A stretch of 64,000 bases of DNA, from NCBI GenBank assembly GCA_949317995.1, contig OX439039.1, positions 75,588,002 to 75,652,001 on the forward strand, written 5' to 3'. Both the position numbers and the translations under genes were made by a program. Below, piece by piece: positions 1 to 64,000 of the stretch; position 1 is the first letter of the stretch; each line of letters starts with the position of its first letter. This stretch comes from Acholoe squamosa (Eukaryota > Annelida > Polychaeta > Phyllodocida > Polynoidae). Below the pieces are notes generated by a model. That model was not told the DNA's origin, made no database searches, and saw only the letters and a list, made by a program, of their open reading frames with translations.

Positions 1-627
1 TGGAGGGGGAAGGGCTTCAGGAAGCTGCACCAGCTGGGACTGTCTGATCACGTGACCAAGATCAGGAGCCTCCACAGATCCACCCTGTCCTACTACCAGG
101 AACGCCACCCAGCGGCCGAGTCTTCAGCCTCAGCCTCAGCCTCATCCCAGCAACCCCTGTCTTTGGGCGTCTACCCACAACACACCGCGCAAGAAGCCCA
201 GCTTTCCGCCGCGCCCCCAGCACTGACCCAGCTCCAGCAGGCCTTCTGTGGTGTCCAGCCGCAGATGTACCAGTTACCCGTAGGTCATCAATTCCAGCAG
301 GCTCGCGTTATGCAGGAGGCACAGTCGGCCTACCAACTCCCCATGAGCAAGCAGGCGTTGGGTCAACTCAGAGATACCTTAAAGTCCCTGGTCGTCCAGC
401 CCCAGACCCAGCCGGAGTCCAGTCAGCCCAAGAGGGAAGCAACTATGGCCTCACCCAGTGGCCGCTGGAACATCACGTCAGTGTCCAGCCAGCCCAAAGA
501 AGCTACGTCCCTGGCTTCACGTGGTGGACGTTGGAACATCAAGTCCCAGGCCAAGCAACAGGACACAGGCATCGGCTACAATCCCACCGACAAGACCTGG
601 GTCTACAGGCCGGCCGACCCTCAGTAA
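1..627 (+). CDS. Terminal coding exon, protein of unknown function
   Basis: The frame is open from the first base and ends at a TAA at 625-627, giving 208 residues. The true start lies outside the window, so this is the 3' part of a gene; no convincing splice acceptor precedes the frame inside the window, so the exon probably begins upstream. The first ~40 residues are basic and could be helical. The middle is rich in Ser, Ala, Gln and Pro (an SASASASS run near residues 43-50) and looks disordered. A 20-residue motif occurs twice, encoded at 421-480 and 487-546, with shared core SQPK..EAT..AS..GRWNI. The tail ends in an aromatic segment, DKTWVYRP. I do not recognise the family. Coding is supported by the long frame, the sensible composition, the duplicated motif and the matching 3' UTR. 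Confidence 0.8.
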   Translation, partial: WRGKGFRKLHQLGLSDHVTKIRSLHRSTLSYYQERHPAAESSASASASSQQPLSLGVYPQHTAQEAQLSAAPPALTQLQQAFCGVQPQMYQLPVGHQFQQARVMQEAQSAYQLPMSKQALGQLRDTLKSLVVQPQTQPESSQPKREATMASPSGRWNITSVSSQPKEATSLASRGGRWNIKSQAKQQDTGIGYNPTDKTWVYRPADPQ

Positions 628-1130
628 ATATCACATCATAATTTGGATTAAATTAAACATATGGTCAATGAACTGTACATTATGGGCATTTATCATACAT
701 AAGTTATGATCCAAAAGTAGCATAGTTGTATGATGAAGTGGTCGGAAGTGACGACTGAGGCGCCCCCTCAAGTATGTATTTTGAAGTAATCCTGGACGGG
801 CGCAGTGACGCACTCTGCAGGCAGATGTTCGTACTGCTGCCTAGTTACTTGAGACAGCTTACAGGGCTGGCTATGAACGTTATTTACCCATGAACTCTAA
901 CACTTTTAAGGTGTTAAAATCTCCAGAAATGTTCTAGTAATGGTGACATTATGCATGACGAATGTTTGATTTGGCATATAAGGTTGCCATGCATATGTGC
1001 ATTTGAACTGACTATTCAAGTAATGAAAGTCAATTGTGCTGTGTAAATATGCTTGTATATAATTATGTAAATAAGAATGACTTGTGACTAGGATGGTATT
1101 GTGTAAATAAAGTAGTTTGAGTTAAGTATT
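628..1130 (+). other. 3' UTR of the terminal-exon gene
   Basis: The sequence turns AT-rich straight after the stop codon, with several TGTAAATA-type stretches near 1042-1105. It ends at a canonical AATAAA and a T/GT-rich tract. The cleavage site is inferred to lie near 1125-1135; the exact base is not determined. Confidence 0.65.
1106..1111 (+). terminator. Polyadenylation signal AATAAA
   Basis: AATAAA stands 479 bases after the stop codon. A GT/T-rich tract at about 1137-1149 fits a downstream element, so this is the likely 3' end of the first gene. Confidence 0.65.
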
Positions 1131-1145
1131 TTCCGCTTTTTGTTG

Positions 1146-1147
<2 letters not shown>

Positions 1148-1181
<34 letters not shown>

Positions 1182-1200
1182 AATAATCATAATAATAATA
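1148..1200. repeat. (GAT)n / (ATA)n microsatellite
   Basis: About ten uninterrupted TGA/GAT units pass into AAT/AAC-like ATA units. It lies directly behind the 3' end of the first gene. Confidence 0.95.
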
Positions 1201-3060
1201 CAGTTTCCAATATAAAAGGGAAGAAACATCATTGCACTCCAGAAAAGGGCCTTATCATAATGGTTGTTGCTTTTTATTCCATATGACCTTAAATTATTTA
1301 ATTCCACACCCATTGAAAAGATTCCCCTCAACCAAATATAATGTTCTTGTCTCAGCTGATATTATGACCAGAAACGTGATTTTAAAACGGCAAAAGAAAA
1401 ACCAACCTCCCTCGCCCTTTTTCTCGGAATATTATCTGCTTAGCTGGAGAGAAATAGAAGCTGCCTTTATGTGGTAAGAGGGGGGGGGGGCAGGAGAAAC
1501 CCTCAGACATATACACGCAGCCTTATCATTTAAAGCTGGTATAAAACCTGATATAGCTTTGTCTGATATGTGTTTCGAAGAATTATATACCCCTTCCCCC
1601 TTAAAGGGTGCCATTTATTCTAGTTTCAGCTAGTCCCTCCTCTTTGGTTGGAAGGGAAACCACTTGGTTAATTAGTTCTGGTCAGAGGTACCTAGGGGCA
1701 GCACTGAGTGTTCTGCTCTGCTGTTAGGCATTCAAATCAAAGGTACCACCACTATAGAGAATTCTGCTTTGTGGCTCCATCTGGCGCCACTGTGCTGGTC
1801 AAGACTACTTGTTGACATGAGAAAAAATTCAGGAAGCATTTTATTTTGACACAAGTATATGCTTGAATTTAGAATGGTTAGAATGCACTAAATAGATCAG
1901 GATTTTGCGAGGACACTTTCACAACTGGCGTGATGATAGATATGCAGAAAGTGGAAAATCTTTGTATTTGAACTCTTGTGCCAGCTTTAAGAGCACGAGT
2001 TAGGACGGAAACATCATTACCATAAATCTAGAAATAGGACTTCTCTGTTTTATCCATCTCCATGTCATATACATTTTGTAGAACAAAAACCTGGTACACA
2101 GACCCCACAGATAATACCTGCCTATTATGTACCTTTGATGTGAAATGGTCTTCCCCGTGAACATGAACTGCATGTATCTAAACCTATATTCACTTCATGT
2201 ACATGGCACTAGATGGCACCTGTGTATGACTGTTCCACTATGCCTTGGGATTGGAGGCTTGGTCCTCTATGGCTCAACTTGTAGTAGGGAAGATTAAACT
2301 AACTTTTTTTAGACACCCACATACCCGGTACCTTGAGCCGTCCACACTAGAGAATATACATAAAGGTTGGTCTACTGCTGAATCTATATCATCAACCGAT
2401 TGCAATCAATCAATGTTGATTCAGGAGTAAATTCATTCTCATGGCCCATATTTGGGGTGGCCATCTCAAGGTATGTGAAGGTCTTTAGATTATCCTTCCA
2501 TATAGGAAACATTATGGCGTGAAGCAGCTTTATAGTTCAGGCACGAAGTGTGTTGGCAAAACGTACCCCCCATATGAGGGCTGCTTGAATAAAATGAGAG
2601 CCTTTAACTCTGTAAAAGGAATTAACCATTGACATACCCATGCTGTTTTTCATGCATATTTCAAGAAACTAAGATAACAATTGTTATCCCCTTTTTAACG
2701 TGTCATGAACCTTTTCTTAAAGAGGAATGTCCTTTATTAAGAAACAAAAGATGAAAATGTTGACCATTTTGCATATTGGTGGTTATTCGTATAGGGCTAT
2801 TTTGAAGACGAAATTAAGTGATATTTTATGTACCTGCGGGTAATTCCAGTCAAATAATAAACTCTTAGTCAAACATAGCACCTATATTTGTCTAATGCTG
2901 GTTTCTACACTAGTGACACGATCTGCGAAAAGGCCCCTAAGTGCAGGGGGAATAAGGGTCCTTTTCCCAGTACATGTCTAGTTTATTAACTAGGTAGAAT
3001 ACCTCTTTTGGTTCCAGTATCATTCATCTTTCTTAAGGTCAAGTGGGGCCATGGTCGAGT
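1201..3060. other. Non-coding stretch, no recognised element
   Basis: No frame here looks coding and no terminal inverted repeats were noticed. It includes a G homopolymer near 1481-1490 and a CTCF-like motif at 2206-2219 (listed separately). Confidence 0.5.
2206..2219 (+). promoter_or_regulatory. CTCF-like motif
   Basis: GCACTAGATGGCAC matches the bilaterian CTCF core CCASYAGRKGGCRC at all but the first base. Binding is inference only. Confidence 0.3.
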
Positions 3061-3093
3061 TCCCCTTCCGTCCCAGCTCATTTAGAGACATGT

Positions 3094-3140
3094 GGCGGAA
3101 GTAATGTGACCACAATTCCGGTAGAACGCATGCTGGGAAG
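3094..3140 (+). promoter_or_regulatory. Candidate TATA-less promoter: ETS and ZNF143-like sites
   Basis: An ETS-type GGCGGAAGT (3094-3102), an inverted ETS core TTCCGG (3116-3121) and GCATGCTGGGAAG (3128-3140), which resembles half of the ZNF143/Staf site, lie within 47 bases. They are followed at once by AAGATGGCTGC, the arrangement typical of a YY1 site just downstream of a start site in animal promoters. A strong splice donor follows at 3211. No downstream exon was identified, so this stays a candidate. Confidence 0.4.
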
Positions 3141-3210
3141 ATGGCTGCTTTAGTTCTTCCTGTCGTGGTTACCAAGCATATTTTAGTCTGCTGCTCATAA
3201 GGTTTTAGAG
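3141..3210 (+). other. Candidate first exon with 19-codon upstream ORF
   Basis: ATG at 3141 sits in good context (AAG-ATG-G) and opens a 19-codon frame ending at TAA 3198-3200. The sequence AGAG then meets GTAAGC at 3211, a near-consensus 5' splice site. This would suit a mostly non-coding first exon with a short upstream ORF, read on the + strand. The matching acceptor was not found, and chance cannot be excluded. Confidence 0.3.
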
Positions 3211-3249
3211 GTAAGCGTATAATTGAACATGTGTTGGGAGATTGAAGGG

Positions 3250-3470
3250 GTGACACGTGCGACGCGCATGCCTTCAGACACGTGCCGTAAACGTGTCTAA
3301 TGGCACTAATAATGGAAGAAACAAGTAAGACATTAGGGGTCTGTCCAATTGTAAAAAATTGGGGGAGATGATAGAAATTACAAACATTCCCCCAGCTTTG
3401 TTACTTATATAATATATGTAGCCGCATGAAACAATGGGGTGTGGATGGGGGGTCCCCCATGTCACATGTC
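3250..3470. other. ACGTG-rich short stretch, otherwise unassigned
   Basis: Contains two CACGTG and one further ACGTG within about 3254-3296, with a short match (ATGCCTTCAG) to the CACGTG cluster near 10.38 kb. The rest shows nothing recognisable. Confidence 0.35.
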
Positions 3471-3690
3471 GATTTTAAAAATGGTCATGGCACTTGTCAC
3501 TTAAATCCCTATGTCCCATGTCACCTCTAAGAGCCTATCATGTCCCATGTCGAATTTAAGAAAGCACCTATGTCATGTCACTAATTGTTTTCGCCTCATG
3601 CCCGGGGCCTCATGTCACTAAGGCCCATGTCATATGTCGATTTTAAGAAATGGCCATGTCACCATGTCGAATTTATTGGTCCATACTCAT
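3470..3690. repeat. Degenerate tandem repeat, CATGTC...CGATTTTAAGAA units
   Basis: The words CATGTCCCATGTC, GTCGATTTTAAGAA and TGGCCATGTC recur in order several times with irregular spacing. The same words appear, with TTGTCC replacing ATGTCC, near 45.1 kb and 46.6 kb, so this is a dispersed minisatellite-type family. Confidence 0.7.
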
Positions 3691-4700
3691 AAACAAGCCA
3701 CAGTTTCCCATCAGAATAGGACCCAGTTTGCCATGAGAATAGGCACATGCAGTTAGCTTGCAGTGAGGACAGTGAGGTGGCACCATCTAGTGAGTATTGA
3801 AAGAACTAAGTCCCACCCAGGCCCTATCTGCACGCTACCTATTGCAAAAACAGTCAACTAAAATGAACACATTGGATCAGAGAGAGAAAAATCTTTACAA
3901 CCAATCACAGCACAGCAATAATCCAATGCGGAACATCCCAATATTATGCAAATGAGCTGTATTTGAGTGTAAACTATAATGGGAGATAGTTTGTTATGAA
4001 TAATGGTCGAGATTATTCTAAATCACATTGAGATATCTTGAGGCATTCATACTAACCCCCAGAGAAAATCGCTTTAATTACAACAGAAGATTAATTTGCC
4101 TTGGCCATTATTTCCTACTATCCTAGGGAGCAGGCCATGGTAGCTAGGACCGGGCAAGGGCTCATATGCATTGTAGTAGAAATACACACTTTTTTTGCCA
4201 TTTTAACTTGTAACATTTGGCTTAGAAAAAAAAATAGTGCTTTGAATATGTGATACATTTTGTTAATATCTTTCGGATTATGTGATGCATTTTGTTATAC
4301 GGGGTCTTTTTCTAATACATTTCCTCTTCAATTTAAACGTTCCGTTGGAGGTCTCTTATCCTTGTGACGTCACTGCTGCTCCCAAGAATATTGTTTGAGA
4401 GGGAAAAAAGAAGGGTTTGAACCAAACACACAGATGATTTTACTACTTTACCCGTTAAGTATTTATTATTACGTACACAAGCCCTAATCATCCGGCAGCA
4501 ATTCAACCAAGCACAAGTCACACCCCCCCCTCCCACAATCGAATTTCATGTGGCATCGTAAGAAACTTGGATAATAATTTTCATAATACAAATGTATATG
4601 ACCCTTGTACCTTTTGAGGTGGGGTCTACATTGGTAAATATCAAGACCCCTCTACTCAAGCCAGGGCATCTACTGGCATGCATGCATATATATACTGACA
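3691..4700. other. Non-coding stretch with isolated motifs
   Basis: No coding frame or element was recognised. A CTCF-like site lies on the minus strand at 3781-3794 and a palindromic CRE (TGACGTCA) at 4365-4372. Two diverged copies of a ~35 base unit containing GTGATRCATTTTGTTA lie at 4245-4300. Confidence 0.4.
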
Positions 4701-4705
4701 CAATA

Positions 4706-4746
4706 CACAACTTTTCTCCATAGATGTGCTATGCAGAAAAGTTGTG
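4706..4746. repeat. Short hairpin, 12 + 5 bp stem
   Basis: CACAACTTTTCT (4706-4717) is perfectly complementary to 4735-4746. After one mismatch the stem continues for five pairs to a 5-base loop. Probably a transposon relic; no further copy was noticed. Confidence 0.6.
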
Positions 4747-4829
4747 CATTTTACAACCGTGCAGCTCAAAGCAGGTAAACCCCACACCTGAGTGAATAAA
4801 CAGATGGAGGCAGGAGTTTGTTGCAATTT

Positions 4830-4985
4830 AGACGGGGGCGCGGGGGCCGTGCCCCCTCCTTTTTGTCAGTACTTTAGAGTATAATTGCATATTTTAAGCC
4901 TGGAATTTTCTCAAAATTAGGGGGTGCCTCCTTTTGGGCCGCGCCCCCTCCTTTTCCAAATTCTGGAGCCCCCACTGATATGCAC
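4830..4985. mobile_element. MITE remnant, GGGGCGGATCC-type family
   Basis: Two GGGCCGYGCCCCCTCC blocks (about 4843-4858 and 4938-4953) are followed by CAAATTCTGGAGCCCCCACTG. That tail resembles the end of the widespread animal MITE whose termini read roughly CAGGGGCGGATCCAG. Boundaries are uncertain. Confidence 0.4.
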
Positions 4986-6190
4986 ACATATACCTGCAAT
5001 GGAACAGATCTAAAATCTACGACCTTATTGTGTTTTCATTTGGATGAGGAAAGCTTATATACTTTGTGATTGTCTGTTCTCTCGATCTCAGTCATCAGCA
5101 GTGCCTATTTCTTACTTCCACTCTATACGGGTGTTTTCAGTGCATAGCCAATTAAGCATTTCAAATATTGTTATCTGGAACTGCTTGTTTTTTCAATACA
5201 TGTACACAAGAGGAAACAGACATCCCTGTTGCGGATATTGCCTGACACAGTGATAGATAGAGCAATTAAAAGCTAAACTTCATTAGGTACTGGATTGTTC
5301 CAAACAGTTGTGTTTTCTTATCAGATCCTGCACTTGTCATTATTAACTGTCATTCAACTAATCAAATATCGAGCTTGACATAATTAGTTTTCAAACATAG
5401 TGTCAGAGCGGCTCAAGTTGATGCTGACTATAAAAAAAGAAAGAAAGCTGGGATCGAAAGGTTAGTTTCTAAATTATACGACATGATACAAAACATCATA
5501 TTGAAGGTCTCAATTTAAAAATTTCAATAGACTATACAGAAATCAATCGAGACTGTACCAATGTTGGCCTTGGGTCTATCAAAGTCGATCAGAGGAATTT
5601 CGACATTCAATTGGCTGGGAAATTACTTAAATGTATTTATAAACCAAATGAATCAGGCATATCCAATTCATCTCCACCAAGAGCATTTTATCAACACAAA
5701 AAGTGCCCACCATCATTGTTTGACCCAGCTATAGGTCTATATAGATCTACTTTTGTTTCAATGGTTACTGACTCCCTATCAACTTTTTGAGGGAGTTCTT
5801 TTTACAGACACATTAGACATGTTGAAAGCTGCATCTTGTTCTCATGTAATGGCACGTGGCACGAGTTGCCATGGTGACCTGTGTTTCTACTGTAACCATG
5901 ACGACAACTAGACAGAGCGTCATCCACCTCTCACTCTCCAAACACAATCTGCCTTCTCAAAAAAGGGGAGATAAAAACCTTAACGCACTCAAGAGTTCAC
6001 CAATAAGCCCAGCAGGTACGCATTTGTTATTTTTACAAGTCAGAAGGTTTATCACCAACAAAAATGAGGCACACAAGTGCCCTTTGCAGCAGAGTGAGCT
6101 AACAAAGGTAGGACGTACTCTTTTTGTTCCTGGTGTTTGTTTATTTAGAACCACTTCCAAAGTCGTCTGCTTCTAGTGGACGCAGCGTCT
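4986..6190. other. AT-rich non-coding stretch
   Basis: No element or exon was recognised. Open frames here (for example 5856-6176) show no recognisable protein. Confidence 0.4.
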
Positions 6191-6192
6191 CA

Positions 6193-6553
6193 GGAGGGTG
6201 TTGCTCCTATAGTAAAAGGAAGAGCTGGCTAAAATGCCCTTGTTTCCAGTCCTTTCTTTTAATGTAGCTATAACTTGTCCCTTTTGTTGCTCACAAGTGG
6301 TCATTCAAGTACGGTGCTAAAATAGGGGGATTTGAGTAGGTAACTAGTTGGGAGAAGTCAGTCAGTACAATAAACCATAGAGCGTGTGACATGAGTAGGT
6401 ACCTGGTAGTGCAGCTCTCTCTATTTTAAACAAGGCAGGTGACTTTGCAGACTAATGTGGTGAGTACAAGTACTTAGGTGAAGCAGTGCACAACTTGTTT
6501 AGAAAAGAGGGCACATACTCCCAGCTCTTTTTATAATAGGAGCAACACCCTCC
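6193..6553 (+). mobile_element. hAT-like MITE, full copy
   Basis: Starts GGAGGGTGTTGCTCCTAT and ends in the reverse complement. The ~35 bp inverted ends differ by a three-base gap and a few substitutions. The interior is shared with copies at 26390, 55382, 55890, 57800 and 61886. It has no coding capacity. Ends and length suit a non-autonomous hAT-type element, but no clear 8 bp target duplication flanks it (left CAGCGTCT, right ACGTGCAT). Confidence 0.85.
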
Positions 6554-7359
6554 TGACGTGCATTGGAACGTGTTTGGAAAGCAACAAAGGCGGGGAAGTC
6601 AAACAAGAAGGTCATACACGCGGAAGGAATAAACCTGTAATAGAAAAAGCTTACACAAGCAAAACTAAAATATCTAGGGTTTCTAAACATTGGGAGCCGT
6701 GTTTGCTTTTAAAACTCACTTCGGACCTGATGGATTGTAATGTATGGCAATGCCAATTTATCATACCTCATAGAATTTCCCATCAACCTGCTAATAAGCC
6801 TTTGAAATAAATAGATTTCAAAATGCCAAGCTTTTGAAACGAACATTATTCAATTTTTTTCTTCTGGATATCTTTCTGGCCGATTTGTCAAGTATGATGC
6901 TCAAAATATTTCCACAACTTTGATTGAAATTTGATACTTTCTACTAAGTGAATTATGAGTCATTTTAACATACAAAGTAGAGTCTTTCAACAACAATGAA
7001 TGTCCCATGGTCCTCCACTCATTTTTAGGAAAGTGGAAAGAAACTGATAAGAGAACATTTTAATGTACCCCACTTGATATAATGAGCAACCCAAAATTAA
7101 TGGCTGCCAGAAGTATAGTTGTCATGGTGACACTCTCCACTGAATATCCACTTGAGACATGTGCTCGGTTCTCATGGGTTTGGCAAAAATGGTCTGTTAA
7201 AAATTATTTTATCACCCCTCGCCATCAGTCTATCAAATGGGAAGAGCAAGTTGCAACTTTTACCAAAAATTGTTGATGATTTTACAAATCATATAAAGCC
7301 GCCTGCATGATAAGTGCCCCCAGCGCTTAAAGATTTTGAGGATGATTACCCAACCCATA
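6554..7359. other. Non-coding stretch
   Basis: Nothing recognisable on either strand. Confidence 0.4.
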
Positions 7360-7393
7360 ATAAAACAAAACAAAACAAAACAAAACAAAAAAA
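7360..7393. repeat. (AAAAC)n microsatellite
   Basis: Five to six AAAAC units ending in an A run; could be the tail of a lost retroposed copy, but no body was recognised. Confidence 0.85.
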
Positions 7394-8482
7394 CAGGCGT
7401 TAATCTAATGTCCGTTTTGAGCACCGAGGGGGCTATTTCAAGACCCCTGCAAAACCCGCTGGTTTTACAAAACAGCTAGGTCTTAAACCTTTTTTTCTCA
7501 ATATTCTGGCCAAACTCGTGAAAATTGGCTATACCCCATAATGGTGACCTCACACCAGATGGCAGTAGTCACGAGATCTTGACCTTATTTGGCCATTGTT
7601 TTGAACCCCAGGAGCCACGAACAGAATGGGAAGGAACGATTTGATTGGTCTAGACTTGGCTGCCTGCTGTTTGTTGTCTGCTTCCCGTTGTTCAGGGAGA
7701 TGAGTGGCTGGGAGGGTCGCTGGGTTTCACCCTGGGTTAGATCTGCAAAAGTAAACAAATGTCACCCTTCTGTGATTACACTCTGTGAAACGTGATTTCT
7801 CTAAAACAAGATTTTGCACTGAGCATGAGCGTCTCAGGTTTGAACCAAGGTTCTTTTTTTTGGGGACAGTGCAGTACTGCCCCCTTCTAAACTACTATTT
7901 AATACTGGTGTTTTATTTTGTTTGTTTTTTTATGAATTTGGTGAACTCTTGTCACTGTGTTGTTTCATTACACAATTTGTATTTTTCTCACTTTCATTTT
8001 GAATTACACGAAAGTGTTTGGGTGACACTGAGAAAAGGTAGTAGATTTGACGTGAAGTTTAGTTTTTGTTCAAAATGCAATCTTTTACATATGTGGGACC
8101 CTCCTGACATTCCAAATGTACTTATATCATGAAAAGTTCTAGGGAAAAAATAGAAAGTTTCAAACTATAACCTTGATCCCTCCCCCTAGAGGGCACCCCG
8201 TCGTTGATGACGTCATGCTGAGACTTGGCACTTTGCCCACAGCAGGGACGCTGCGATATGTCCCGTGGAACGCTGACAGACGCTGATGGAAGTTGGACAC
8301 ATGGAGGCTTTTATGGTTTTGTGAACAGTATGGGTCCTGAAATGATAAAATAAACTTTCTTCATGACTTTATTTGACTTTTTAAAAGTTTTTGAGTGACA
8401 TGGAAAGTGACTTTCCAAACAGAAGAAACACACAAGAGCGTCGAAGCACTATAATAATTTTGATTCATTCTATGTGATCCTA
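7394..8482. other. Non-coding stretch with CTCF-like and CRE sites
   Basis: T-rich around 7850-8010. A CTCF-like CCCCTAGAGGGCAC (8183-8196, one mismatch to the core) stands 12 bases before a palindromic CRE, TGACGTCA (8208-8215). No exon follows that could be recognised. Confidence 0.35.
8183..8215 (+). promoter_or_regulatory. CTCF-like motif next to a CRE palindrome
   Basis: The 13/14 match to CCASYAGRGGGCRC and the TGACGTCA lie within 33 bases. Close pairing of two long, specific motifs makes a real regulatory element more likely than either alone, but this is inference. Confidence 0.35.
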
Positions 8483-8572
8483 TATACGGACTTAGCAGGA
8501 TTAATTGTTAGCCAATCAGGTAATCCCAATGATTCAATGGCGGCGCCCATGGGACAACCTGCTACCTCGGAA

Positions 8573-8574
<2 letters not shown>
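8483..8574 (-). mobile_element. TAGCAGGTT element, internally deleted copy
   Basis: Reads as the reverse complement of both ends of the 16361-16530 copy, with the central ~75 bases missing. Conserved words include CGGACTTAGCAGG, GGCGGCGCCCATG and GCTACCTCGGAATA. A long (TA)n tract begins right at its end. Confidence 0.75.

Positions 8575-8575
<1 letters not shown>

Positions 8576-8643
<68 letters not shown>
8576..8643. repeat. (TA)n microsatellite
   Basis: An uninterrupted TA dinucleotide tract abutting the end of the TAGCAGGTT element. The other full copy of that element begins TATTCCGAGG, so the tract may have grown from a TA at the element edge. Confidence 0.97.
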
Positions 8644-8647
<4 letters not shown>

Positions 8648-10280
8648 TATCACGTTTGATTTTGGTATGTAACCTTGAAATCTTTTACATATGAAAATTG
8701 CATTCAGAAGATAGTGTAAGAGGTACTACTTATGATCATTTTAGTTTATACTTGTAATCGATGCACGTATATCTATTACCCCTGATTACCCACTCAAAGG
8801 AAGTGCACGTATTTAGAAAGAGCAAATAGTTTTAGGAATGCAACGTGAAATGATTATTCCAATACATGTAGTAAGAGGAAGAGGGGGTACAAGAGCTAAA
8901 AGTGAGCCGAGATAGGTTTTCACGAGCAGCTCTTCTCACTGCATACCACCCATGGAATGGAGTATTTATCCCTGGTTTTCCACCCTGCTTTTTCTTGGTG
9001 ACAATATCCAGTTTCTCTGGAAGCATTTTTTGGCGTCAGGAATTACTCTGTGCGTCATAGCTCAGAGATGGACTCCACTAAATACACATAGAATATAGGA
9101 AAAACAGAAGATATGTGTAATCTTATAAAACAAGGCAGTCAGTCTCAGTACTGAGTAGAACGCTAGAAAAATCAAGGTGTGAACAATCTAAGAGACGCCT
9201 AAATAAAACAGGGGTAATTGAGTAGGGTGTCGGAGGGGACTGAGGTGCACAGCCAGGTAAGGGGGCTAGTGCTTCTTTCTCTTGTCCTTTTTTATTGCAT
9301 TTTTTTTCTTCAAGAAGGAGGCGGGGGTGGCGATAACATACCGGGTGTTGCAAGGGGGGATGGACAATACAGATTTTTTTGTTTAAAACATTGCATGTTT
9401 CTGTGACACCCTTCACCGGCCTCTAAGGAATACACCAATGGCATAACATGCCTATTCTGGGTCTTGAGGTTGCTCATAATCCTTTCTGTTCTATGAGGTT
9501 TCCTGTTAATTACCATAAGTAGGTCAGTCACATGACCTGCTCTGGCCAATGGGGCACATTGTTATGGTTTGGGTGTTGCAACTGGTGTGTGCAAAAGTTT
9601 ATGGGAAGAGCCAAATTAAAATGTCCTCTCCTATTCGTATTTCTCTGTTCTAGCATACAAAAATATACTATTTTAGGACACAGGAGACTTGTTATCAATC
9701 TTGTAGGGGTTGAATACATCCGAGATTGAAAAAGAGGGTGAAAAGTTGAAAATTCTGCTCCATATGTACAGTGATTTTAGCGGTTGTGCTCTTTTACCCT
9801 GGTGGTACTGGACAGGAAACCTCCCTGGGCAGAATGGAACCTCAACAGGGGGGAATGAATTCTCAACAAACTTTTATAACTAGTTAATTAGTATAGGCTT
9901 TATGGGGTGCGTCTCCTACATATGCATTTGCAAGGACACCTGGAAGTCATTTCTCAGACGCTAAGTTTCAGCCACTCCCAAATCGTACCAACCTGGGCTG
10001 GATCGGAAGGCAATTCTAGGTTACACTGGGTCAATCACTATGAATGGTGTAGATATAGAGGGGAAAAGCATGCACCTGAATAGGCAATCGTAGGTAATAC
10101 ATAATTACCCAGGGTCAATCACTACGATTGGACTGGATCGTAGGGGTGGTTGAAATCGGAGGGAGAGGGGTAGGATCGTAGGGTTTGAGAAATGGCTAGC
10201 AGGTCCAGAGTAAGAGTCTCTGGGGTATCCCTCCAGCCCTCATGTTTGGTGTTACGTATAGAGTCCCTTGTATGGTGCAT
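8644..10280. other. Non-coding stretch with local duplications
   Basis: No exon was recognised. Around 9990-10190 the words GGTCAATCACTA and GGATCGTAGGG/GGATCGGAAGG recur, a loose local duplication. G-rich tracts near 9320 and 9355 are low complexity. Confidence 0.35.
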
Positions 10281-10283
10281 GGT

Positions 10284-10358
10284 ACGTGTGCAATATGGTG
10301 GTGGCACGTGGCCCCACGTGCTATACACGTGTAGCACGTTAACACGTGGCAGGCACGT
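10284..10358. promoter_or_regulatory. CACGTG (E-box/HRE-type) cluster
   Basis: Four CACGTG hexamers (10305-10310, 10315-10320, 10326-10331, 10343-10348) plus single ACGTG cores near 10284, 10336 and 10354 lie in about 75 bases. The segment around 10320-10340 is itself palindromic. Such clusters can bind bHLH or HIF-type factors, but a short decaying tandem repeat would look the same. Confidence 0.35.
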
Positions 10359-10699
10359 AATGCATGGACGGACGGTATGCCTTCAGGCACTATCTATAAC
10401 AACTGTCTGTTTGAATTTCCTCTTTATTAACTGCTGAGGTTTACTCATTTCTGAAAAATACCAATATATTTGTGAACAGAGTCAAGGACTTGACCACATA
10501 TGGTTCAGTGAAAAGATCTGAGGGCGATAACGGGGCGATAAAACACTCTAGATCTGTGCATTCTATATTAGCAAATAGCTACACGTAATCCATTTACAAT
10601 TATACTACGTGTATCACTTTAGAACACAGATGTACCGGCAGGTGTAATCTGTACAATCACAGAGGCAATTCTTTGGTACAATCCATGATTTTCATTTCT

Positions 10700-10812
10700 G
10701 AATTCCAAAAGTAGGATTCCTTGCAATTCCTTTAGTATTTTGGGAAAAGCTCATTTGTATTCGTATTTGTGTATGAGATCTTATGGCCAATAAACCAATC
10801 ATCAATCAATCA
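10700..10812 (+). mobile_element. LINE-like 3' tail fragment
   Basis: The end reads TTATGGCCAATAAACCAATC followed by three to four ATCA repeats. The same TTATGGCCAATAAAC occurs at the 3' end of the LINE fragment at 12435-13155. LINEs of the CR1/L2/RTE type often end in short tandem repeats, so this is probably a 5'-truncated copy of a related element. The left border is uncertain. Confidence 0.5.
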
Positions 10813-11437
10813 ATCCATGTAAATAAGAATAGAATGTTGCACAGCTATTGTTCTATGAACAGTGAAATCTTCTTGAAGATTCTAACAAGAGTTTATTGTC
10901 TGAACACGCATCCTCAGAGTTGAAACATTGTCAGAAAGGTGTTCCATTATCTGCACGTGCATGCTGAGGTGTGGAGATAGGTGAGGAAAGGCAGGGGGCG
11001 TAGGGAGTGTCAGGTAGGTCATGGTTATATGGGTTATCTACATGTAGCCCTCGGGGCCAGGCAGCGTCTAGAAACTACCAGACTTTTAGAGCAGACGACA
11101 TTTTTACCCCCGGCCACGAGGTGGCGCCACCAGCTGCCGCGCAGACCAACTGGGGCGTTCTGCGCACGTGACTGTATCCACCTCGGTACTATTGTGTGTC
11201 AGGGGCAGGACCCTTGTGGTAAAATGTCAGCTTTACTGTTAATATGGTTCTTTATACTGGTTAATGTGTCTATCCTGATCACATAAAGGAAGGAAAAGAA
11301 AGGAAATGAAAAGAATTGAAGAGGCAATGATATAGACCTACTCTGTGTTCTCTGACTTAGATATTTACCTAAAGTAAGCCATAACGTACAGAAAAAAAAT
11401 CTTAGCTTTCTCATAGATTCAATCTGTCGTCATCAAT
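10813..11437. other. Non-coding stretch with a CTCF-like palindrome
   Basis: CCACGAGGTGGCG (11114-11126) resembles a CTCF core and overlaps the palindrome GGTGGCGCCACC. A short CpG-containing segment (11100-11170) surrounds it. No exon was recognised. Confidence 0.35.
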
Positions 11438-11439
11438 GA

Positions 11440-11486
<47 letters not shown>

Positions 11487-11488
11487 GA
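11438..11488. repeat. (GAAA)n microsatellite passing into (GA)n
   Basis: About eleven GAAA units end in GAGAGAGAG. Confidence 0.97.
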
Positions 11489-12434
11489 GATATTTTATGC
11501 ACTGTTACTGATTTACTAAGTTGTACAAAATGTTTGTGTAGACTGGAAGGTAAACCCTTTTAGAGTGTGTCTTCTGCAAATCCATGTGTCGTACATTGCT
11601 GATTAGTGCACCGGTAGTTTGAGCTAGACTTGATGTTTATCTTTTTCTTTTCTGTTGTCGGATCCATTTCAATTTAAAGTCATTTAAAACAATTTTAAAA
11701 CAAGTCTTCAAAGTATTTCTCTCTAGACAAGAGTGGAATTTGAATTCATGTTTACATTGAACACACCGAGGAGTCGCACTTTTCATGAATCTAAATTCTA
11801 AGTGGGGCATTACAAACGATAAACCACTTCTTGAATTACTCGCAGTCCATGCAACCAAAATCGTATCCTCACTAGATACAAGACGGTAAAGACAGATCTT
11901 CGTCCCAAGGTAAACTTAGGCCACGAGCAGGCTGAAAGACATGATAGGTTAGGGCAATGTTTTGGTTTGGTAGTGGAAAATGTTGCTATATGGAATGGGG
12001 TACATTTCACCCTCTCAGGATGAATAGTGTCAAGGTCACCCAAGGTCAAGGTTAGAGAGGGGTGTTGAGTAGGGCATGGGGTATGGTTATGACATAGGCA
12101 TGAGGAGGGCAAGTGTTAGGTCGGTTTTCATGAGTTTGGCCAAATTTTGTTTTATATCACACGCTCTTTGATATCATCTCTTCAATCTAGAGTCTCAGCA
12201 GACAAAATCCAGATGAACATATTTTTGTTAATCATTTCAGACATATATGTTTTGATAAATATATGTATTATACATCATCTTGACCTTACTGATTTTCATT
12301 TTTTCCATGGGGAGTTTTTGACGGCCCATGGAGAATGCTTCTCTTCATTGTGGGAAGGAAATCTGAAACAACTCTTGGGTTTCTTGAGTGGAGGGTATTT
12401 TTTAAGTCAATATCTGGGGACCTTTGTGTATGTG
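11489..12434. other. Non-coding stretch
   Basis: Nothing recognisable. The left edge of the LINE fragment may lie a little upstream of 12435, but no earlier reverse-transcriptase motif could be read. Confidence 0.35.
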
Positions 12435-13155
12435 AAATACTTGCAGCTGCGTAAGATCCGAAACTATATAAGTAAGGATGTAAGACTTAAGATATATAGA
12501 CAAATGGTTCTTCCTATACTGGAATATTGTCACTTTATCTTGGATAGTGGTCCAGTTACTGTTGTTAACCACTTACAAACCCACCAAAACAATTTTCTTA
12601 GATTTAGTCTTTGAATCAGATTCCCGCCAGAAGTACATGTTTCCTATCTACATGATACTGAGTACCTAAATGAATTTGAGTACATAAATGTGAAACATAA
12701 TCGAGCCTTGCTGTGTCTAATTTATAAGGTTACTAGAGACGAGGCAAACCTAATGGTTGCTGTGAGAAACTTACGGAGTGGTAGCCGTCTTAAACTTAAA
12801 ATTGCTAGACCCAATTGTGAATCGTATAGACAAAGCCCATTATACAGGGGTATGTTATTGTGGGATTTACTACCGGAGCAAGTGCAGAAAGCCTAAGACT
12901 TACAAACTTTTAAATAGCTTATAAAGAAAATGAGTGAGTAATGTAATGTTGAGATGTCGCAATGTATGTAATTCTCACAATTGCATAACATATATGCTAT
13001 AAGTGCTATAACTGAGATTATGAGAAATGAACAACTATAGCTCATGGAAACCACTAAAAGCAGTCTTATTATGTATTTGTCTTATGTATATATTGTGGCT
13101 GTAATCAGAAAAATATCCTTGTCATAACTTTTATGGCCAATAAACTATTGAAACT
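12435..13155 (+). pseudogene. LINE reverse transcriptase C-terminal fragment, decayed
   Basis: The frame from about 12435 encodes LQLRKIRNYI, then LKIYRQMVLPILEYCHFI, which is the thumb-region pattern after the catalytic core of LINE reverse transcriptases (positive charges, then VLPILEYC). It continues to a tail with SPLYRGMLLWDLLPEQVQKA ending in TAA at 12894-12896. A single in-frame TGA at 12612-12614 breaks the frame; reading continues in the same phase on both sides. The catalytic domain and endonuclease are absent, so the copy is 5'-truncated and dead. The 3' UTR runs to TTATGGCCAATAAACTATTG (13132-13151) and a short degenerate tail. The clade (CR1/L2/RTE-like) is not resolved from this fragment. 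Confidence 0.75.
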
Positions 13156-14133
13156 TCAAACTTTGTTTTCTTTTGTTGATAATCCACTTATCAAGCTCTA
13201 CAGAGCAGCTCTTCACATTACCTAGTTTCCAAAACTAGCAAAGGGGGCAGATTTATCATAGCCCATTTTTCTGAAAATGTGCAATGTTTATAGACCATTG
13301 TGAAATAATTCACAGAGATTGCTCATGGTGTACACTTATCAAAATTCAATATGTCTTTCTTTCAGGCACATTTTGACAAAACTCATGAATCTTTATCAGT
13401 TGAGAGAAGATTGGATGGGGATAGCAGTATGTGAGGTGAAAGTTTGGGGTGTTAACCCCAGAAGACACACTGTCATAATAAATGGAAGAGATGGATTCTA
13501 TCATGAATAACCTTGGTGGAGCTGTGAATCCAATATTGTAGACTCTGCGGGTTTGGTCCCCTGGATATTCAGCATATATATGACAGTAAAAGATGTAAAG
13601 GATGCTACTGGCCTTATCAGATCTCTCCTGAAGAATTCAATGAATGAGACATCCAAAGGCAATCTTTCTGTCTCCAATACAATTCCCCCCATCAGAGTCT
13701 CCGATCATCCAATGTCTAAGTCCTCTGGGGTCTCCATAAATTCCCATGAAAGCAAAACTTTATATTTTTCAAACTAGAGACAACTTCAAAATCATCATGT
13801 TTCATTCATACTGCTAACGTAAAGCCACTTTTGAAGTAAAAGAAACAATGACCTAATCGTAGACCACAAACACATTCTATATAAAAGGCATGATAAAATT
13901 TCCAAGATTCCAATCAAAGATTTTCAATTTGTGATCATATTTCATTGAACACAACTGTTTGAGGGTTCCCACCCGTCCTATATATCCGGCCTCTCTTTTT
14001 TTCTTTTAATATGTACCCATCATAATTAGCCTACCATGCCACATGAATCCCTCATCTTTTCCCCTTTTAAAGAAAACCCATCAAAATGAGCCTTATAAAC
14101 AATTAAAGTAAGTGAACCTAAGACCAACTCCTT
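13156..14133. other. Non-coding stretch
   Basis: No element recognised. Open frames at 13319-13510 and 13553-13777 have no recognisable protein features. Confidence 0.35.
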
Positions 14134-14234
14134 CCCAGCAAATTGTCGTGACTCCTCGTCAACCTGTGTGAAGTGGCTCACACATGTCGCTAGATGGAGC
14201 ACGACATTGCTATAGCACAAGATCACCAGGAATA

Positions 14235-14785
14235 GCAATGTTGGTGTTCACATGGCCTCACCTCAGATGGCGAGGATGGTGATCACTCATCCTCACCGGG
14301 GATGGTGACATGAGTGATCACTCATCCTCACCAGGGATGATGACATGAGTGATCTCTCACTTCGCTAGATGAGTCACACACCACGTCATAACCACATTCA
14401 CCACGGATGGCAAGGATCGTGATCACTCACACTCACAGGGGGTGGTCACTCGGGTGATCACTCACCTCGCTAGATGAAACGCATACCTCGTGATAGCACA
14501 GGTTCACCACAGATGGTGAGGATCTTGATCACCCACACTCACCAGGGATGGCAACACGAGTGATCACTCACCTCGCTAGATGAAACGCACACCATGCCAT
14601 AGTGCACATTCACCTCGGTTGGCGAGGATCGTGATGACTCACACTCACCAGGGATGGCAAGACGGTTGATCACTCACTTCTCTAGATGAAACGCGCAGGT
14701 TCACCATGGATTGCGAGAGTGGTGATCACTCAGACTCACCAGTGATGGCGATGCTGGTGATCACTCACCTTGTTAGATGAAAAGC
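14235..14785. repeat. Minisatellite, ~106 bp unit
   Basis: The anchor CGCTAGATGA (or a close variant) occurs at about 14363, 14468, 14574, 14679 and 14770. Units also share GTGATCACTCAC, CTCACCAGGGATGG and GCGAGGATCGTGATCACTCA. Each unit carries palindromic GTGATCAC. Confidence 0.9.
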
Positions 14786-15139
14786 TCATCATCATCAACA
14801 TTGGTAATCATGCAGCCTCACATCTGCCAAATCAAAGTATGTTTTGCCAGAGAAGGTATTGCCATATGTATCTTCCCTCTAACCACAGACAAGGTGTTCA
14901 TGTAGATATCTCCCTATGTATTTTTCCTGTAACCAGAGAAAAGGTATTTATGGATAGTTGCTTTCATTTTAGAGATACCTCTATCTAAATTCAATTGATA
15001 TTTTCTCTATATAATCTTGTTCAACTCTGAAGTATTACATGGAAATCAGTGTAAAACAAAGCACATTTGATATGTATGGGACTTGTACTTCATACCCACA
15101 CTTCCTAGATAGGCTACATGTTGAACAGTGGTGCTGTCT

Positions 15140-15720
15140 CAACAACTTTGGCAATGGTGGTGATAAGTTGCCATTCTGAGTGAGAGTAAGTGACAGATGA
15201 TGCAATCCTCAGAGAGCATTGACTTGGAGTGACACAAATTCACACATTGAGTGAGACCAATGTTGGCAATGGTGGTGATAAGTCGCTATTTTGTATGAGA
15301 GTTGATGACAGTGGCACTCACACAGCCAGTGACATCCATGTCAGCGATTTTGGTGATAAGTCACCATTTTGAGAGAAGATTAACTAGGAGTGACACAAAC
15401 TCACGCAGTGAGTGAGAGCCATATGGCAAAGCAGGTGAAAAGTCGCCATTCTGAGTGAGAGTTGACAGACAGTGGCACATATTGACAGAGTGAGTGAGAT
15501 CCATGATGAGCTGCCATTCTGAGTGATAGTTGACTGGGAGTGGCACATGCTCACGCAGTGAGTTAGATCTATGTTGGTGATGGTGGTGATAAGTCACCAT
15601 GCTTTGTGAGGGATGACAAGGGGTGGTACATACTCACGCGTGAGATCATGTTGGCGACTGTTGTGATAAATTGCCATGCCATGTGAGACTGACACACAGT
15701 GGTGAAAGATGATGCAGTGA
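15140..15720. repeat. Minisatellite, ~80 bp unit
   Basis: The anchor GATAAGTCGCCAT (variants) recurs at about 15162, 15277, 15355, 15437, 15505, 15588 and 15664. Units share GAGTGAGAGTTGAC, CAGTGGCACA, CTCACGCAGTGAG and CCATGTTGGCAATGG. The unit is different from the array to its left. Confidence 0.88.
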
Positions 15721-15787
15721 GTTATCACTCAAAAAGGAGTCACCATTGATGACCAATCATGGTGACAGATAACAAGAATTTGCTGGG

Positions 15788-16016
15788 TTCTTAGACCAAA
15801 CTACCCCAATCCTTACTTACACAAACATGTGTCTTGTCCATTCATAAGACTCAACTGTCTTACCCAACCTTCTCACCTGCCCATATACACCTTCTCCAGG
15901 TGGTAAATGAACCCTACAGGTCACACCTGCCGTGATGGGGGTCAAACTGAGTACTAGTTGCCATGACAACTAGAGAGCCCATCTGGAGAACCCTTTTCAG
16001 ATCAAAGGTCAAATTG
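15788..16016. other. Non-coding spacer
   Basis: Nothing recognised between the minisatellite element and the next TTAA element. Confidence 0.4.
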
Positions 16017-16283
16017 TTAAGGCTCTTTAGTAACTAGGCAGCATAGGGCATTAATGCAGGAGTCTCTTGAGTCGACATGATCCATGGATGCAGCCCTGGC
16101 GAGTAACTCGCAAGAGCTGCTTCCATGCACCATGCTGACCCTACGGGGTTGATACACTCCCAAAAGGACAGTATAATGCACCCAACACAGTGCTTGCAAG
16201 TGTACTCACCAGCACTGCATTTGGGCATCATTATGACAAATGCACTTTGACATTGGGGCATCATGTGGCCCTTAAAGGGTTAA
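16017..16283. mobile_element. TTAA two-hairpin MITE (piggyBac-like)
   Basis: Bounded by TTAA at 16017-16020 and 16280-16283, with right end CCCTTAAAGGGTTAA. It holds the family core GCAGCCCTGGCGAGTAACTC and its inverted partner, then GACCCTACGGGGTTGATACA, then a second hairpin around CAGTGCT...CAGCACTG. TTAA flanks and CCC-starting ends are the hallmark of piggyBac elements; assignment to that superfamily is inference. Confidence 0.8.
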
Positions 16284-16360
16284 GCTTCCTACCTGATGGG
16301 CAGCAAGTGGGTGGTGTGGCTGGGTGCCCTCAATGAGATCTGGTGGTGGGTTCTTCTCGG

Positions 16361-16530
16361 TATTCCGAGGTAGCAGGTTGTCACATGGGCGCCGCCATTG
16401 CTGGGGTTTGTTACCAGCGAGTTCTACTATTAAGACCTATCAGATGGGTACCAGTTAGCTCCCGAAGGACCGCAGTGAATAGATTGGGGTTCTCTCATTG
16501 GCTAATGATTAAACCTGCTAAGTCCGTATG
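16361..16530 (+). mobile_element. TAGCAGGTT element, full copy
   Basis: The left end TATTCCGAGGTAGCAGGTTG and the right end AACCTGCTAAGTCCGTATG are inverted around the shared TAGCAGGTT. Other copies are at 8483-8574 (deleted, inverted) and 35079-35228. Non-coding, ~170 bp. Confidence 0.75.
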
Positions 16531-17750
16531 CATCCACCATCTGTGAATGCCTGGGCATATGTCTGCAACGTAGTGTAGATATAGGTGTTTCTATGAACAA
16601 TTTCCATTAACATTTGCAGAATTGTATATAAAATAGTATGGTCCGCAAATGTGAAAATACAGGAGATACAATGGTAAGCAAGTCCCAGTATTTTGTAGTT
16701 GTATTGATGCATGACTCAGCCATTTATGAAAATCCGAAATCATTGCTTTAAGTTTGAATCTACCCTAGACCCTGTACTCTAACCACATTCCATTGATTTG
16801 TATAACCCGATGGTTCACACATTTGCACTGTCCTTTCATGGATGGCTTTAGGGAGAAATTTGTGTTGTTACCCTGATTAAATCTACTCTGAGAACCAGCT
16901 CACTCTAGTAGCAGAACAATATCAATTTTCACCACTCCAAAAGTCTAAATCTATTTACAGATTTGATACCCAGTGTGCACTGACATATGGTATGTCAACA
17001 ATACAATAATTGTTTGAAGAAGTAAATGTTATTACATATGGCCCCAAAGTTAACTGTATGATCTAACTTTGTGTATCGCATGTCTGTGTATTCCCTCAAA
17101 TTATACGAGGCCTTCACCATGTGCATTTAGGAAGTAAACCACCGTCCATTAGACTTACAAATAAGAGTAAATGGTAGAATTAGCTTTACACCAATTGTAC
17201 AGCCGAAGTAATCTTCCATTTGACCTTCAATTCCCAGTGTTATTGGTGGGAAGTAGTGCTCGATCAAGCCAACCCCAAGTAATCATCAGAAAAGAAGACT
17301 GGGACAAAATAAAGCCCTTTTAGGGCTGCGAGATGTTTCATGTTCATTGATTGCCATGATGCGCCAATGCAGGGTCGTATAGTTGAATTATTTATTGGTC
17401 AAAACAATCATAATTACATACATTGTTCGTGATGGCCAAGGTGAATATAACAATAACATATCAAGTCAATGTAAATACATTCATCAGACACATTCTGTAT
17501 CTAACGATTATGCATTCATCACAAAAGTGGTAATCAAACAAATTCAATACATCAAACAAATACATATAAATAGGCGTATCCACTGCATATCTGGATATCA
17601 TTTTAAAGGGCTTCATTACCTGTCAGTATTACACAGTATGAATGGCTACAAACATTGCATTTACCATTTATACACCATGTTGATACCATCTAGTTTTTGT
17701 GAGAACTCAGATCTTGTTTCAATGTGTTGGATTTCTCCAGGGATCTGGCC

Positions 17751-17751
<1 letters not shown>
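16531..17751. other. AT-rich non-coding stretch
   Basis: Nothing recognisable; the long frame that starts at 17383 owes much of its length to the TA repeat. Confidence 0.4.
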
Positions 17752-17803
<52 letters not shown>

Positions 17804-17838
17804 TATACATATATATACATATATATATACATATATAT

Positions 17839-17901
<63 letters not shown>

Positions 17902-17908
17902 TATATAC
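17752..17908. repeat. (TA)n / (CATATA)n microsatellite
   Basis: TA dinucleotides with regularly spaced CATATA and one GTATA interruption over ~155 bases. Frames across it in all phases (poly-Ile-Tyr) are artefacts. Confidence 0.97.
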
Positions 17909-20124
17909 AGACTATTTGGAAACGTAACTGTGCAGAATGGGGCTGTGAAGAATGGATCATAACTTCACTTTCTTCATGCCTCTTTTGGGAATGGCATTCT
18001 TTTGCTTTGCTATAGAGGCTTTCGTTTGCAACATGAAATGAACAGCATGCCTCCCTTGAAAGGGTTTAAATACATTAACCGTTAGGGCTCCGTACCAAAA
18101 CATGCAGGGTGCTGTTCGTAGCGCCCCCTTGTGGCTACTCCATCTATCAACCATTGAGAGGGCCACTACGGATTCCATCCACCAGTTGTCAAGGGTAAAC
18201 CTGCACAAGGCACTCAATGCCAAAAAAAGGAAAGTTGTAAAATAGACAGGGTAAACCTTGACTTTTCCATCTTTATTGAAAATTAAGCTATATCCTGTGA
18301 TGAATGTGTGCATTGAGCAACGCCTCTGTGCAATGTGATAACAGGATGGGAAGTTTAAATGTCACATATCCCTATGGAAGGCTCATGTTATAGATATCTG
18401 GCTTGATATGCTTGCGTTTGGCTGAAATTGCAAAAGAAAGAAAAATGGACTTAAAGTGGCATTTATACACTTTATAAAGCATGCATCTTAAACAATCATC
18501 AGACAATATTGCAAGCAATATCTGAATCACTTTATCCATAAACATGTATGTACTAGAGTATATAGGTTGAAAACTGGTGAAATAATGTCCTAGAGGGATG
18601 GAATTATGAAGTTGAACATTGAGTGAAGGCATGATGTCCGTTAAATGATGAAATAATCCATAAGTTATACAATGATGTTATTGAACGATGGAATTATGTC
18701 ATAAATTGATTCATGGGGTAATCCATAAAATTTGCCAAAACCAGTGAGAATAAATCATGACCATTAAAATATCACCCAGTATCATTTTGTTGATACAAGT
18801 CACGATCTGTGCCACATTTCCTGTATACCAGTTCATGTATCTGTCTCATTTTGCTGTAGACCTATACATTGGATATACAGTCTGGGTGGGGGTATTGTCC
18901 TGCTATTGATTACAGTAATTGTACACACACATATTTTATACATAACTAGTCTTCTATGACCGGATAGGCATGAACAATGGGTACAGTAGAACATTGGGAG
19001 GTGGGGCTAGCATGTATGATGAATGTATGGCTATAAAAGAAAATGGTATACAGTGATACACTGGAGAGATGCATGTATGAGCATTGGCCATTGCCATTCT
19101 AGATCTAGATCTGAGGGAGGCAGGGACCCCCCCCCCCCCGACCTCCCCCACTTAAGAATTTCCTCTGGCAATATCTTTTTAAGAAATGAGGGAGATGCAG
19201 TAAAGGACTTCATGGCTCCAGATGCCCTCCCAGTCGGTACAGAGCTCACAATCATTTTAAAGGTTGAGTACGGGCGTTTATCAATCAATTGTCAACGTTG
19301 ATTGAAGAATTGTCTGGCTTTATTTTCTGTCTTTTTTTTCCCCTGGAGAAGCCACGCTGTTTTGAATAAAAAAAAAAGCCCTAAATCGGCCTAACTGAAC
19401 CCTACTATTATTTGTAAACTGTTTTCTGGTATGTTTTGGTGCATATTTATAAGTGGTGCTATTTCTGACACTCAGCAATTTTGTAGAAACCATATCACTT
19501 TCCCCAGAAAACGCATGAAATAGGTATAGTTTAAAACTAGAAAGACATGGAGGAATGATGTGCAAAAAGTGAGGAAATGTGGACGAAAATAAGAGAAGGG
19601 AGAAAAATAGAGAACTCATGTGAACATGTAAGCCCTTATCAATCGCTCGTTATAAACACTGCGGGACGCTACATGAACGCTACATGGACAGAGAGCAGCA
19701 AATGGTGTTTTCTGTCTCCCAAGCTTCTTTATGTCACGCCATTCTTCACTCTCCTAACCGAGGCTATCATAGAAATGTGGCCATCTTATTGGAGAATGGG
19801 TTAGTCTATGCTTGGTGAGCGAGAGATCGAGAAGATGCCATGGATTTATCATTTAGACTTTATCAGTCCAGACTTCATGGGAATGGGAGACATGAGTGGT
19901 GATGGAATTGTATCAGAGGCTCCATTGTACATGAACATTATGCTTTTAGACTTTAGATCAAAATAGATGTTCCCAAGTTTCATAATCTTTCTTTGAATGC
20001 AGGCTCAGGATTAATCTTCTCTTTTCCATCACGCAGCCATTTTGTCGTTGGATCCTCTAATTTTCGTGTTGACGTTTTTGGTGTGGCATCTTTGGGATTT
20101 ACACAAAGTCTAGGAGCAGGGTAC
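17909..20124. other. Non-coding stretch
   Basis: No exon or element recognised in about 2.2 kb. A run of C near 19130-19139 and A/T homopolymers near 19330 and 19370 are low complexity. Confidence 0.4.
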
Positions 20125-20130
20125 ATCCCC

Positions 20131-20181
20131 CCACCCAGTTGCCACACCCTTCTAAATTGAAAGGGTGTGGCAACTGGGTGG
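20131..20181. repeat. Perfect 21 bp hairpin, 9-base loop
   Basis: 20131-20151 is exactly complementary to 20161-20181 (core CCCAGTTGCCACACCCTT). Partial complementarity continues outside (ACATCCCC with GGGGAT). A perfect stem suggests a recent inverted duplication; no second copy was seen. Confidence 0.85.
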
Positions 20182-20188
20182 ACATGGG

Positions 20189-21082
20189 GATTTGATAACA
20201 TAATGGGACTGAAATATCTAATAAGAAAAATATTAAAAGGTCTTACTAAGGCGTGGAAAGACCTAATCAGTAACAGGGAGGTATGTAAGGCTCTACTTCA
20301 TAGCCCTTCGCTGTGTTCGTCCACGTCCCCTCTGTTCTTACGTAATGAACACCAAAAATTACAAACACCAGTCAACAAATGCAGCCTAGACTACTTGTAA
20401 GAGATTCTCACGAGGTTAGCCAACATCCGACAGAAAATAATTTTGGTTTGCAGTAAAGCTAGCTATAAGCCTTCTATGGTTTGATAGCTTGAATATATGA
20501 ACTATTCTAGTGGATATGATGTAAACCCAGGCACACTCAATTAGCTGAATCATGAATAGTTCAAATAAAGGACATGTTGTCTACACCTAGCAATCTTGGA
20601 ACATGTACCCTCTGAACAAAATTGGGACAACTTTTTTTCAAGACTTATACTTTCCTTCATGGAATGATTTTAAAGTGTCTGGGTGAGCTGAGCTGAGAGT
20701 GTCTTCTTTTTGGTTCACAATTCATGCCTCACCGGTGGCAGCACAGCTCATCTGTATGCATATCAGTGTCGCATCATGTGTGTGAGACTGGTGAGTTCTC
20801 ACGTATAAATCACAAAAGGTTTGTGCTAGCAGTGAATGGTCACTGTTCTAGGGGAATCATTTATCACCAGCATGAATCTACAAGTATGTGTTGAACCCTT
20901 GTTATGTGTGATCACTGTGGTGTATGAAGTTTGGTCAAACTTGTGAGACTTTACCAACAAGAGTCCAGACCACTTCCGATGGACAAAATAGCCTCCACTT
21001 CTACAAACCTGTGATTACAGCATCTCTCCTCTTTCCCTAACTCTTCTATTTACCCATCCAGTCTCCATAATCTGACGTATAC
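20189..21082. other. Non-coding stretch
   Basis: Nothing recognisable. Confidence 0.4.
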
Positions 21083-21344
21083 TTAACTCTTTAAGGATCG
21101 CTAATGCATTAATCTATGTCCATTGGTCGTCATAATGGATGAATGCAGCCCTGGCGAGTACTAGTAACTTGCCAGGGCTGCATTCATGCATTAGGACGAC
21201 CCTACAGGGTTGATACACTCCAAGAGGGTCTGCATGATGCACCAATGAAGTGCTGTTGAGCAGACTCGCCAGCACTTCATTGGTGTATCATGCTGACCAA
21301 TGAGCATAATGCACTCCTGCATCAGTGGCCCTTAAAGGGTCAGA
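21083..21344. mobile_element. TTAA two-hairpin MITE, best-preserved arms
   Basis: Begins TTAACTCTTTAAGG and ends CCCTTAAAGGGTCAGA, so the right TTAA has mutated. Hairpin one pairs ATGAATGCAGCCCTGGC with GCCAGGGCTGCATTCAT. Hairpin two pairs CACCAATGAAGTGCTG with CAGCACTTCATTGGTG. The spacer between them carries CCCTACAGGG. Confidence 0.8.
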
Positions 21345-21391
21345 GTGTTTAGTTCCAGACTCAAACAGTGGTGGGTAAGCTGACCGCAGTG

Positions 21392-21399
21392 TGACGTCA
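21392..21399. promoter_or_regulatory. CRE palindrome TGACGTCA
   Basis: An isolated palindromic CREB/ATF-type site; no promoter context was recognised around it. Confidence 0.3.
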
Positions 21400-21492
21400 T
21401 CTCTGTTGTGATTGGTTGTTTACTTGACGGATCAAGGAGAGGCTGATCGATGGGCGTCCCTGTAGGTGTCACTAAAAACTACTCATCTGGGA

Positions 21493-21905
21493 TATCATTA
21501 TGGGCTGTCTGGTTTGAGAGCTGCTTGAATCCCATAGACTCTCCACCGGTTGCCAAATCTCGGCCTTATCTCGTGTATTCACGCAGCTCTCAGTCAGATT
21601 CCCAGGATTTTTCCCTCTTTGTGATGTTTAATTCTATGACCAATGACAAATTACCCTTACATTTCTCAATTTATATCTGCATATATTAGGTTGTAGGATG
21701 ACTACTTCTAGTAAATATACATAAAAAATGCTGAGATTTGAACATTTATTGAGCTAGATAAGAGCAAAGTAAACATCACAAAGAGGGAATAATCCAGGGA
21801 ACCTGACTGTGGGCAGCGTGAATCCACGAGATGAGGCCTGAGATTTGCAACCGGAGAACAGTCTATGGGCTGGAGAGTTGAGAACTAGGCAGTCAGTGAT
21901 CCCTA
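21493..21905. mobile_element. Long inverted repeat / foldback
   Basis: About 125 bases at 21505-21632 match the reverse complement of 21770-21897 with moderate divergence. Shared words include CCCATAGACT, CCGGTTGC, TCTCGTG, ATTCACGC, AGTCAG and CCCTCTTTGTGATGTTTA. The spacer is ~137 bases. Probably a foldback or long-TIR element; the borders are approximate. Confidence 0.6.
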
Positions 21906-22029
21906 GTGGCCTTGTGTTTATTTTGTTGGGCAATGTGGATAATGTGATTGAGAATCCCACATTTTATCATTTTGAATAAAAACTTTGTAAAAGGTTCAAA
22001 CTTGAAACTGAATAAGGCTTGAAATAAAA

Positions 22030-22735
22030 CCCCCAGAGGCAAGTATGAGTTCCAAACAGGAGAAACTGAATATGCAACTCCAGGAGGCCGTTGCAAAAAC
22101 ATTGGGACTGCTTTTGTCGGAGGTGCTATTCCCAAAATGAAACTGACTGACCTCAGGGAATTGATTCTCTGTTGTGTTGCCAAAAGGAAATTGGTCATAG
22201 AAGTGGTTTAAGAGAGGTCAGGAATTGATGAATGCATCCCAACTGAGAAGCAACTCCAAGCTAGTTCCCTCCTCTAATTCCCTGGAGGCCACTGCGAAAA
22301 GATTTGGAATTGATTCTGTTGGAGGTGCTATTCCCAAAACGGAACTCACTCAACTCAGGGAATAGATTCCCTCATGTGCTGCGAAAAAGGAATTGGTCAG
22401 AGGAGTGGTATAGGAGTGGTACAGAATTCTCTGAAAAGTCGATTCTCAGGGTGGGGAAGAGTGGAGAATTTAAAGATCAAATAGCTACAGTGAGAATTCG
22501 ATTACAATTCTTTTCGCAATAGTCCCCTGGCCTACCTATTAAGGGAAGCATTTAGTTGGAACCAATCCTGGAACCAGTTCCCCTGACTTTTCGCAGCACA
22601 GTCTAATTCAGAGTTAGTCAATTCCATTACAGTATAAAGTGGGAATCGGTCTCTCAGGCTGGGGAATCGGGGGGAGCTGGAAGGTACGTAACCTATGGTG
22701 AGAAATGGATTCCCAATCTTTTGCCATGGCAACAT
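22030..22735. repeat. Composite repeat with TGCGAAAAG words on both strands
   Basis: A ~130 base block at about 22077-22207 recurs directly at about 22282-22412 (GGAGGTGCTATTCCCAAAA in both). Further right, TTTTCGCA occurs in reverse orientation at 22511-22518 and 22589-22596, giving an inverted arrangement. This may be a transposon with internal duplications; no clean ends were found. Confidence 0.5.
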
Positions 22736-24221
22736 TCATTTCAGATATTGAACTGAGCAATTGAAACCATAGGCACTGTAGATGTCGAATACTATTGAAG
22801 CAATCAATGAAATTGATCTCATACATATTCCTTCAAATGGAAATGGAATTCCACTATTTTGATTGTCTAATTATAACTTACAGTCAATTCATTACTGAAT
22901 TTGATTTACACCTAAGCACCTCAAGTTGTAAACGTTCGGGATCTACTATGGATCTGGGGGTATTTCTCTTTGTTGAGAAATGCCCCCAGGGTTGTAGTGA
23001 TACGTGGAGGGTATTTCTTAACGGTGTTATTGAAACGTTCCCTCCTGTAATTCCTGTTATATTACTACATGTATAGCATTGCACAACACCCACGGACTCT
23101 TAGATTAACCATCGTGATAAAACATGCCAGGTAGTTTTCCCATGGGAGTCTTGTACACATGTTGATGACACAGTCCATATAGTGGTCCATTGTACCATTT
23201 TCTTTACCTTCCAGGAACCATAACAATTAACATGTGTGGGATGCAGGTACATCTGTTGTTTTGCTTGCTTCCGCTTTGGAGGCATTTCACTAGATGCTTT
23301 TCTGTTCTATTTCTGGAAATGGACAGCACATATTTCAGACTGCTCCTCGGAAACTGATATGGGAATTTCACACTGTACTTTACTAAGGAAATTCTAGACA
23401 GAGAGGACGCAATGAAATTAAATGATAAACTAACAGGACTGTTTATACCTGTGATAATTGGTATAGGACTGAATGAATGTATACCTCATACATTCAACCT
23501 AGGGCAGTAGATCTCCTTGACTTTATAAGAAAGCAACCATATTTTAGATGGAAGAGAGCCATAAAAACGGGACTACTATTTTACTTCTTTCCAAATCTAG
23601 GGACTGTATTAAATATATGTTTTGCATGACAATGAATGCTATAACCAATGCTACCTCTGCAGAATGCCAGATTTACTAGGTTGTAGAGACTATAGAATAA
23701 AATCCCTGCATCAAGAATGTCCTTCACTCTTTCAAAATCATACCCACAGTTTATCAAAAAGTGATAAGAGAAAAGTTTCTGCCAACACATCAATTACCCC
23801 AGTAGAAGATCAAAATTTAGTAAGCCCACAAGTCTGAGCGAATAATGTACTTTCAAACTGAAAGTTTCAGAATATCTGATAGCATGACTCCGATATCAGG
23901 TAGAAAGTATAGGAGATGCATAAAGCTCACAGTGACTAATGCAATGGATGGGTCGTTCTTATCTAATACCTTGACACACCAAGATACTCACCAAGGGGGT
24001 AATGCCGAACTATATGATAAAATCTGAAATATTACATATACACATGATAGATTTACTGTTGTATCGTAATAGAGGTCTTTTCTTGAAGTGCTGCGACTAC
24101 ACACAACCAACTTTTTTTGAGACACTCCAAATCGTTGTGATCACGGGTAAGGACATATGAGTGTTCTGTAAGATTGGCACTTAATACCGTTGTGGTCCGT
24201 TTAAGAGTCGGGATCTCAGTA
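22736..24221. other. Non-coding stretch
   Basis: Nothing recognisable. Confidence 0.4.
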
Positions 24222-24265
24222 GGGCATTTCAAAACGATATCTATAGCTATGGTTTTGAAATGCCC
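24222..24265. repeat. 14 bp perfect hairpin
   Basis: GGGCATTTCAAAAC pairs with GTTTTGAAATGCCC across a 16-base loop. A similar, less perfect ATTTCAAA hairpin lies at 25837-25883. Confidence 0.6.
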
Positions 24266-24670
24266 GCCAGTATTACAATAAGCACCTCTTTCAAGAGCTG
24301 GGGGTACATAGTATAACTTGCTTATACCACGGACACTGAAGTTGTGGTGTAGACTACAACTTACAAGTGTCCAAAAAGCTCTGGAAAATACGAACCTGGT
24401 TTCATTCTAGCTTCCCTGTGCGTAATACTATATATATTGGCATCATATGTTATATATAACATCTTGAATATGCCCCTGACCTTTGTATGTTTTCAGTTTT
24501 TCCAAATAAGGTCTCATTTGAACACACTGGGCAAGTTTGATGGAGGTTCCGTGAACAGAAAGATACCATTCAGTGAAGTTTTTCACCTAAGTTATTGGTC
24601 TAGACGCTTAGACTGCCCACCTTGTTTATTTCAACAGAGCTCTTAACAGCCACTCACGGGCCCCATGATT

Positions 24671-25283
24671 TAGTGGGCGCTGTTAAGGTGAATTTTGGCT
24701 GCCAAGGTACCTGCTGGAAAAAACTCTGAAATTCGGCATATGGGCTCATTTTTACCCCCTCTTTCAATCTAGATGGGGAGGCAACGCAAATTTTCACAAT
24801 GTGTAACATGACAAATTTAACCATTGATGATATAGATTGAGGGTAAAATATTGAAAACTAACATAATATGCATAATTGAATACCATCTTGGATTTAGAGG
24901 GGACCCATAATAAATTGCATTGGCTTTAATTCTAGATTGAAAGAGTAGTTCAATACTTAAATTCTAAGACAAATCACATTACCTTTTCTATTGATAAATA
25001 AGGATTTTAGAGAAAAAAAGATGAAAATTGATGCCCAATTGACGGCCATCTTGGATTTTCAGGGGGTTCGGATACAAATTCATTCTGGCTCCCCATCTAG
25101 ATTGAAAAGGGGATTAAATACCATCATTTTGAGATATTGCATGATAAATTATCTTGAGTAATAAGGATTTTAGAGAAATAGATTAAAAATATATGCCCAA
25201 TTGGCGGCCATCTTGGATTCCAGGGGGTTCGGGTGAAAATTTTGTCCAGCAGGTTCCCCTAGAATCCTTAACAGCCCCCACTA
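24671..25283. mobile_element. TIR element, TAGTGGGSGCTGTTAAGG ends
   Basis: 18 terminal bases (24671-24688) match the inverted right end (25266-25283) with one difference, and CCTGCTGGA is also inverted a little inside. Flanking TA on both sides could be a mariner-type target duplication. The interior has imperfect repeats of CCCAATTGRCGGCCATCTTGG and TCTAGATTGAAA. No coding frame. A 13-base direct repeat, ATTGGTCTAGACG, occurs at 24595 and 25286. Confidence 0.7.
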
Positions 25284-25444
25284 TAATTGGTCTAGACGGA
25301 TAGATAACTACCAATCATTAAGGTTTTACATTACAAACCAGTAGAAAAGAGACACTTCTGTCTGTAACTCTCAGCCCGCCCCACTGAGAGTTGCAGCTGT
25401 AACTAGGGGTACAGGGGTATTAAAATCCACCAGGGCCTGGACGC

Positions 25445-25677
25445 TTAAGCTAGGGATCCACTGACGCGAGTTTGTTGCGAATTGTACTCGTGCGTGTGCC
25501 CTCGCAGAGCACTCGCAAATATCAAATTATTTTGATTTTTGCGAATGTCGTCGCACGCCGCTCGGACGTCGCATGACGTTTCTCGCAGCAGCAAATCCAC
25601 TGCTGGAATGTTTTCTGCGAGGGCACACGCACGAGTACAATTCGCAACAAACTCGCGTCAGTGGATCCCTAGCTTTA
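25445..25677. mobile_element. MITE with 61 bp perfect TIRs and TTA duplication
   Basis: 25448-25508 is the exact reverse complement of 25614-25674, beginning AGCTAGGGATCCACTGACGC. TTA stands immediately outside both ends (25445-25447 and 25675-25677). The loop is ~105 bases, CpG-rich and non-coding. A 3 bp TTA duplication points to PIF/Harbinger-type mobilisation (inference). Perfect arms imply a young insertion or arm correction. Confidence 0.9.
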
Positions 25678-26025
25678 AACAGTCCACTACGTTATGCCGT
25701 CATAGGCAGTCATAGCAGTGCAAGAACTAGTGGTCACCAATTCAAGATTAGAAAAGCAATTTAAGAAATAGTATTGAGTTTTACATTCACCATGGAAGAG
25801 ATCGTATAGTTGATCTTTGGGTTCCTTTCTGACCAGGAGGGTATTTCAAAGTTGTGCTTACTTACCACTATTTTGAAATATCCTCTAGCACACAGTGCTA
25901 TCCCACTTGGCATTAAAAAGGTTTTTTTGTGTTTAAAAAAAAAACATTTTTCTTAGGTTCCTAAGTTTGCAAAATCAGGATATCAGGAATAGATCGCCGC
26001 TGGGATAGTCATGTACCTCAGGATA
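25678..26025. other. Non-coding spacer with a small hairpin
   Basis: An imperfect hairpin (GAGGGTATTTCAAAG with its inverted partner) lies at 25837-25883; otherwise nothing is recognised. Confidence 0.4.
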
Positions 26026-26327
26026 TTAGGGAGTGGTCATTATTTCTCAACAGGGGGTGTTTTTCTTTTGTTACGCCCCCGCCCTCAATGGCAGTCAAAA
26101 AATTGTTGTGCCCCCTGCGCCTCCAGCGCAGAGAATTTTTGTGCTCCTCTTTGATTTATAGTAGCGCAAAGGCTTTTTTGCTAAAAAGAGTGTAAATTTC
26201 TTTAGCCCCCATCTCAAGAGGGGTCAAAATATTTTTAGCCCCCCCCCTCGGAGGGGTCTGAAATTTTTATGCTCCCCCATCAAACCCACCACGCCTCCCC
26301 TGTTGATGAATAATGACCACTCCCTTA
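26026..26327. mobile_element. MITE, GGGAGTGGTCATTATT ends, TTA duplication
   Basis: The element is 26029-26324. The ~28 bp ends GGGAGTGGTCATTATTTCTC and its inverted right copy differ at few bases. TTA flanks both ends (26026-26028 and 26325-26327), as in PIF/Harbinger elements. The interior has C-rich blocks followed by GAGAATTTTTRTGC and CTCTTTGATYTATARTAGCG, words shared with the remnant at 46030-46150. Confidence 0.85.
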
Positions 26328-26389
26328 GTAATAGATCATACAGCTTGTACTATGCTTGTTTGCAGGCATGGCTGTTTGGTACAGCAACT

Positions 26390-26751
26390 GGAGGGTGTTG
26401 CTCCTATTGTAAAAAGAGCTGTCAGTATGCACCCTCTTTTCTAAAGAAGTCATGCACTGCTTCACCGTTCAACTTGCACTCACCACATTAGTCTGAAAAG
26501 TCACCTGCCTTGTTTAAAACAGAGAGAGCAGCACTATCAGGTACCTACTCATGTCACACACTCTATAGTATATTATACTGACTGACTTCTCCCAACTACG
26601 TACCTACTCAAATCCCCCTTTTTTAGCACCACACTTGAATGACCACTTGTGAGCAACAAATGGGACAAGTTATAGCTACATGAAAAGAAAGGACTGGAAA
26701 TGAGGGCATTTTTAGCCAGCTCTTCCTTTTACAATAGGAGCAACACCCTCC
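26390..26751 (-). mobile_element. hAT-like MITE, full inverted copy
   Basis: Full-length and in the opposite orientation to the 6193 copy, from GGAGGGTGTTGCTCCTATTG to GGAGCAACACCCTCC. It is followed without spacer by a truncated second copy. Confidence 0.85.
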
Positions 26752-26972
26752 ACAGCACTACCAGGTACCTACTCATGTCACACGCTCTATAGTTTTTTTA
26801 TACTGACTGACTTCTCCCAACTAGGTACCTACTCAAATCCCCCTTTTTTAGCACTGTAGTTGAATGACCACTTGTGAGCAACAAAAGGGACAAGTTATAG
26901 CGACATGAAAAGAAAGGACTGCAAAGGAGGGCATTTTTAGCCAGCTCTTCCTTCTACTATAGGAGCAACACC
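26752..26972 (-). mobile_element. hAT-like MITE, truncated tandem copy
   Basis: Same orientation as the preceding copy, but begins at the internal CAGCACTACCAGGTACCTAC, so ~140 bases of one end are missing. It ends at GGAGCAACACCT. The head-to-tail junction reads CCCTCC directly into CAGCACT. Confidence 0.8.
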
Positions 26973-28866
26973 TATGCAATTCTTTCACTAAGATCGCAGT
27001 GATCTTAGCTGGAAAAGGAATAGTGAAGTGATCCCAGGACTTGCTATTCCTGACAGGCCTGCAACCACTGCATTAGATAGGGTAGACCGGCCAGGTCTTA
27101 GAAAATGTGCCTACACTAAGATCACTGGAGTTGCGATGCCAGGATGTTTTGAATTAAGCTCCTGGCTCACGTTGGAAGCAATGACATATCAACGCTGGTC
27201 AGTAACTTACTGAACAGATGAATTTTAAACCCTTTTTAAAGTTTCTGAATGTGTGCATCATCTTGAGAACAAAGGAAGATTCAGGTGGAAAAAACGCTTG
27301 ACATCACCACTTTTTAGAACCCTTTTCCGTCCATTAATGCATGATTTTTAGATACACACGTCAGGGATATAATTTGTATATCCCAACTCATATTTATAGA
27401 CCTCCTACAAGAAAGCATCTTTATAAAACTACTAGTGCCTTCGGCACTAGAGATGAGGGGGGCGACATAATATCTTTCTTTCTTGGGGGGGGGACCTAAA
27501 ATTATTCTATTCTGGGTCTTTTCACATCAAAATCTGGATCAAGGAAACTCGCCACTCTGAGGACAGGGATGGTGTAGATCTAGGCCTGGGATGAAGGCAA
27601 GAGAAAAGATAATAAAAAGAAGCAGCCCACCCCAGGGATAGCTCGTCAGATTTGCCCCCCCCCCTTACCCAGCCTCTCCCCCCCCCCTCCAACCTCTCCC
27701 ACGGGATGAACGCGGGAAGAGAGTGCAGACAGGAAAGGGCTTAGGATTGAGGTCCTGTGTGTCCGCCATTGCTTGATCTAGGAACTAGCGAGATAAGCAC
27801 TGATAACTACATTTGATTGGGGTAATGGGGTAGGCACCAGCGACGAACTAATGCCTTTTTATATATAGGGTAACAATTGATAACCCTGGACCGAGAGAGA
27901 CCAGCATTACTACCAAAGACGAATATCATGAAGACACAATTAACCTTTCTTTGGGCTCCCTAGAGCTTCATCCTCCTGGTTTAAGAGGAGGATTTTGCCT
28001 GAGATGTCTGAACAAAGGTCATAAGGGCCGTCAGAAGGACGTCTCAGGAGATTGTTTGTCATATACAGATGTAGCATAGGGGAGATTGGCGAGACAACGC
28101 CCCCATATGACCATTTACATAAGGGTGTCCTAGACAAGAAGTGATATCCATCTTACAAATATACCATAGCTATATCATATTCTTGTGTGGGGTGGGGGAA
28201 TTGCGCAGTACTTTATATGGTATGATTTATGGGTTGGTGGGATAATTATGATATAATTTAAAGTGAAGTCATTATTTGTTAGGTATATGTATCATAGAGT
28301 AAGAGCTTTCCCTTTTATGCAACACATTGACCTAAGTAGACTATTTTCTAATACAGTCTGGTAGGCAAGCACACCAAACTGTCTACCTACCCTCTTGCCA
28401 ACACAAAAGATTAAATGTATATAACATGGTAAACGTTTTTGATACATTTGTAAAATCAAATGTCAATTTTTAAGCATTATTTGCAAACAAATCATATGAC
28501 AAATCTGTGAAGTAATCTATAGGGAATCTAGGGAAAGCGCACACCACGGGGAATGTTGCTAGTTATAAGGATTAATCCACAAAAGCTTGATAGATACCTC
28601 GACGTAGCCTAGATTAGCAGAGAACAGATATCTGGAGTGAGAGCTCTAGGTTAGAGCTGAAGGTTAGGGTGGGAAATCTGTACATGTGTATTACAAGTCT
28701 CTTTGATTATATAGGTTTGTAAGTACGGGGTAAATTAGATTTCTTTTCTAAAAAAAAAGAGAAAAAAAATGATATGATTCATTGTATGAATAATTGCCTT
28801 TTGTCTGGGGCATATTGAAGCAGTCATTTATGGCATCAGCAGACTGATTGGAGTGTGTGTCTAGAC
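26973..28866. other. Non-coding stretch
   Basis: Homopolymeric G and C tracts (27484-27493, 27655-27690) and a small hairpin CTAGTGCC-TTC-GGCACTAG (27432-27450). No exon recognised. Confidence 0.4.
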
Positions 28867-29956
28867 TGGAGGAGGCTGTTGCAAATTAGATAAAGAGATC
28901 GCTAAGTAGGTACCCTCTCATGTTAAGAATTCACCCTCCGCTTCACCATTCAACTTATACGGGACTAGAACATTGCTAGTGGTAAGAAAATCAGCCAGGT
29001 GGCTCAAGTAGTCGGGGGCTAACCCTACAATTAGCCTCTTTGTATAGTCTACTTTGATGGTCTCTTCCTCATTTACTATGTATAGCTATTCTGTAAAATC
29101 TGTATACATTGATAGCAAATGCTTTCAACTTTAACTAGATAAGATTTCTTTATATTTGATTCTTTAAACAGAAGAGAATTATAACTTTTAGATTTCAATA
29201 TGAGACCACATGTCACCCAGATTGAGTACACCCAGGTCATTGTCTCCCTATCAAGCTAATCCACTCCCCTCACATCTGAAACAATGGGGAGGAACTTAGG
29301 GTGATTAAGATAAAGAGCAGGGTGCAGCTTATCTCCCATATCAGTCTTATCAATGGCCATTGTTCTGTGGTGGGTGAGAGTGAAGATAAATGACTATACC
29401 CAGAATTCTTTGACAAAATTCAAGATGGTGTCGGGGGCTAAGAACAAAGATGGCGACCTCCAGACAGGGACAACCATGTGCCCTATATTCACCACATAAG
29501 GCTGGAAAGCCACCTACCTTGTGTGTATTGCATATTTAGGTAGATACCTTATGCCCTTGCTCCACTACGTGACACCAGCAGCTGTGAAACGTTGTGCTAC
29601 CTTAATTCCTAATTTGTTCTACTTCTGTTTATTTATATCTGGCATTGAGGTGACACACAGATACTCCAATGCACTATATAATACAAACAATAATAAACTG
29701 GACAAAGGAAATCATGTGCCACAGGTAACATTGTGGCAGCCATACTGCTAGAAGAGTTTTGGCTTTACTTTGTTCCTCTCTTTTTTTAGTGCTCTTGTTT
29801 TGAGTACCTATCATCTTCATTGAAAGGTACTTGTACCTGACTGACATGAGCACTACTATGCAACGAAAAATGAAGTCAGGACTGAGAAGAAAGTGACTGC
29901 TGCAGCTGAGGCACTTCTAAGTCAAAGCTATGTTTTCCCCTATCTGCAACACCCTC
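28867..29956 (-). mobile_element. Possible old relative of the hAT-like MITE
   Basis: CTGGAGGAGGCTGTTGC at the left and TGCAACACCCTCCAG at the right resemble inverted MITE ends. Inside, GCTTCACCATTCAACTT (28939-28955) and CACCACATAAGGCTGGAAAGCCACCTACCTTG (29490-29521, quoted in two halves: CACCACATAAGG and CCACCTACCTTG) resemble the MITE interior in the right order. Most of the ~1.1 kb is unrelated sequence, so this may be an old, interrupted copy. Borders and unity are doubtful. Confidence 0.3.
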
Positions 29957-31930
29957 CAGGGTAAGTGAGTTGGCGGGTAGTTGGGGACTGATGGACTGAC
30001 TACTGGAGTGGCAGGCAGTCTGACACATCATCTCAGATATACTCTATGGGTCTCTAGCATTTTGTGTATAGCTTCCATCAAATCTGCACTGGGCAATATG
30101 TATGTATAGGTGGGCAGATATCACGCTCCAAGTACAATCTACACATATAATACATGTATTAAAAAATTGACTATACTTGAAATAAGAACAGTGAACTGTG
30201 TGAGATGAACAATTATTACATCGCTTGGAGATCAATTGTGACAAAGAGAATATACATAAATGTAGTGCTTTTGTAATTTCAGTCCTTTCAAGACTGAATG
30301 CTTACATGAAACATTGAAAGGTTCTATCGTATTTTCTTCAAGTTTAACTTACGCTCAGAAAGTTAACTTTGAGTGTTCTCTCCCGTGCTACATCGTCTAA
30401 AGTAGGAAAATATATTTGGACATACTCCTTGGCCTTTGGTTATGATTTTGAATTAAGCAGTCGGATGTTGCCCCCTGTTGAGGCTTCAGATCCCACTGAT
30501 CACCTTATTGTAAAAGAAATTCATAAAATAAAGTTAGCAATTACTATTGAATCTTGCTCTACGAGTACATCTCACTTTTGTTTTTGTTTTTTTTATTACA
30601 TTTATGGAGAAGAAAAAACACATTTCTCTGCAAAGTAGGATAAGCCTACTACCCTTTTCCCAACTATATTGCATTTTCAACCAAATTTACCCTAGACTTT
30701 CCCACATCCAGAGCCTCATTAAAATCCACCATTCATGCCTGTATGTACATGACTCCTGTATTTCAATAAGCATAAATTGACAAAGGAACCCTAGGTGGGA
30801 ATTATTTCGGTCAAGTGTTTATTGACCATACCCAAATGGTGGGACAAGGAAGGCAGTATTGGGTGGCTACTCATGTATTCAGTGCACAGTGGGGGAGTGG
30901 TAGGATATGGGTTAATTTCTGTAGATATATGTCTGTGTGTTCCTTCATACATATGGGAGGTTAACCTGCACGGAATATTGAGCATGGTAGACTGAATTTG
31001 CTGTGCATCTCTATTTAGGGGAGTCTATTCAGATTAAATGAAATATCTTGCATCTTGCTTTGTGTCAGAATTATGCTATGTACAAATACAGGGCGATATA
31101 CGGGGAAATGCTGAGGAATGTGTACATAGCTGAAAAAGCAAAGTTGATTTAGACCTCTTGGGGTCTGTTTCAAAATAATACTATTGAATGCAAATTGCTC
31201 TGAAACGAGCCACAGCTATACAATACCCTATTGATAAGCGTGCCTGAGACGAAAGGCATCTCAGACATCTGGATGAAAAGTATTTTTTTAAACAATATTA
31301 ATTAAAGCTATTGTGAAATATGAGGGCATCTTAAAAAACATGTCAATGTGAATCATGTACCATCTTCTTGCTTAACAACTTCATAAATGGAGAATACGAG
31401 ATGTCTTTTAATTAACAGGTAATGAAGGAACAGAACTTTGTTGACAGGGGGAGTCTCAGTTTAAATGAAAACAGGTCTGATTGAAAAAAGTGGGGACAAA
31501 TCAATTATTTGTGTTGTGTTTTTTTTTTAATAAATTGAAATAACCCTGTGGAACAGATTTCCTTTGAAATGCGATATAGCCTCTTGTAGCTTTTGCAAAA
31601 CAAAGCAATGTAACCCTCTGGTTGTACTTGTTCAGCAACTAAGGGCAAACCAGTATCTATGAGGTCTATATATTTGTTGAACAGTATCAAATTTCAGTAA
31701 CCTTTCCAACACATTGCCACTGCCTTCTTTACCTTAGAACCACTCCAGACCTGCCGGGACATATTTCAATTAAAATCTGACAATTGGGGCTCGACTTCTA
31801 AAACCACCATCTAATGCAATCAAAGGATCCAGCAAGCCAAGTATAAAACCAGGTGAGAGTCAATCCAGGAGATAGCTTTACATCTCACCCAGTTTCTAAG
31901 CCTGTTCTCCAGGGTATAGATTCCTGGGCT
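29957..31930. other. Non-coding stretch
   Basis: Nothing recognisable in about 2 kb. Confidence 0.4.
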
Positions 31931-32166
31931 TTAAGCCCTTTAAGGGTGTGAATTGCTTTATTGAATCATTGCCATTTTGATACATAAATGCAGGCCTGCT
32001 GAGTTACTCACCATGCCTGCATCCATACACCGTCTGACAGGGTTGATACACTCCGAAAGGATCAGCATGATGCATCAATGTACAGTGTCACCAGAATCGC
32101 ATTGCTGTATTGTGATGATCAAGGAAATATGACCTTCTAGGTGCAATGCAATCCTTAAGGGGTTAA
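31931..32166. mobile_element. TTAA two-hairpin MITE, left of a tandem pair
   Basis: Runs from TTAAGCCCTTTAAGGG to CCTTAAGGGGTTAA. Its right TTAA (32163-32166) is also the left TTAA of the next copy. The internal GGTTGATACACTCC and GATGCATCAATG identify the family. Confidence 0.75.
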
Positions 32167-32374
32167 CACTTTAAGGGTCACTAATGCATCAAAGCATTAT
32201 GTCCTGTGATTGTCATGATCCATAAATGCATTGCCAGCGAGTAACTCGCCAGGGCTACATTCATGCATCATGCCAGCCTTACAGGTTTGATACTACTGTG
32301 GTCGGTATGATGCTCCAATGAAGTGCTGGTGAGCTTTATTGTGACCAATGTATCTGTGGTCCCTAAGTGGTTAA
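32163..32374. mobile_element. TTAA two-hairpin MITE, right of a tandem pair
   Basis: Begins TTAACACTTTAAGGGTCAC and ends CCCTAAGTGGTTAA. Hairpin one (TGCCAGCGAGTAACTCGCCAG...) is intact, but hairpin two is shortened. Confidence 0.75.
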
Positions 32375-32549
32375 GGGGAATGAGAGATTCATCCCATGGA
32401 GTAGGCCAGGTTGACCACTGGTGGGTCATCCAGGCATGAAAGCAGTCCTCAGGGAGTATCAAAAGGACCTGTATACCTTTGATGTTGCTGATCTGCAGGT
32501 GGTTGGGGTAGGTGAGCTGGAGGACAGGTGAACAAACTGAAAGACTTCT

Positions 32550-32766
32550 ATAACCCTTTATTATGGCATGATACCTCCAGGACCATGATCCTTGGTCGTC
32601 ATGATGCACCAAAGCAGTGCTGATCAGTCTACTGGCCAGCACTGCATTGGTGCATCATGCCGACCCTATGGAATGTATCAACCATGTAGGGCAATGATTA
32701 AAATCACTCACCAGTGCTGCATTGACAGCGTAATGCAATAAACATATTGCAGTTCTGCGAGGGTTA
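32550..32766. mobile_element. TTAA two-hairpin MITE, degraded ends
   Basis: Left end TAACCCTTTA and right end GGGTTA are both eroded. A good hairpin pairs CACCAAAGCAGTGCTG with CAGCACTGCATTGGTG. Confidence 0.65.
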
Positions 32767-33771
32767 TTTCACCCATCAGGTGTCTCAAAGGATGGCTAAC
32801 TTGTGGAAAATCCTCACCACTAGGGACTAGTTCTCAGGGTCTGGATCGTGGTCGGGGTGTATAGGATTCGTGAATTGTGTCACCTGGTCCCTATGTATGG
32901 GATAATGATGAAGGGTTGAACTGGTTTTGGTATTTCTTGGAACTTATCTGTTGCTGTATAGAGAAGGCACCTTTGGTGATTTTTGTGAATATCCAGTTTA
33001 GATGTTAAACGATGTAAGTGTGTCTATTGCTAGTACCTGTGTCTCGGGTTACATTATAGCAGATTTATGATCTAGTGCCTTTGAAAATTAGTTCATCCTA
33101 TGTTGTTTACAAAAACCTTTTTTTCAAACTGTTGTTTTATCTTAAGCCTAAATTCACCTCACACAAGCTCCCTTCTACATATCCTTGAAGTTGAATGCAC
33201 CATTTGACTCACCTCGTTACTTGTTTTCGCTAGAGGGATTGAAAGAGGGAGAGAAAAAGAGAAATAAGAGAGAGATATAGAGAAAGATAGAGAGAGCCCA
33301 AATCAAATCTCTTTTTATCGGTTGCATTTCCAATTTGCACTTATACCATTTCATTTGTATGTACATTGGCAATACCGAGTACATATTCCGTGCACATATC
33401 TACCCAGACCCCATAACCACTATACAGGTAACCACAAATTGATATAGTAAAAAAGAAACTACAACCTGCACTAATGAATACTTCAATCCCCTTCATGAAT
33501 CATTGAGGGAAAGCAATTATTTCAGGGAAAGTCAGACGACATTTCACTGAGAAATGCAAGTTCTCGCCAATTAATTTCCCCTGCCTGCAGCTGAGCCTTA
33601 CAATGCAGAAGTATGCCTAAATATCTTCTTGTATTAACTTGCCAATGTTATAGTTGTATTTAGGAACCTGGAATGATGTATTGGTTAGCAGGATGAGTCA
33701 GCATTACTTGTAAAACAACTGTAGCCATTATAACCCTTCGTGCAATTGTCGTCTGCTGGAGTTAACCCTTT
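32767..33771. other. Non-coding stretch with a purine tract
   Basis: 33236-33297 is a GA-rich purine tract (AGAGAGA-type). Nothing else is recognised. Confidence 0.4.
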
Positions 33772-34005
33772 AAACGCCGCATGATTCCTCAAGATTAATT
33801 ATCCTTGGTTGTTATAATGCATCAACTAATGCAGTGCTGGTCAGTCCACTTGCCAGCACTGCATTGGTGCATCAACCCTGCAGGGTTATTGCAATATAGG
33901 ATGCAGAAAAAGCAATTTACCTGCATGCCAGGGCAGCAGTCATGCATCATAATGATAAATGAGCAGAAAGTACATTAAAGCAAGATGTGAATCTTAAAGG
34001 GTTAA
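33772..34005. mobile_element. TTAA two-hairpin MITE, both TTAA intact
   Basis: TTAACCCTTTAAACGCC to CTTAAAGGGTTAA, 234 bp. Hairpin TAATGCAGTGCTGG with CCAGCACTGCATTGG is intact; the second module is eroded. Confidence 0.8.
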
Positions 34006-34765
34006 CTACTTCTACGTACAGATTAAAGCTGTCTAATTGCTGGTAGTCACGAAATCTATAAGCACTGCAGATGTCAAGTTTGTTGGCACCCTGGGGGTAA
34101 ATGGATAAAGGGATAGAGGGCACAATTAGTGCCACTACTACAACTTTAATTGTAAGGAAGTTTATTTAAATTCAAATAGAAAAAAGAAATAACAGAAATA
34201 CAGACCACAAAATGAATAATTGAGTTCTGGGATTGAGTACACAGGCTAACGTTCTTTAAGTCAGAAACACATGCAAACGGGTTCACTTTGCTTTTGTATG
34301 ATTCACCTTTTTCTAAGAATTTATTTTAGGTTTCGGGAGCAATATCCTCTGGGCCGGATCCACGTATGCTTCTCATCCAATATCTCCAAGTATAATTTCC
34401 TGTATTCCTCCAAACCTCAGGGAATATTCTTCCCTTCACAGCCATCCCAAACTAATCTTCCCTGCTGATACCCCGTTATCTTGTCGTTGACATTTCACCA
34501 GCCGACTTCTGGTTTCTCTATTTTGTACCTTGAACCCGCTACAGGGCCCAACACCTGAATCTGCTCTCAGCGATGCTAAAGGTTGGGTATTTTTCAATTT
34601 TGGTGATCTCAGTTGATATAGGCATCTGTGCACTATGGATTAATCCAGTCCAGTATTTATTTCACATGATGTATGAATCCTTGATAAGTAAATCACCAGT
34701 ACTCATGCCATCCTCCAAAAGCGTTGGCATGGCGCACTAATGCAGTGGGGGCAGATCATTCACCT
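34006..34765. other. Non-coding stretch
   Basis: Nothing recognisable. Confidence 0.4.
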
Positions 34766-34989
34766 GGCGGGTGTTGCTCCTATAGTAAAAGGAAGAGCTG
34801 GCTAACAATGCCCTCATTTCCAGTCCTTTATTTTCATGTAGCTATAACTTGTCCCTTTTGTTGCTCACAAGTGGTCATTCAAGTATGGTGCAAGTGTGGT
34901 GAGTGCAAGTTGAATGATGACGCAGAGTGTGACTTTTGAAAAGAGGGTACCTACTGACAGCTCTTTTTACCATAGGAGCAACATGCTCC
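34766..34989 (+). mobile_element. hAT-like MITE, internally deleted, flanked by direct repeat
   Basis: Both ends are present (GGCGGGTGTTGCTCCTATAG and GGAGCAACATGCTCC) but ~140 central bases are missing. TCATTCACCTG occurs directly on both sides, a direct repeat of 8-11 bases. This is the only copy with a plausible hAT-like 8 bp target duplication. Confidence 0.8.
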
Positions 34990-35013
34990 AGGTCATTCAC
35001 CTGCACTGACCAT

Positions 35014-35300
35014 AGGCCGTTATGATGCACTAATGAAGTGCTGGCCAGCAGACTTTCAGCAATTAATTGGTGGAGCGTACCGAGGTAGTGGATTGTCCAA
35101 TGGGCACGGCCATTGCTGAAGCCTGATTACAGTTATCAGATGGGTACCACCTGCCCCCCAAGTAGCCTGCAGTGAACAGTTTGGCTTATTTGATTGGCTG
35201 ATTATTAATCCTACTAAATCAGTAGCATGAATGAGTTACTCACCAGTGTATCATAACAACCAAGACGCATGATGCATCAAGTACTATTAGCCCTCAATGA
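35014..35300. mobile_element. TTAA-family remnant interrupted by TAGCAGGTT element
   Basis: GATGCACTAATGAAGTGCTGG (35032-35052; core ATGAAGTGCTGG) and, after the insert, GAGTTACTCACCAG...GCATGATGCATCAAG belong to the TTAA family. The sequence between them (35079-35228) is a TAGCAGGTT element. Confidence 0.6.
35079..35228 (+). mobile_element. TAGCAGGTT element, diverged copy
   Basis: Matches 16361-16530 in order through ACCGAGGTAG, CACGGCCATTGCTG, TATCAGATGGGTACCA, GCAGTGAA and GATTGGCTGATTATTAATCC. It has several deletions and substitutions. Confidence 0.7.
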
Positions 35301-35372
35301 GTTTATCAAGAATCTTGGTGTGTAGTCTCACCTGGCTATCTGCAGGTATTCATCTTACCTGGACGGTCGCAA

Positions 35373-35420
35373 AGGTCATGTGTAGGTCATGTGTAGGTCA
35401 CCTGTAAGATCATCTGTAAG
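35373..35420. repeat. Short tandem repeat, GGTCATGTGTA units
   Basis: Three near-identical 11-12 base units, then two degenerate ones (TCACCTGTAAGA). Confidence 0.7.
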
Positions 35421-35529
35421 GTGGAAGGTCAGGAGTATACGGCAGGTCCTCTTGTGATGATTAGGACGACTGTCAGGTGGGAATGTTTGTCTTATCTGTA
35501 TTAACCCTTTAATGTTTGTTTTATGTGCA

Positions 35530-36024
35530 TTAACCCTTTAAGTTCTAGCAGGATCAATCAGGATTGTTGGTGCATTCTGACAAGAAAGGAACAAGAATGC
35601 AGATATTAAGTTGAAAGATTAATGTCTAATGCAATGTAATATGAGGGCTGGTAGCCCGATAAACTGCTAAGGATTCAGCATGACACATGATTGCAGTCCT
35701 GAAATATAGACTCCCCACAGAGAAAAGAAGACTGATCGCTTTGACACATACTGCACAGGTCACGATTGTCTCCCACATGACATGCGTGAAAGGCATGTTG
35801 AATGAGGTTGACACTCTCACATTTGGTTCGTCAACTCCACTTGACATGCGTAATGAAGACAGTTGTCATGATGACAAATGTGCCATGTCCCAATGACATG
35901 TGCTCTATGTATCAAATCAAGTTGACATGGATATACATGTCATTTTGTCAGGAAGACTTTTTTCAGTGATGCATCATTGACTAATCTGAGTGATGCAAGC
36001 ATCATTCAGACCCTAAAAGGTTAA
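35530..36024. mobile_element. TTAA-family element carrying an inserted TGACATG element
   Basis: Begins TTAACCCTTTAAG and ends CCCTAAAAGGTTAA, sharing its right TTAA with the next copy. Most of the interior is the TGACATG-type element at 35716-35968, so the host is only represented by its ends. Confidence 0.5.
35716..35968. mobile_element. TGACATG-type element, compact copy
   Basis: Starts CACAGAGAAAAGAAGACTG and ends GTCAGGAAGACTTTTTTCAG. TGACATG/CATGTCA words occur many times. The left ~146 bases and right ~108 bases recur at 37417-37562 and 38260-38369, separated there by ~700 bases. It therefore looks like an internally deleted form. Confidence 0.65.
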
Positions 36025-36410
36025 CCATTTAAGGGCAGCTGATGCAATGGTGCACCAATGAAGTACTGGTGGGACTGCTTGCCAGCTCTTCATTGGAGCA
36101 TTGTGGTGACCTTCTGGGAATATATCAACCCTGTCGACATGATGCGTGAATGTAGCCCTGGTCAGTTACTCAGGGCTACATTCACGCATCATGCCGACCA
36201 ATGAGAATGATCCATTTACAGACAGCCCTTGCTTCCTCAGATATGGAAAATGCAAGGAAAAATGTCTGGGGCAGTGAATTAAGTTCAATTATGATAGAAA
36301 ACATGGAGTTAGTTCCAGATGTTCTGTCTGAGGTAATGAGGGATCTGAGGAATCAAAGGGTGGAGGAGATGAGGGTTGACTGTATGCATTTGTGACCATT
36401 AAATGGTTAA
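36021..36410. mobile_element. TTAA two-hairpin MITE, enlarged
   Basis: Left TTAACCATTTAAGGGCAG and right CATTAAATGGTTAA are intact. It holds both hairpins (ATGCGTGAATGTAGCCCTGG with its inverted partner). ~170 bases with no family match (36210-36385) have been added before the right end. Confidence 0.75.
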
Positions 36411-36926
36411 CTACCTGCCCTGGGGTCATCTTGGGGCATGCCTGGCATGATGAGTGGACAGGTAGATGTTGCACAGGTGTGCCACCCTGGAGAGATACCA
36501 GCAATTACCAGGTGGGCAGATGGTTACCAGGTGGTCCTCCTGGGTCCCATAGAGAGACAGGGTGAGGGAGGCTGAAGGCGATGGACAGGTATAGACAGAG
36601 CATGGGTTAGTGTTTATTTTTATTTGTAAAACCTGATGCATCTATGAATGACAACTTTCATAAGTCCGATTGCTTGACACTGAACCTGTCAATTACCTCT
36701 GCAAAAAAAAAAAGAATATATTCTGAGGGATTTTGGGTATTAAAGAAATTGATCAATTCATTTTCAGTCCATCTATATTTACAAAGTTAGACATTTTGAG
36801 GTCACTATCCAGTCAGCATCCACATGAATTCAACTTTAAATCGATGATTAGCGAATGTGTGCTCAGCGTTAACTATCAAGTTGGTGATTTTGATTCCACT
36901 TTCTGTGCCCACTGGGTAAATCAGCA
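36411..36926. other. Non-coding stretch
   Basis: Nothing recognisable; an A run lies near 36703-36712. Confidence 0.4.
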
Positions 36927-37131
36927 CTGTCAAAAAATGTCGTTGAAATAGCAGTGAAACCCTTGTCCCAAATTTGCCAGAGATACATCATTACTTTCAG
37001 AGATTCATTGTACCACTATATAGCCACCTGGGCTTCTTGTAAAAACTACACTGGTTCATTGCAATACAATTACGGTGGTTCACTGTTCAGTCTTATGAGG
37101 ATCCCTGGTAGATTCAACAGTTCTTTTTTAA
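36927..37131 (+). mobile_element. CACTGTAAAAAATAAC-type element, copy 1
   Basis: Shares with 43528-43729 and, inverted, 41576-41800 the words TTGCCAGAGATMCATCATTA, CTTCTTGTAAAAACT, TATGAGGATCCCTGGTAG and ATTCAACAGTT. Ends resemble an imperfect inverted CACTGTAAAAAATAACNGTTG. Confidence 0.7.
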
Positions 37132-37416
37132 TGTGAATCCTATAATATCCTATCTAATCCATGTTAAAACTGCATGATCATTCCTGCCCCAATCAGACTT
37201 GCACTTTCCATGTACCTGCCCCCCCCCTCCACATCTCAACTTCATACCTCACAGATGCTTGCATGGGACCCCTGCCCTGCAGACTGACAGGGGATGGACC
37301 TGTAGTCAACAGACCACCAACAGAGTGCCATAACTAAGTACAGGTGTGTCTGCTGGGGGCAGAATCCCGCCAGGTTAATTGTCGTCTGCTTTTCATTAAT
37401 GCAAGACAAATAGCTG

Positions 37417-38369
37417 CACAGAGAAAAGAACACTGATCGCTTTGACGCATACTGCACAGGTCACAATTTGTCTCCCACATGACATGCATGAAGGCATGTC
37501 GAATGAGGGTGACCCTCTCATATTTGGTTCGTCAACTCAACTTGACATGCGTAATGAAGACACGTCACATATTTCTGATCCATTCACCTGAGTGCTAGGT
37601 AATACTGTGAGACAATTATGTAAGGGTCAAGAGAAGTCAATAACTATGTACCAATGGTTCAATCAAGGCAGGTCTATAATAGAAGGCAGGGGATATCATA
37701 GTCCCACAGCCCTGCAACACTAAGGCACCTTTTCCTATCTACAGAACTTCTACTTGACTGAGGACCTCTATGCACTCCATAAGACAAGGCATGGAGGTGC
37801 ATGGCAATGCCATATGTCTCCCTGTACTGTAGATACTGAGATTATATATTGTGGGTTAGAATACAGTCCTTTGGTATTTTCACTGACCCACACATATGGT
37901 GTCTAAACTCTCCAGTTGAAGTATTCAGGATCATATTCAATAACAAATGCAAATTTAACAATGACATAGAATTCACTACCATTCATTGATAGTATTTACA
38001 GACCTTAGTGATCTATTTTTCATGAAAACAAAATGACACAGATACATCAAATGTCTCAAGTGTTGGTAGTACTTCTTGGTACTGATTAATCCTGGTGCCA
38101 AAATGGTTGTTTGCCCCATCTAGTGGAATATCCTAGAACAATTATGTATGTCAAACCATCACATGTCAAGTGCCTTTGACATGGCCGTGACCCTAGTCAA
38201 CTCACAGATGACATGGCATTTTAAGGCATGTCAAATCATATGAGGATTACTTTGTGCTACAGTTGTCATAGTGGCATATGTGCACATGTCCCAATGACGT
38301 GTGCTATCTGTGTCAAATCAAGTTGACATGGGTATACATGTCACTTTGTCAGGAAGACTTTTTTCAGTG
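37417..38369. mobile_element. TGACATG-type element, long copy
   Basis: The left part (37417-37562) and right part (about 38260-38369) match the two halves of the 35716-35968 copy. The intervening ~700 bases also contain TGACATG words near 38159-38240, which suggests original interior rather than a foreign insert. No coding frame. A CTCF-like site (minus strand, 38113-38126) lies inside. Confidence 0.55.
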
Positions 38370-40022
38370 TGGTCATCAAATCTGTCCATGCTGGAGTAAG
38401 GTAGAGTTGGATAATCGTTTTGACTGGCATCTTGACAATGGCTCCAATCGTTTTATTCCAGCTGCTTGCAAGCAATCTTAATTGTTTTGCCTCAGGTCTA
38501 AACTACGATTCTTTTTTTAGGGTTTGTAGAATTACCACTACATATCACATCAATTTCCCGAGACATGATGCAATGTGAACCAAGAAGAATATAATTTATA
38601 CTACACTTACAAATCCGTAGATCTAGATCTGAAATCAACTATCCTGTCCCCTTTTGAATGACCATCCTGTAACATATAAAGGTTTCAAATAACAAATATT
38701 TGTATTTACCTTTTTCATGCTATCAGCAGCAAACAGTCAATGCAAGAAAAAAATGAAAACATGCCATATGATATAACCAAAAGAACGTGAAAGCCTAACT
38801 TTGTATAGATCTGTATAATGGACCTTTACGACTCTAGGCTATTTCGGCAGCTCTCTCAGGCTCCAGATTTAACTGCCTCAGGCTCCATACAAGGGACCTT
38901 TGGTGCCACAAGAAACACTCAACAGCAATATGTCATTACTTTCTAACCCCAGTCCTCAGTCATTCCCTGGTAGTGCCAATGCCTTTTACTGCTAGTGCTA
39001 CCAGACATGCCTAGGTGTATAGGACAGCGGCAGCAGCACACAGCTGAAAAAATAGAGAGGCTGCTTAAGGACAATTCTCACGAATTTGTTCAAATCTGAC
39101 AGTAATAGAACGGTTTGGAGTACACATTACTGCCTTAGGTAGTGTAAAGTGTACATTCTGGACAACATTTCGGAAAAGTTGGGAAGAATAGCCATAGCGA
39201 TATACATTTTGTATGTATGTATCTTTCGAGAGTTGGTATATAAAGTTGGACGCTTGATGTCATTTCGAAAGCTACTAAGACAATTATATCAAAGGTGAGA
39301 AAAGCTAAATTAGAAATAGTGAAAATGATGGATGATGGTCCGGAAAAAGGAAAGGACTAGAATAAAAATAATGACTCCTTTAATGATGAAGGATTATAAA
39401 CGGGGTAGAGAGGAGGAAAGAAATGTCGTTCCATGATGGGCAAATCAAGCTTCTCTCACAAAATTGATGTTTAGTGATGAAACAATACTACTCCTGAAAT
39501 CATACAATATTGGCCAAAGTCTTGAAAATAGATCTAAAGTATGATGGATCTTGTGTAAGAGGCTATGGAGACTGCAGTGTGGGGGTAATTGAACAGTCCC
39601 TCTGCACTCTCCTATTCATGGCAGCCCCAGAGTGGGCAGATTTATGTGGTCCTTCCTACCCTTACCATCAATAAAGCTCCTCAAAAACTGCCAATGTCAG
39701 CTTAGAACAAAAGGTATTGGTCTTTGCCTGCAGCCCTTGCCATTTCATTGGTGGGGCTGACTACCTAGGGTCCAGTGAGAAGGGTGGTAAGTTGGAGTTG
39801 GGGTTACTCTGGTTACCTGAGATAATGAACATGGAAAAGCTCAGTCAACTTCAAAAACGAAAACCTATATTTTCGATGGATGTCTAGGTTAAAGGTGCTA
39901 TGAATGTATTTGGGTTGGTAGTAGTGTTTATTAGTACTCTGGCCTAGACCATGCAGCGCTTCGGCATTTGTTTCTCATTGAAGCACTGCATTTCCGTCCT
40001 TCTTTTATGTGTGTAGAAAGTT
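38370..40022. other. Non-coding stretch
   Basis: Nothing recognisable in 1.65 kb. Confidence 0.4.
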
Positions 40023-40299
40023 TACTTCCGTAATCTCCCACGTATAAGGCGCGTCTTATACAGGGGGTTTTAGTTCTCATTGGATCCACAAGGGGGACAC
40101 CAAGACCTTTCTTTTGATATCTTACATGCCACCTTGGTCATAATAAGACATAAGGGGTGGCCCAAGCTACACATTTTTGAATTTTGAAAATTCATTCGGT
40201 ACAACCAAAGTTATGAATTTTTCATTTTCTTGTGAATTTTCCCAAACTCTAGGTGTGGCTTGAATGCGGGCTGCGCCTTATACGCGGGAGATTATGGTA
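40023..40299. mobile_element. MITE, TACCATAATCTCCCGCG ends
   Basis: The right end (about 40273-40299) inverted reads TACCATAATCTCCCGCGTAT then AAGGCGC. The left end (from 40023) matches with a two-base insertion and few changes. TA at both borders suggests a mariner-type target. Very similar ends are known as dispersed MITEs in other invertebrates (recollection, not verified). ~277 bp, non-coding. Confidence 0.75.
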
Positions 40300-40346
40300 A
40301 TACTGGTTTAAGAAAATCTGCAGGGTTAAAATTCTAAGCATAGAAA

Positions 40347-40544
40347 CAAGAAATGTGGTTGTGACCGCATAAAAAACGCCTCCCGGCATTTTTTTAAGCA
40401 GTCACAACCTCATTTCTTGCATACGAGGGAATTTAGTTTGGGGATTCTGTATTGTGACACCTCATCACATGGGGGAAATGCAATCATCATAGCGCCTCCC
40501 GTCCCGCTTCGCGGGACCGCCGCTACGCGGCGTGGGGAGGCGCT
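40347..40544. mobile_element. Three-way-junction element, copy 1
   Basis: Opens with a palindrome (40347-40380 with 40385-40419, core CAAGAAATGTGGTTGTGACC). It continues through ATTGTGACACCTCATCACAT and closes with a GC-rich three-way junction at 40491-40544. The second copy at 59295-59457 shares the opening, the middle and the junction but lacks the right half of the opening palindrome. Confidence 0.75.
40491..40544. repeat. T-shaped three-way junction, copy 1
   Basis: A 10 bp stem pairs AGCGCCTCCC (40491-40500) with 40535-40544. Inside it are two back-to-back hairpins: GTCCCGC-TTC-GCGGGAC (40501-40517) and CGCCGC-TAC-GCGGCG (40518-40532). Every stem in this copy is perfect. Confidence 0.9.
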
Positions 40545-40913
40545 AAAAAAATTCTGACTCCGTTTGCACCAAGTAAACCATAAAAGAAAGAGGAAATTGT
40601 CCAATCGTTCTCCTGCATAAGAGACTATTGAAGGACCGTGGTCCCTGAAGGGGACAGAGAAATTTGTCTAGCAGTGATAGAACAAGAGCATAATACCAGT
40701 GGTATTGTGTGTAACTATTGAGAAGGGCGTGTTCCAATTGCTGAGTACTGGTTGTGGAGATGGAAAGGCCACGACTCACAGAACACAAGTCCCCTGTGGG
40801 GGCCTGGAGTGAAGCAGGATATGAAATGGTGGTTTGGAGCGGGCTGGTGGCGTGCAGGGTGACAGTACATCAGACTGCCTGTCAACTCACGTGTCGGAAA
40901 CACCTCTGGTTCG
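40545..40913. other. Non-coding spacer
   Basis: Nothing recognisable. Confidence 0.4.
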
Positions 40914-41175
40914 TTAACACTTTAAAGGCAACTAATGCAGGAGTGCATCATGCCCATTGGTCATCATGATGCACCAACGCAGTGCCAGCTAGACTGCTTG
41001 CCAGCACTTCATTGGAGCATCATGCCGACCCTACGGGATTGATGCACAAACTCCCAGAGGGCCATGATGATGCTCAAATGAAGTGCTGGTGAGCAGTCGC
41101 GCCAGCACTTCATTGGTGCATTATGACAACCAATGGTATGATGCATTAATGCATCAGCGGCCCTTAAAGGGTTAA
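40914..41175. mobile_element. TTAA two-hairpin MITE, intact ends
   Basis: TTAACACTTTAAAGGC to CCCTTAAAGGGTTAA, 262 bp. Both modules here are of the GTGCTGG/CCAGCAC type: hairpin one pairs CACCAACGCAGTGCCAG imperfectly, and hairpin two pairs CAAATGAAGTGCTGG with CCAGCACTTCATTGG. Confidence 0.85.
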
Positions 41176-41575
41176 GGGGTTACAAATGTAGACTACTCAA
41201 TGCCAGGCCACACTCTGAGCCTTTCTTACCAACTGGAGCATTACATGAAGGTTTCTTTGCTAGCCTCCTATATAGGTAGTGGTCTTTAAATGTGATGTGT
41301 ATGGCTTGGGGGATGCAGGGCTTTGTTTGAGTGTTCTGTACAATACATTTGATGGGAAATATAATATATAGCCATCTAACATCTCATTGAATCATTATTG
41401 ATATTGATTATTATCAAATCCGCGACAATCCCAAACCTCACCTCTCAAATTAGATCTGTATGGCAGTGGAGGAGGAAAGAAATGAGTGCCTGGCCCCGAA
41501 ATTAGAACTGATTAGAACTCATTTGCCTATAATTTTAGTTACAACCTTGCAATTTTCATATTATGTAGCTATCCA
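41176..41575. other. Non-coding spacer
   Basis: Nothing recognisable. Confidence 0.4.
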
Positions 41576-41800
41576 CACCGTAAAAAATAACTGTTGAATC
41601 TACCGGGGATCCTTGTAAAACTGAACAGAGAACCCCTGCAATTATTTGGCAAGCAGCCAGTGTAGTTTTTACAAGAACCCCCAGGTGGCAGTGTGGTGGT
41701 ACAAGGAATATCTGTGACATCTCTGTGAATATAACGACGGATCTCTGGCAACTTTGGGACGAGGAATCCGGTGTTATTTTGACAACATTCTTTTACAGTG
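41576..41800 (-). mobile_element. CACTGTAAAAAATAAC-type element, inverted copy
   Basis: Left CACCGTAAAAAATAACTGTTG and right TTTTACAGTG are inverted ends. The interior is the reverse complement of the copies at 36927 and 43528 (CTACCGGGGATCCTTGTAAAA; CTCTGGCAACTTTGG). Confidence 0.75.
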
Positions 41801-42425
41801 CAGGAAGCACTTATGAAAATGAAAACAGAGTAAACACTTGCTGTGCTGACAAAACCTTTTCTTCAGATTGGAAAGGTATTAGAGTGGGATTTTTAAACTA
41901 GCCAAGAGAAACGTTTCACATTTTTGTCTGTGATGGTTTAGGCTGGTGGAGGTCTAAGGATATCTAAGTCATTAGTAGCTACCACTGACCCTGTAAATCC
42001 GCTTGTCAAAAAGACGAATTGCGTTTTCTACTGAAAGTACTTTCGATGTAAAATCTCAATCCATCATGAGAAGTGACTCATTCTAATCCCAGATCCAAAT
42101 TTGGATTTGCAGCTTCCTCAACTGGAATCAGACTAAAAGGTCTAACCATATTAGCGATGAAGTTTCCCCAAGGGACTGAAGTTGGAAAATGTATTCAGTT
42201 GTAGTATGTTATGTTTCGCTCTATCCCTCAAATGTCATTCCCTCTGCTATGCTATACCTGCAAAGACAAGTGGGGATTGCCCGCCACAGCTGTACCTGAT
42301 TTAGCCGGATATTAAAATGCCCAAGATTGTAACATTTACTATATATGTATATGGTAGAGGCTAAAGGTACAGTAGTGGGGATAAGGCTTCCCTCCTCCTT
42401 TTCATACCTTAAACTATATGGAAGT
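41801..42425. other. Non-coding spacer
   Basis: Nothing recognisable. Confidence 0.4.
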
Positions 42426-42545
42426 AATATATAATGCATAGACTTGCACGAGTTGGCTTCAGGGGATGATAGAAGCATGAGCCGTAGGCGAATGCTTCTA
42501 TCAAACCTCTGAAGCCAACGAGTGCAAGTCTATTCATTATATATT
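42426..42545. repeat. Palindrome with ~52 bp arms
   Basis: Arms starting AATATATAATGCATAGACTT match their inverted partner with a handful of differences, with core TGATAGAAGCAT. The loop is GAGCCGTAGGCGA. It abuts the next TIR element. Confidence 0.8.
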
Positions 42546-42548
42546 GCC

Positions 42549-43112
42549 CTTATAACACGGTTTCCACCATTAATTCTAAGTATTTACCTTCAAAAATGAT
42601 CTATCCATTCATTTCTTATGCCAGTCGACAAGACGGCCCTCCGCCATCTTGGTTTCATGTTGATGTATCGTTAAGCTGGCGACCTCCTGCAACTCCAACT
42701 CTCATAGACCTACTACTGCGAACAAGTCGAGACAGAGCTGCGCCAGTCTAAAATATAATCCATTCTGTACACACCAGGCGGCGGCACCTGTAGTGTTTAC
42801 AGAACGGGGAAGACGCACGGCAAGTCGCTTGATTCGAAAGTTTAATAATTTTTTATATCAAATACAGCCATAATATCAAGGAATCTAGTGGACAGAGAGG
42901 TAGAATATGGTTTCAACTATGTTATGTCCAAAGCATTTCGCTATATTTGGTCTATAAGCTTCAAAAATGGAGAATTTACTTTCGTCTTGCGGTAGGTTTC
43001 AACATGTCCGCCCCGCTGTCCGCTCGCCGTGAATTTTGGGTGCTCTATCGCCAGATATAGGAACCGATATTATCCATTTTCGGCACTGAAAACTCTCTAA
43101 CCGTGTTATAAA
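42549..43112. mobile_element. TIR element, TTATAACACGGTT ends
   Basis: TTATAACACGGTT (42550-42562) is inverted at 43099-43111. The interior is CpG-rich near both ends and includes CCGCCATCTTGG on one side and ATGTCCGCCCCGC on the other, but no long frame. With the adjoining palindrome it may form one larger element. Confidence 0.55.
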
Positions 43113-43527
43113 AGAATACAAAGTTTCTATCGATGGGGTGGCTGAAGGGGAGAGGCCAAAATGATTGTCAACCTCATTTACAGTGGATAATTTAATAAAA
43201 AAATACTTTCAAGGTTTTGGCCAGGCCATTTTCCACAACTGCATGAAAATGCAGTGACAGACTTTTTGATTTGTCTTCCTTTACTCTGGCCCGGAATTTG
43301 CCAAACCTTTTGCTCCTTGAATGTTATGACAACCAACAAGTCATTATGGAAACACAAGGACAACTAAATGGACTCGAATTCACTCAAAAATGGTCTGATA
43401 TAGGCCCTATGTGATCCATTTTCTCTTCTTTTTTTATATATTTAAGAAAACCTGAAACATTTTTTAAGCCTAACCACATTTAAATGTCACCAAGGTTGCA
43501 TCCCAGAGCTTGAAGATTCACTGGAAA
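43113..43527. other. Non-coding spacer
   Basis: Nothing recognisable. Confidence 0.4.
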
Positions 43528-43729
43528 GCAATGCTATCGAAAAAATGACGGAATCCCTTTTCCAAAAGTTGCCAGAGATCCATCATTATTTTCACAAAGA
43601 TTCCTTGTACCACCATACTACCACCTGGGGCTTCTTGTAAAAACTGGTTCACTGCAATACAACTATGGTGGTTTTGCTGTTCAGTTTTATGAGGATCCCT
43701 GGTAGATTCAACAGTTATTTTTATAGTGT
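43528..43729 (+). mobile_element. CACTGTAAAAAATAAC-type element, copy 3
   Basis: Carries TTGCCAGAGATCCATCATTA, CTTCTTGTAAAAACTGG, GAGGATCCCTGGTAGATTCA and the right end AACAGTTATTTTTATAGTG. The left end is diverged. The long minus-strand frame over it (43518-43955) is a by-product. Confidence 0.7.
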
Positions 43730-43987
43730 TCGACAGGATTGATTGCATGATTGTTTGGGAGCCACGGTGGAGGAAATGAACGCTCTCCAGTTTCTGCAAT
43801 TCTGTGGACTTTATTCCGGATATTGCCTTTTGCCAATTCGGGTAAGAATAGAACTCAATATGCCTGCAATATAAGGAGTCAACAGATTTTCTGGTGGCAC
43901 GTAAAGTATGGAAATGGGCTTTATTACCTTTTGAATTCATAGCATTGCAGCACATTTAAATTTCAGTTTTAACGTGGGTCTAAACCA

Positions 43988-44426
43988 CCCCCGGGGGGCA
44001 CTGGGCACTTCATATGTTTGACATACACTTGTGTGCGGCTGGCAAGGGTACTTTTTCAATCCTAAAAATCTCCCAAGCAAAGGGTCTACTTTTGGGAAAT
44101 CTCCCTAGGCAAGGTCTACTTTTGGGAAATATCCCAAGGCAAGGGTACATTTTGAGTAAAAAAATGCTGCGAATGCGCATAATTTTTCATGAAAATGCTT
44201 AAGATCTTCAATTTCTTCCCCAACATTATACCATGCATTCCCTCCAAATTTTCCCTAAGCAAGGGTTTATTTTTCCGGAAATGGTATGGAAAATTGAAAT
44301 TTTTCTTAAAAGTTTCCCTAGGCAAGGGTCTATTTTTTTTTCCAAAATCTCCCTTAGCAAGGGAAAGGGTTGCAAAACCTCAAGCCGCACACCTGTGTAA
44401 AAAAATAGAGTGCCCCCCCACCCCGG
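43988..44426. mobile_element. MITE, GGGGGGCACT ends, internal tandem words
   Basis: Left CCCCCGGGGGGCACT is inverted at the right as AGTGCCCCCCCACCCCGG, and GTGTGCGGCT is inverted as AGCCGCACAC. Inside, CCCWAGGCAAGGGTCTAYTTT with GGGAAATCTC recurs about seven times. The ends match a MITE type widespread in marine invertebrates (general knowledge, unverified here). Confidence 0.75.
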
Positions 44427-44740
44427 AAAACCACCCTCCCTTGTATATTTTGTCATATTATAAAGTATAATGGAATAAAGTCGCAATACGACCGAATGAA
44501 AAAATAATGAGATAGCCTCCTTGTATAATTAGGCTTTATAAAAAAAACATATGTTGCCTATTACTAAATACCCAACACCCAATACCATGTCAATATTGAG
44601 TGAGAATTTGATGGAAAAGTCAACAAATACTAAGTCTTTAATTGGCCAATGGTGGGTGCCACCACATTCAACATTGATCCTGTAGGTTTTTACTGATGAC
44701 AGATTGCCCATGAAAAATTAACATGTTTGACGTGGCGTGG
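44427..44740. other. Non-coding spacer upstream of a promoter-like region
   Basis: If the minus-strand first exon at 44791-44811 is real, this is part of its first intron. Confidence 0.3.
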
Positions 44741-44884
44741 CCTTGTGACGTCACAGAATGACGGAGTACCCTGCCTCCCTGCCTCCTTACCAAGCGTAAA
44801 TTAGCCGCCATTTTTGACCACAGTGCCGCACTAAATGTCACTCACGTTTCCGGTCGGCGTGCATGTCCCTCTCTTCATGACGTC
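44741..44884. promoter_or_regulatory. Candidate bidirectional promoter with two CREs
   Basis: CpG-rich relative to its surroundings. Palindromic CRE TGACGTCA at 44746-44753 and 44878-44885, an ETS-like TTTCCGG (44848-44854) and a minus-strand AAATGGCGGC (YY1-type) at 44804-44813. Short ATG-starting exons point away on both strands. The layout resembles head-to-head gene promoters of animals; the genes themselves are not traced. Confidence 0.4.
44791..44811 (-). CDS. Candidate first coding exon (7 codons), minus strand
   Basis: On the minus strand, AAAATGGCGGCTAATTT opens MAANLRL. The seventh codon ends at 44791, directly followed by GTAAGG (44790-44785), a near-consensus splice donor. The YY1-like ATGGCGGC context at the start codon is typical of TATA-less animal genes. 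No second exon was found to the left, so the call rests on ATG context, donor and promoter setting only. Confidence 0.25.
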
Positions 44885-45007
44885 ATGTCCATCATGGCCG
44901 ACTTTGGCGAAGCACCAGGACAATATTTGTCAGGTTTCTTTTCTATTTCTCTGATTGAACAAGGCGGATGTGTTTCAACATGTGATCCAACTGTTGTTGA
45001 TCATTGA
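44885..45007 (+). CDS. Candidate short coding exon, plus strand
   Basis: Two in-frame ATGs (44885 and 44894) precede a 40-codon frame ending at TGA 45005-45007; the second gives a MADFGEAPGQYL start. A weak donor (CAG then GTTTCT at 44934) could end the exon early. An AATAAA stands at 45035-45040, so a tiny single-exon unit is also possible. The protein is not recognised. The support is the CpG-rich, CRE-containing upstream region. Confidence 0.2.
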   Translation: MSIMADFGEAPGQYLSGFFSISLIEQGGCVSTCDPTVVDH

Positions 45008-45099
45008 AACAAGTGATTAGCTGATAGCATCATCAATAAAGTGGAGTTCATTTAAGACTAAAATGAACACAATAGTTCTGTCCATCATTAGGGCCCCAG

Positions 45100-45250
45100 A
45101 CGGGGGGATCTCATGTCAATTGTCCATTATAAGAAATACGAATATCACTTGTCCCTACCAAAAATCACTTGTTCTTTGTCACTACACAATAGGCTCAGCC
45201 TAATTGTTGTACCGGTAAAGGGAATCGCTATTAAGGGACAAGTGATTTAT
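45100..45250. repeat. TTGTCC-type minisatellite family remnant
   Basis: CTCATGTCAATTGTCC, AATATCACTTGTCC and an inverted GGGACAAGTGATTT share words with the arrays at 3470 and 46540. Confidence 0.45.
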
Positions 45251-45571
45251 TGCCAGGTGGGGGGGGGCTTCTTTGATATAGGGGTGGTCATTTTGAAAAA
45301 GAGCCCCTTGGTGGGAGGGGGGGGGCAAAACGCAATAAACCTTCACACTGTTGAGGTGGGGGGTCAAAACTAAATATGGGCAATTCAAATACCCATCATG
45401 ACGCGTCATTCTATGCGCATATCCGATTTTGGTGGGTCATTTTGCAAAATTAACTCTTAGTGGGGGGGTCACAGCCATTTTTGTCATAGCAGTCAGGGGG
45501 TCGGAAAAAAATTCTGCCTATCTGCCAAAATCCATCAAGCCCCCGCCACGTGGCAATGACTCATCCCTAAG
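45251..45571. repeat. G-rich degenerate repeat, GGTGGGGGGTC words
   Basis: Repeated blocks of G8-10 followed by TCA or CAAAA at about 45258, 45310, 45355 and 45460, with GGGTCATTTTG nearby. It probably belongs to the family of C-rich MITEs seen at 26029-26324. Confidence 0.5.
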
Positions 45572-45951
45572 GGGCCATCCATAAATGACATCATGCAAAA
45601 TTTGACCATCCTCTTCATGCCCAGCAAACTGTCGTCATCTGTCACCATGATTGGTCATCAATGGTGACTCCTTTTTGAGTGATAACTCATTCCGTCATCT
45701 TTCGCCACTGTGTGTTAGACTCATGTGGCATAGCAATTGCTATTCCTGGTGATCTTGTGCTAAAACGGCGTCGTGTTCCATCTAGTGACATGTGTGAGCC
45801 ACTTCACACAGGTTGACGAGGACTCACGACAATTTGCTGGGTGTTTTTTGACAATTTTGCAATGCTTAAGGTATATGGAAAAATTAATTCTGTCATGCCG
45901 GGCCAGACTCCCCCCTCCCCCCTCAAGCATGACGTCATTTGTGGATGGCCT
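45572..45951. mobile_element. MITE with GGGGCCATCCATAAATGAC ends, interrupted
   Basis: Left GGGGCCATCCATAAATGACA (45572-45591) is inverted at the right as GTCATTTGTGGATGGCC (45933-45949), and GCATGAYGTCAT continues it inwards. Nearly all the interior between 45620 and 45841 is the nested CCCAGCAAA element. Confidence 0.75.
45620..45841 (-). mobile_element. Deleted copy of the minisatellite-bearing element
   Basis: Ends CCCAGCAAACTGTCG and AATTTGCTGGG. The left half matches the inverted right flank of 14134-15787 (GTCACCATGATTGGTCATCA, GTGATAACTCA). The right half matches its inverted left flank (GTGAGCCACTTCACACAGG, TTGACGAGGACTC). Both minisatellite arrays are missing. Confidence 0.85.
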
Positions 45952-46150
45952 CTATAAGAGGTAGAGGGGTTGATGCATTTGACAGGGCCAACTCTTTTTA
46001 CCACTTGGTCATTGTTTATCAGTGGGGGGGGGGGGGGGGTCCACACAGATGGGCAAACATTTTTGCCCCCCCCCTGCGCCAGAGGCATGGAGAATTTTCA
46101 TGCCCCTCTTTGATCTATAATAGCGAATAGGCATTGTTATCCATTTTTTA
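45952..46150. mobile_element. C-rich MITE remnant
   Basis: A G17 run, then CCCCCCCCTGCGCC, GGAGAATTTTCATGCCCCTC and TTTGATCTATAATAGCGAA, the same order as inside 26029-26324. Its ends are lost. Confidence 0.55.
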
Positions 46151-46539
46151 TTTGGTCTTCATTGAGATATAAAATGATCTTCCTGAACCAATTAATCTTA
46201 CTGTGGTCCCAAGAAGCTTTGATCTTAACCTACATTATTAACCAATCAAATAAGTCCCTGTATTCACTGCAGAATGTTTTGGGCACATAATATGTAAAAC
46301 CTAGTACCCACCATGCTGGGTTATCAGTGCTTATCACCAGGTGCTGGTTCAAGCAATGGTCGTTCCACTAAGCCTCCATACAGAGCATTTGTCAAATTTT
46401 GACACATCATGAAAATCAGAAAAATGGACTGCCCCAGAAGAAAATTTTGAATAACATGATCTTAAATAGTGCATTTTGGTGGACTTTGAGAATATTCTTT
46501 AGATTTGGATCTATAATAGGAATATTTGATAATTTGTCC
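46151..46539. other. Non-coding spacer
   Basis: Nothing recognisable. Confidence 0.4.
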
Positions 46540-46690
46540 CTATGCTCCCTGTATCACTTGCCCCCCTAACAAATGCCATTTGTCCCTTGTCTCTTTACTC
46601 CCATGTCCCTTATCGATTTTAAGAAGTGGCCTTGTCCCCTTGTCGATTCTAAGAAAGGGGCTTGTCCCCTTGTCGATTTTAGTGGTCAGG
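46540..46690. repeat. CTTGTCC...GTCGATTTTAAGAA tandem repeat
   Basis: Three to four units of TTGTCCCCTTGTCGATTYTA spaced by AAGAARKGGC. Same family as 3470-3690, with the Cs and Ts changed in step (CATGTCC there, CTTGTCC here). Confidence 0.75.
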
Positions 46691-47165
46691 GGCCCTATCA
46701 TTGGTTTCAGTCCTAGTCACAACTCACAGAGCCAATCTCACCCCACCCCAATCCTTTAGGTGGTGCCACACTTAATGCCTAGATTGTGGTTAAATAGCCA
46801 TCTGACACTGAGTTCATGGGTGCAGTGGGGTGTGGGGCTCACCATTCCCTCAACTTACTCCACCAATGTGAGGAGCTGCTCTCGCATAGACTACACTATA
46901 ATAAATCAGTGTGTACACACAGGCCTACATGTATAAATACTGAATTGACATTAATTTCACTACTATGCTCTATTGTCAGCCACACATATAAGCTACAGGC
47001 CTTTGAAGATTTTAACTAAAAGAAATCAAATTGCTCCAATCAGTGGATTTTTTTTAATTAAAAAAAATAAATAAATAACAAAAAGCTATGGGTTGCCAAG
47101 ACCACAGCTTATATGCAAAGTTTACCTGTAACATATCAGCCCTTTTGCTAAAACGTGCAAAATCC
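46691..47165. other. Non-coding spacer
   Basis: A short AT-rich AAATAAATAAAT stretch near 47064-47078; otherwise nothing. Confidence 0.4.
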
Positions 47166-47380
47166 TTAACCCTTTAAGTGCATTGATGTATCATGCTCAA
47201 TAGCCGTAATAATGAATGAATATAGCCCTGGCTACACTCATGCATCATGCCGACCCTGTAGGGTCAATATGCTGCAGAAGGATCAGCATGAAGCCCTCAT
47301 AAACTGCATGGTGCATCATCCTAACCAATGGGCATGATGCACACTTACATCAGCGAAACCTCCCCACTCCTTCAATTAGT
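47166..47380. mobile_element. TTAA two-hairpin MITE, right end eroded
   Basis: TTAACCCTTTAAGTGC start, GCCGACCCTGTAGGGTCAAT and CAATGGGCATGATGCAC inside; no right TTAA. Confidence 0.7.
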
Positions 47381-48213
47381 AATATTGATAATAGATGGCC
47401 ATAGCAATCCCTTTATCTGCAGTAAAGACTAGCATGAAACAGTACTAAATCAAGCCCTCCATATATGTGAGGTGCACTTTTTACACATGGTATCACAGTA
47501 TGTATGAAAAGGTATGAATATTTGGAAAGATGGCTCTGACTATGTAGTGAGCACAGTTGACTAAGTTATCCCAGGTGTTTTTGTGGTCTTGTGGTCACTA
47601 CATCCAGCACCACAGGGGGCCTGCTGCTGGACTCACTGTCCCAGCTCAGGACGAATATTGTGAGCTACACTCATTCATGGGTTGTACCGCTTCAGTCCGT
47701 GTTATGACTGGAATAACAAATCTGGAATAACAAATCCAGTCAAAAATATTAGGATAAGATTTACACTTCTTACCAACAGAAAACAAGAAATGGGTTTCAA
47801 CTTCCCTTTTTCTTCTCCCCCCCCCTCTTGAATTGAATGTATAACGAGAATGGGTAACTACAAAGCTACCCGCATGTTCAGTCATTGTTCCAAAGGTGAT
47901 GCTATGTTCTTCACATCAGTAAACATCTTCCAGTTCATTACATCATATATGCCTATATCACTGGGTATCCCAAAAAAATCTAAACTTTCTCACACCTTTT
48001 ATCCTGAAAGTACCTTAGCCTTAAGCTACGTTAAGGTCAAAGACTATCACCAGGTCACATGACAGTTTAATCATGTGACCTTGTGGTGCCCTCCAGCGGG
48101 CATTCTCCTACAATAAATGGCCTGAATGGGAATTTCCATGCTGAACATTCTGTATAGAGGCCAATCCCCTTTGCTATAACTGTCCACCATTTGATCTCTT
48201 AACAAAGTGCCTT
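47381..48213. other. Non-coding stretch
   Basis: Nothing recognisable. Confidence 0.4.
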
Positions 48214-48370
48214 AATAACCCTTTAAATGCCACAGTGCCAGAGGAGGCCTCCAGATAGATGTCCCTTTGTTGTAATGATGCATCAATGGAGTGCTCACTC
48301 ACCAGTGCTGCATTGATGCATCATGCTGACATTTCCAGAGTGTATTAGCATCATGGATATTAGTGTACAT
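48214..48370. mobile_element. TTAA-family MITE, partial
   Basis: AACCCTTTAAATGCCAC at the left, then GATGCATCAATGGAGTGCTC and its inverted partner around TGCATTGATGCATCATGCTG. The right half is lost. Confidence 0.6.
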
Positions 48371-49158
48371 AATGCCTACCTTTTGGGAGAATCAACCCGA
48401 CAAGGCCAGGAAAGATGAAGACTTGTTTGAATCCTAGAAACAAACCCCCATCTACCAAGATAGCCTTCGACACGAGATTAAAAGATATTTTTGTCGAGTC
48501 CTATGATGAAGCCGCCTCACTATTTTTATCCAAGAAGAACTAATCCACAGCCTTCTTCTTTATGAACAACTAGCGTCGCTCACTTCTGAAGCACCTATTG
48601 TGTTGATTTTGACAAATGACAAAATTCAATTTCCCACAGATTCTAATTAGAATTGGGATTGCCAAACCGCCTCTTATTATCGGCGATAGATTCCGTGTTT
48701 TAACACCTATTGTTTGTGTATTGAATGGCTTTAAGTGGGGAAACCGACATGCAACCAAGGGAATTGTCCCTGACGATGGAATTAGAAATGGGAAAAAGTC
48801 CCTCTTAGCGTCTTCAGCACCAGCAAGACTTGAGGTAGTGGAGACAGGCTGTTCCATCAGTATTGGTGGGGAAAATGGACGGCTAAATATCAGATACAAT
48901 GAAGTTGTTAGTGTACACTGTAACGAGTTGGGGTTATATAACAGGATTTGTTCTCTGTAAATCAACAGGGGAAAGGCAGTATTCTCAAATACACTGTGTG
49001 TCATTGTTTAGTGACAAGCTTTTACCTGTAGATATGTGTGTACTGTGAGTTGTCCTGTATAATTACTCAACCATCCACGTATGTACTAGCTAGGCCAACC
49101 AGTCACCCTGATGGCCCTAATAAGGGTTTACCTAATAGCCTTACCTGTGCCGGTTCTC
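48371..49158. other. Unassigned stretch with overlapping open frames
   Basis: Frames of 114 residues (+, 48616-48960) and 144 residues (-, 48570-49004) overlap over ~345 bases without stops. Neither protein is recognised and neither has a clear splice or promoter context. The even, moderately GC composition differs from the AT-rich surroundings. A lost exon or transposon fragment is possible, and so is chance. Confidence 0.3.
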
Positions 49159-49172
49159 TCACTAGAGGGCAG
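49159..49172 (+). promoter_or_regulatory. CTCF-like motif
   Basis: TCACTAGAGGGCAG is a close match to the CTCF core (first and last bases differ), ten bases before the next element. Confidence 0.3.
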
Positions 49173-49180
49173 CAGTACAG

Positions 49181-49688
49181 CAGTTGAGTCCCGGTCCCTG
49201 CACTCAGTATCCAAAGGGGACGTCACCTGTGTTCTCCATTTTGGAAAACAGCCCCTAATCCACTGATTATCAGGCCCGAAAACCCCCCTTTTTTGTGAAA
49301 ACAGTGGACTTTTGTGGTTTCAAAAACACCCCTATTTCCTCTACATTCTCCACCAGCACAGACATCCTTGGTAACTTTCTGAATTTGCAGTTGGCACATG
49401 TTATATATCCATATTATTTAGGTTCAGGCTCAAGGGAGTAAAAAGTACTAACTTTATTCATTGTATTAGAATATTTAATTAGATAGTGAAGGTGTCTCCA
49501 AGGTCATGCACCCATCAAACAAACCCCATTTTCTTGAATTCCACAGACTTAATTGAAGAAAAAGACCCCTTTTTCTGAAATCAGAGGACATAGAATGTAT
49601 GAGACAAAGCACCCTTTTTCCACGTTTTTAGAATGCAGGTGACAGACCCTCTGTGATGGAAGTGCGGGGGCCGGGAGTTGAGTTCATA
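49181..49688. mobile_element. Element with ~45 bp imperfect inverted ends
   Basis: Left AGTTGAGTCCCGGTCCCTGCACT and GTCACCTGTGTTCT are mirrored at the right by the inverted forms of AACTCCCGGCCCCCGCACT and GTCACCTGCATTCT. The interior repeats CCCCYWTTTCTTG- and AAAACAGTGGAC-like words (ACCCCCCTTTTTTGTGAA, CCCCTTTTTCTGAAAT). No coding frame. Confidence 0.6.
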
Positions 49689-50164
49689 CATGTTCAGTAT
49701 GTATATTCTTTGTGTACATCTCAATCCAATATTTCCCCAGAGCTTATCAATGAATTACAATATGCTAATAACCCCAACAGGTTCAATCTCGCATTTTGCA
49801 CAAGTGATAATGCACAGGGTTATCTGAAAAGAAACTAGGAACAACCAATACTATCCATAGATGGCACCATAACTGTGTCTAAATCTTGAATACAAGTGTC
49901 TGGACTCTGAGGTTGAGGCTAACATAGGCCTTTAGGTTGTATCAGGGCTAAAACTGAATGACCATGATATGTTTTGGATGAGATGGTTCTCTACTTCTCT
50001 CATCCTCAATAATGGCACATCTCTGGGATTGGGGACACTTTTGTCTTCATCAGGCATGCATGGTTCATAGTATCAAGGCATGCACAGAGTGCATACCTAA
50101 ATAAATATCATGGGGATTATCTCATGGACTAACCCACTGGTAGAATATAATAGCAGTACCTATA
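49689..50164. other. Non-coding spacer
   Basis: Nothing recognisable. Confidence 0.4.
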
Positions 50165-50600
50165 TATATACAATACAGTTCCAGTAGATTAACAGCACCT
50201 TGTGCTGTAATCCTACAATCCTAGTTTCTGTGAAAATACAGCAATAGTTGCTGGAACCTCAGTTGCCAGCAAATGCTTCTGTAAATTTACAGTATATTCT
50301 GTTGTTCATTTACAACAAAACTGGCTGTTCATTTACAGAAAATATTATTGTGATTTTACTAGGCATATATATCTGTAATTTTACAATATATTTTGCTGTT
50401 AATTTACAGCATAGGTTTCTGTAGATCTGAATGATCTTGCCACATGGTTACAGTAGTTGTTCCTGTATGATTACTGTGGATTGTGTTGTAGAATTACAGC
50501 AACTCATCCACTGTAGATTTACAGCAAAATGTATTGGAACCAAAGGTGCCAAGGGCTTTTGCTGTAAAATAACCCTGGCTACTACTAACAGTGTATAATA
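50165..50600. repeat. CTGTAAATTTACAGCA-type repeat element
   Basis: CTGTWAWTTTACAG palindromes and half-sites recur about a dozen times, such as CTGTAAATTTACAGTA (50280-50295) and GCTGTTAATTTACAGCA (50393-50409). TTGCCAGCAA near the left and GGTGCCAAGGGC near the right may be internal marks of its ends. Similar arrays occur inside non-autonomous DNA transposons of many chordates. Confidence 0.65.
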
Positions 50601-50608
50601 GAGTAACT

Positions 50609-50775
50609 CTAACCCTTTAAGGGCAGCACCCACAATGGTTGCAAACATTGCTTCTTTTGTCAATCTATAATGATGTACTAATGTGTTGCTGGTAAATTCA
50701 TCAAACCTTGTAATGTCTACGTGTTAGCCAACTGCATTTAGAAATTCACCAGAGCTGCAATTATGCATCACGTTT
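50609..50775. mobile_element. TTAA-family MITE, partial
   Basis: CTAACCCTTTAAGGGCAGC at the left and AGCTGCAATTATGCATCACG at the right end of the match. Hairpins are poorly preserved. Confidence 0.5.
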
Positions 50776-51462
50776 TCACGTTGAAAACGGCATTGCCATT
50801 TGACTTCTTGAAACATATAAAGCTTTGAAATCATGCATAGTTTTAGAAGAGCTGTCATTTGACCAAAAGGAAAGTTTTTTTTCAACCAGTGTTACCCCGG
50901 GGCGGCTAACGACCGGGTACACTATATCACTGTCGCATGCTGGATACCTTGCAGCCAGACATCTGCGCAGTTTCCGTCGAAAGTTATTACGAAACTAAAA
51001 GTTTTGACCCGGATGAAGGAAGCATGTTTTAGACATCATCGATAGTGTCGGAGCGGTTTGTAACTGCTATTGAATGATAAAAAAAAATGTACTAATTTGT
51101 GAAAGGAACTCCGGGTTGTAAAACCGTGGCTTGCCGGATTCTCGTCCCCAGGGATTCAAAGGCAATCAATTTGCCTCTAAAATGTCTAAAGATCCCTCTA
51201 ATCAGCGAATTAGTGGGATTTCATGTCCTTTCTACTGTTTTATTCGACCGGGCAGACTTGGGCTGTAATAAGTTTGCTTAATCTCGTAATTTCAATTCAA
51301 GTAAAATGTGTTCTACTGGAGTTTTGCGTTATTACAGTTATCACAAGGAAAATTGATTATTATGAAATCCAGTTTTAACGTTATTTCAAGTAAATCTATT
51401 TCCTCTGTCTATAGCAGAGACTTCCTGCTGTCTATATCCACCCATGTACGTAACGCATGCAG
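50776..51462. other. CpG-containing stretch, possible 5' region
   Basis: 50895-51270 is richer in CpG than its surroundings (CCCCGGGGCGGC, GACCGGGTAC, CTGCGCAG, TTTCCGTCG). Short ATG frames exist but none is convincing, and no strong donor follows. Could be an unrecognised promoter or an old CpG-rich transposon. Confidence 0.25.
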
Positions 51463-51642
51463 AAGGGGCGGATCCAGAAGGGGTGGTCATGGCGGAACAC
51501 AGCCAAGAAAAGTTGGTCTGGGGGGGGGCACAAGCGGATTTTCGGGCCACATTTCCTATAGTTAAGAGTCATAGCCTGGCCCAATTGCAGGGGGTCTAGG
51601 GGGAGCACGTGCTCCCTAGCCCCCTCCCCCGATCCGCCCCTG
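51463..51642. mobile_element. MITE, AGGGGCGGATCC ends
   Basis: AAGGGGCGGATCC at the left is inverted at the right as GATCCGCCCCTG. The interior holds the perfect 16-base palindrome GGGAGCACGTGCTCCC (51601-51616). This end sequence is a common MITE type in marine invertebrates (general knowledge). Confidence 0.75.
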
Positions 51643-52127
51643 GTTCAACTTCAAGGGACTGTTTTCCCATGTGTTAAGTACTTTACATTCATAATAGATT
51701 AACTTTCATTTATTAAACCCATTCCTGGAGCACAGGTAAACTGATCAGTCATTGGGGCTGCCTCCACGAGCAAAGTGCACCGTGCATTAAAGCACGGTGC
51801 AGTCCTTGGAGGGTTACCGGTAATATGTAATGAGGATATCGTATACACATATGCATGTATACAGCCTTTGTAAATAAACGTTAGCGATATACATTTATAG
51901 ATCAACAAGCGATATTGTAATGTTCACATGAGATATGAAATCAGACACAAGTGTCGGCTATTGGTTTCGTTTTACCCTCATTTATCCAGAACTTTCTATT
52001 TTGAGATCAGATACGTGACTATCATTATTACAAATCATGAATTCTAATGTTTGTCAGGATTTTATAAAACCAATTTTCTTCTTTCTTTTTATCTTCTCTT
52101 TTTGCATCTCATAATATTTTTCCAAGA
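51643..52127. other. Non-coding spacer with a perfect 10 bp hairpin
   Basis: TGCACCGTGC (51776-51785) pairs perfectly with 51792-51801 across ATTAAA. It may be a fragment of a TTAA-family hairpin (CAGTCCTTGGAGGGTTA follows). Confidence 0.45.
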
Positions 52128-52320
52128 TGCATAAGCGTTAGCAACTCGCCAGGGATTTATCTATGCATCACCTTAATCATGCAGGGGTGCATTGACTCTG
52201 CAGGGTCAGCATGATGTTTGAATGCACCACTGGCGATAAGATTTGTATCATGATAGCAAATGACCATAATTAATGTCCTTTGTCACAGTTAAATGGCCTA
52301 TGCAACACTTAAATGGTTAA
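52128..52320. mobile_element. TTAA-family MITE, partial
   Basis: GCAACTCGCCAGGGATTTAT, CTGCAGGGTCAGCATGATG and the right end ACTTAAATGGTTAA (TTAA at 52317-52320). The left end is missing. Confidence 0.6.
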
Positions 52321-52692
52321 CGCTGTGACCTGCAGTCAAACTTCTTTTCACAGCATGCAGGTCCTGTCTTTTCATCGTTATTCTAGGTAACACTTGAACT
52401 TGTGGTAACATCAGGGGATGTCAGAAACCATTGACAAGGTCAGGGAAACCAAATTAGAGAAGGCTTATTTTCAAACAAACTTAAAAAGTTTTTAATAGTA
52501 AAAGGTAGCAAATAACTGAATATGTTGTTAATGCCCCGTTGAAAGGAATTGAGTGTGAGATGAATTTAAGGGTTTGTGTGTAGAACAGGCTTCGGTGAAT
52601 GCATATTCTTAGTCAGACCACAATAGCAATGTGTTGTATGCATTTACTCTAAGAAAATAGTTGTTGAATGTACCATAACATATTATATAACG
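52321..52692. other. Non-coding spacer
   Basis: Nothing recognisable. Confidence 0.4.
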
Positions 52693-52993
52693 GTATACCC
52701 ACTGAACGGGACTCGAATTTCCCTGGAAATTTGGACACACCAAAACATCTTATACTCGAGAAAAAAAAACATGTCCAGCCCCTGGGAATATCCTGAGTCT
52801 TTCCTGGTAATATCATGAGTCTTTCCCAAGAAATTCCCGAGCCATTCTCAAGATCTAGACCTTTCTCAAGTATAAGATGTTATGGCATTTCCAAATTTCT
52901 AGGGAAAATCATGTTCTCTATTCTTGTTGTATTCACAAGTCGGGACTCGAGAAATTCCTGAGTAGTTCTCGAGATCTTGTTCAGTGGGTATAC
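52693..52993. mobile_element. TIR element, GTATACCCACTGAAC ends
   Basis: 15 perfect terminal bases (52693-52707 and 52979-52993). Nested inverted repeats inside (CATCTTATACTCGAGA with CTCAAGTATAAGATG) and CTCGAGA/TTCCCGAG words on both sides. 301 bp, no frame. Confidence 0.85.
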
Positions 52994-53211
52994 TTAGACT
53001 ATATACAATTGGAAGATGGATTTGAAAGGGTAACGCAGGGGTTGTGATGTGAATAATCTGGCCTAACTAGTCCTCGACGTACGTTCCATAAAGGAAGACA
53101 AAGTGGAGTTCTTCAGTGGTGGAGGCTTATTAAGAATGGCCAGGGTCCCCAGAACAAATAACACAAAAAGAGAACCAGGAGAGGAGCTTTTACCGCCGTT
53201 AAGGACCTAAG
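52994..53211. other. Non-coding, possibly upstream of a promoter
   Basis: No element recognised. Confidence 0.35.
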
Positions 53212-53276
53212 GGCGGGAAATAATAGCGGCCCCAAAGTCGTCTGCCTTAGAGGAATGATAGCCAAGGTCAATCAAG
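53212..53276 (+). promoter_or_regulatory. Candidate promoter: E2F and YY1-type sites
   Basis: GGCGGGAAA (53212-53220) is an E2F core, and TCAAGATGGCTGCC (from 53272) is a sense-oriented YY1-type site overlapping an ATG, a combination common at animal start sites without TATA. No transcript evidence can be given. Confidence 0.3.
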
Positions 53277-53561
53277 ATGGCTGCCACGGTCATTAGTTAC
53301 CACAGCTATAAGAAAATGGAGAAAATGAGCGGCTATTCATTATGGACGCCGCCCACAGAGGGACCCACTGCGTCCCTCATCGACTTCCGCCAGCGTCAAT
53401 TACTCCAATATCGCCCACCCACTAGTCTGAGTGATTGCACTGAAAGTGTAACCACTCAGATTCGAATTTCTAATGGTTTTCTCTTTTTAAGTATAATCTC
53501 TGAAATCTTAATTAAAACCAGACAGAATCCATCTTGCAATAAATCTAAACATGTTTTTTAG
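53277..53561 (+). CDS. Candidate first coding exon, protein unknown
   Basis: ATG in a strong context (AAG-ATG-G) opens 94 codons to TAA. The first ~65 residues are polar with aromatic positions (GYSLWTPP, then a DFRQRQLLQYRPP segment) and the sequence is CpG-containing; the last ~25 codons turn AT-rich and hydrophobic, suggesting that a true exon would end earlier. A possible donor is AAGTATAA (GT at 53491), which is weak. I do not recognise the protein and no downstream exon was found. Confidence 0.22.
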   Translation: MAATVISYHSYKKMEKMSGYSLWTPPTEGPTASLIDFRQRQLLQYRPPTSLSDCTESVTTQIRISNGFLFLSIISEILIKTRQNPSCNKSKHVF

Positions 53562-53579
53562 TGGTGTCATTGAGACACG

Positions 53580-53740
53580 AGGGTACACTGTCAGCCTAGC
53601 GCAGTACATTACCGTAGATTGCTTCTTTTTTTCTAGAATACAGTGGTAGTTGCTGTTAGTACAAATTCAATGGCAAATCCAATGGTGCTGTAGCCACTAC
53701 AGTGGCCTTTATAGCCCATTTACAATTGCGGCTGAGAGTG
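53580..53740. repeat. Diverged CTGTA-type element remnant
   Basis: TACACTGTCAGCC, TACAGTGGTAGTTGCTGTTAGTA and GCTGTAGCCACTACAGTGGC resemble the CTGTAAATTTACAG family at 50.2-50.6 kb, but much degraded. Confidence 0.35.
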
Positions 53741-53748
53741 TATTTTCC

Positions 53749-53750
<2 letters not shown>

Positions 53751-53777
<27 letters not shown>
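53751..53777. repeat. Poly(A) tract
   Basis: About 27 consecutive A. It could mark the 3' end of a retroposed copy, but no parent was recognised to its left. Confidence 0.9.
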
Positions 53778-53779
<2 letters not shown>

Positions 53780-54854
53780 CTGCACAATTTATACCTCTCG
53801 GTTAGAAAAGTGCTGGACACCAATCTATCATAGCTGGTTTACAAGCCTTTGCTGAAACACACAGGTAATGTTTCAGAAAACACAACACACTGGTCCATAC
53901 AAACTCCAATTCTAGTAAAGGTGTCTGTATATAGGGACCTAGTGAATGGAGACGCTCCTTCTGGTAGCTATATTTTTACCTCAGAGAGTTCCAGAGGCTG
54001 ACATCTGCCTGCAGTTGGTCAGTTCTCAAAGCTTTAGCTAAAACTTTACATCACTCTCCAAGATCATGATATCATTATTCCCCTACAAAAGACTTTTAAT
54101 GGGAGGGGGGAATGGAGTGGTTGTTGTGTTCTCAGCTTTGCCCAGGTGATATATTCATGATGTACACATTAGACAACCCACAGTATTAAGACATGCTCCA
54201 CACTTGTTTTATTTCTGCAATATTTAGTCACATTGATGAGAATCACCCAGTATGTCCAGAGTGGTGTATTGTGGCAGCCATGTAGGCCCAGAGAGGTTTC
54301 CCGTGTAGGGACATGGGCCCTTGACAGGTCAGAACCAAGGGAGGCTGAGCAGAACTAATCTGTTATGATGCCAGGCCAAACTGGAGTCAAAAGCTACATG
54401 GATACTGTCTTAATGTATAGGGGCTACCTGGGCAATCCATTAGGGTCATAAATATTATGGCACTTATGATTTATCATCTGATGTTTATAGAAAAGTATTG
54501 GTGTGTTTACTTATGGAAATCGTATAGATCCATAGGCATATTGGCCTACATGAAGTTTTCAAACTTTCTTGGGCGCAGGTATTTTTAAGTGTTGTACAAT
54601 GATGTGAAATACCCACCTTGCCACATGATTTATTTGTAGACGGAGCCGATATGAATAGTATGAAATTCAAATAAAGAAAAATCAAGTATAAACCCTTTGC
54701 AAAAAAGGGCAAACTTTTCTATTTCAACAACATATATACAGATGGAAATACCTGATTATAGTACGTTACTCTTCTATTGACTGACTCTGCATTCCATTAC
54801 ACATTAAATATGCCAGTAATGGAAGGTGTGTGTGAAGGTCATCGGTGTGTTACA
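53778..54854. other. Non-coding stretch
   Basis: Nothing recognisable. Confidence 0.4.
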
Positions 54855-55310
54855 ATTGAACCTTTAATGGCTGCAGAGTGCACGCTTTTAAGTTATAATG
54901 CCAATTGGTCGACTACATAAATACAGCCCTGAACACAAACTCCTCACGGTTGCATCCAAGCATCATATTAGTTGCATTACCATTAGTTCATGCACACTAA
55001 ACTCTTCGGGCCTCCCTAGCCCACTTAAAAGGGTCTATTTCTCCTCTTTACTATCCCCTCAGGATGTGTGTAGTGCACATATGCGTGGGCACTGACACAT
55101 TCCCCTGTGAAATTGTGTAATGTCACTCTCGCCATGAATATGACCTTAGCTGTCGAAATGGCGTTAAACATCTATTACTCACTCACTCACACTAAACTCT
55201 TCAAAATGTTGTACCAAAGAAGTGCTGACAAATTCCTCAGCAGCGCTGCATTGAAGTAATTAATCAAAGCATATGAGACATTTCTCCAGTCTTTAAAGGG
55301 TCTAATCTGC
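54855..55310. mobile_element. TTAA-family remnant, interrupted
   Basis: TTGAACCTTTAATGGCTGCAGAG and ACATAAATACAGCCCTG at the left, and AGAAGTGCTGACAAATTCCTCAGCAGCGCTGCATTG (55218-55253; core AGAAGTGCTGAC) at the right, belong to the family. ~270 bases with no match lie between. Confidence 0.4.
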
Positions 55311-55381
55311 AGGCAAACAGGAACAACAACAATCAACACTGACTATTGGGGCATATATACCGCATAACCCCTTTAAGGGCC

Positions 55382-55725
55382 CAGGAGGGTGTTGCTCCTA
55401 TAGTAAAAGGAAGAGCTGTCTATAAATGCCCTCATTTCCAGTCCTTTCTTTTCATGTAGCTATAACTTGTCCCTTTTGTTGCTCACAAGTGGTCATTCAA
55501 GTATGGTGCTAAAAAAGGGGGATTTAAGTAGGTAGTATAATATACTATAGAGTGTGTGACATGAGTAGGCACCTGATAGTGCAGCTCTCTCTATTTTAAA
55601 CAAGCCAGGTGACTTTTCAGACTAATGTGGTGAGTGCAAGTTGAATGGTGAAGCATAGCGTGACTTCTTTTGAAAAGAGGGTACCTACTGACAGCTCTTT
55701 TTACCATAGGAGCAACACACCCCAG
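55382..55725 (+). mobile_element. hAT-like MITE, slightly shortened copy
   Basis: CAGGAGGGTGTTGCTCCTAT to AGGAGCAACACACCCCAG. One internal deletion removes the GTACCTAGTTGGGAGAAGTC segment. It is inserted just inside the left end of the TTAA element. Confidence 0.85.
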
Positions 55726-55889
55726 TATTCCATTAAAATATCATCTCCATGGGTCGTCTTGAGGAATGCATGCATCCTCTTTGAGTTTACTCTCCTTGGC
55801 TGTATTCAAACATCATGCCTTTCAATGTCATTACACTCCCAAAGGGCCATACTGATGCACCAATACCCTTCTGGTGAGCATTAGTGCAC

Positions 55890-56255
55890 CAGGAGGGTGT
55901 TGCTCCTATTGTAAAAAGAGCTAAGAGTATGTGCCCTCTTTTCTAAACAAGTCGTGCACTGCTTCACCATTCAACTTGCACTCACCACATTAGTCTGAAA
56001 TGTCACCTGCCTTGTTTAAAATAGAGAGAGAGCTGCACTACCAGGTACCTACTCATGTCACACACTCTATAGTATATTATACTGACTGACTTCTCCCAAC
56101 TAGGCACCTACTCAAATCCCCCTTTTTTAGCACCATGCTTGAATGACCACTTGTGAGCAACAAAAGGACCAAGTTATAGCTACATGAAAAAAGGACTGGA
56201 AACAAGGGCATTTTTAGCCAGCTCTTCCTTTTACTATAGAAGCAACACCCTCCAG
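55890..56255 (-). mobile_element. hAT-like MITE, inverted full copy
   Basis: Full length, inverted relative to the 55382 copy and 164 bases from it, so the pair can form a very long hairpin. Confidence 0.88.
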
Positions 56256-56291
56256 AGATAATACGGTATCATTTAGCCCATTTAGGGTTAA

Positions 56292-57799
56292 TGGGTAACT
56301 ATAGTGAGTATTTATTTAGTAGCAGGACGCTGTCCTCAGATCCTCCTCTGTTAACCACATCACAAATAATCAGTGACATGCTTCCTGTATTTACTATACC
56401 TTCATTAATACAAACGTAAATAAATACGGAATCAACGTGGAACTTAGAGCCGATTCATAATATTGTCTAATTGTGGTGTTTGTTTAACATGAACGTTGTG
56501 TATACTGCAACTGTGAACAAGGGAATGTGGAAAATGACCCTACGTTATACAGCAGAAAAGGCTCCTTTTATCCAATTTTAAAATGCAAATATAGGCAGAA
56601 AAGGCCAACTTCAATGCTCCTTTTCAAGACCATTATCTGACACCATGGATAATGGAACATGGATTATGATTTAGAAGTATTAAGCAATGATATAGATGTC
56701 TAAATAATGTTTAAGTACATTAGAGCTCCTCTTATGCCCAAGGGTTGATACTGCATGGTGTCTTAGTTCACATTCTTACTGGTTCAGGATATTAGGAATA
56801 GAAAGGAATAACTTCCATCACTTTACTATATAAGGAACACAGGATTGGCGTATATATTCATTAGAATTGATTTAGAAGGCCATGAGTTCACACAATTAGT
56901 CATAACTACATTCACGAGTGATTTTGAAGTATTAAGAAATAATAAAAGACCACAAACCATAATCTCATTACAAAAACAGCAACACAATATCGTTATATAC
57001 ATTCATAAAATATATATAACCAGATTACTATACATCATCTGTAACATAAATACCCCATAAATCATCACAATGTTGACACACCACATTGAGTTTGGCTGGC
57101 AGCTGTGTTATGGGTTAATACAGTCCACAACCAGCAGAGGTGAGAGGGCAAAGTTTGGTGGAGTTTCCATGAGATATGGCCAGAAGCCAACCTTGGTGGG
57201 ATGTATGCCAAGGTCAGAAGATCCCCTATTAGTGTCTAAATAGACCATGGGACTGCATTGTTTCTACCTACGATAATTGGATAACTATAGAGTGAGTAAA
57301 TGTAGTAACAGTTCCATGCATTTTATTTGTATATGCTGAAAATGATAGGCAAACCACTGAAAATAGTCTAACTGTTCTAGAAAATGTTGATTAGAAAAGA
57401 TTGTGATGATTATAATGTTTAACGTCATGACACTTTGGATTGTCAAAACTAGATTGTTCTCAATTTAGATCATGGGGGTGTGAGATTGAGAATTTGAAAT
57501 AAAATAAACAACTGAGATGTGAGACAAAGTGAGTGCCATTTAATAGTTGTTTCCTCTGTAAGAGGCTTTTACATGTATTATTTTTTTTCCTGACATACAG
57601 ATTGAATGGGTTGCTATTACATCTACATGCACTACGTTCCAAACTTGAACAAGACAGGGCGACATTAGAAGAAATAGTTTAGCAGCTCCCCAAGCCTGAA
57701 TAGAGCAATAACATGGAAAAACACATATCCAGAGCTTAGTAGCAACACTAGTAGATATAATGTTAAGAGAGGTTGATGCCAGACAGCCACTAATTAGGT
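56292..57799. other. AT-rich non-coding stretch
   Basis: Nothing recognisable in 1.5 kb. Confidence 0.4.
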
Positions 57800-58166
57800 C
57801 TGGAGGGTGTTGCTCCTATCGTAAAAAGAGCTGTGAGTATGTGCCCTCTTTTCTAAACAAGTCGTGCACTGCTTTACCATTCAACTTGCACTCACCACAT
57901 TAGTCTGAAAAGTCACCTGCCTTGTTTATAATAGAGAGAGCTGCACTACCAGGTACCTACTCATGTCACATGCTCTATAGTTTATTATACTGACTTACTT
58001 CTCCCAACTAGGTACCTACTCAAATCCCCCTTTTTTAGCACCGTACTTGAATGACCCACTTGGGAGCAACAAAAAGGACAAGTTATAGCGACATGAAAAG
58101 AAACGACTGGAAATGAGGGCATTTTTAGACAGCTCTTCCTTTTACTATAGGAGCAACACCCTCCTG
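57800..58166 (-). mobile_element. hAT-like MITE, full inverted copy
   Basis: CTGGAGGGTGTTGCTCCTAT to AGGAGCAACACCCTCCTG. Same orientation as the copies at 26390 and 55890. No target duplication (left TAATTAGGT, right TGCTCTAAT). Confidence 0.88.
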
Positions 58167-58509
58167 TGCTCTAATCCCTAACAGTATTGTGAGTTTCATA
58201 TCGAGTTCCATAGGTCTCATCCTCTTTGCCATGCAGCTAAGGGGAATTGCCCAAAATCACTTCTAATATCAGTACCTGAATTATAGTGAATAGCTACCCC
58301 ACCATCACTGTTTATAAATTGGACACATATCAATGTAATTAGACGTAAACAGCATATATTATTCAGGCCATAAAATATCTCATAGATATAATTTGTTTAG
58401 ATTGTGACAATAATACACAATTGTGTAAAAGCCCATGAAATTTGCAAATACCTATTGTTGCATCCATTTTACAGTTAATGTTTAACTTGATCGATATCTG
58501 TATGGCTCT
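58167..58509. other. Non-coding spacer
   Basis: Nothing recognisable. Confidence 0.4.
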
Positions 58510-58700
58510 ATTGCCCCTTGAGGCTTTATGATGCCTACATGCATCATACTTATTTAATTGCAGGATGCACCAGAGCACAAACACCTCATAGGTGTATCAT
58601 GCCAACCCTTAAGGGGTGTATCAGTGAGGACGTAGGCATGATGCATGAAGACGGTGCTAGTTTATTGTTGCATCATTCTGTCCTCAAACGTTAACTTTTG
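58510..58700. mobile_element. TTAA-family MITE, degraded
   Basis: CTTGAGGCTTTATGATGC, GTATCATGCCAACCCTTAAG and GCATGATGCATGAAG are family words in order, but both ends are lost. Confidence 0.5.
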
Positions 58701-59030
58701 ATGCTATAGATAATGCCGTTATCTTGTGTACAGTTCAATAGTTCCTCCACATTGACTTGAAAGTCTTTGTGCTTCCTAGCAGATCCTTTCTCAGCAAACC
58801 TCTTCCCAACTCAAGGAAGACAGAAAATAAATAAGTTAGATCTTTGAAGGAAGCATAATCCCTCAGACTCTAGATATTCATTTGTGGTTAAAATGAAAGT
58901 ACCAAACAGTGCTGATGAGCTATTTGTCAGAACTGCATATCAATCCCTTGGTAGTGTTTCATGTTGTAAAGTTAAATTCCTCACCAAAGATGCATTTATG
59001 CACCATGGAAAGCAAGATGCATAGTGCATT
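58701..59030. other. Non-coding spacer
   Basis: Only stray family words (GATGCATTTATGCACCATGG) are visible. Confidence 0.35.
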
Positions 59031-59286
59031 GGCCCTTTGAGGGCTGCTGATGCAATTGTGCATCACACCCATCGGTCGCCATGATACACAATTGAAGTGC
59101 TGGTGATTCTGCTCATCAGCGCTCTCTTAGTGCATCATGCTGACCCGTCCAGGGTGTATCAAATCCCTAGGATTAGCATGATGGATGAATGTAGCCCTGG
59201 CGAGTTACTCACCTGGCTAGTTAGTGGCCAATGATGTATTAGGGCTCTTAAGGAGCTATGGTATAATGCAACCCTTCAAGGGTAAA
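59031..59286. mobile_element. TTAA two-hairpin MITE, eroded ends
   Basis: GGCCCTTTGAGGGCTGC at the left and CAACCCTTCAAGGGTAAA at the right. Both modules are present (AATTGAAGTGCTGGTG; GTAGCCCTGGCGAGTTACTC). Confidence 0.7.
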
Positions 59287-59294
59287 TACACTAA

Positions 59295-59457
59295 CAAGAA
59301 ATGCGGTTGTGACCGTGTAAAAAAACGCCTCCCGCCGTTAATGTCGGTATTCAGTAATTTTGTATTGTGAGACCTCATCACATGGGGCAAATGAAATCAT
59401 CATAGCGCACTCCCGTACCGCTTCGCGGTACCGCCGCTACGTGGCGTGGGAGGCGCT
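59295..59457. mobile_element. Three-way-junction element, copy 2
   Basis: CAAGAAATGCGGTTGTGACC, ATTGTGAGACCTCATCACAT and the GC-rich junction in the same order as the copy at 40347. It follows the TTAA element within ten bases and is followed within eight bases by a large foldback. Confidence 0.75.
59404..59457. repeat. T-shaped three-way junction, copy 2 with compensatory change
   Basis: Arm one reads GTACCGC-TTC-GCGGTAC (59415-59431), where copy 1 has GTCCCGC/GCGGGAC, so both partners of one pair have changed together. Arm two has a single change giving a G-T wobble (59441). The main stem keeps its ten pairs with a one-base bulge at 59409. Confidence 0.9.
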
Positions 59458-59464
59458 AAAAAAC

Positions 59465-59748
59465 ATGGAAGATCTGAAACTAGTCAGCGGTGACCACTTT
59501 AGGTCCTCAAGTTGACGATACCTAAAACTACAACTTTAGGTAGTCGAAATGACGACTTTATATCATCATCCTGACGACCTGAGTTGTCAATATGATGACT
59601 CTGTACTGTCAGTATTGTCATCCTGACAACTCAGGTCGTCAGGATGACGACCTAAAGTCGTCATTTTGACTAACTACAGTTGTAGTTTTAGGTATCGTCA
59701 ACTTGAGGACCTAAAGTGATCACCGCTGACTAGTTTCGGATCTTCCAT
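59465..59748. mobile_element. Foldback element, ~135 bp arms
   Basis: 59465-59600 matches the inverted 59613-59748 with about ten differences. The arms carry repeated GACGAC/GTCGTC words, for example TGACGACCTGAGTTGTCA. The loop is about a dozen bases. No frame and no second copy in the window. Confidence 0.88.
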
Positions 59749-59955
59749 ATTTTCAGTGTAGAGACAAAATCATGCTTTTTAGGGAACTTCTGCAGCGCAC
59801 CTTTGATCACTTATTCATGCCCATGCAGTGTCTAAATGAATTACACAACCATGCCATCATGTTAGCAACTAGAGTGGCAAACAACCTTTTTCCACGTCTC
59901 ATCCCCCCTTCTTTGTAACAAGCAGTAACCGGCCAATGTAATTTGCTTTTAACAA

Positions 59956-60000
59956 AGGCCATCGTGCGTTCCAGAGGGTGTCTGGAACGCACGATGGCCT
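59956..60000. repeat. Perfect 20 bp hairpin, 5-base loop
   Basis: AGGCCATCGTGCGTTCCAGA pairs exactly with 59981-60000 across GGGTG. A single copy was seen. Confidence 0.9.
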
Positions 60001-61885
60001 GAATTTGGGAAACGATTTATTGATTGACTTTGGTAAAATTTAAAAATGAAATGCTGAAAAAGGTTTGATTATCAGCCGGATTCTGGGAGAAGTTATTGTT
60101 ACAGCGCAATTCACACTCGGGCCTTTTCACGAATATTGGTGATAAAATGTCAAATTAGTATTGGATTTCTAATGAATAAATAGGAAATGTGGTGGGTTGA
60201 TTGAATTGGAATTTGGCATACATTTGTCAGATGTACCAGGGTATGGTTTTTATCCTACAAAGTTTCTAAATTGTCCTTCTTTTTAGATTAGAGTATTCAT
60301 TTCAATCTAATGACCTGTGCCACAATTCAGTTCTGCTTTGTTTCTTAATTATGATGATAATATCACCCTGGTTATTCAACTATTTCCATGGACGCTACAA
60401 ATAGGGAAAATAGTACACATTAGTTTTTAGTGTTGATGAGTTGCTACTTAAACGCCCCTGTTAGAATACATCACGTGTTCAATACTTCTATTGCACGTGA
60501 AAGAGCATTGTCAAAAATAAAGAGTAGCATTGATACATAGACTGCTCTATTTGATGGCATTTTCTAGTACAACTGTGGCGACATCTACTGTCACAATAAG
60601 CCTTCCCACGTCATCGCTCAGGTGAGTGTAGGCATTGATTGCAGGTAAGGCCGAAATATGAAGGAAATAAAGGTGAGCTCCATGTCACCCCACCTTTAGT
60701 GAGCAAAACAAGTTTTGGGAAAGAATCAGAGGAAGATGTTTTTGGGCTTTATGAGATAAATTCTGGCCCCCACAAGTCAATGCCAGTATGTGGATTATCA
60801 GCCAAAGCGATGGGTCCCACATCAATTTTGTTTCCTAATAATTTTGAATAAGGGAAAAATTACCGGACCCTATTAACAAGGGTGACGTGTGGGAAGTCTT
60901 GAGAAGCCGTACCGGTAACTCAACCCCCTGCCTCCCCACAACCTCTTATCTATCACTATCCTCGCGTATCGATCGTGTCTTATCCATGAGGGATTAAACA
61001 ATAAGTTTTACACGAGCAAAGGGTTTTGCAGCCCCTGTCAACTGAAACACAAATGTTGCCTTTTTTACCTTTTTTTGTCACCCATGCAGGTGAGCATCCA
61101 ACAGGTATGTGAATGAATGAATAATGGGGCAGACACATGGACACACCAGACACAAAAGAAAATCTGTATTTACATGGGTTTTATAGGAAAATAATGGATG
61201 TATAACTAGCAGCTGTGGTCCATACTGAAGCTGATATAGTTAAGAGGGTTTTTAATATTCTATGTGAAAGGATTATACACAATAAGAGATTTATCAGGTA
61301 ATTTAGATTTTAGACATACGGAAATGAGCGAAATAGGCCATTTATCACAGAGCATGAAGAACTGTGAAGGGATTGCCATTGATCTGATGTTGCGCTGGGG
61401 AGGGAAAGTGGGGGGGGAGGGTCTAGGCCGCTCCAATAATGGGGAGGCTTATGATAGTGCCCTATCCCAACCTAGAACCCTATCCCCCCGGGTAAAAATC
61501 TGGTTGGTACGCCCCCCGTGTTTAGCTCCAAGTGACTCAGGTGTATACGATGGAGAATACGATGACTCTGATAGAGGAGTTATTTTGACTATCCTTCACT
61601 TGAGGAGGTTGAATTATATCTATAAGAGTCACTATGACTCGTCCACAGAGGCATGGTGCCTTTATTACTAAAGAGGGACAACTGATCGCGTTCTAATGAA
61701 AATTGAAAACATAAATTCCTGGTTCAGCTCTGCTAGAGAAGTGCTGAATATTGTGGACGTCCATATCAGAATAAAAGCCTAAGCCTATAATTCTCATGAT
61801 AATATTGCAGTTGGCTAACCTAGTACCCTTGCATGACACCCATATGAACTCATGTAGATCAACTAAGAAATGGCCCATAATGGGT
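60001..61885. other. Non-coding stretch
   Basis: The 135-codon + frame at 61264-61671 has no recognisable motif, promoter or splice context. Nothing else is supported. Confidence 0.4.
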
Positions 61886-62247
61886 GGAGGATGTTGCTCC
61901 TATAGTAAAAGGAAGAGCTGGCTAAAAATGCCCTCATTTCCAGTCCTTTCTTTTCATGTAGCTATAACTTGTCCCTTTTGTTGCTCACAAGTGGACATTC
62001 AAGTATGGTGCTAAAAAAGGGGCATTTGAGTAGGTACCTAGTTGGGAGAAGTCAGTCAGTATAATATACTATAGAGTGTGGGACATGAGTAGGTACCTGA
62101 TAGTGCAGCTCTCTCTGTTCTAAACAAGGCAGGCGACTTCTGAGACTAATGTGGTGAGTGCAAGTACTTTGGTGAAGCAGTGCATGACTTGTTTAGAAAA
62201 GAGGGCACATACTCACAGCTCTTTTTACAATAGGAGCAACACCCTCC
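61886..62247 (+). mobile_element. hAT-like MITE, full copy
   Basis: GGAGGATGTTGCTCCTATAG to AGGAGCAACACCCTCC, same orientation as 6193. One terminal base differs from the usual GGAGGGTG. No target duplication. Confidence 0.88.
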
Positions 62248-62559
62248 TGGTCTACATGTATGTATTCTGTATTAGTAGATTTGTATTCAATGACATGGCT
62301 CCTCAAGTTTCTGACTGCCTTCCTTGTTGAGATTCTAGAAGGGAGCCAAAATTGACCCCAGATTTTTCTGACAGGTGAATGGTAGCTGTCAACACACTGT
62401 GGGGCCACTGTCAACGGCTGTCAAGTACCTGACTGCCCCCTGAGTAGCCGTGAAATGGACCCTGTCAATGTGATGTCAATGATAGGTTCTCAATGTGAAG
62501 AAAATGCCATTTCCCATGGGGTCATTGGAGTTCGAGGAGGCATATCGCTAAATGTAAAG
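62248..62559. other. Non-coding spacer
   Basis: Nothing recognisable. Confidence 0.4.
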
Positions 62560-62850
62560 ACGTGCAGACATGTGTACTATGGCCTTGGTACTATGGCCTT
62601 GGTCATCATGATGCATGATTCCTATGCTCAAGTATCATGCAGCTCCATGGACTTGATACACTCCCTGAGTGTCAGCATGATGCATTATTGCATTAGCCGT
62701 GAGTTACTTTCCAGAGATCAATGAGCTGCATTTGTGCATCCATCGTGACAGGAAATCGATGAAATTATGTGGTCCAAGAAGGACTAAAGTACCGCCCGGC
62801 TCTTAAAGCTTTAAGGACCTTAAAATGCATTAATGCATCAGATACATTAA
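62560..62850. mobile_element. TTAA-family MITE, degraded
   Basis: GTCATCATGATGCATGATTC, CTTGATACACTCCCTGAGTG and AGCATGATGCATTATTGCAT in family order, ending near TTAAAGCTTTAAGGACC. GCCTTGGTACTATGGCCTTGG shows a local 15-base duplication. Confidence 0.55.
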
Positions 62851-62999
62851 TTGACATGTGAATCTTCTAGCGAGCCTGCTACCTAGAATAGACCCATGCG
62901 GCAAGAAAGGGTGATTTATTCATGAATAAAGTTGTGTTTAGGTCAATTTTGTAGGAATGCTCGTAACTGTGCTTGTAGTGACTACATGTGCAAATGACT
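62851..62999. other. Non-coding spacer
   Basis: Nothing recognisable. Confidence 0.4.
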
Positions 63000-63199
63000 T
63001 ACCGTATCATCGTGAATAACCGCCCAGGCACTTAAAACTTGGGAGGTATGGTTACCCCCGGCCCTTATACAAAACAGGCACTTATTCAAGATCTAGTTTT
63101 CAGTGCTTAAGAGATATTTGAACACCCCCATACCCCCGGCGCATATATACAAGACCGGCGCTCATTCAAATCCTGGCGCTTAAACACGACAATAGGGTA
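63000..63199. mobile_element. MITE, TACCGTATC...GAATAACCGCCC ends
   Basis: The left TACCGTATCATCGTGAATAA is mirrored by the inverted right end TACCCTATTGTCGTGTTTAA; both continue into CGCC/GCGCC. Inside are CCCCCGGCGCATATA and GGCGCTCATTCAAATCC. The end type resembles a MITE dispersed in many aquatic animals (general knowledge). Confidence 0.75.
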
Positions 63200-63334
63200 C
63201 ACCAAGGGATTCACAAGACAATCATCTTTCAAATAATGGTTATTACATGGCAGGCCTGACAAGGAAAGTTTGCTTTTGCAATAAGTTTCCTTAAGAAAAG
63301 TCCAACAACTTCTTTAGAAAGTCAGCCTTTCTTG

Positions 63335-63480
63335 CCATATTCTGACCCTGCAGGATTGATGCACTCAATGAACTTGGCATGATACATCATGATTCACCAG
63401 CACTGCATTTGTGCATCATGCCGACCATGGGACACAACTCTGAAGGCATCACACGACCCTTAAAATGCTAAACGGTTAGG
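63335..63480. mobile_element. TTAA-family MITE, partial
   Basis: GACCCTGCAGGATTGATGCA, ACCAGCACTGCATTTGTGCA and GACCCTTAAAATGCTAAACGG. The left half is missing. Confidence 0.6.
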
Positions 63481-64000
63481 TATTCATCACTTTCTCTGAC
63501 CTGAGATGTCCTGGGGTCGATTTCACTTGAGTCACCAAATTGGTAGTTTTATATTTCTTTTCTCCAAGATATATGATTGTCAGTGCACATCAACTATTCT
63601 CGGTGATGTATATTGAAAAGGTATACGACCTTCTAAATAGGATAATGGCATGGTCAGTGAATCGGGTTTCGGCCAATCACAGTGGTTAGGAAGAGAGATT
63701 ATAATTTCCAGGACTTGCAAAATAGAATTATGGAAAATTACATGTCTCAATATAAGTTTGTATCTGAGTAACATCTACTGTCCTGTCTCGCTTTAGAATA
63801 CATGAAATCACGCAGATCATGAAGATCACGCACATTTAGAGTCCCCTGTATATTAACAGTAAACACGCTGGTAGATTATATGTACTGGTTCATAAATATA
63901 TCCTGATGAAATACTGGTTGTTGTAATTTGAAACAGAAAGTCTGCTGGTTTGTAGTGTCAACAATTCCCTATGTGCGTAATATTTGTGTCCATACAATGA
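63481..64000. other. Non-coding stretch to window end
   Basis: Nothing recognisable. Confidence 0.4.

What the first reader, a model, noticed from the sequence alone, without database searches (positions are those of the whole stretch)
40491..40544. Three-way-junction element with a compensatory base-pair change between copies
Two copies (40491-40544 and 59404-59457) fold into a 10 bp stem topped by two back-to-back hairpins with TTC and TAC loops. Between the copies one base pair in arm one changes on both sides (C-G to A-T), and arm two changes to a G-T wobble. Paired changes are rare by chance; they suggest selection on the structure or arm-to-arm copying. The T shape recalls terminal hairpins used for replication or transposition, but no related enzyme gene is present.
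Basis: seen in the sequence. Interest (0 to 1): 0.7.

Follow-up and report, generated by a model that had tools for sequence, protein, structure and literature searches.

The report
Branched-hairpin end of a rolling-circle transposon
The T-shaped fold is the start of a short DNA parasite, present in over a thousand copies in this 1.5-billion-base genome, that looks like a gene-less member of the known Helitron2 (Helentron) group of rolling-circle transposons; its 'compensatory' change is one old difference between two subfamilies.

Summary
The fold is real and at the stated coordinates in both copies. It is one terminus of a dispersed repeat, 202 bp (40345-40546) and 167 bp (59293-59459), best read on the minus strand. 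In the 1.48-Gb genome an exact pattern for the T end matches 1,337 places and one for the other end 1,281, with none in the reversed-pattern controls. On the minus strand the element shows the terminal design published for Helitron2/Helentron: insertion directly after TTTT, no target duplication, a 5'-terminal hairpin holding the 5' asymmetric inverted repeat (AGCGCCTCCC), its complement GGGAGGCG 32-34 nt from the 3' end, and a small hairpin about 10 nt from the 3' end. I call it a non-autonomous Helitron2-type (HINE-like) element. No autonomous partner was found; 19 attempts to search for its Rep/helicase domain did not complete. The C-G to A-T change separates two subfamilies, so it is one event. 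Within subfamilies changes are mostly CpG decay: 94 one-sided against 2 two-sided pair changes, 2.7 two-sided expected. The one unusual trait is that the 5' hairpin is branched.

The parts
40345..40546 (-). copy 1: whole non-autonomous element, subfamily 1, 202 bp; 5' end at 40546, 3' end at 40345
   Evidence: ends fixed by comparison of copies and by empty sites of other copies
40491..40544 (-). copy 1: 5'-terminal branched (T-shaped) hairpin
40535..40544 (-). copy 1: 5' asymmetric inverted repeat (5'-ATIR), 2 nt from the 5' end, outer strand of the hairpin stem
40377..40384 (-). copy 1: 3'-ATIR GGGAGGCG, ending 32 nt from the 3' end, complementary to the 5'-ATIR
40355..40368 (-). copy 1: small 3' hairpin (5-bp stem with one G-T pair, 4-nt loop) 10 nt from the 3' end
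   Evidence: sequence
40347..40419 (.). copy 1: inverted duplication of the 3'-terminal region, giving a long second hairpin
40547..40550 (-). copy 1: host TTTT target (AAAA on + strand) directly before the 5' end, inferred
   Evidence: no empty site for this copy itself
59293..59459 (-). copy 2: whole non-autonomous element, subfamily 2, 167 bp
59404..59457 (-). copy 2: 5'-terminal branched hairpin with one bulged base
59448..59457 (-). copy 2: 5'-ATIR AGCGCCTCCC
59326..59333 (-). copy 2: 3'-ATIR GGGAGGCG, ending 33 nt from the 3' end
59303..59316 (-). copy 2: small 3' hairpin (one G-T pair)
   Evidence: sequence
59460..59463 (-). copy 2: host TTTT target, inferred
   Evidence: no empty site for this copy itself

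Best explanation
The two copies are members of one high-copy family of non-autonomous Helitron2-type (Helentron/HINE-like) rolling-circle transposons, read on the minus strand. Shown here: precise ends, insertion directly downstream of TTTT without duplication, a 5'-terminal branched hairpin containing the 5'-ATIR, a complementary 3'-ATIR and a small 3' hairpin. Inferred from the published group: a Rep/helicase made elsewhere in the genome nicks at the 3' end, peels off one strand by rolling-circle replication, stops when it reaches the 5' end (hairpin against ATIR pairing marks the end), and joins the strand after a TTTT in the target. The branched hairpin would then be a protein-recognition and replication-end signal. 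The C-G to A-T change is one difference between the masters of two subfamilies.
For: Copies: 1,337 and 1,281 exact matches for the two ends, 0 in the reversed-pattern controls. Ends: TTAGCGCCTCCC at the 5' end in 72 of 80 held full-length copies, GCATTTCTTGTT at the 3' end in 70 of 80; 3'-ATIR exact in 64 and with one mismatch in 13 of 80, ending 32-34 nt from the 3' end in 63 of the 64; an ATIR match of 8 nt or more in 59 of 80 against 17 of 1,600 with shuffled 5' ends; perfect 3' hairpin in 53 of 80. Target: one search paired 8 elements with a related unfilled copy in held sequence; in 6 (L006, L016, L023, L033, L034, L085) the unfilled site is N^AAAA on the + strand, with no duplication; L034 has one T fewer and L033 two A fewer than the simplest account. 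The A-run after the end is 6 or longer in 78 of 80 copies, and its lengths (6: 55, 7: 15, 8: 4, longer: 4) match random N^AAAA sites in the window (0.66, 0.20, 0.07, rest), so the element ends at CTAA and the host supplies AAAA. In 11 of 12 loci fetched with a query that stopped short of this junction the run is also 6 or longer (4 of the 12 are places already in the larger set). Published: Helitron-1N1_CRe inserts after TTTT with no TSD; Helitron2 carries two hairpins and ATIRs; compensatory changes between two related elements are reported (PMC3627910: section 9 read whole, other passages).
Against: No Rep/helicase gene and no autonomous copy was found; the PF14214 search did not complete, so the defining protein is untested. 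Of the first 100 listed ends of each kind on contig C1, 44 AACAAG ends have no exact T end within 600 bp; most were not examined, so longer copies may be among them. Two pairs lay further apart: 6,153 bp, which is filled by a DIRS-like retrotransposon, and 20,015 bp, not examined. Two of the 8 comparable sites (L031, L060) show no clean N^AAAA in the relative, and two looser comparisons are not clean either: L007 (rearranged right flank) and L011 (relatives read TTAAAG, only three A). Six held T ends lack a recognisable other end. The 3' hairpin is imperfect in 27 of 80 copies; a G/C variant is common in subfamily 2. The 3'-ATIR lies 32-34 nt from the end, outside the quoted 20-30 bp. N^AAAA is also the kind of site a TTTT/A-cutting endonuclease would choose.
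Confidence: 0.84

Rival explanations
1. A SINE-like retroposon read on the plus strand: the T shape is a 3' RNA hairpin recognised by a LINE reverse transcriptase, and insertion is target-primed at a TTTT/A nick.
For: The target (T or A)^AAAA resembles the TTTT/A preference of L1-type endonucleases (recalled); the plus strand ends in an A-run; of 6 held T ends without a recognisable start, 4 (L042, L049, L070, L072) look truncated at that side.
Against: No target duplication in 6 of 6 clean empty sites. Shared words between the two flanks of 65 copies are close to shuffled pairs, with one 9-nt match where 0.05 is expected, not looked into. The A-run fits two element A plus target A, not a variable tail. 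Runs of T inside the element would stop polymerase III (recalled). ATIRs and the small hairpin at the other end would be unexplained.
Confidence: 0.1
2. A different single-strand DNA element, such as an IS200/IS605-like or parvovirus-like terminal-hairpin system, whose HUH enzyme inserts after TTTT.
For: Hairpins at the ends, insertion 3' of a fixed tetranucleotide, no duplication; the T shape recalls the terminal repeats of adeno-associated virus (recalled).
Against: The ATIR arrangement and terminal spacing match Helitron2 specifically. The two ends carry different hairpins, whereas parvovirus termini are full inverted repeats (recalled). No match to the T core in the viral or prokaryote collections (one exact pattern only, and near relatives of this genome may be left out there).
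Confidence: 0.04
3. A structured non-coding RNA under selection, kept by compensatory change.
For: One two-sided pair change between the subfamilies.
Against: No Rfam match at gathering score in the window; over a thousand copies; changes within subfamilies are almost all one-sided and mostly CpG decay.
Confidence: 0.01

Closest known systems
Helitron2 group, non-autonomous Helitron-1N1_CRe / Helitron-1N2_CRe (Bao and Jurka 2013, PMC3627910)
   Same: Insertion directly after TTTT without target duplication, 5' T, hairpin at each end, 8-15 bp ATIRs with the 3' one just upstream of the 3' hairpin, compensatory changes reported between two related elements of the group.
   Different: Those two families are 657 and 673 bp; of ours 68 of 80 are 148-243 bp. 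Our 5' hairpin is a 54-nt three-way junction, and the minus-strand base after the 3' end is mostly A or T where T/C is reported for Helitron-1N1_CRe.
HINE / DINE-1 and the bivalve Pearl elements (Helentron-associated; PMC4067079, PMC7492417, passages read)
   Same: No coding capacity, subterminal inverted repeats 2-4 nt from the 5' end and tens of nt from the 3' end, 3' palindrome, preference for T-rich sites, repeated internal units in some copies.
   Different: I saw no microsatellite or long satellite array in the copies printed, but ran no repeat search on them; sequence relation to these elements not tested.
FoHeli elements of Fusarium oxysporum (PMC5148889, passages read)
   Same: Helitron2-type ends: 5' hairpin built on the inverted repeat, 3' repeat tens of bp from the end, precise empty sites; joined-end circles suggested by PCR.
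   Different: Full-length elements of about 5-11 kb with coding sequence; short unbranched 5' hairpin; other target preference (TNAT before the insertion).

Membership tests
Helitron2 / Helentron (non-autonomous, HINE) | 5'-ATIR 0-2 bp from the 5' end, part of a 5'-terminal hairpin | tested here: met
   AGCGCCTCCC starts 2 nt from the 5' end in both window copies and forms the hairpin stem; TTAGCGCCTCCC in 72 of 80 copies
[quoted passage not shown]
   GGGAGGCG exact in 64, one mismatch in 13, neither in 3 of 80; ends 32-34 nt from the 3' end in 63 of 64; this lies between the two quoted ranges
Helitron2 / Helentron (non-autonomous, HINE) | 3' hairpin near the 3' end | tested here: met
   perfect 5-bp stem in 53 of 80 copies; imperfect in the other 27
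Helitron2 / Helentron (non-autonomous, HINE) | insertion after TTTT or in T-rich sites, no target duplication | tested here: met
   6 of 8 elements with an unfilled relative; 78 of 80 copies with a run of 6 or more A on the + strand; L007, L011, L031, L060 not clean
Helitron2 / Helentron (non-autonomous, HINE) | autonomous partner with Rep/helicase and the same ends | not tested
   PF14214 search unanswered in 19 attempts (first, last)
Helitron1 (canonical) | 5'-TC ... CTRR-3', insertion A^T, 3' hairpin only | tested here: not met
   minus-strand ends are TTAGCG ... CTTGTT; plus-strand ends AACAAG ... CTAA; target N^AAAA
SINE / LINE (target-primed) | target duplication and variable A tail | tested here: not met
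   no duplication in 6 clean empty sites; run length explained by the target; flank words close to shuffled
IS200/IS605-like elements | HUH (Y1) transposase with end hairpins | not tested
   no enzyme search was answered; the Y1 family itself was not tried

The most novel reading that the evidence does not exclude
The branch in the 5' hairpin may be functional: the outer stem strand can swap its partner for the 3'-ATIR while the two arms stay folded, so that the junction acts as a strand-exchange switch marking the replication end. In subfamily 2, the common one in the sample, the bulge makes the two pairings nearly equal in predicted energy (-12.9 own stem, -12.5 with the 3'-ATIR, arms -14.6 kcal/mol); in subfamily 1 the own stem is favoured (-15.8).
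Probability: 0.12. Interest if true: 0.5.

Novelty: new member of a known kind. Interest (0 to 1): 0.32.

Why it matters
It shows how a striking fold with an apparent compensatory change can be one terminus of an ordinary mobile element, and that the change is a single subfamily difference once many copies are counted. For transposon biology it adds an abundant family (30 of 89 subfamily-2 cores identical over 55 nt) with clean TTTT targets and a branched 5' hairpin, so the published idea that hairpin against ATIR pairing sets the replication end could be tested.

Tried and rejected
Rfam and ARAGORN found nothing in the window. A SINE reading was my first alternative and lost to the empty sites and the fixed A-run. 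A plus-strand Helitron1 reading (CTAA as CTRR) was rejected for the missing 5' TC and the wrong target. Replitrons, from passages of a review (PMC10741241), have terminal direct repeats and 2-8 bp duplications; I saw no duplication and did not test direct repeats by a search; the original paper is not held. Long candidates for an autonomous copy were wrong: L010 with L071 is two copies in inverted orientation with no frame above 130 aa listed in L010, L094 is a 2.6-kb tandem repeat, L095 is a copy interrupted by a DIRS-like retrotransposon. A second wide pair (20,015 bp) and most of the 44 unpaired AACAAG ends were not looked at. Exact scans of viral and prokaryote collections for the T core found nothing. 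Papers: among the 10 listed of 42 papers, none that names Helitron2 or Helentron also holds T-shaped, three-way junction or branched hairpin; that is no proof of absence. Searches by repeat motif in papers gave 8 unrelated listings. Dropped before counts: one search used 66 of 69 cores; one search used 92 of 100 (8 of other lengths); searches used 80 of 88 ends (the other 8 without a recognisable start, at least one of them, in L091, a chance match). The copies were retrieved by similarity to the window copies, so they favour good matches; demand exact sequence at both stem feet and list only the first 100 places, all on contig C1. On checking this report I lowered the main confidence from 0.85 to 0.84 and raised the SINE rival from 0.09 to 0.10, because L011, the 9-nt flank match and the unexamined ends had been left out.

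Full report
Setting. The window lies in an unnamed eukaryote-sized assembly of 1.48 Gb in 63 contigs, at G000:C5:75588002-75652001. It has few long frames, no tRNA and no Rfam match at gathering score and is depleted in CpG (ratio 0.40). I did not identify the organism.

The observation. Both copies fold as described, except that the predicted fold of copy 2 leaves the G-T pair of arm two open. The stretch of copy 1 folds 9.5 sd and that of copy 2 3.9 sd below shuffles as DNA. A strict three-way-junction scan of the window gives copy 1 and six hits in an AT repeat, and none in 5 resampled windows. A covariance model of 12 subfamily-1 cores finds both copies.

What it belongs to. Genome searches returned 43 and 40 matches for the two cores, with 40 of 794 and 40 of 295 candidates scored. 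Comparison of fetched loci shows one repeat with sharp ends: on the plus strand AACAAGAAATG at one side and the T core followed by CTAA at the other. Exact patterns count 1,337 T ends and 1,281 other ends in the genome, with none in reversed-pattern controls. Of the first 100 listed of each on contig C1, 57 T ends and 56 other ends lie within 600 bp of a partner in the right orientation; 44 other ends do not, and most of those were not examined. The middle varies: 68 of 80 elements are 148-243 bp and 12 are 305-419 bp. Two-unit forms were counted in nine fetched loci, two of them overlapping; L010, L027, L028 and L045 also show two units.

How it inserts. Among 80 full-length copies with distinct flanks the base before the plus-strand start is T 45, A 25, C 7, G 3, against T 0.23, A 0.34, C 0.21, G 0.22 before AAAA in the window. 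The A-run after the T end is 6 or longer in 78 of 80, with lengths that match N^AAAA sites of the window if the element itself ends in two A. Loci fetched with a query lacking this junction agree in 11 of 12, four of which are places already in the set. Eight elements had an unfilled relative in held sequence; six show N^AAAA at the junction and no duplication, two (L031, L060) are unclear. Two looser comparisons are not clean: L007 and L011, whose relatives in the window have only three A at the site. Shared words between the two flanks of 65 copies are close to shuffled pairs, apart from one 9-nt match where 0.05 is expected, not looked into. Read on the minus strand, the element therefore sits directly after TTTT.

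What it is. Bao and Jurka (PMC3627910; section 9 read whole, passages of others) define Helitron2 by two hairpins and asymmetric terminal inverted repeats and a 5' T, and report for two non-autonomous families insertion after TTTT with no duplication. On the minus strand our element begins TTAGCGCCTCCC (72 of 80), the stem of the T shape; its complement GGGAGGCG lies 32-34 nt from the 3' end (exact in 64, one mismatch in 13 of 80), followed by a small hairpin about 10 nt from the end (perfect in 53 of 80). [quoted passage not shown] HINE elements (PMC4067079, PMC7492417, passages) and FoHeli (PMC5148889, passages) share this design. I file the family as a non-autonomous Helitron2-type element with the protein partner untested.

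The compensatory change. The first sample gives 33 subfamily-1 and 33 subfamily-2 cores out of 69; the pair in question is C-G in 32 and T-G in one of the first, A-T in all 33 of the second. Against their consensus they show 29 substitutions, 25 of CpG type; 22 pair changes are one-sided (14 broken, 8 kept) and none two-sided. These were retrieved by similarity. A less selected set, the first 100 of 1,337 pattern matches, gives 92 scorable cores (89 of subfamily 2, 3 of subfamily 1) with 126 substitutions, 95 of CpG type, 94 one-sided pair changes (34 keeping a G-T or Watson-Crick pair, 60 broken) and 2 two-sided, against 2.67 expected; the two are made of transitions, three of the four at CpG. 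One listed copy (C1:7429047) carries A on one side and G on the other of the pair in question, an unpaired mixture. So the copies decay without regard to structure after insertion. The one subfamily-level pair change, and the similar report for two CQu elements in PMC3627910, fit selection on the hairpin in the active element, but one event is weak evidence.

Mechanism. Shown: ends, target, lack of duplication, terminal structures. Inferred: rolling-circle transposition by a Rep/helicase supplied in trans, with the 5' hairpin and ATIR pairing marking the end, as proposed for the group. Predicted energies allow the stem strand to exchange to the 3'-ATIR while both arms stay folded, at nearly equal energy in subfamily 2; this is speculation.

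Limits. The search for Helitron_like_N (PF14214) in the genome did not complete in any of 19 attempts, so no autonomous partner is known. A candidate 6.15 kb long proved to be a copy split by a DIRS-like retrotransposon with a reverse transcriptase and a tyrosine-recombinase match below the Pfam cut-off. A genome-wide count of copies with six A was tried and never answered.

Noticed in passing
L095 (G000:C1:86365900-86372700): A DIRS-like retrotransposon (frames matching RVT_1 and, below the cut-off, Phage_integrase) sits inside a copy of the element; the label DIRS-like is mine from these two domains.
   Followed up: partly
L026:126-2060: Three tandem 863-bp units, the first two carrying the element without its T end, the last with it; nested in an inverted, hairpin-rich repeat also present in L007.
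   Followed up: partly
L007:967-1055 and L026:292-380, 1155-1243: A second, unrelated three-way junction with 15- and 14-bp arms next to a hairpin-rich repeat.
   Followed up: no
L094 (G000:C1:69385800-69394400): Tandem units of about 2.6 kb, nearly identical, each carrying one end of the element.
   Followed up: partly
G000:C1:7703601-7703667: One copy has the loop of arm two as GTA instead of TAC, which is what inversion of that hairpin arm would give.
   Followed up: no
L036, L050: An inverted copy of the T core replaces one arm of the second hairpin, suggesting template switching between ends.
   Followed up: no
L083, L092: T cores that have lost part or all of the two arms while keeping the A-run at the end.
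   Followed up: no
window 26029-26328 and 46054-46125: Repeat made of G+C-rich hairpins, many followed by a run of A, shared with the flanks of L007, L010 and L026.
   Followed up: no
window 36047-36200, 40966-41139, 59081-59211: A repeat family (units of about 30-73 nt around GCATCATGCCGACC) scattered in the window.
   Followed up: no
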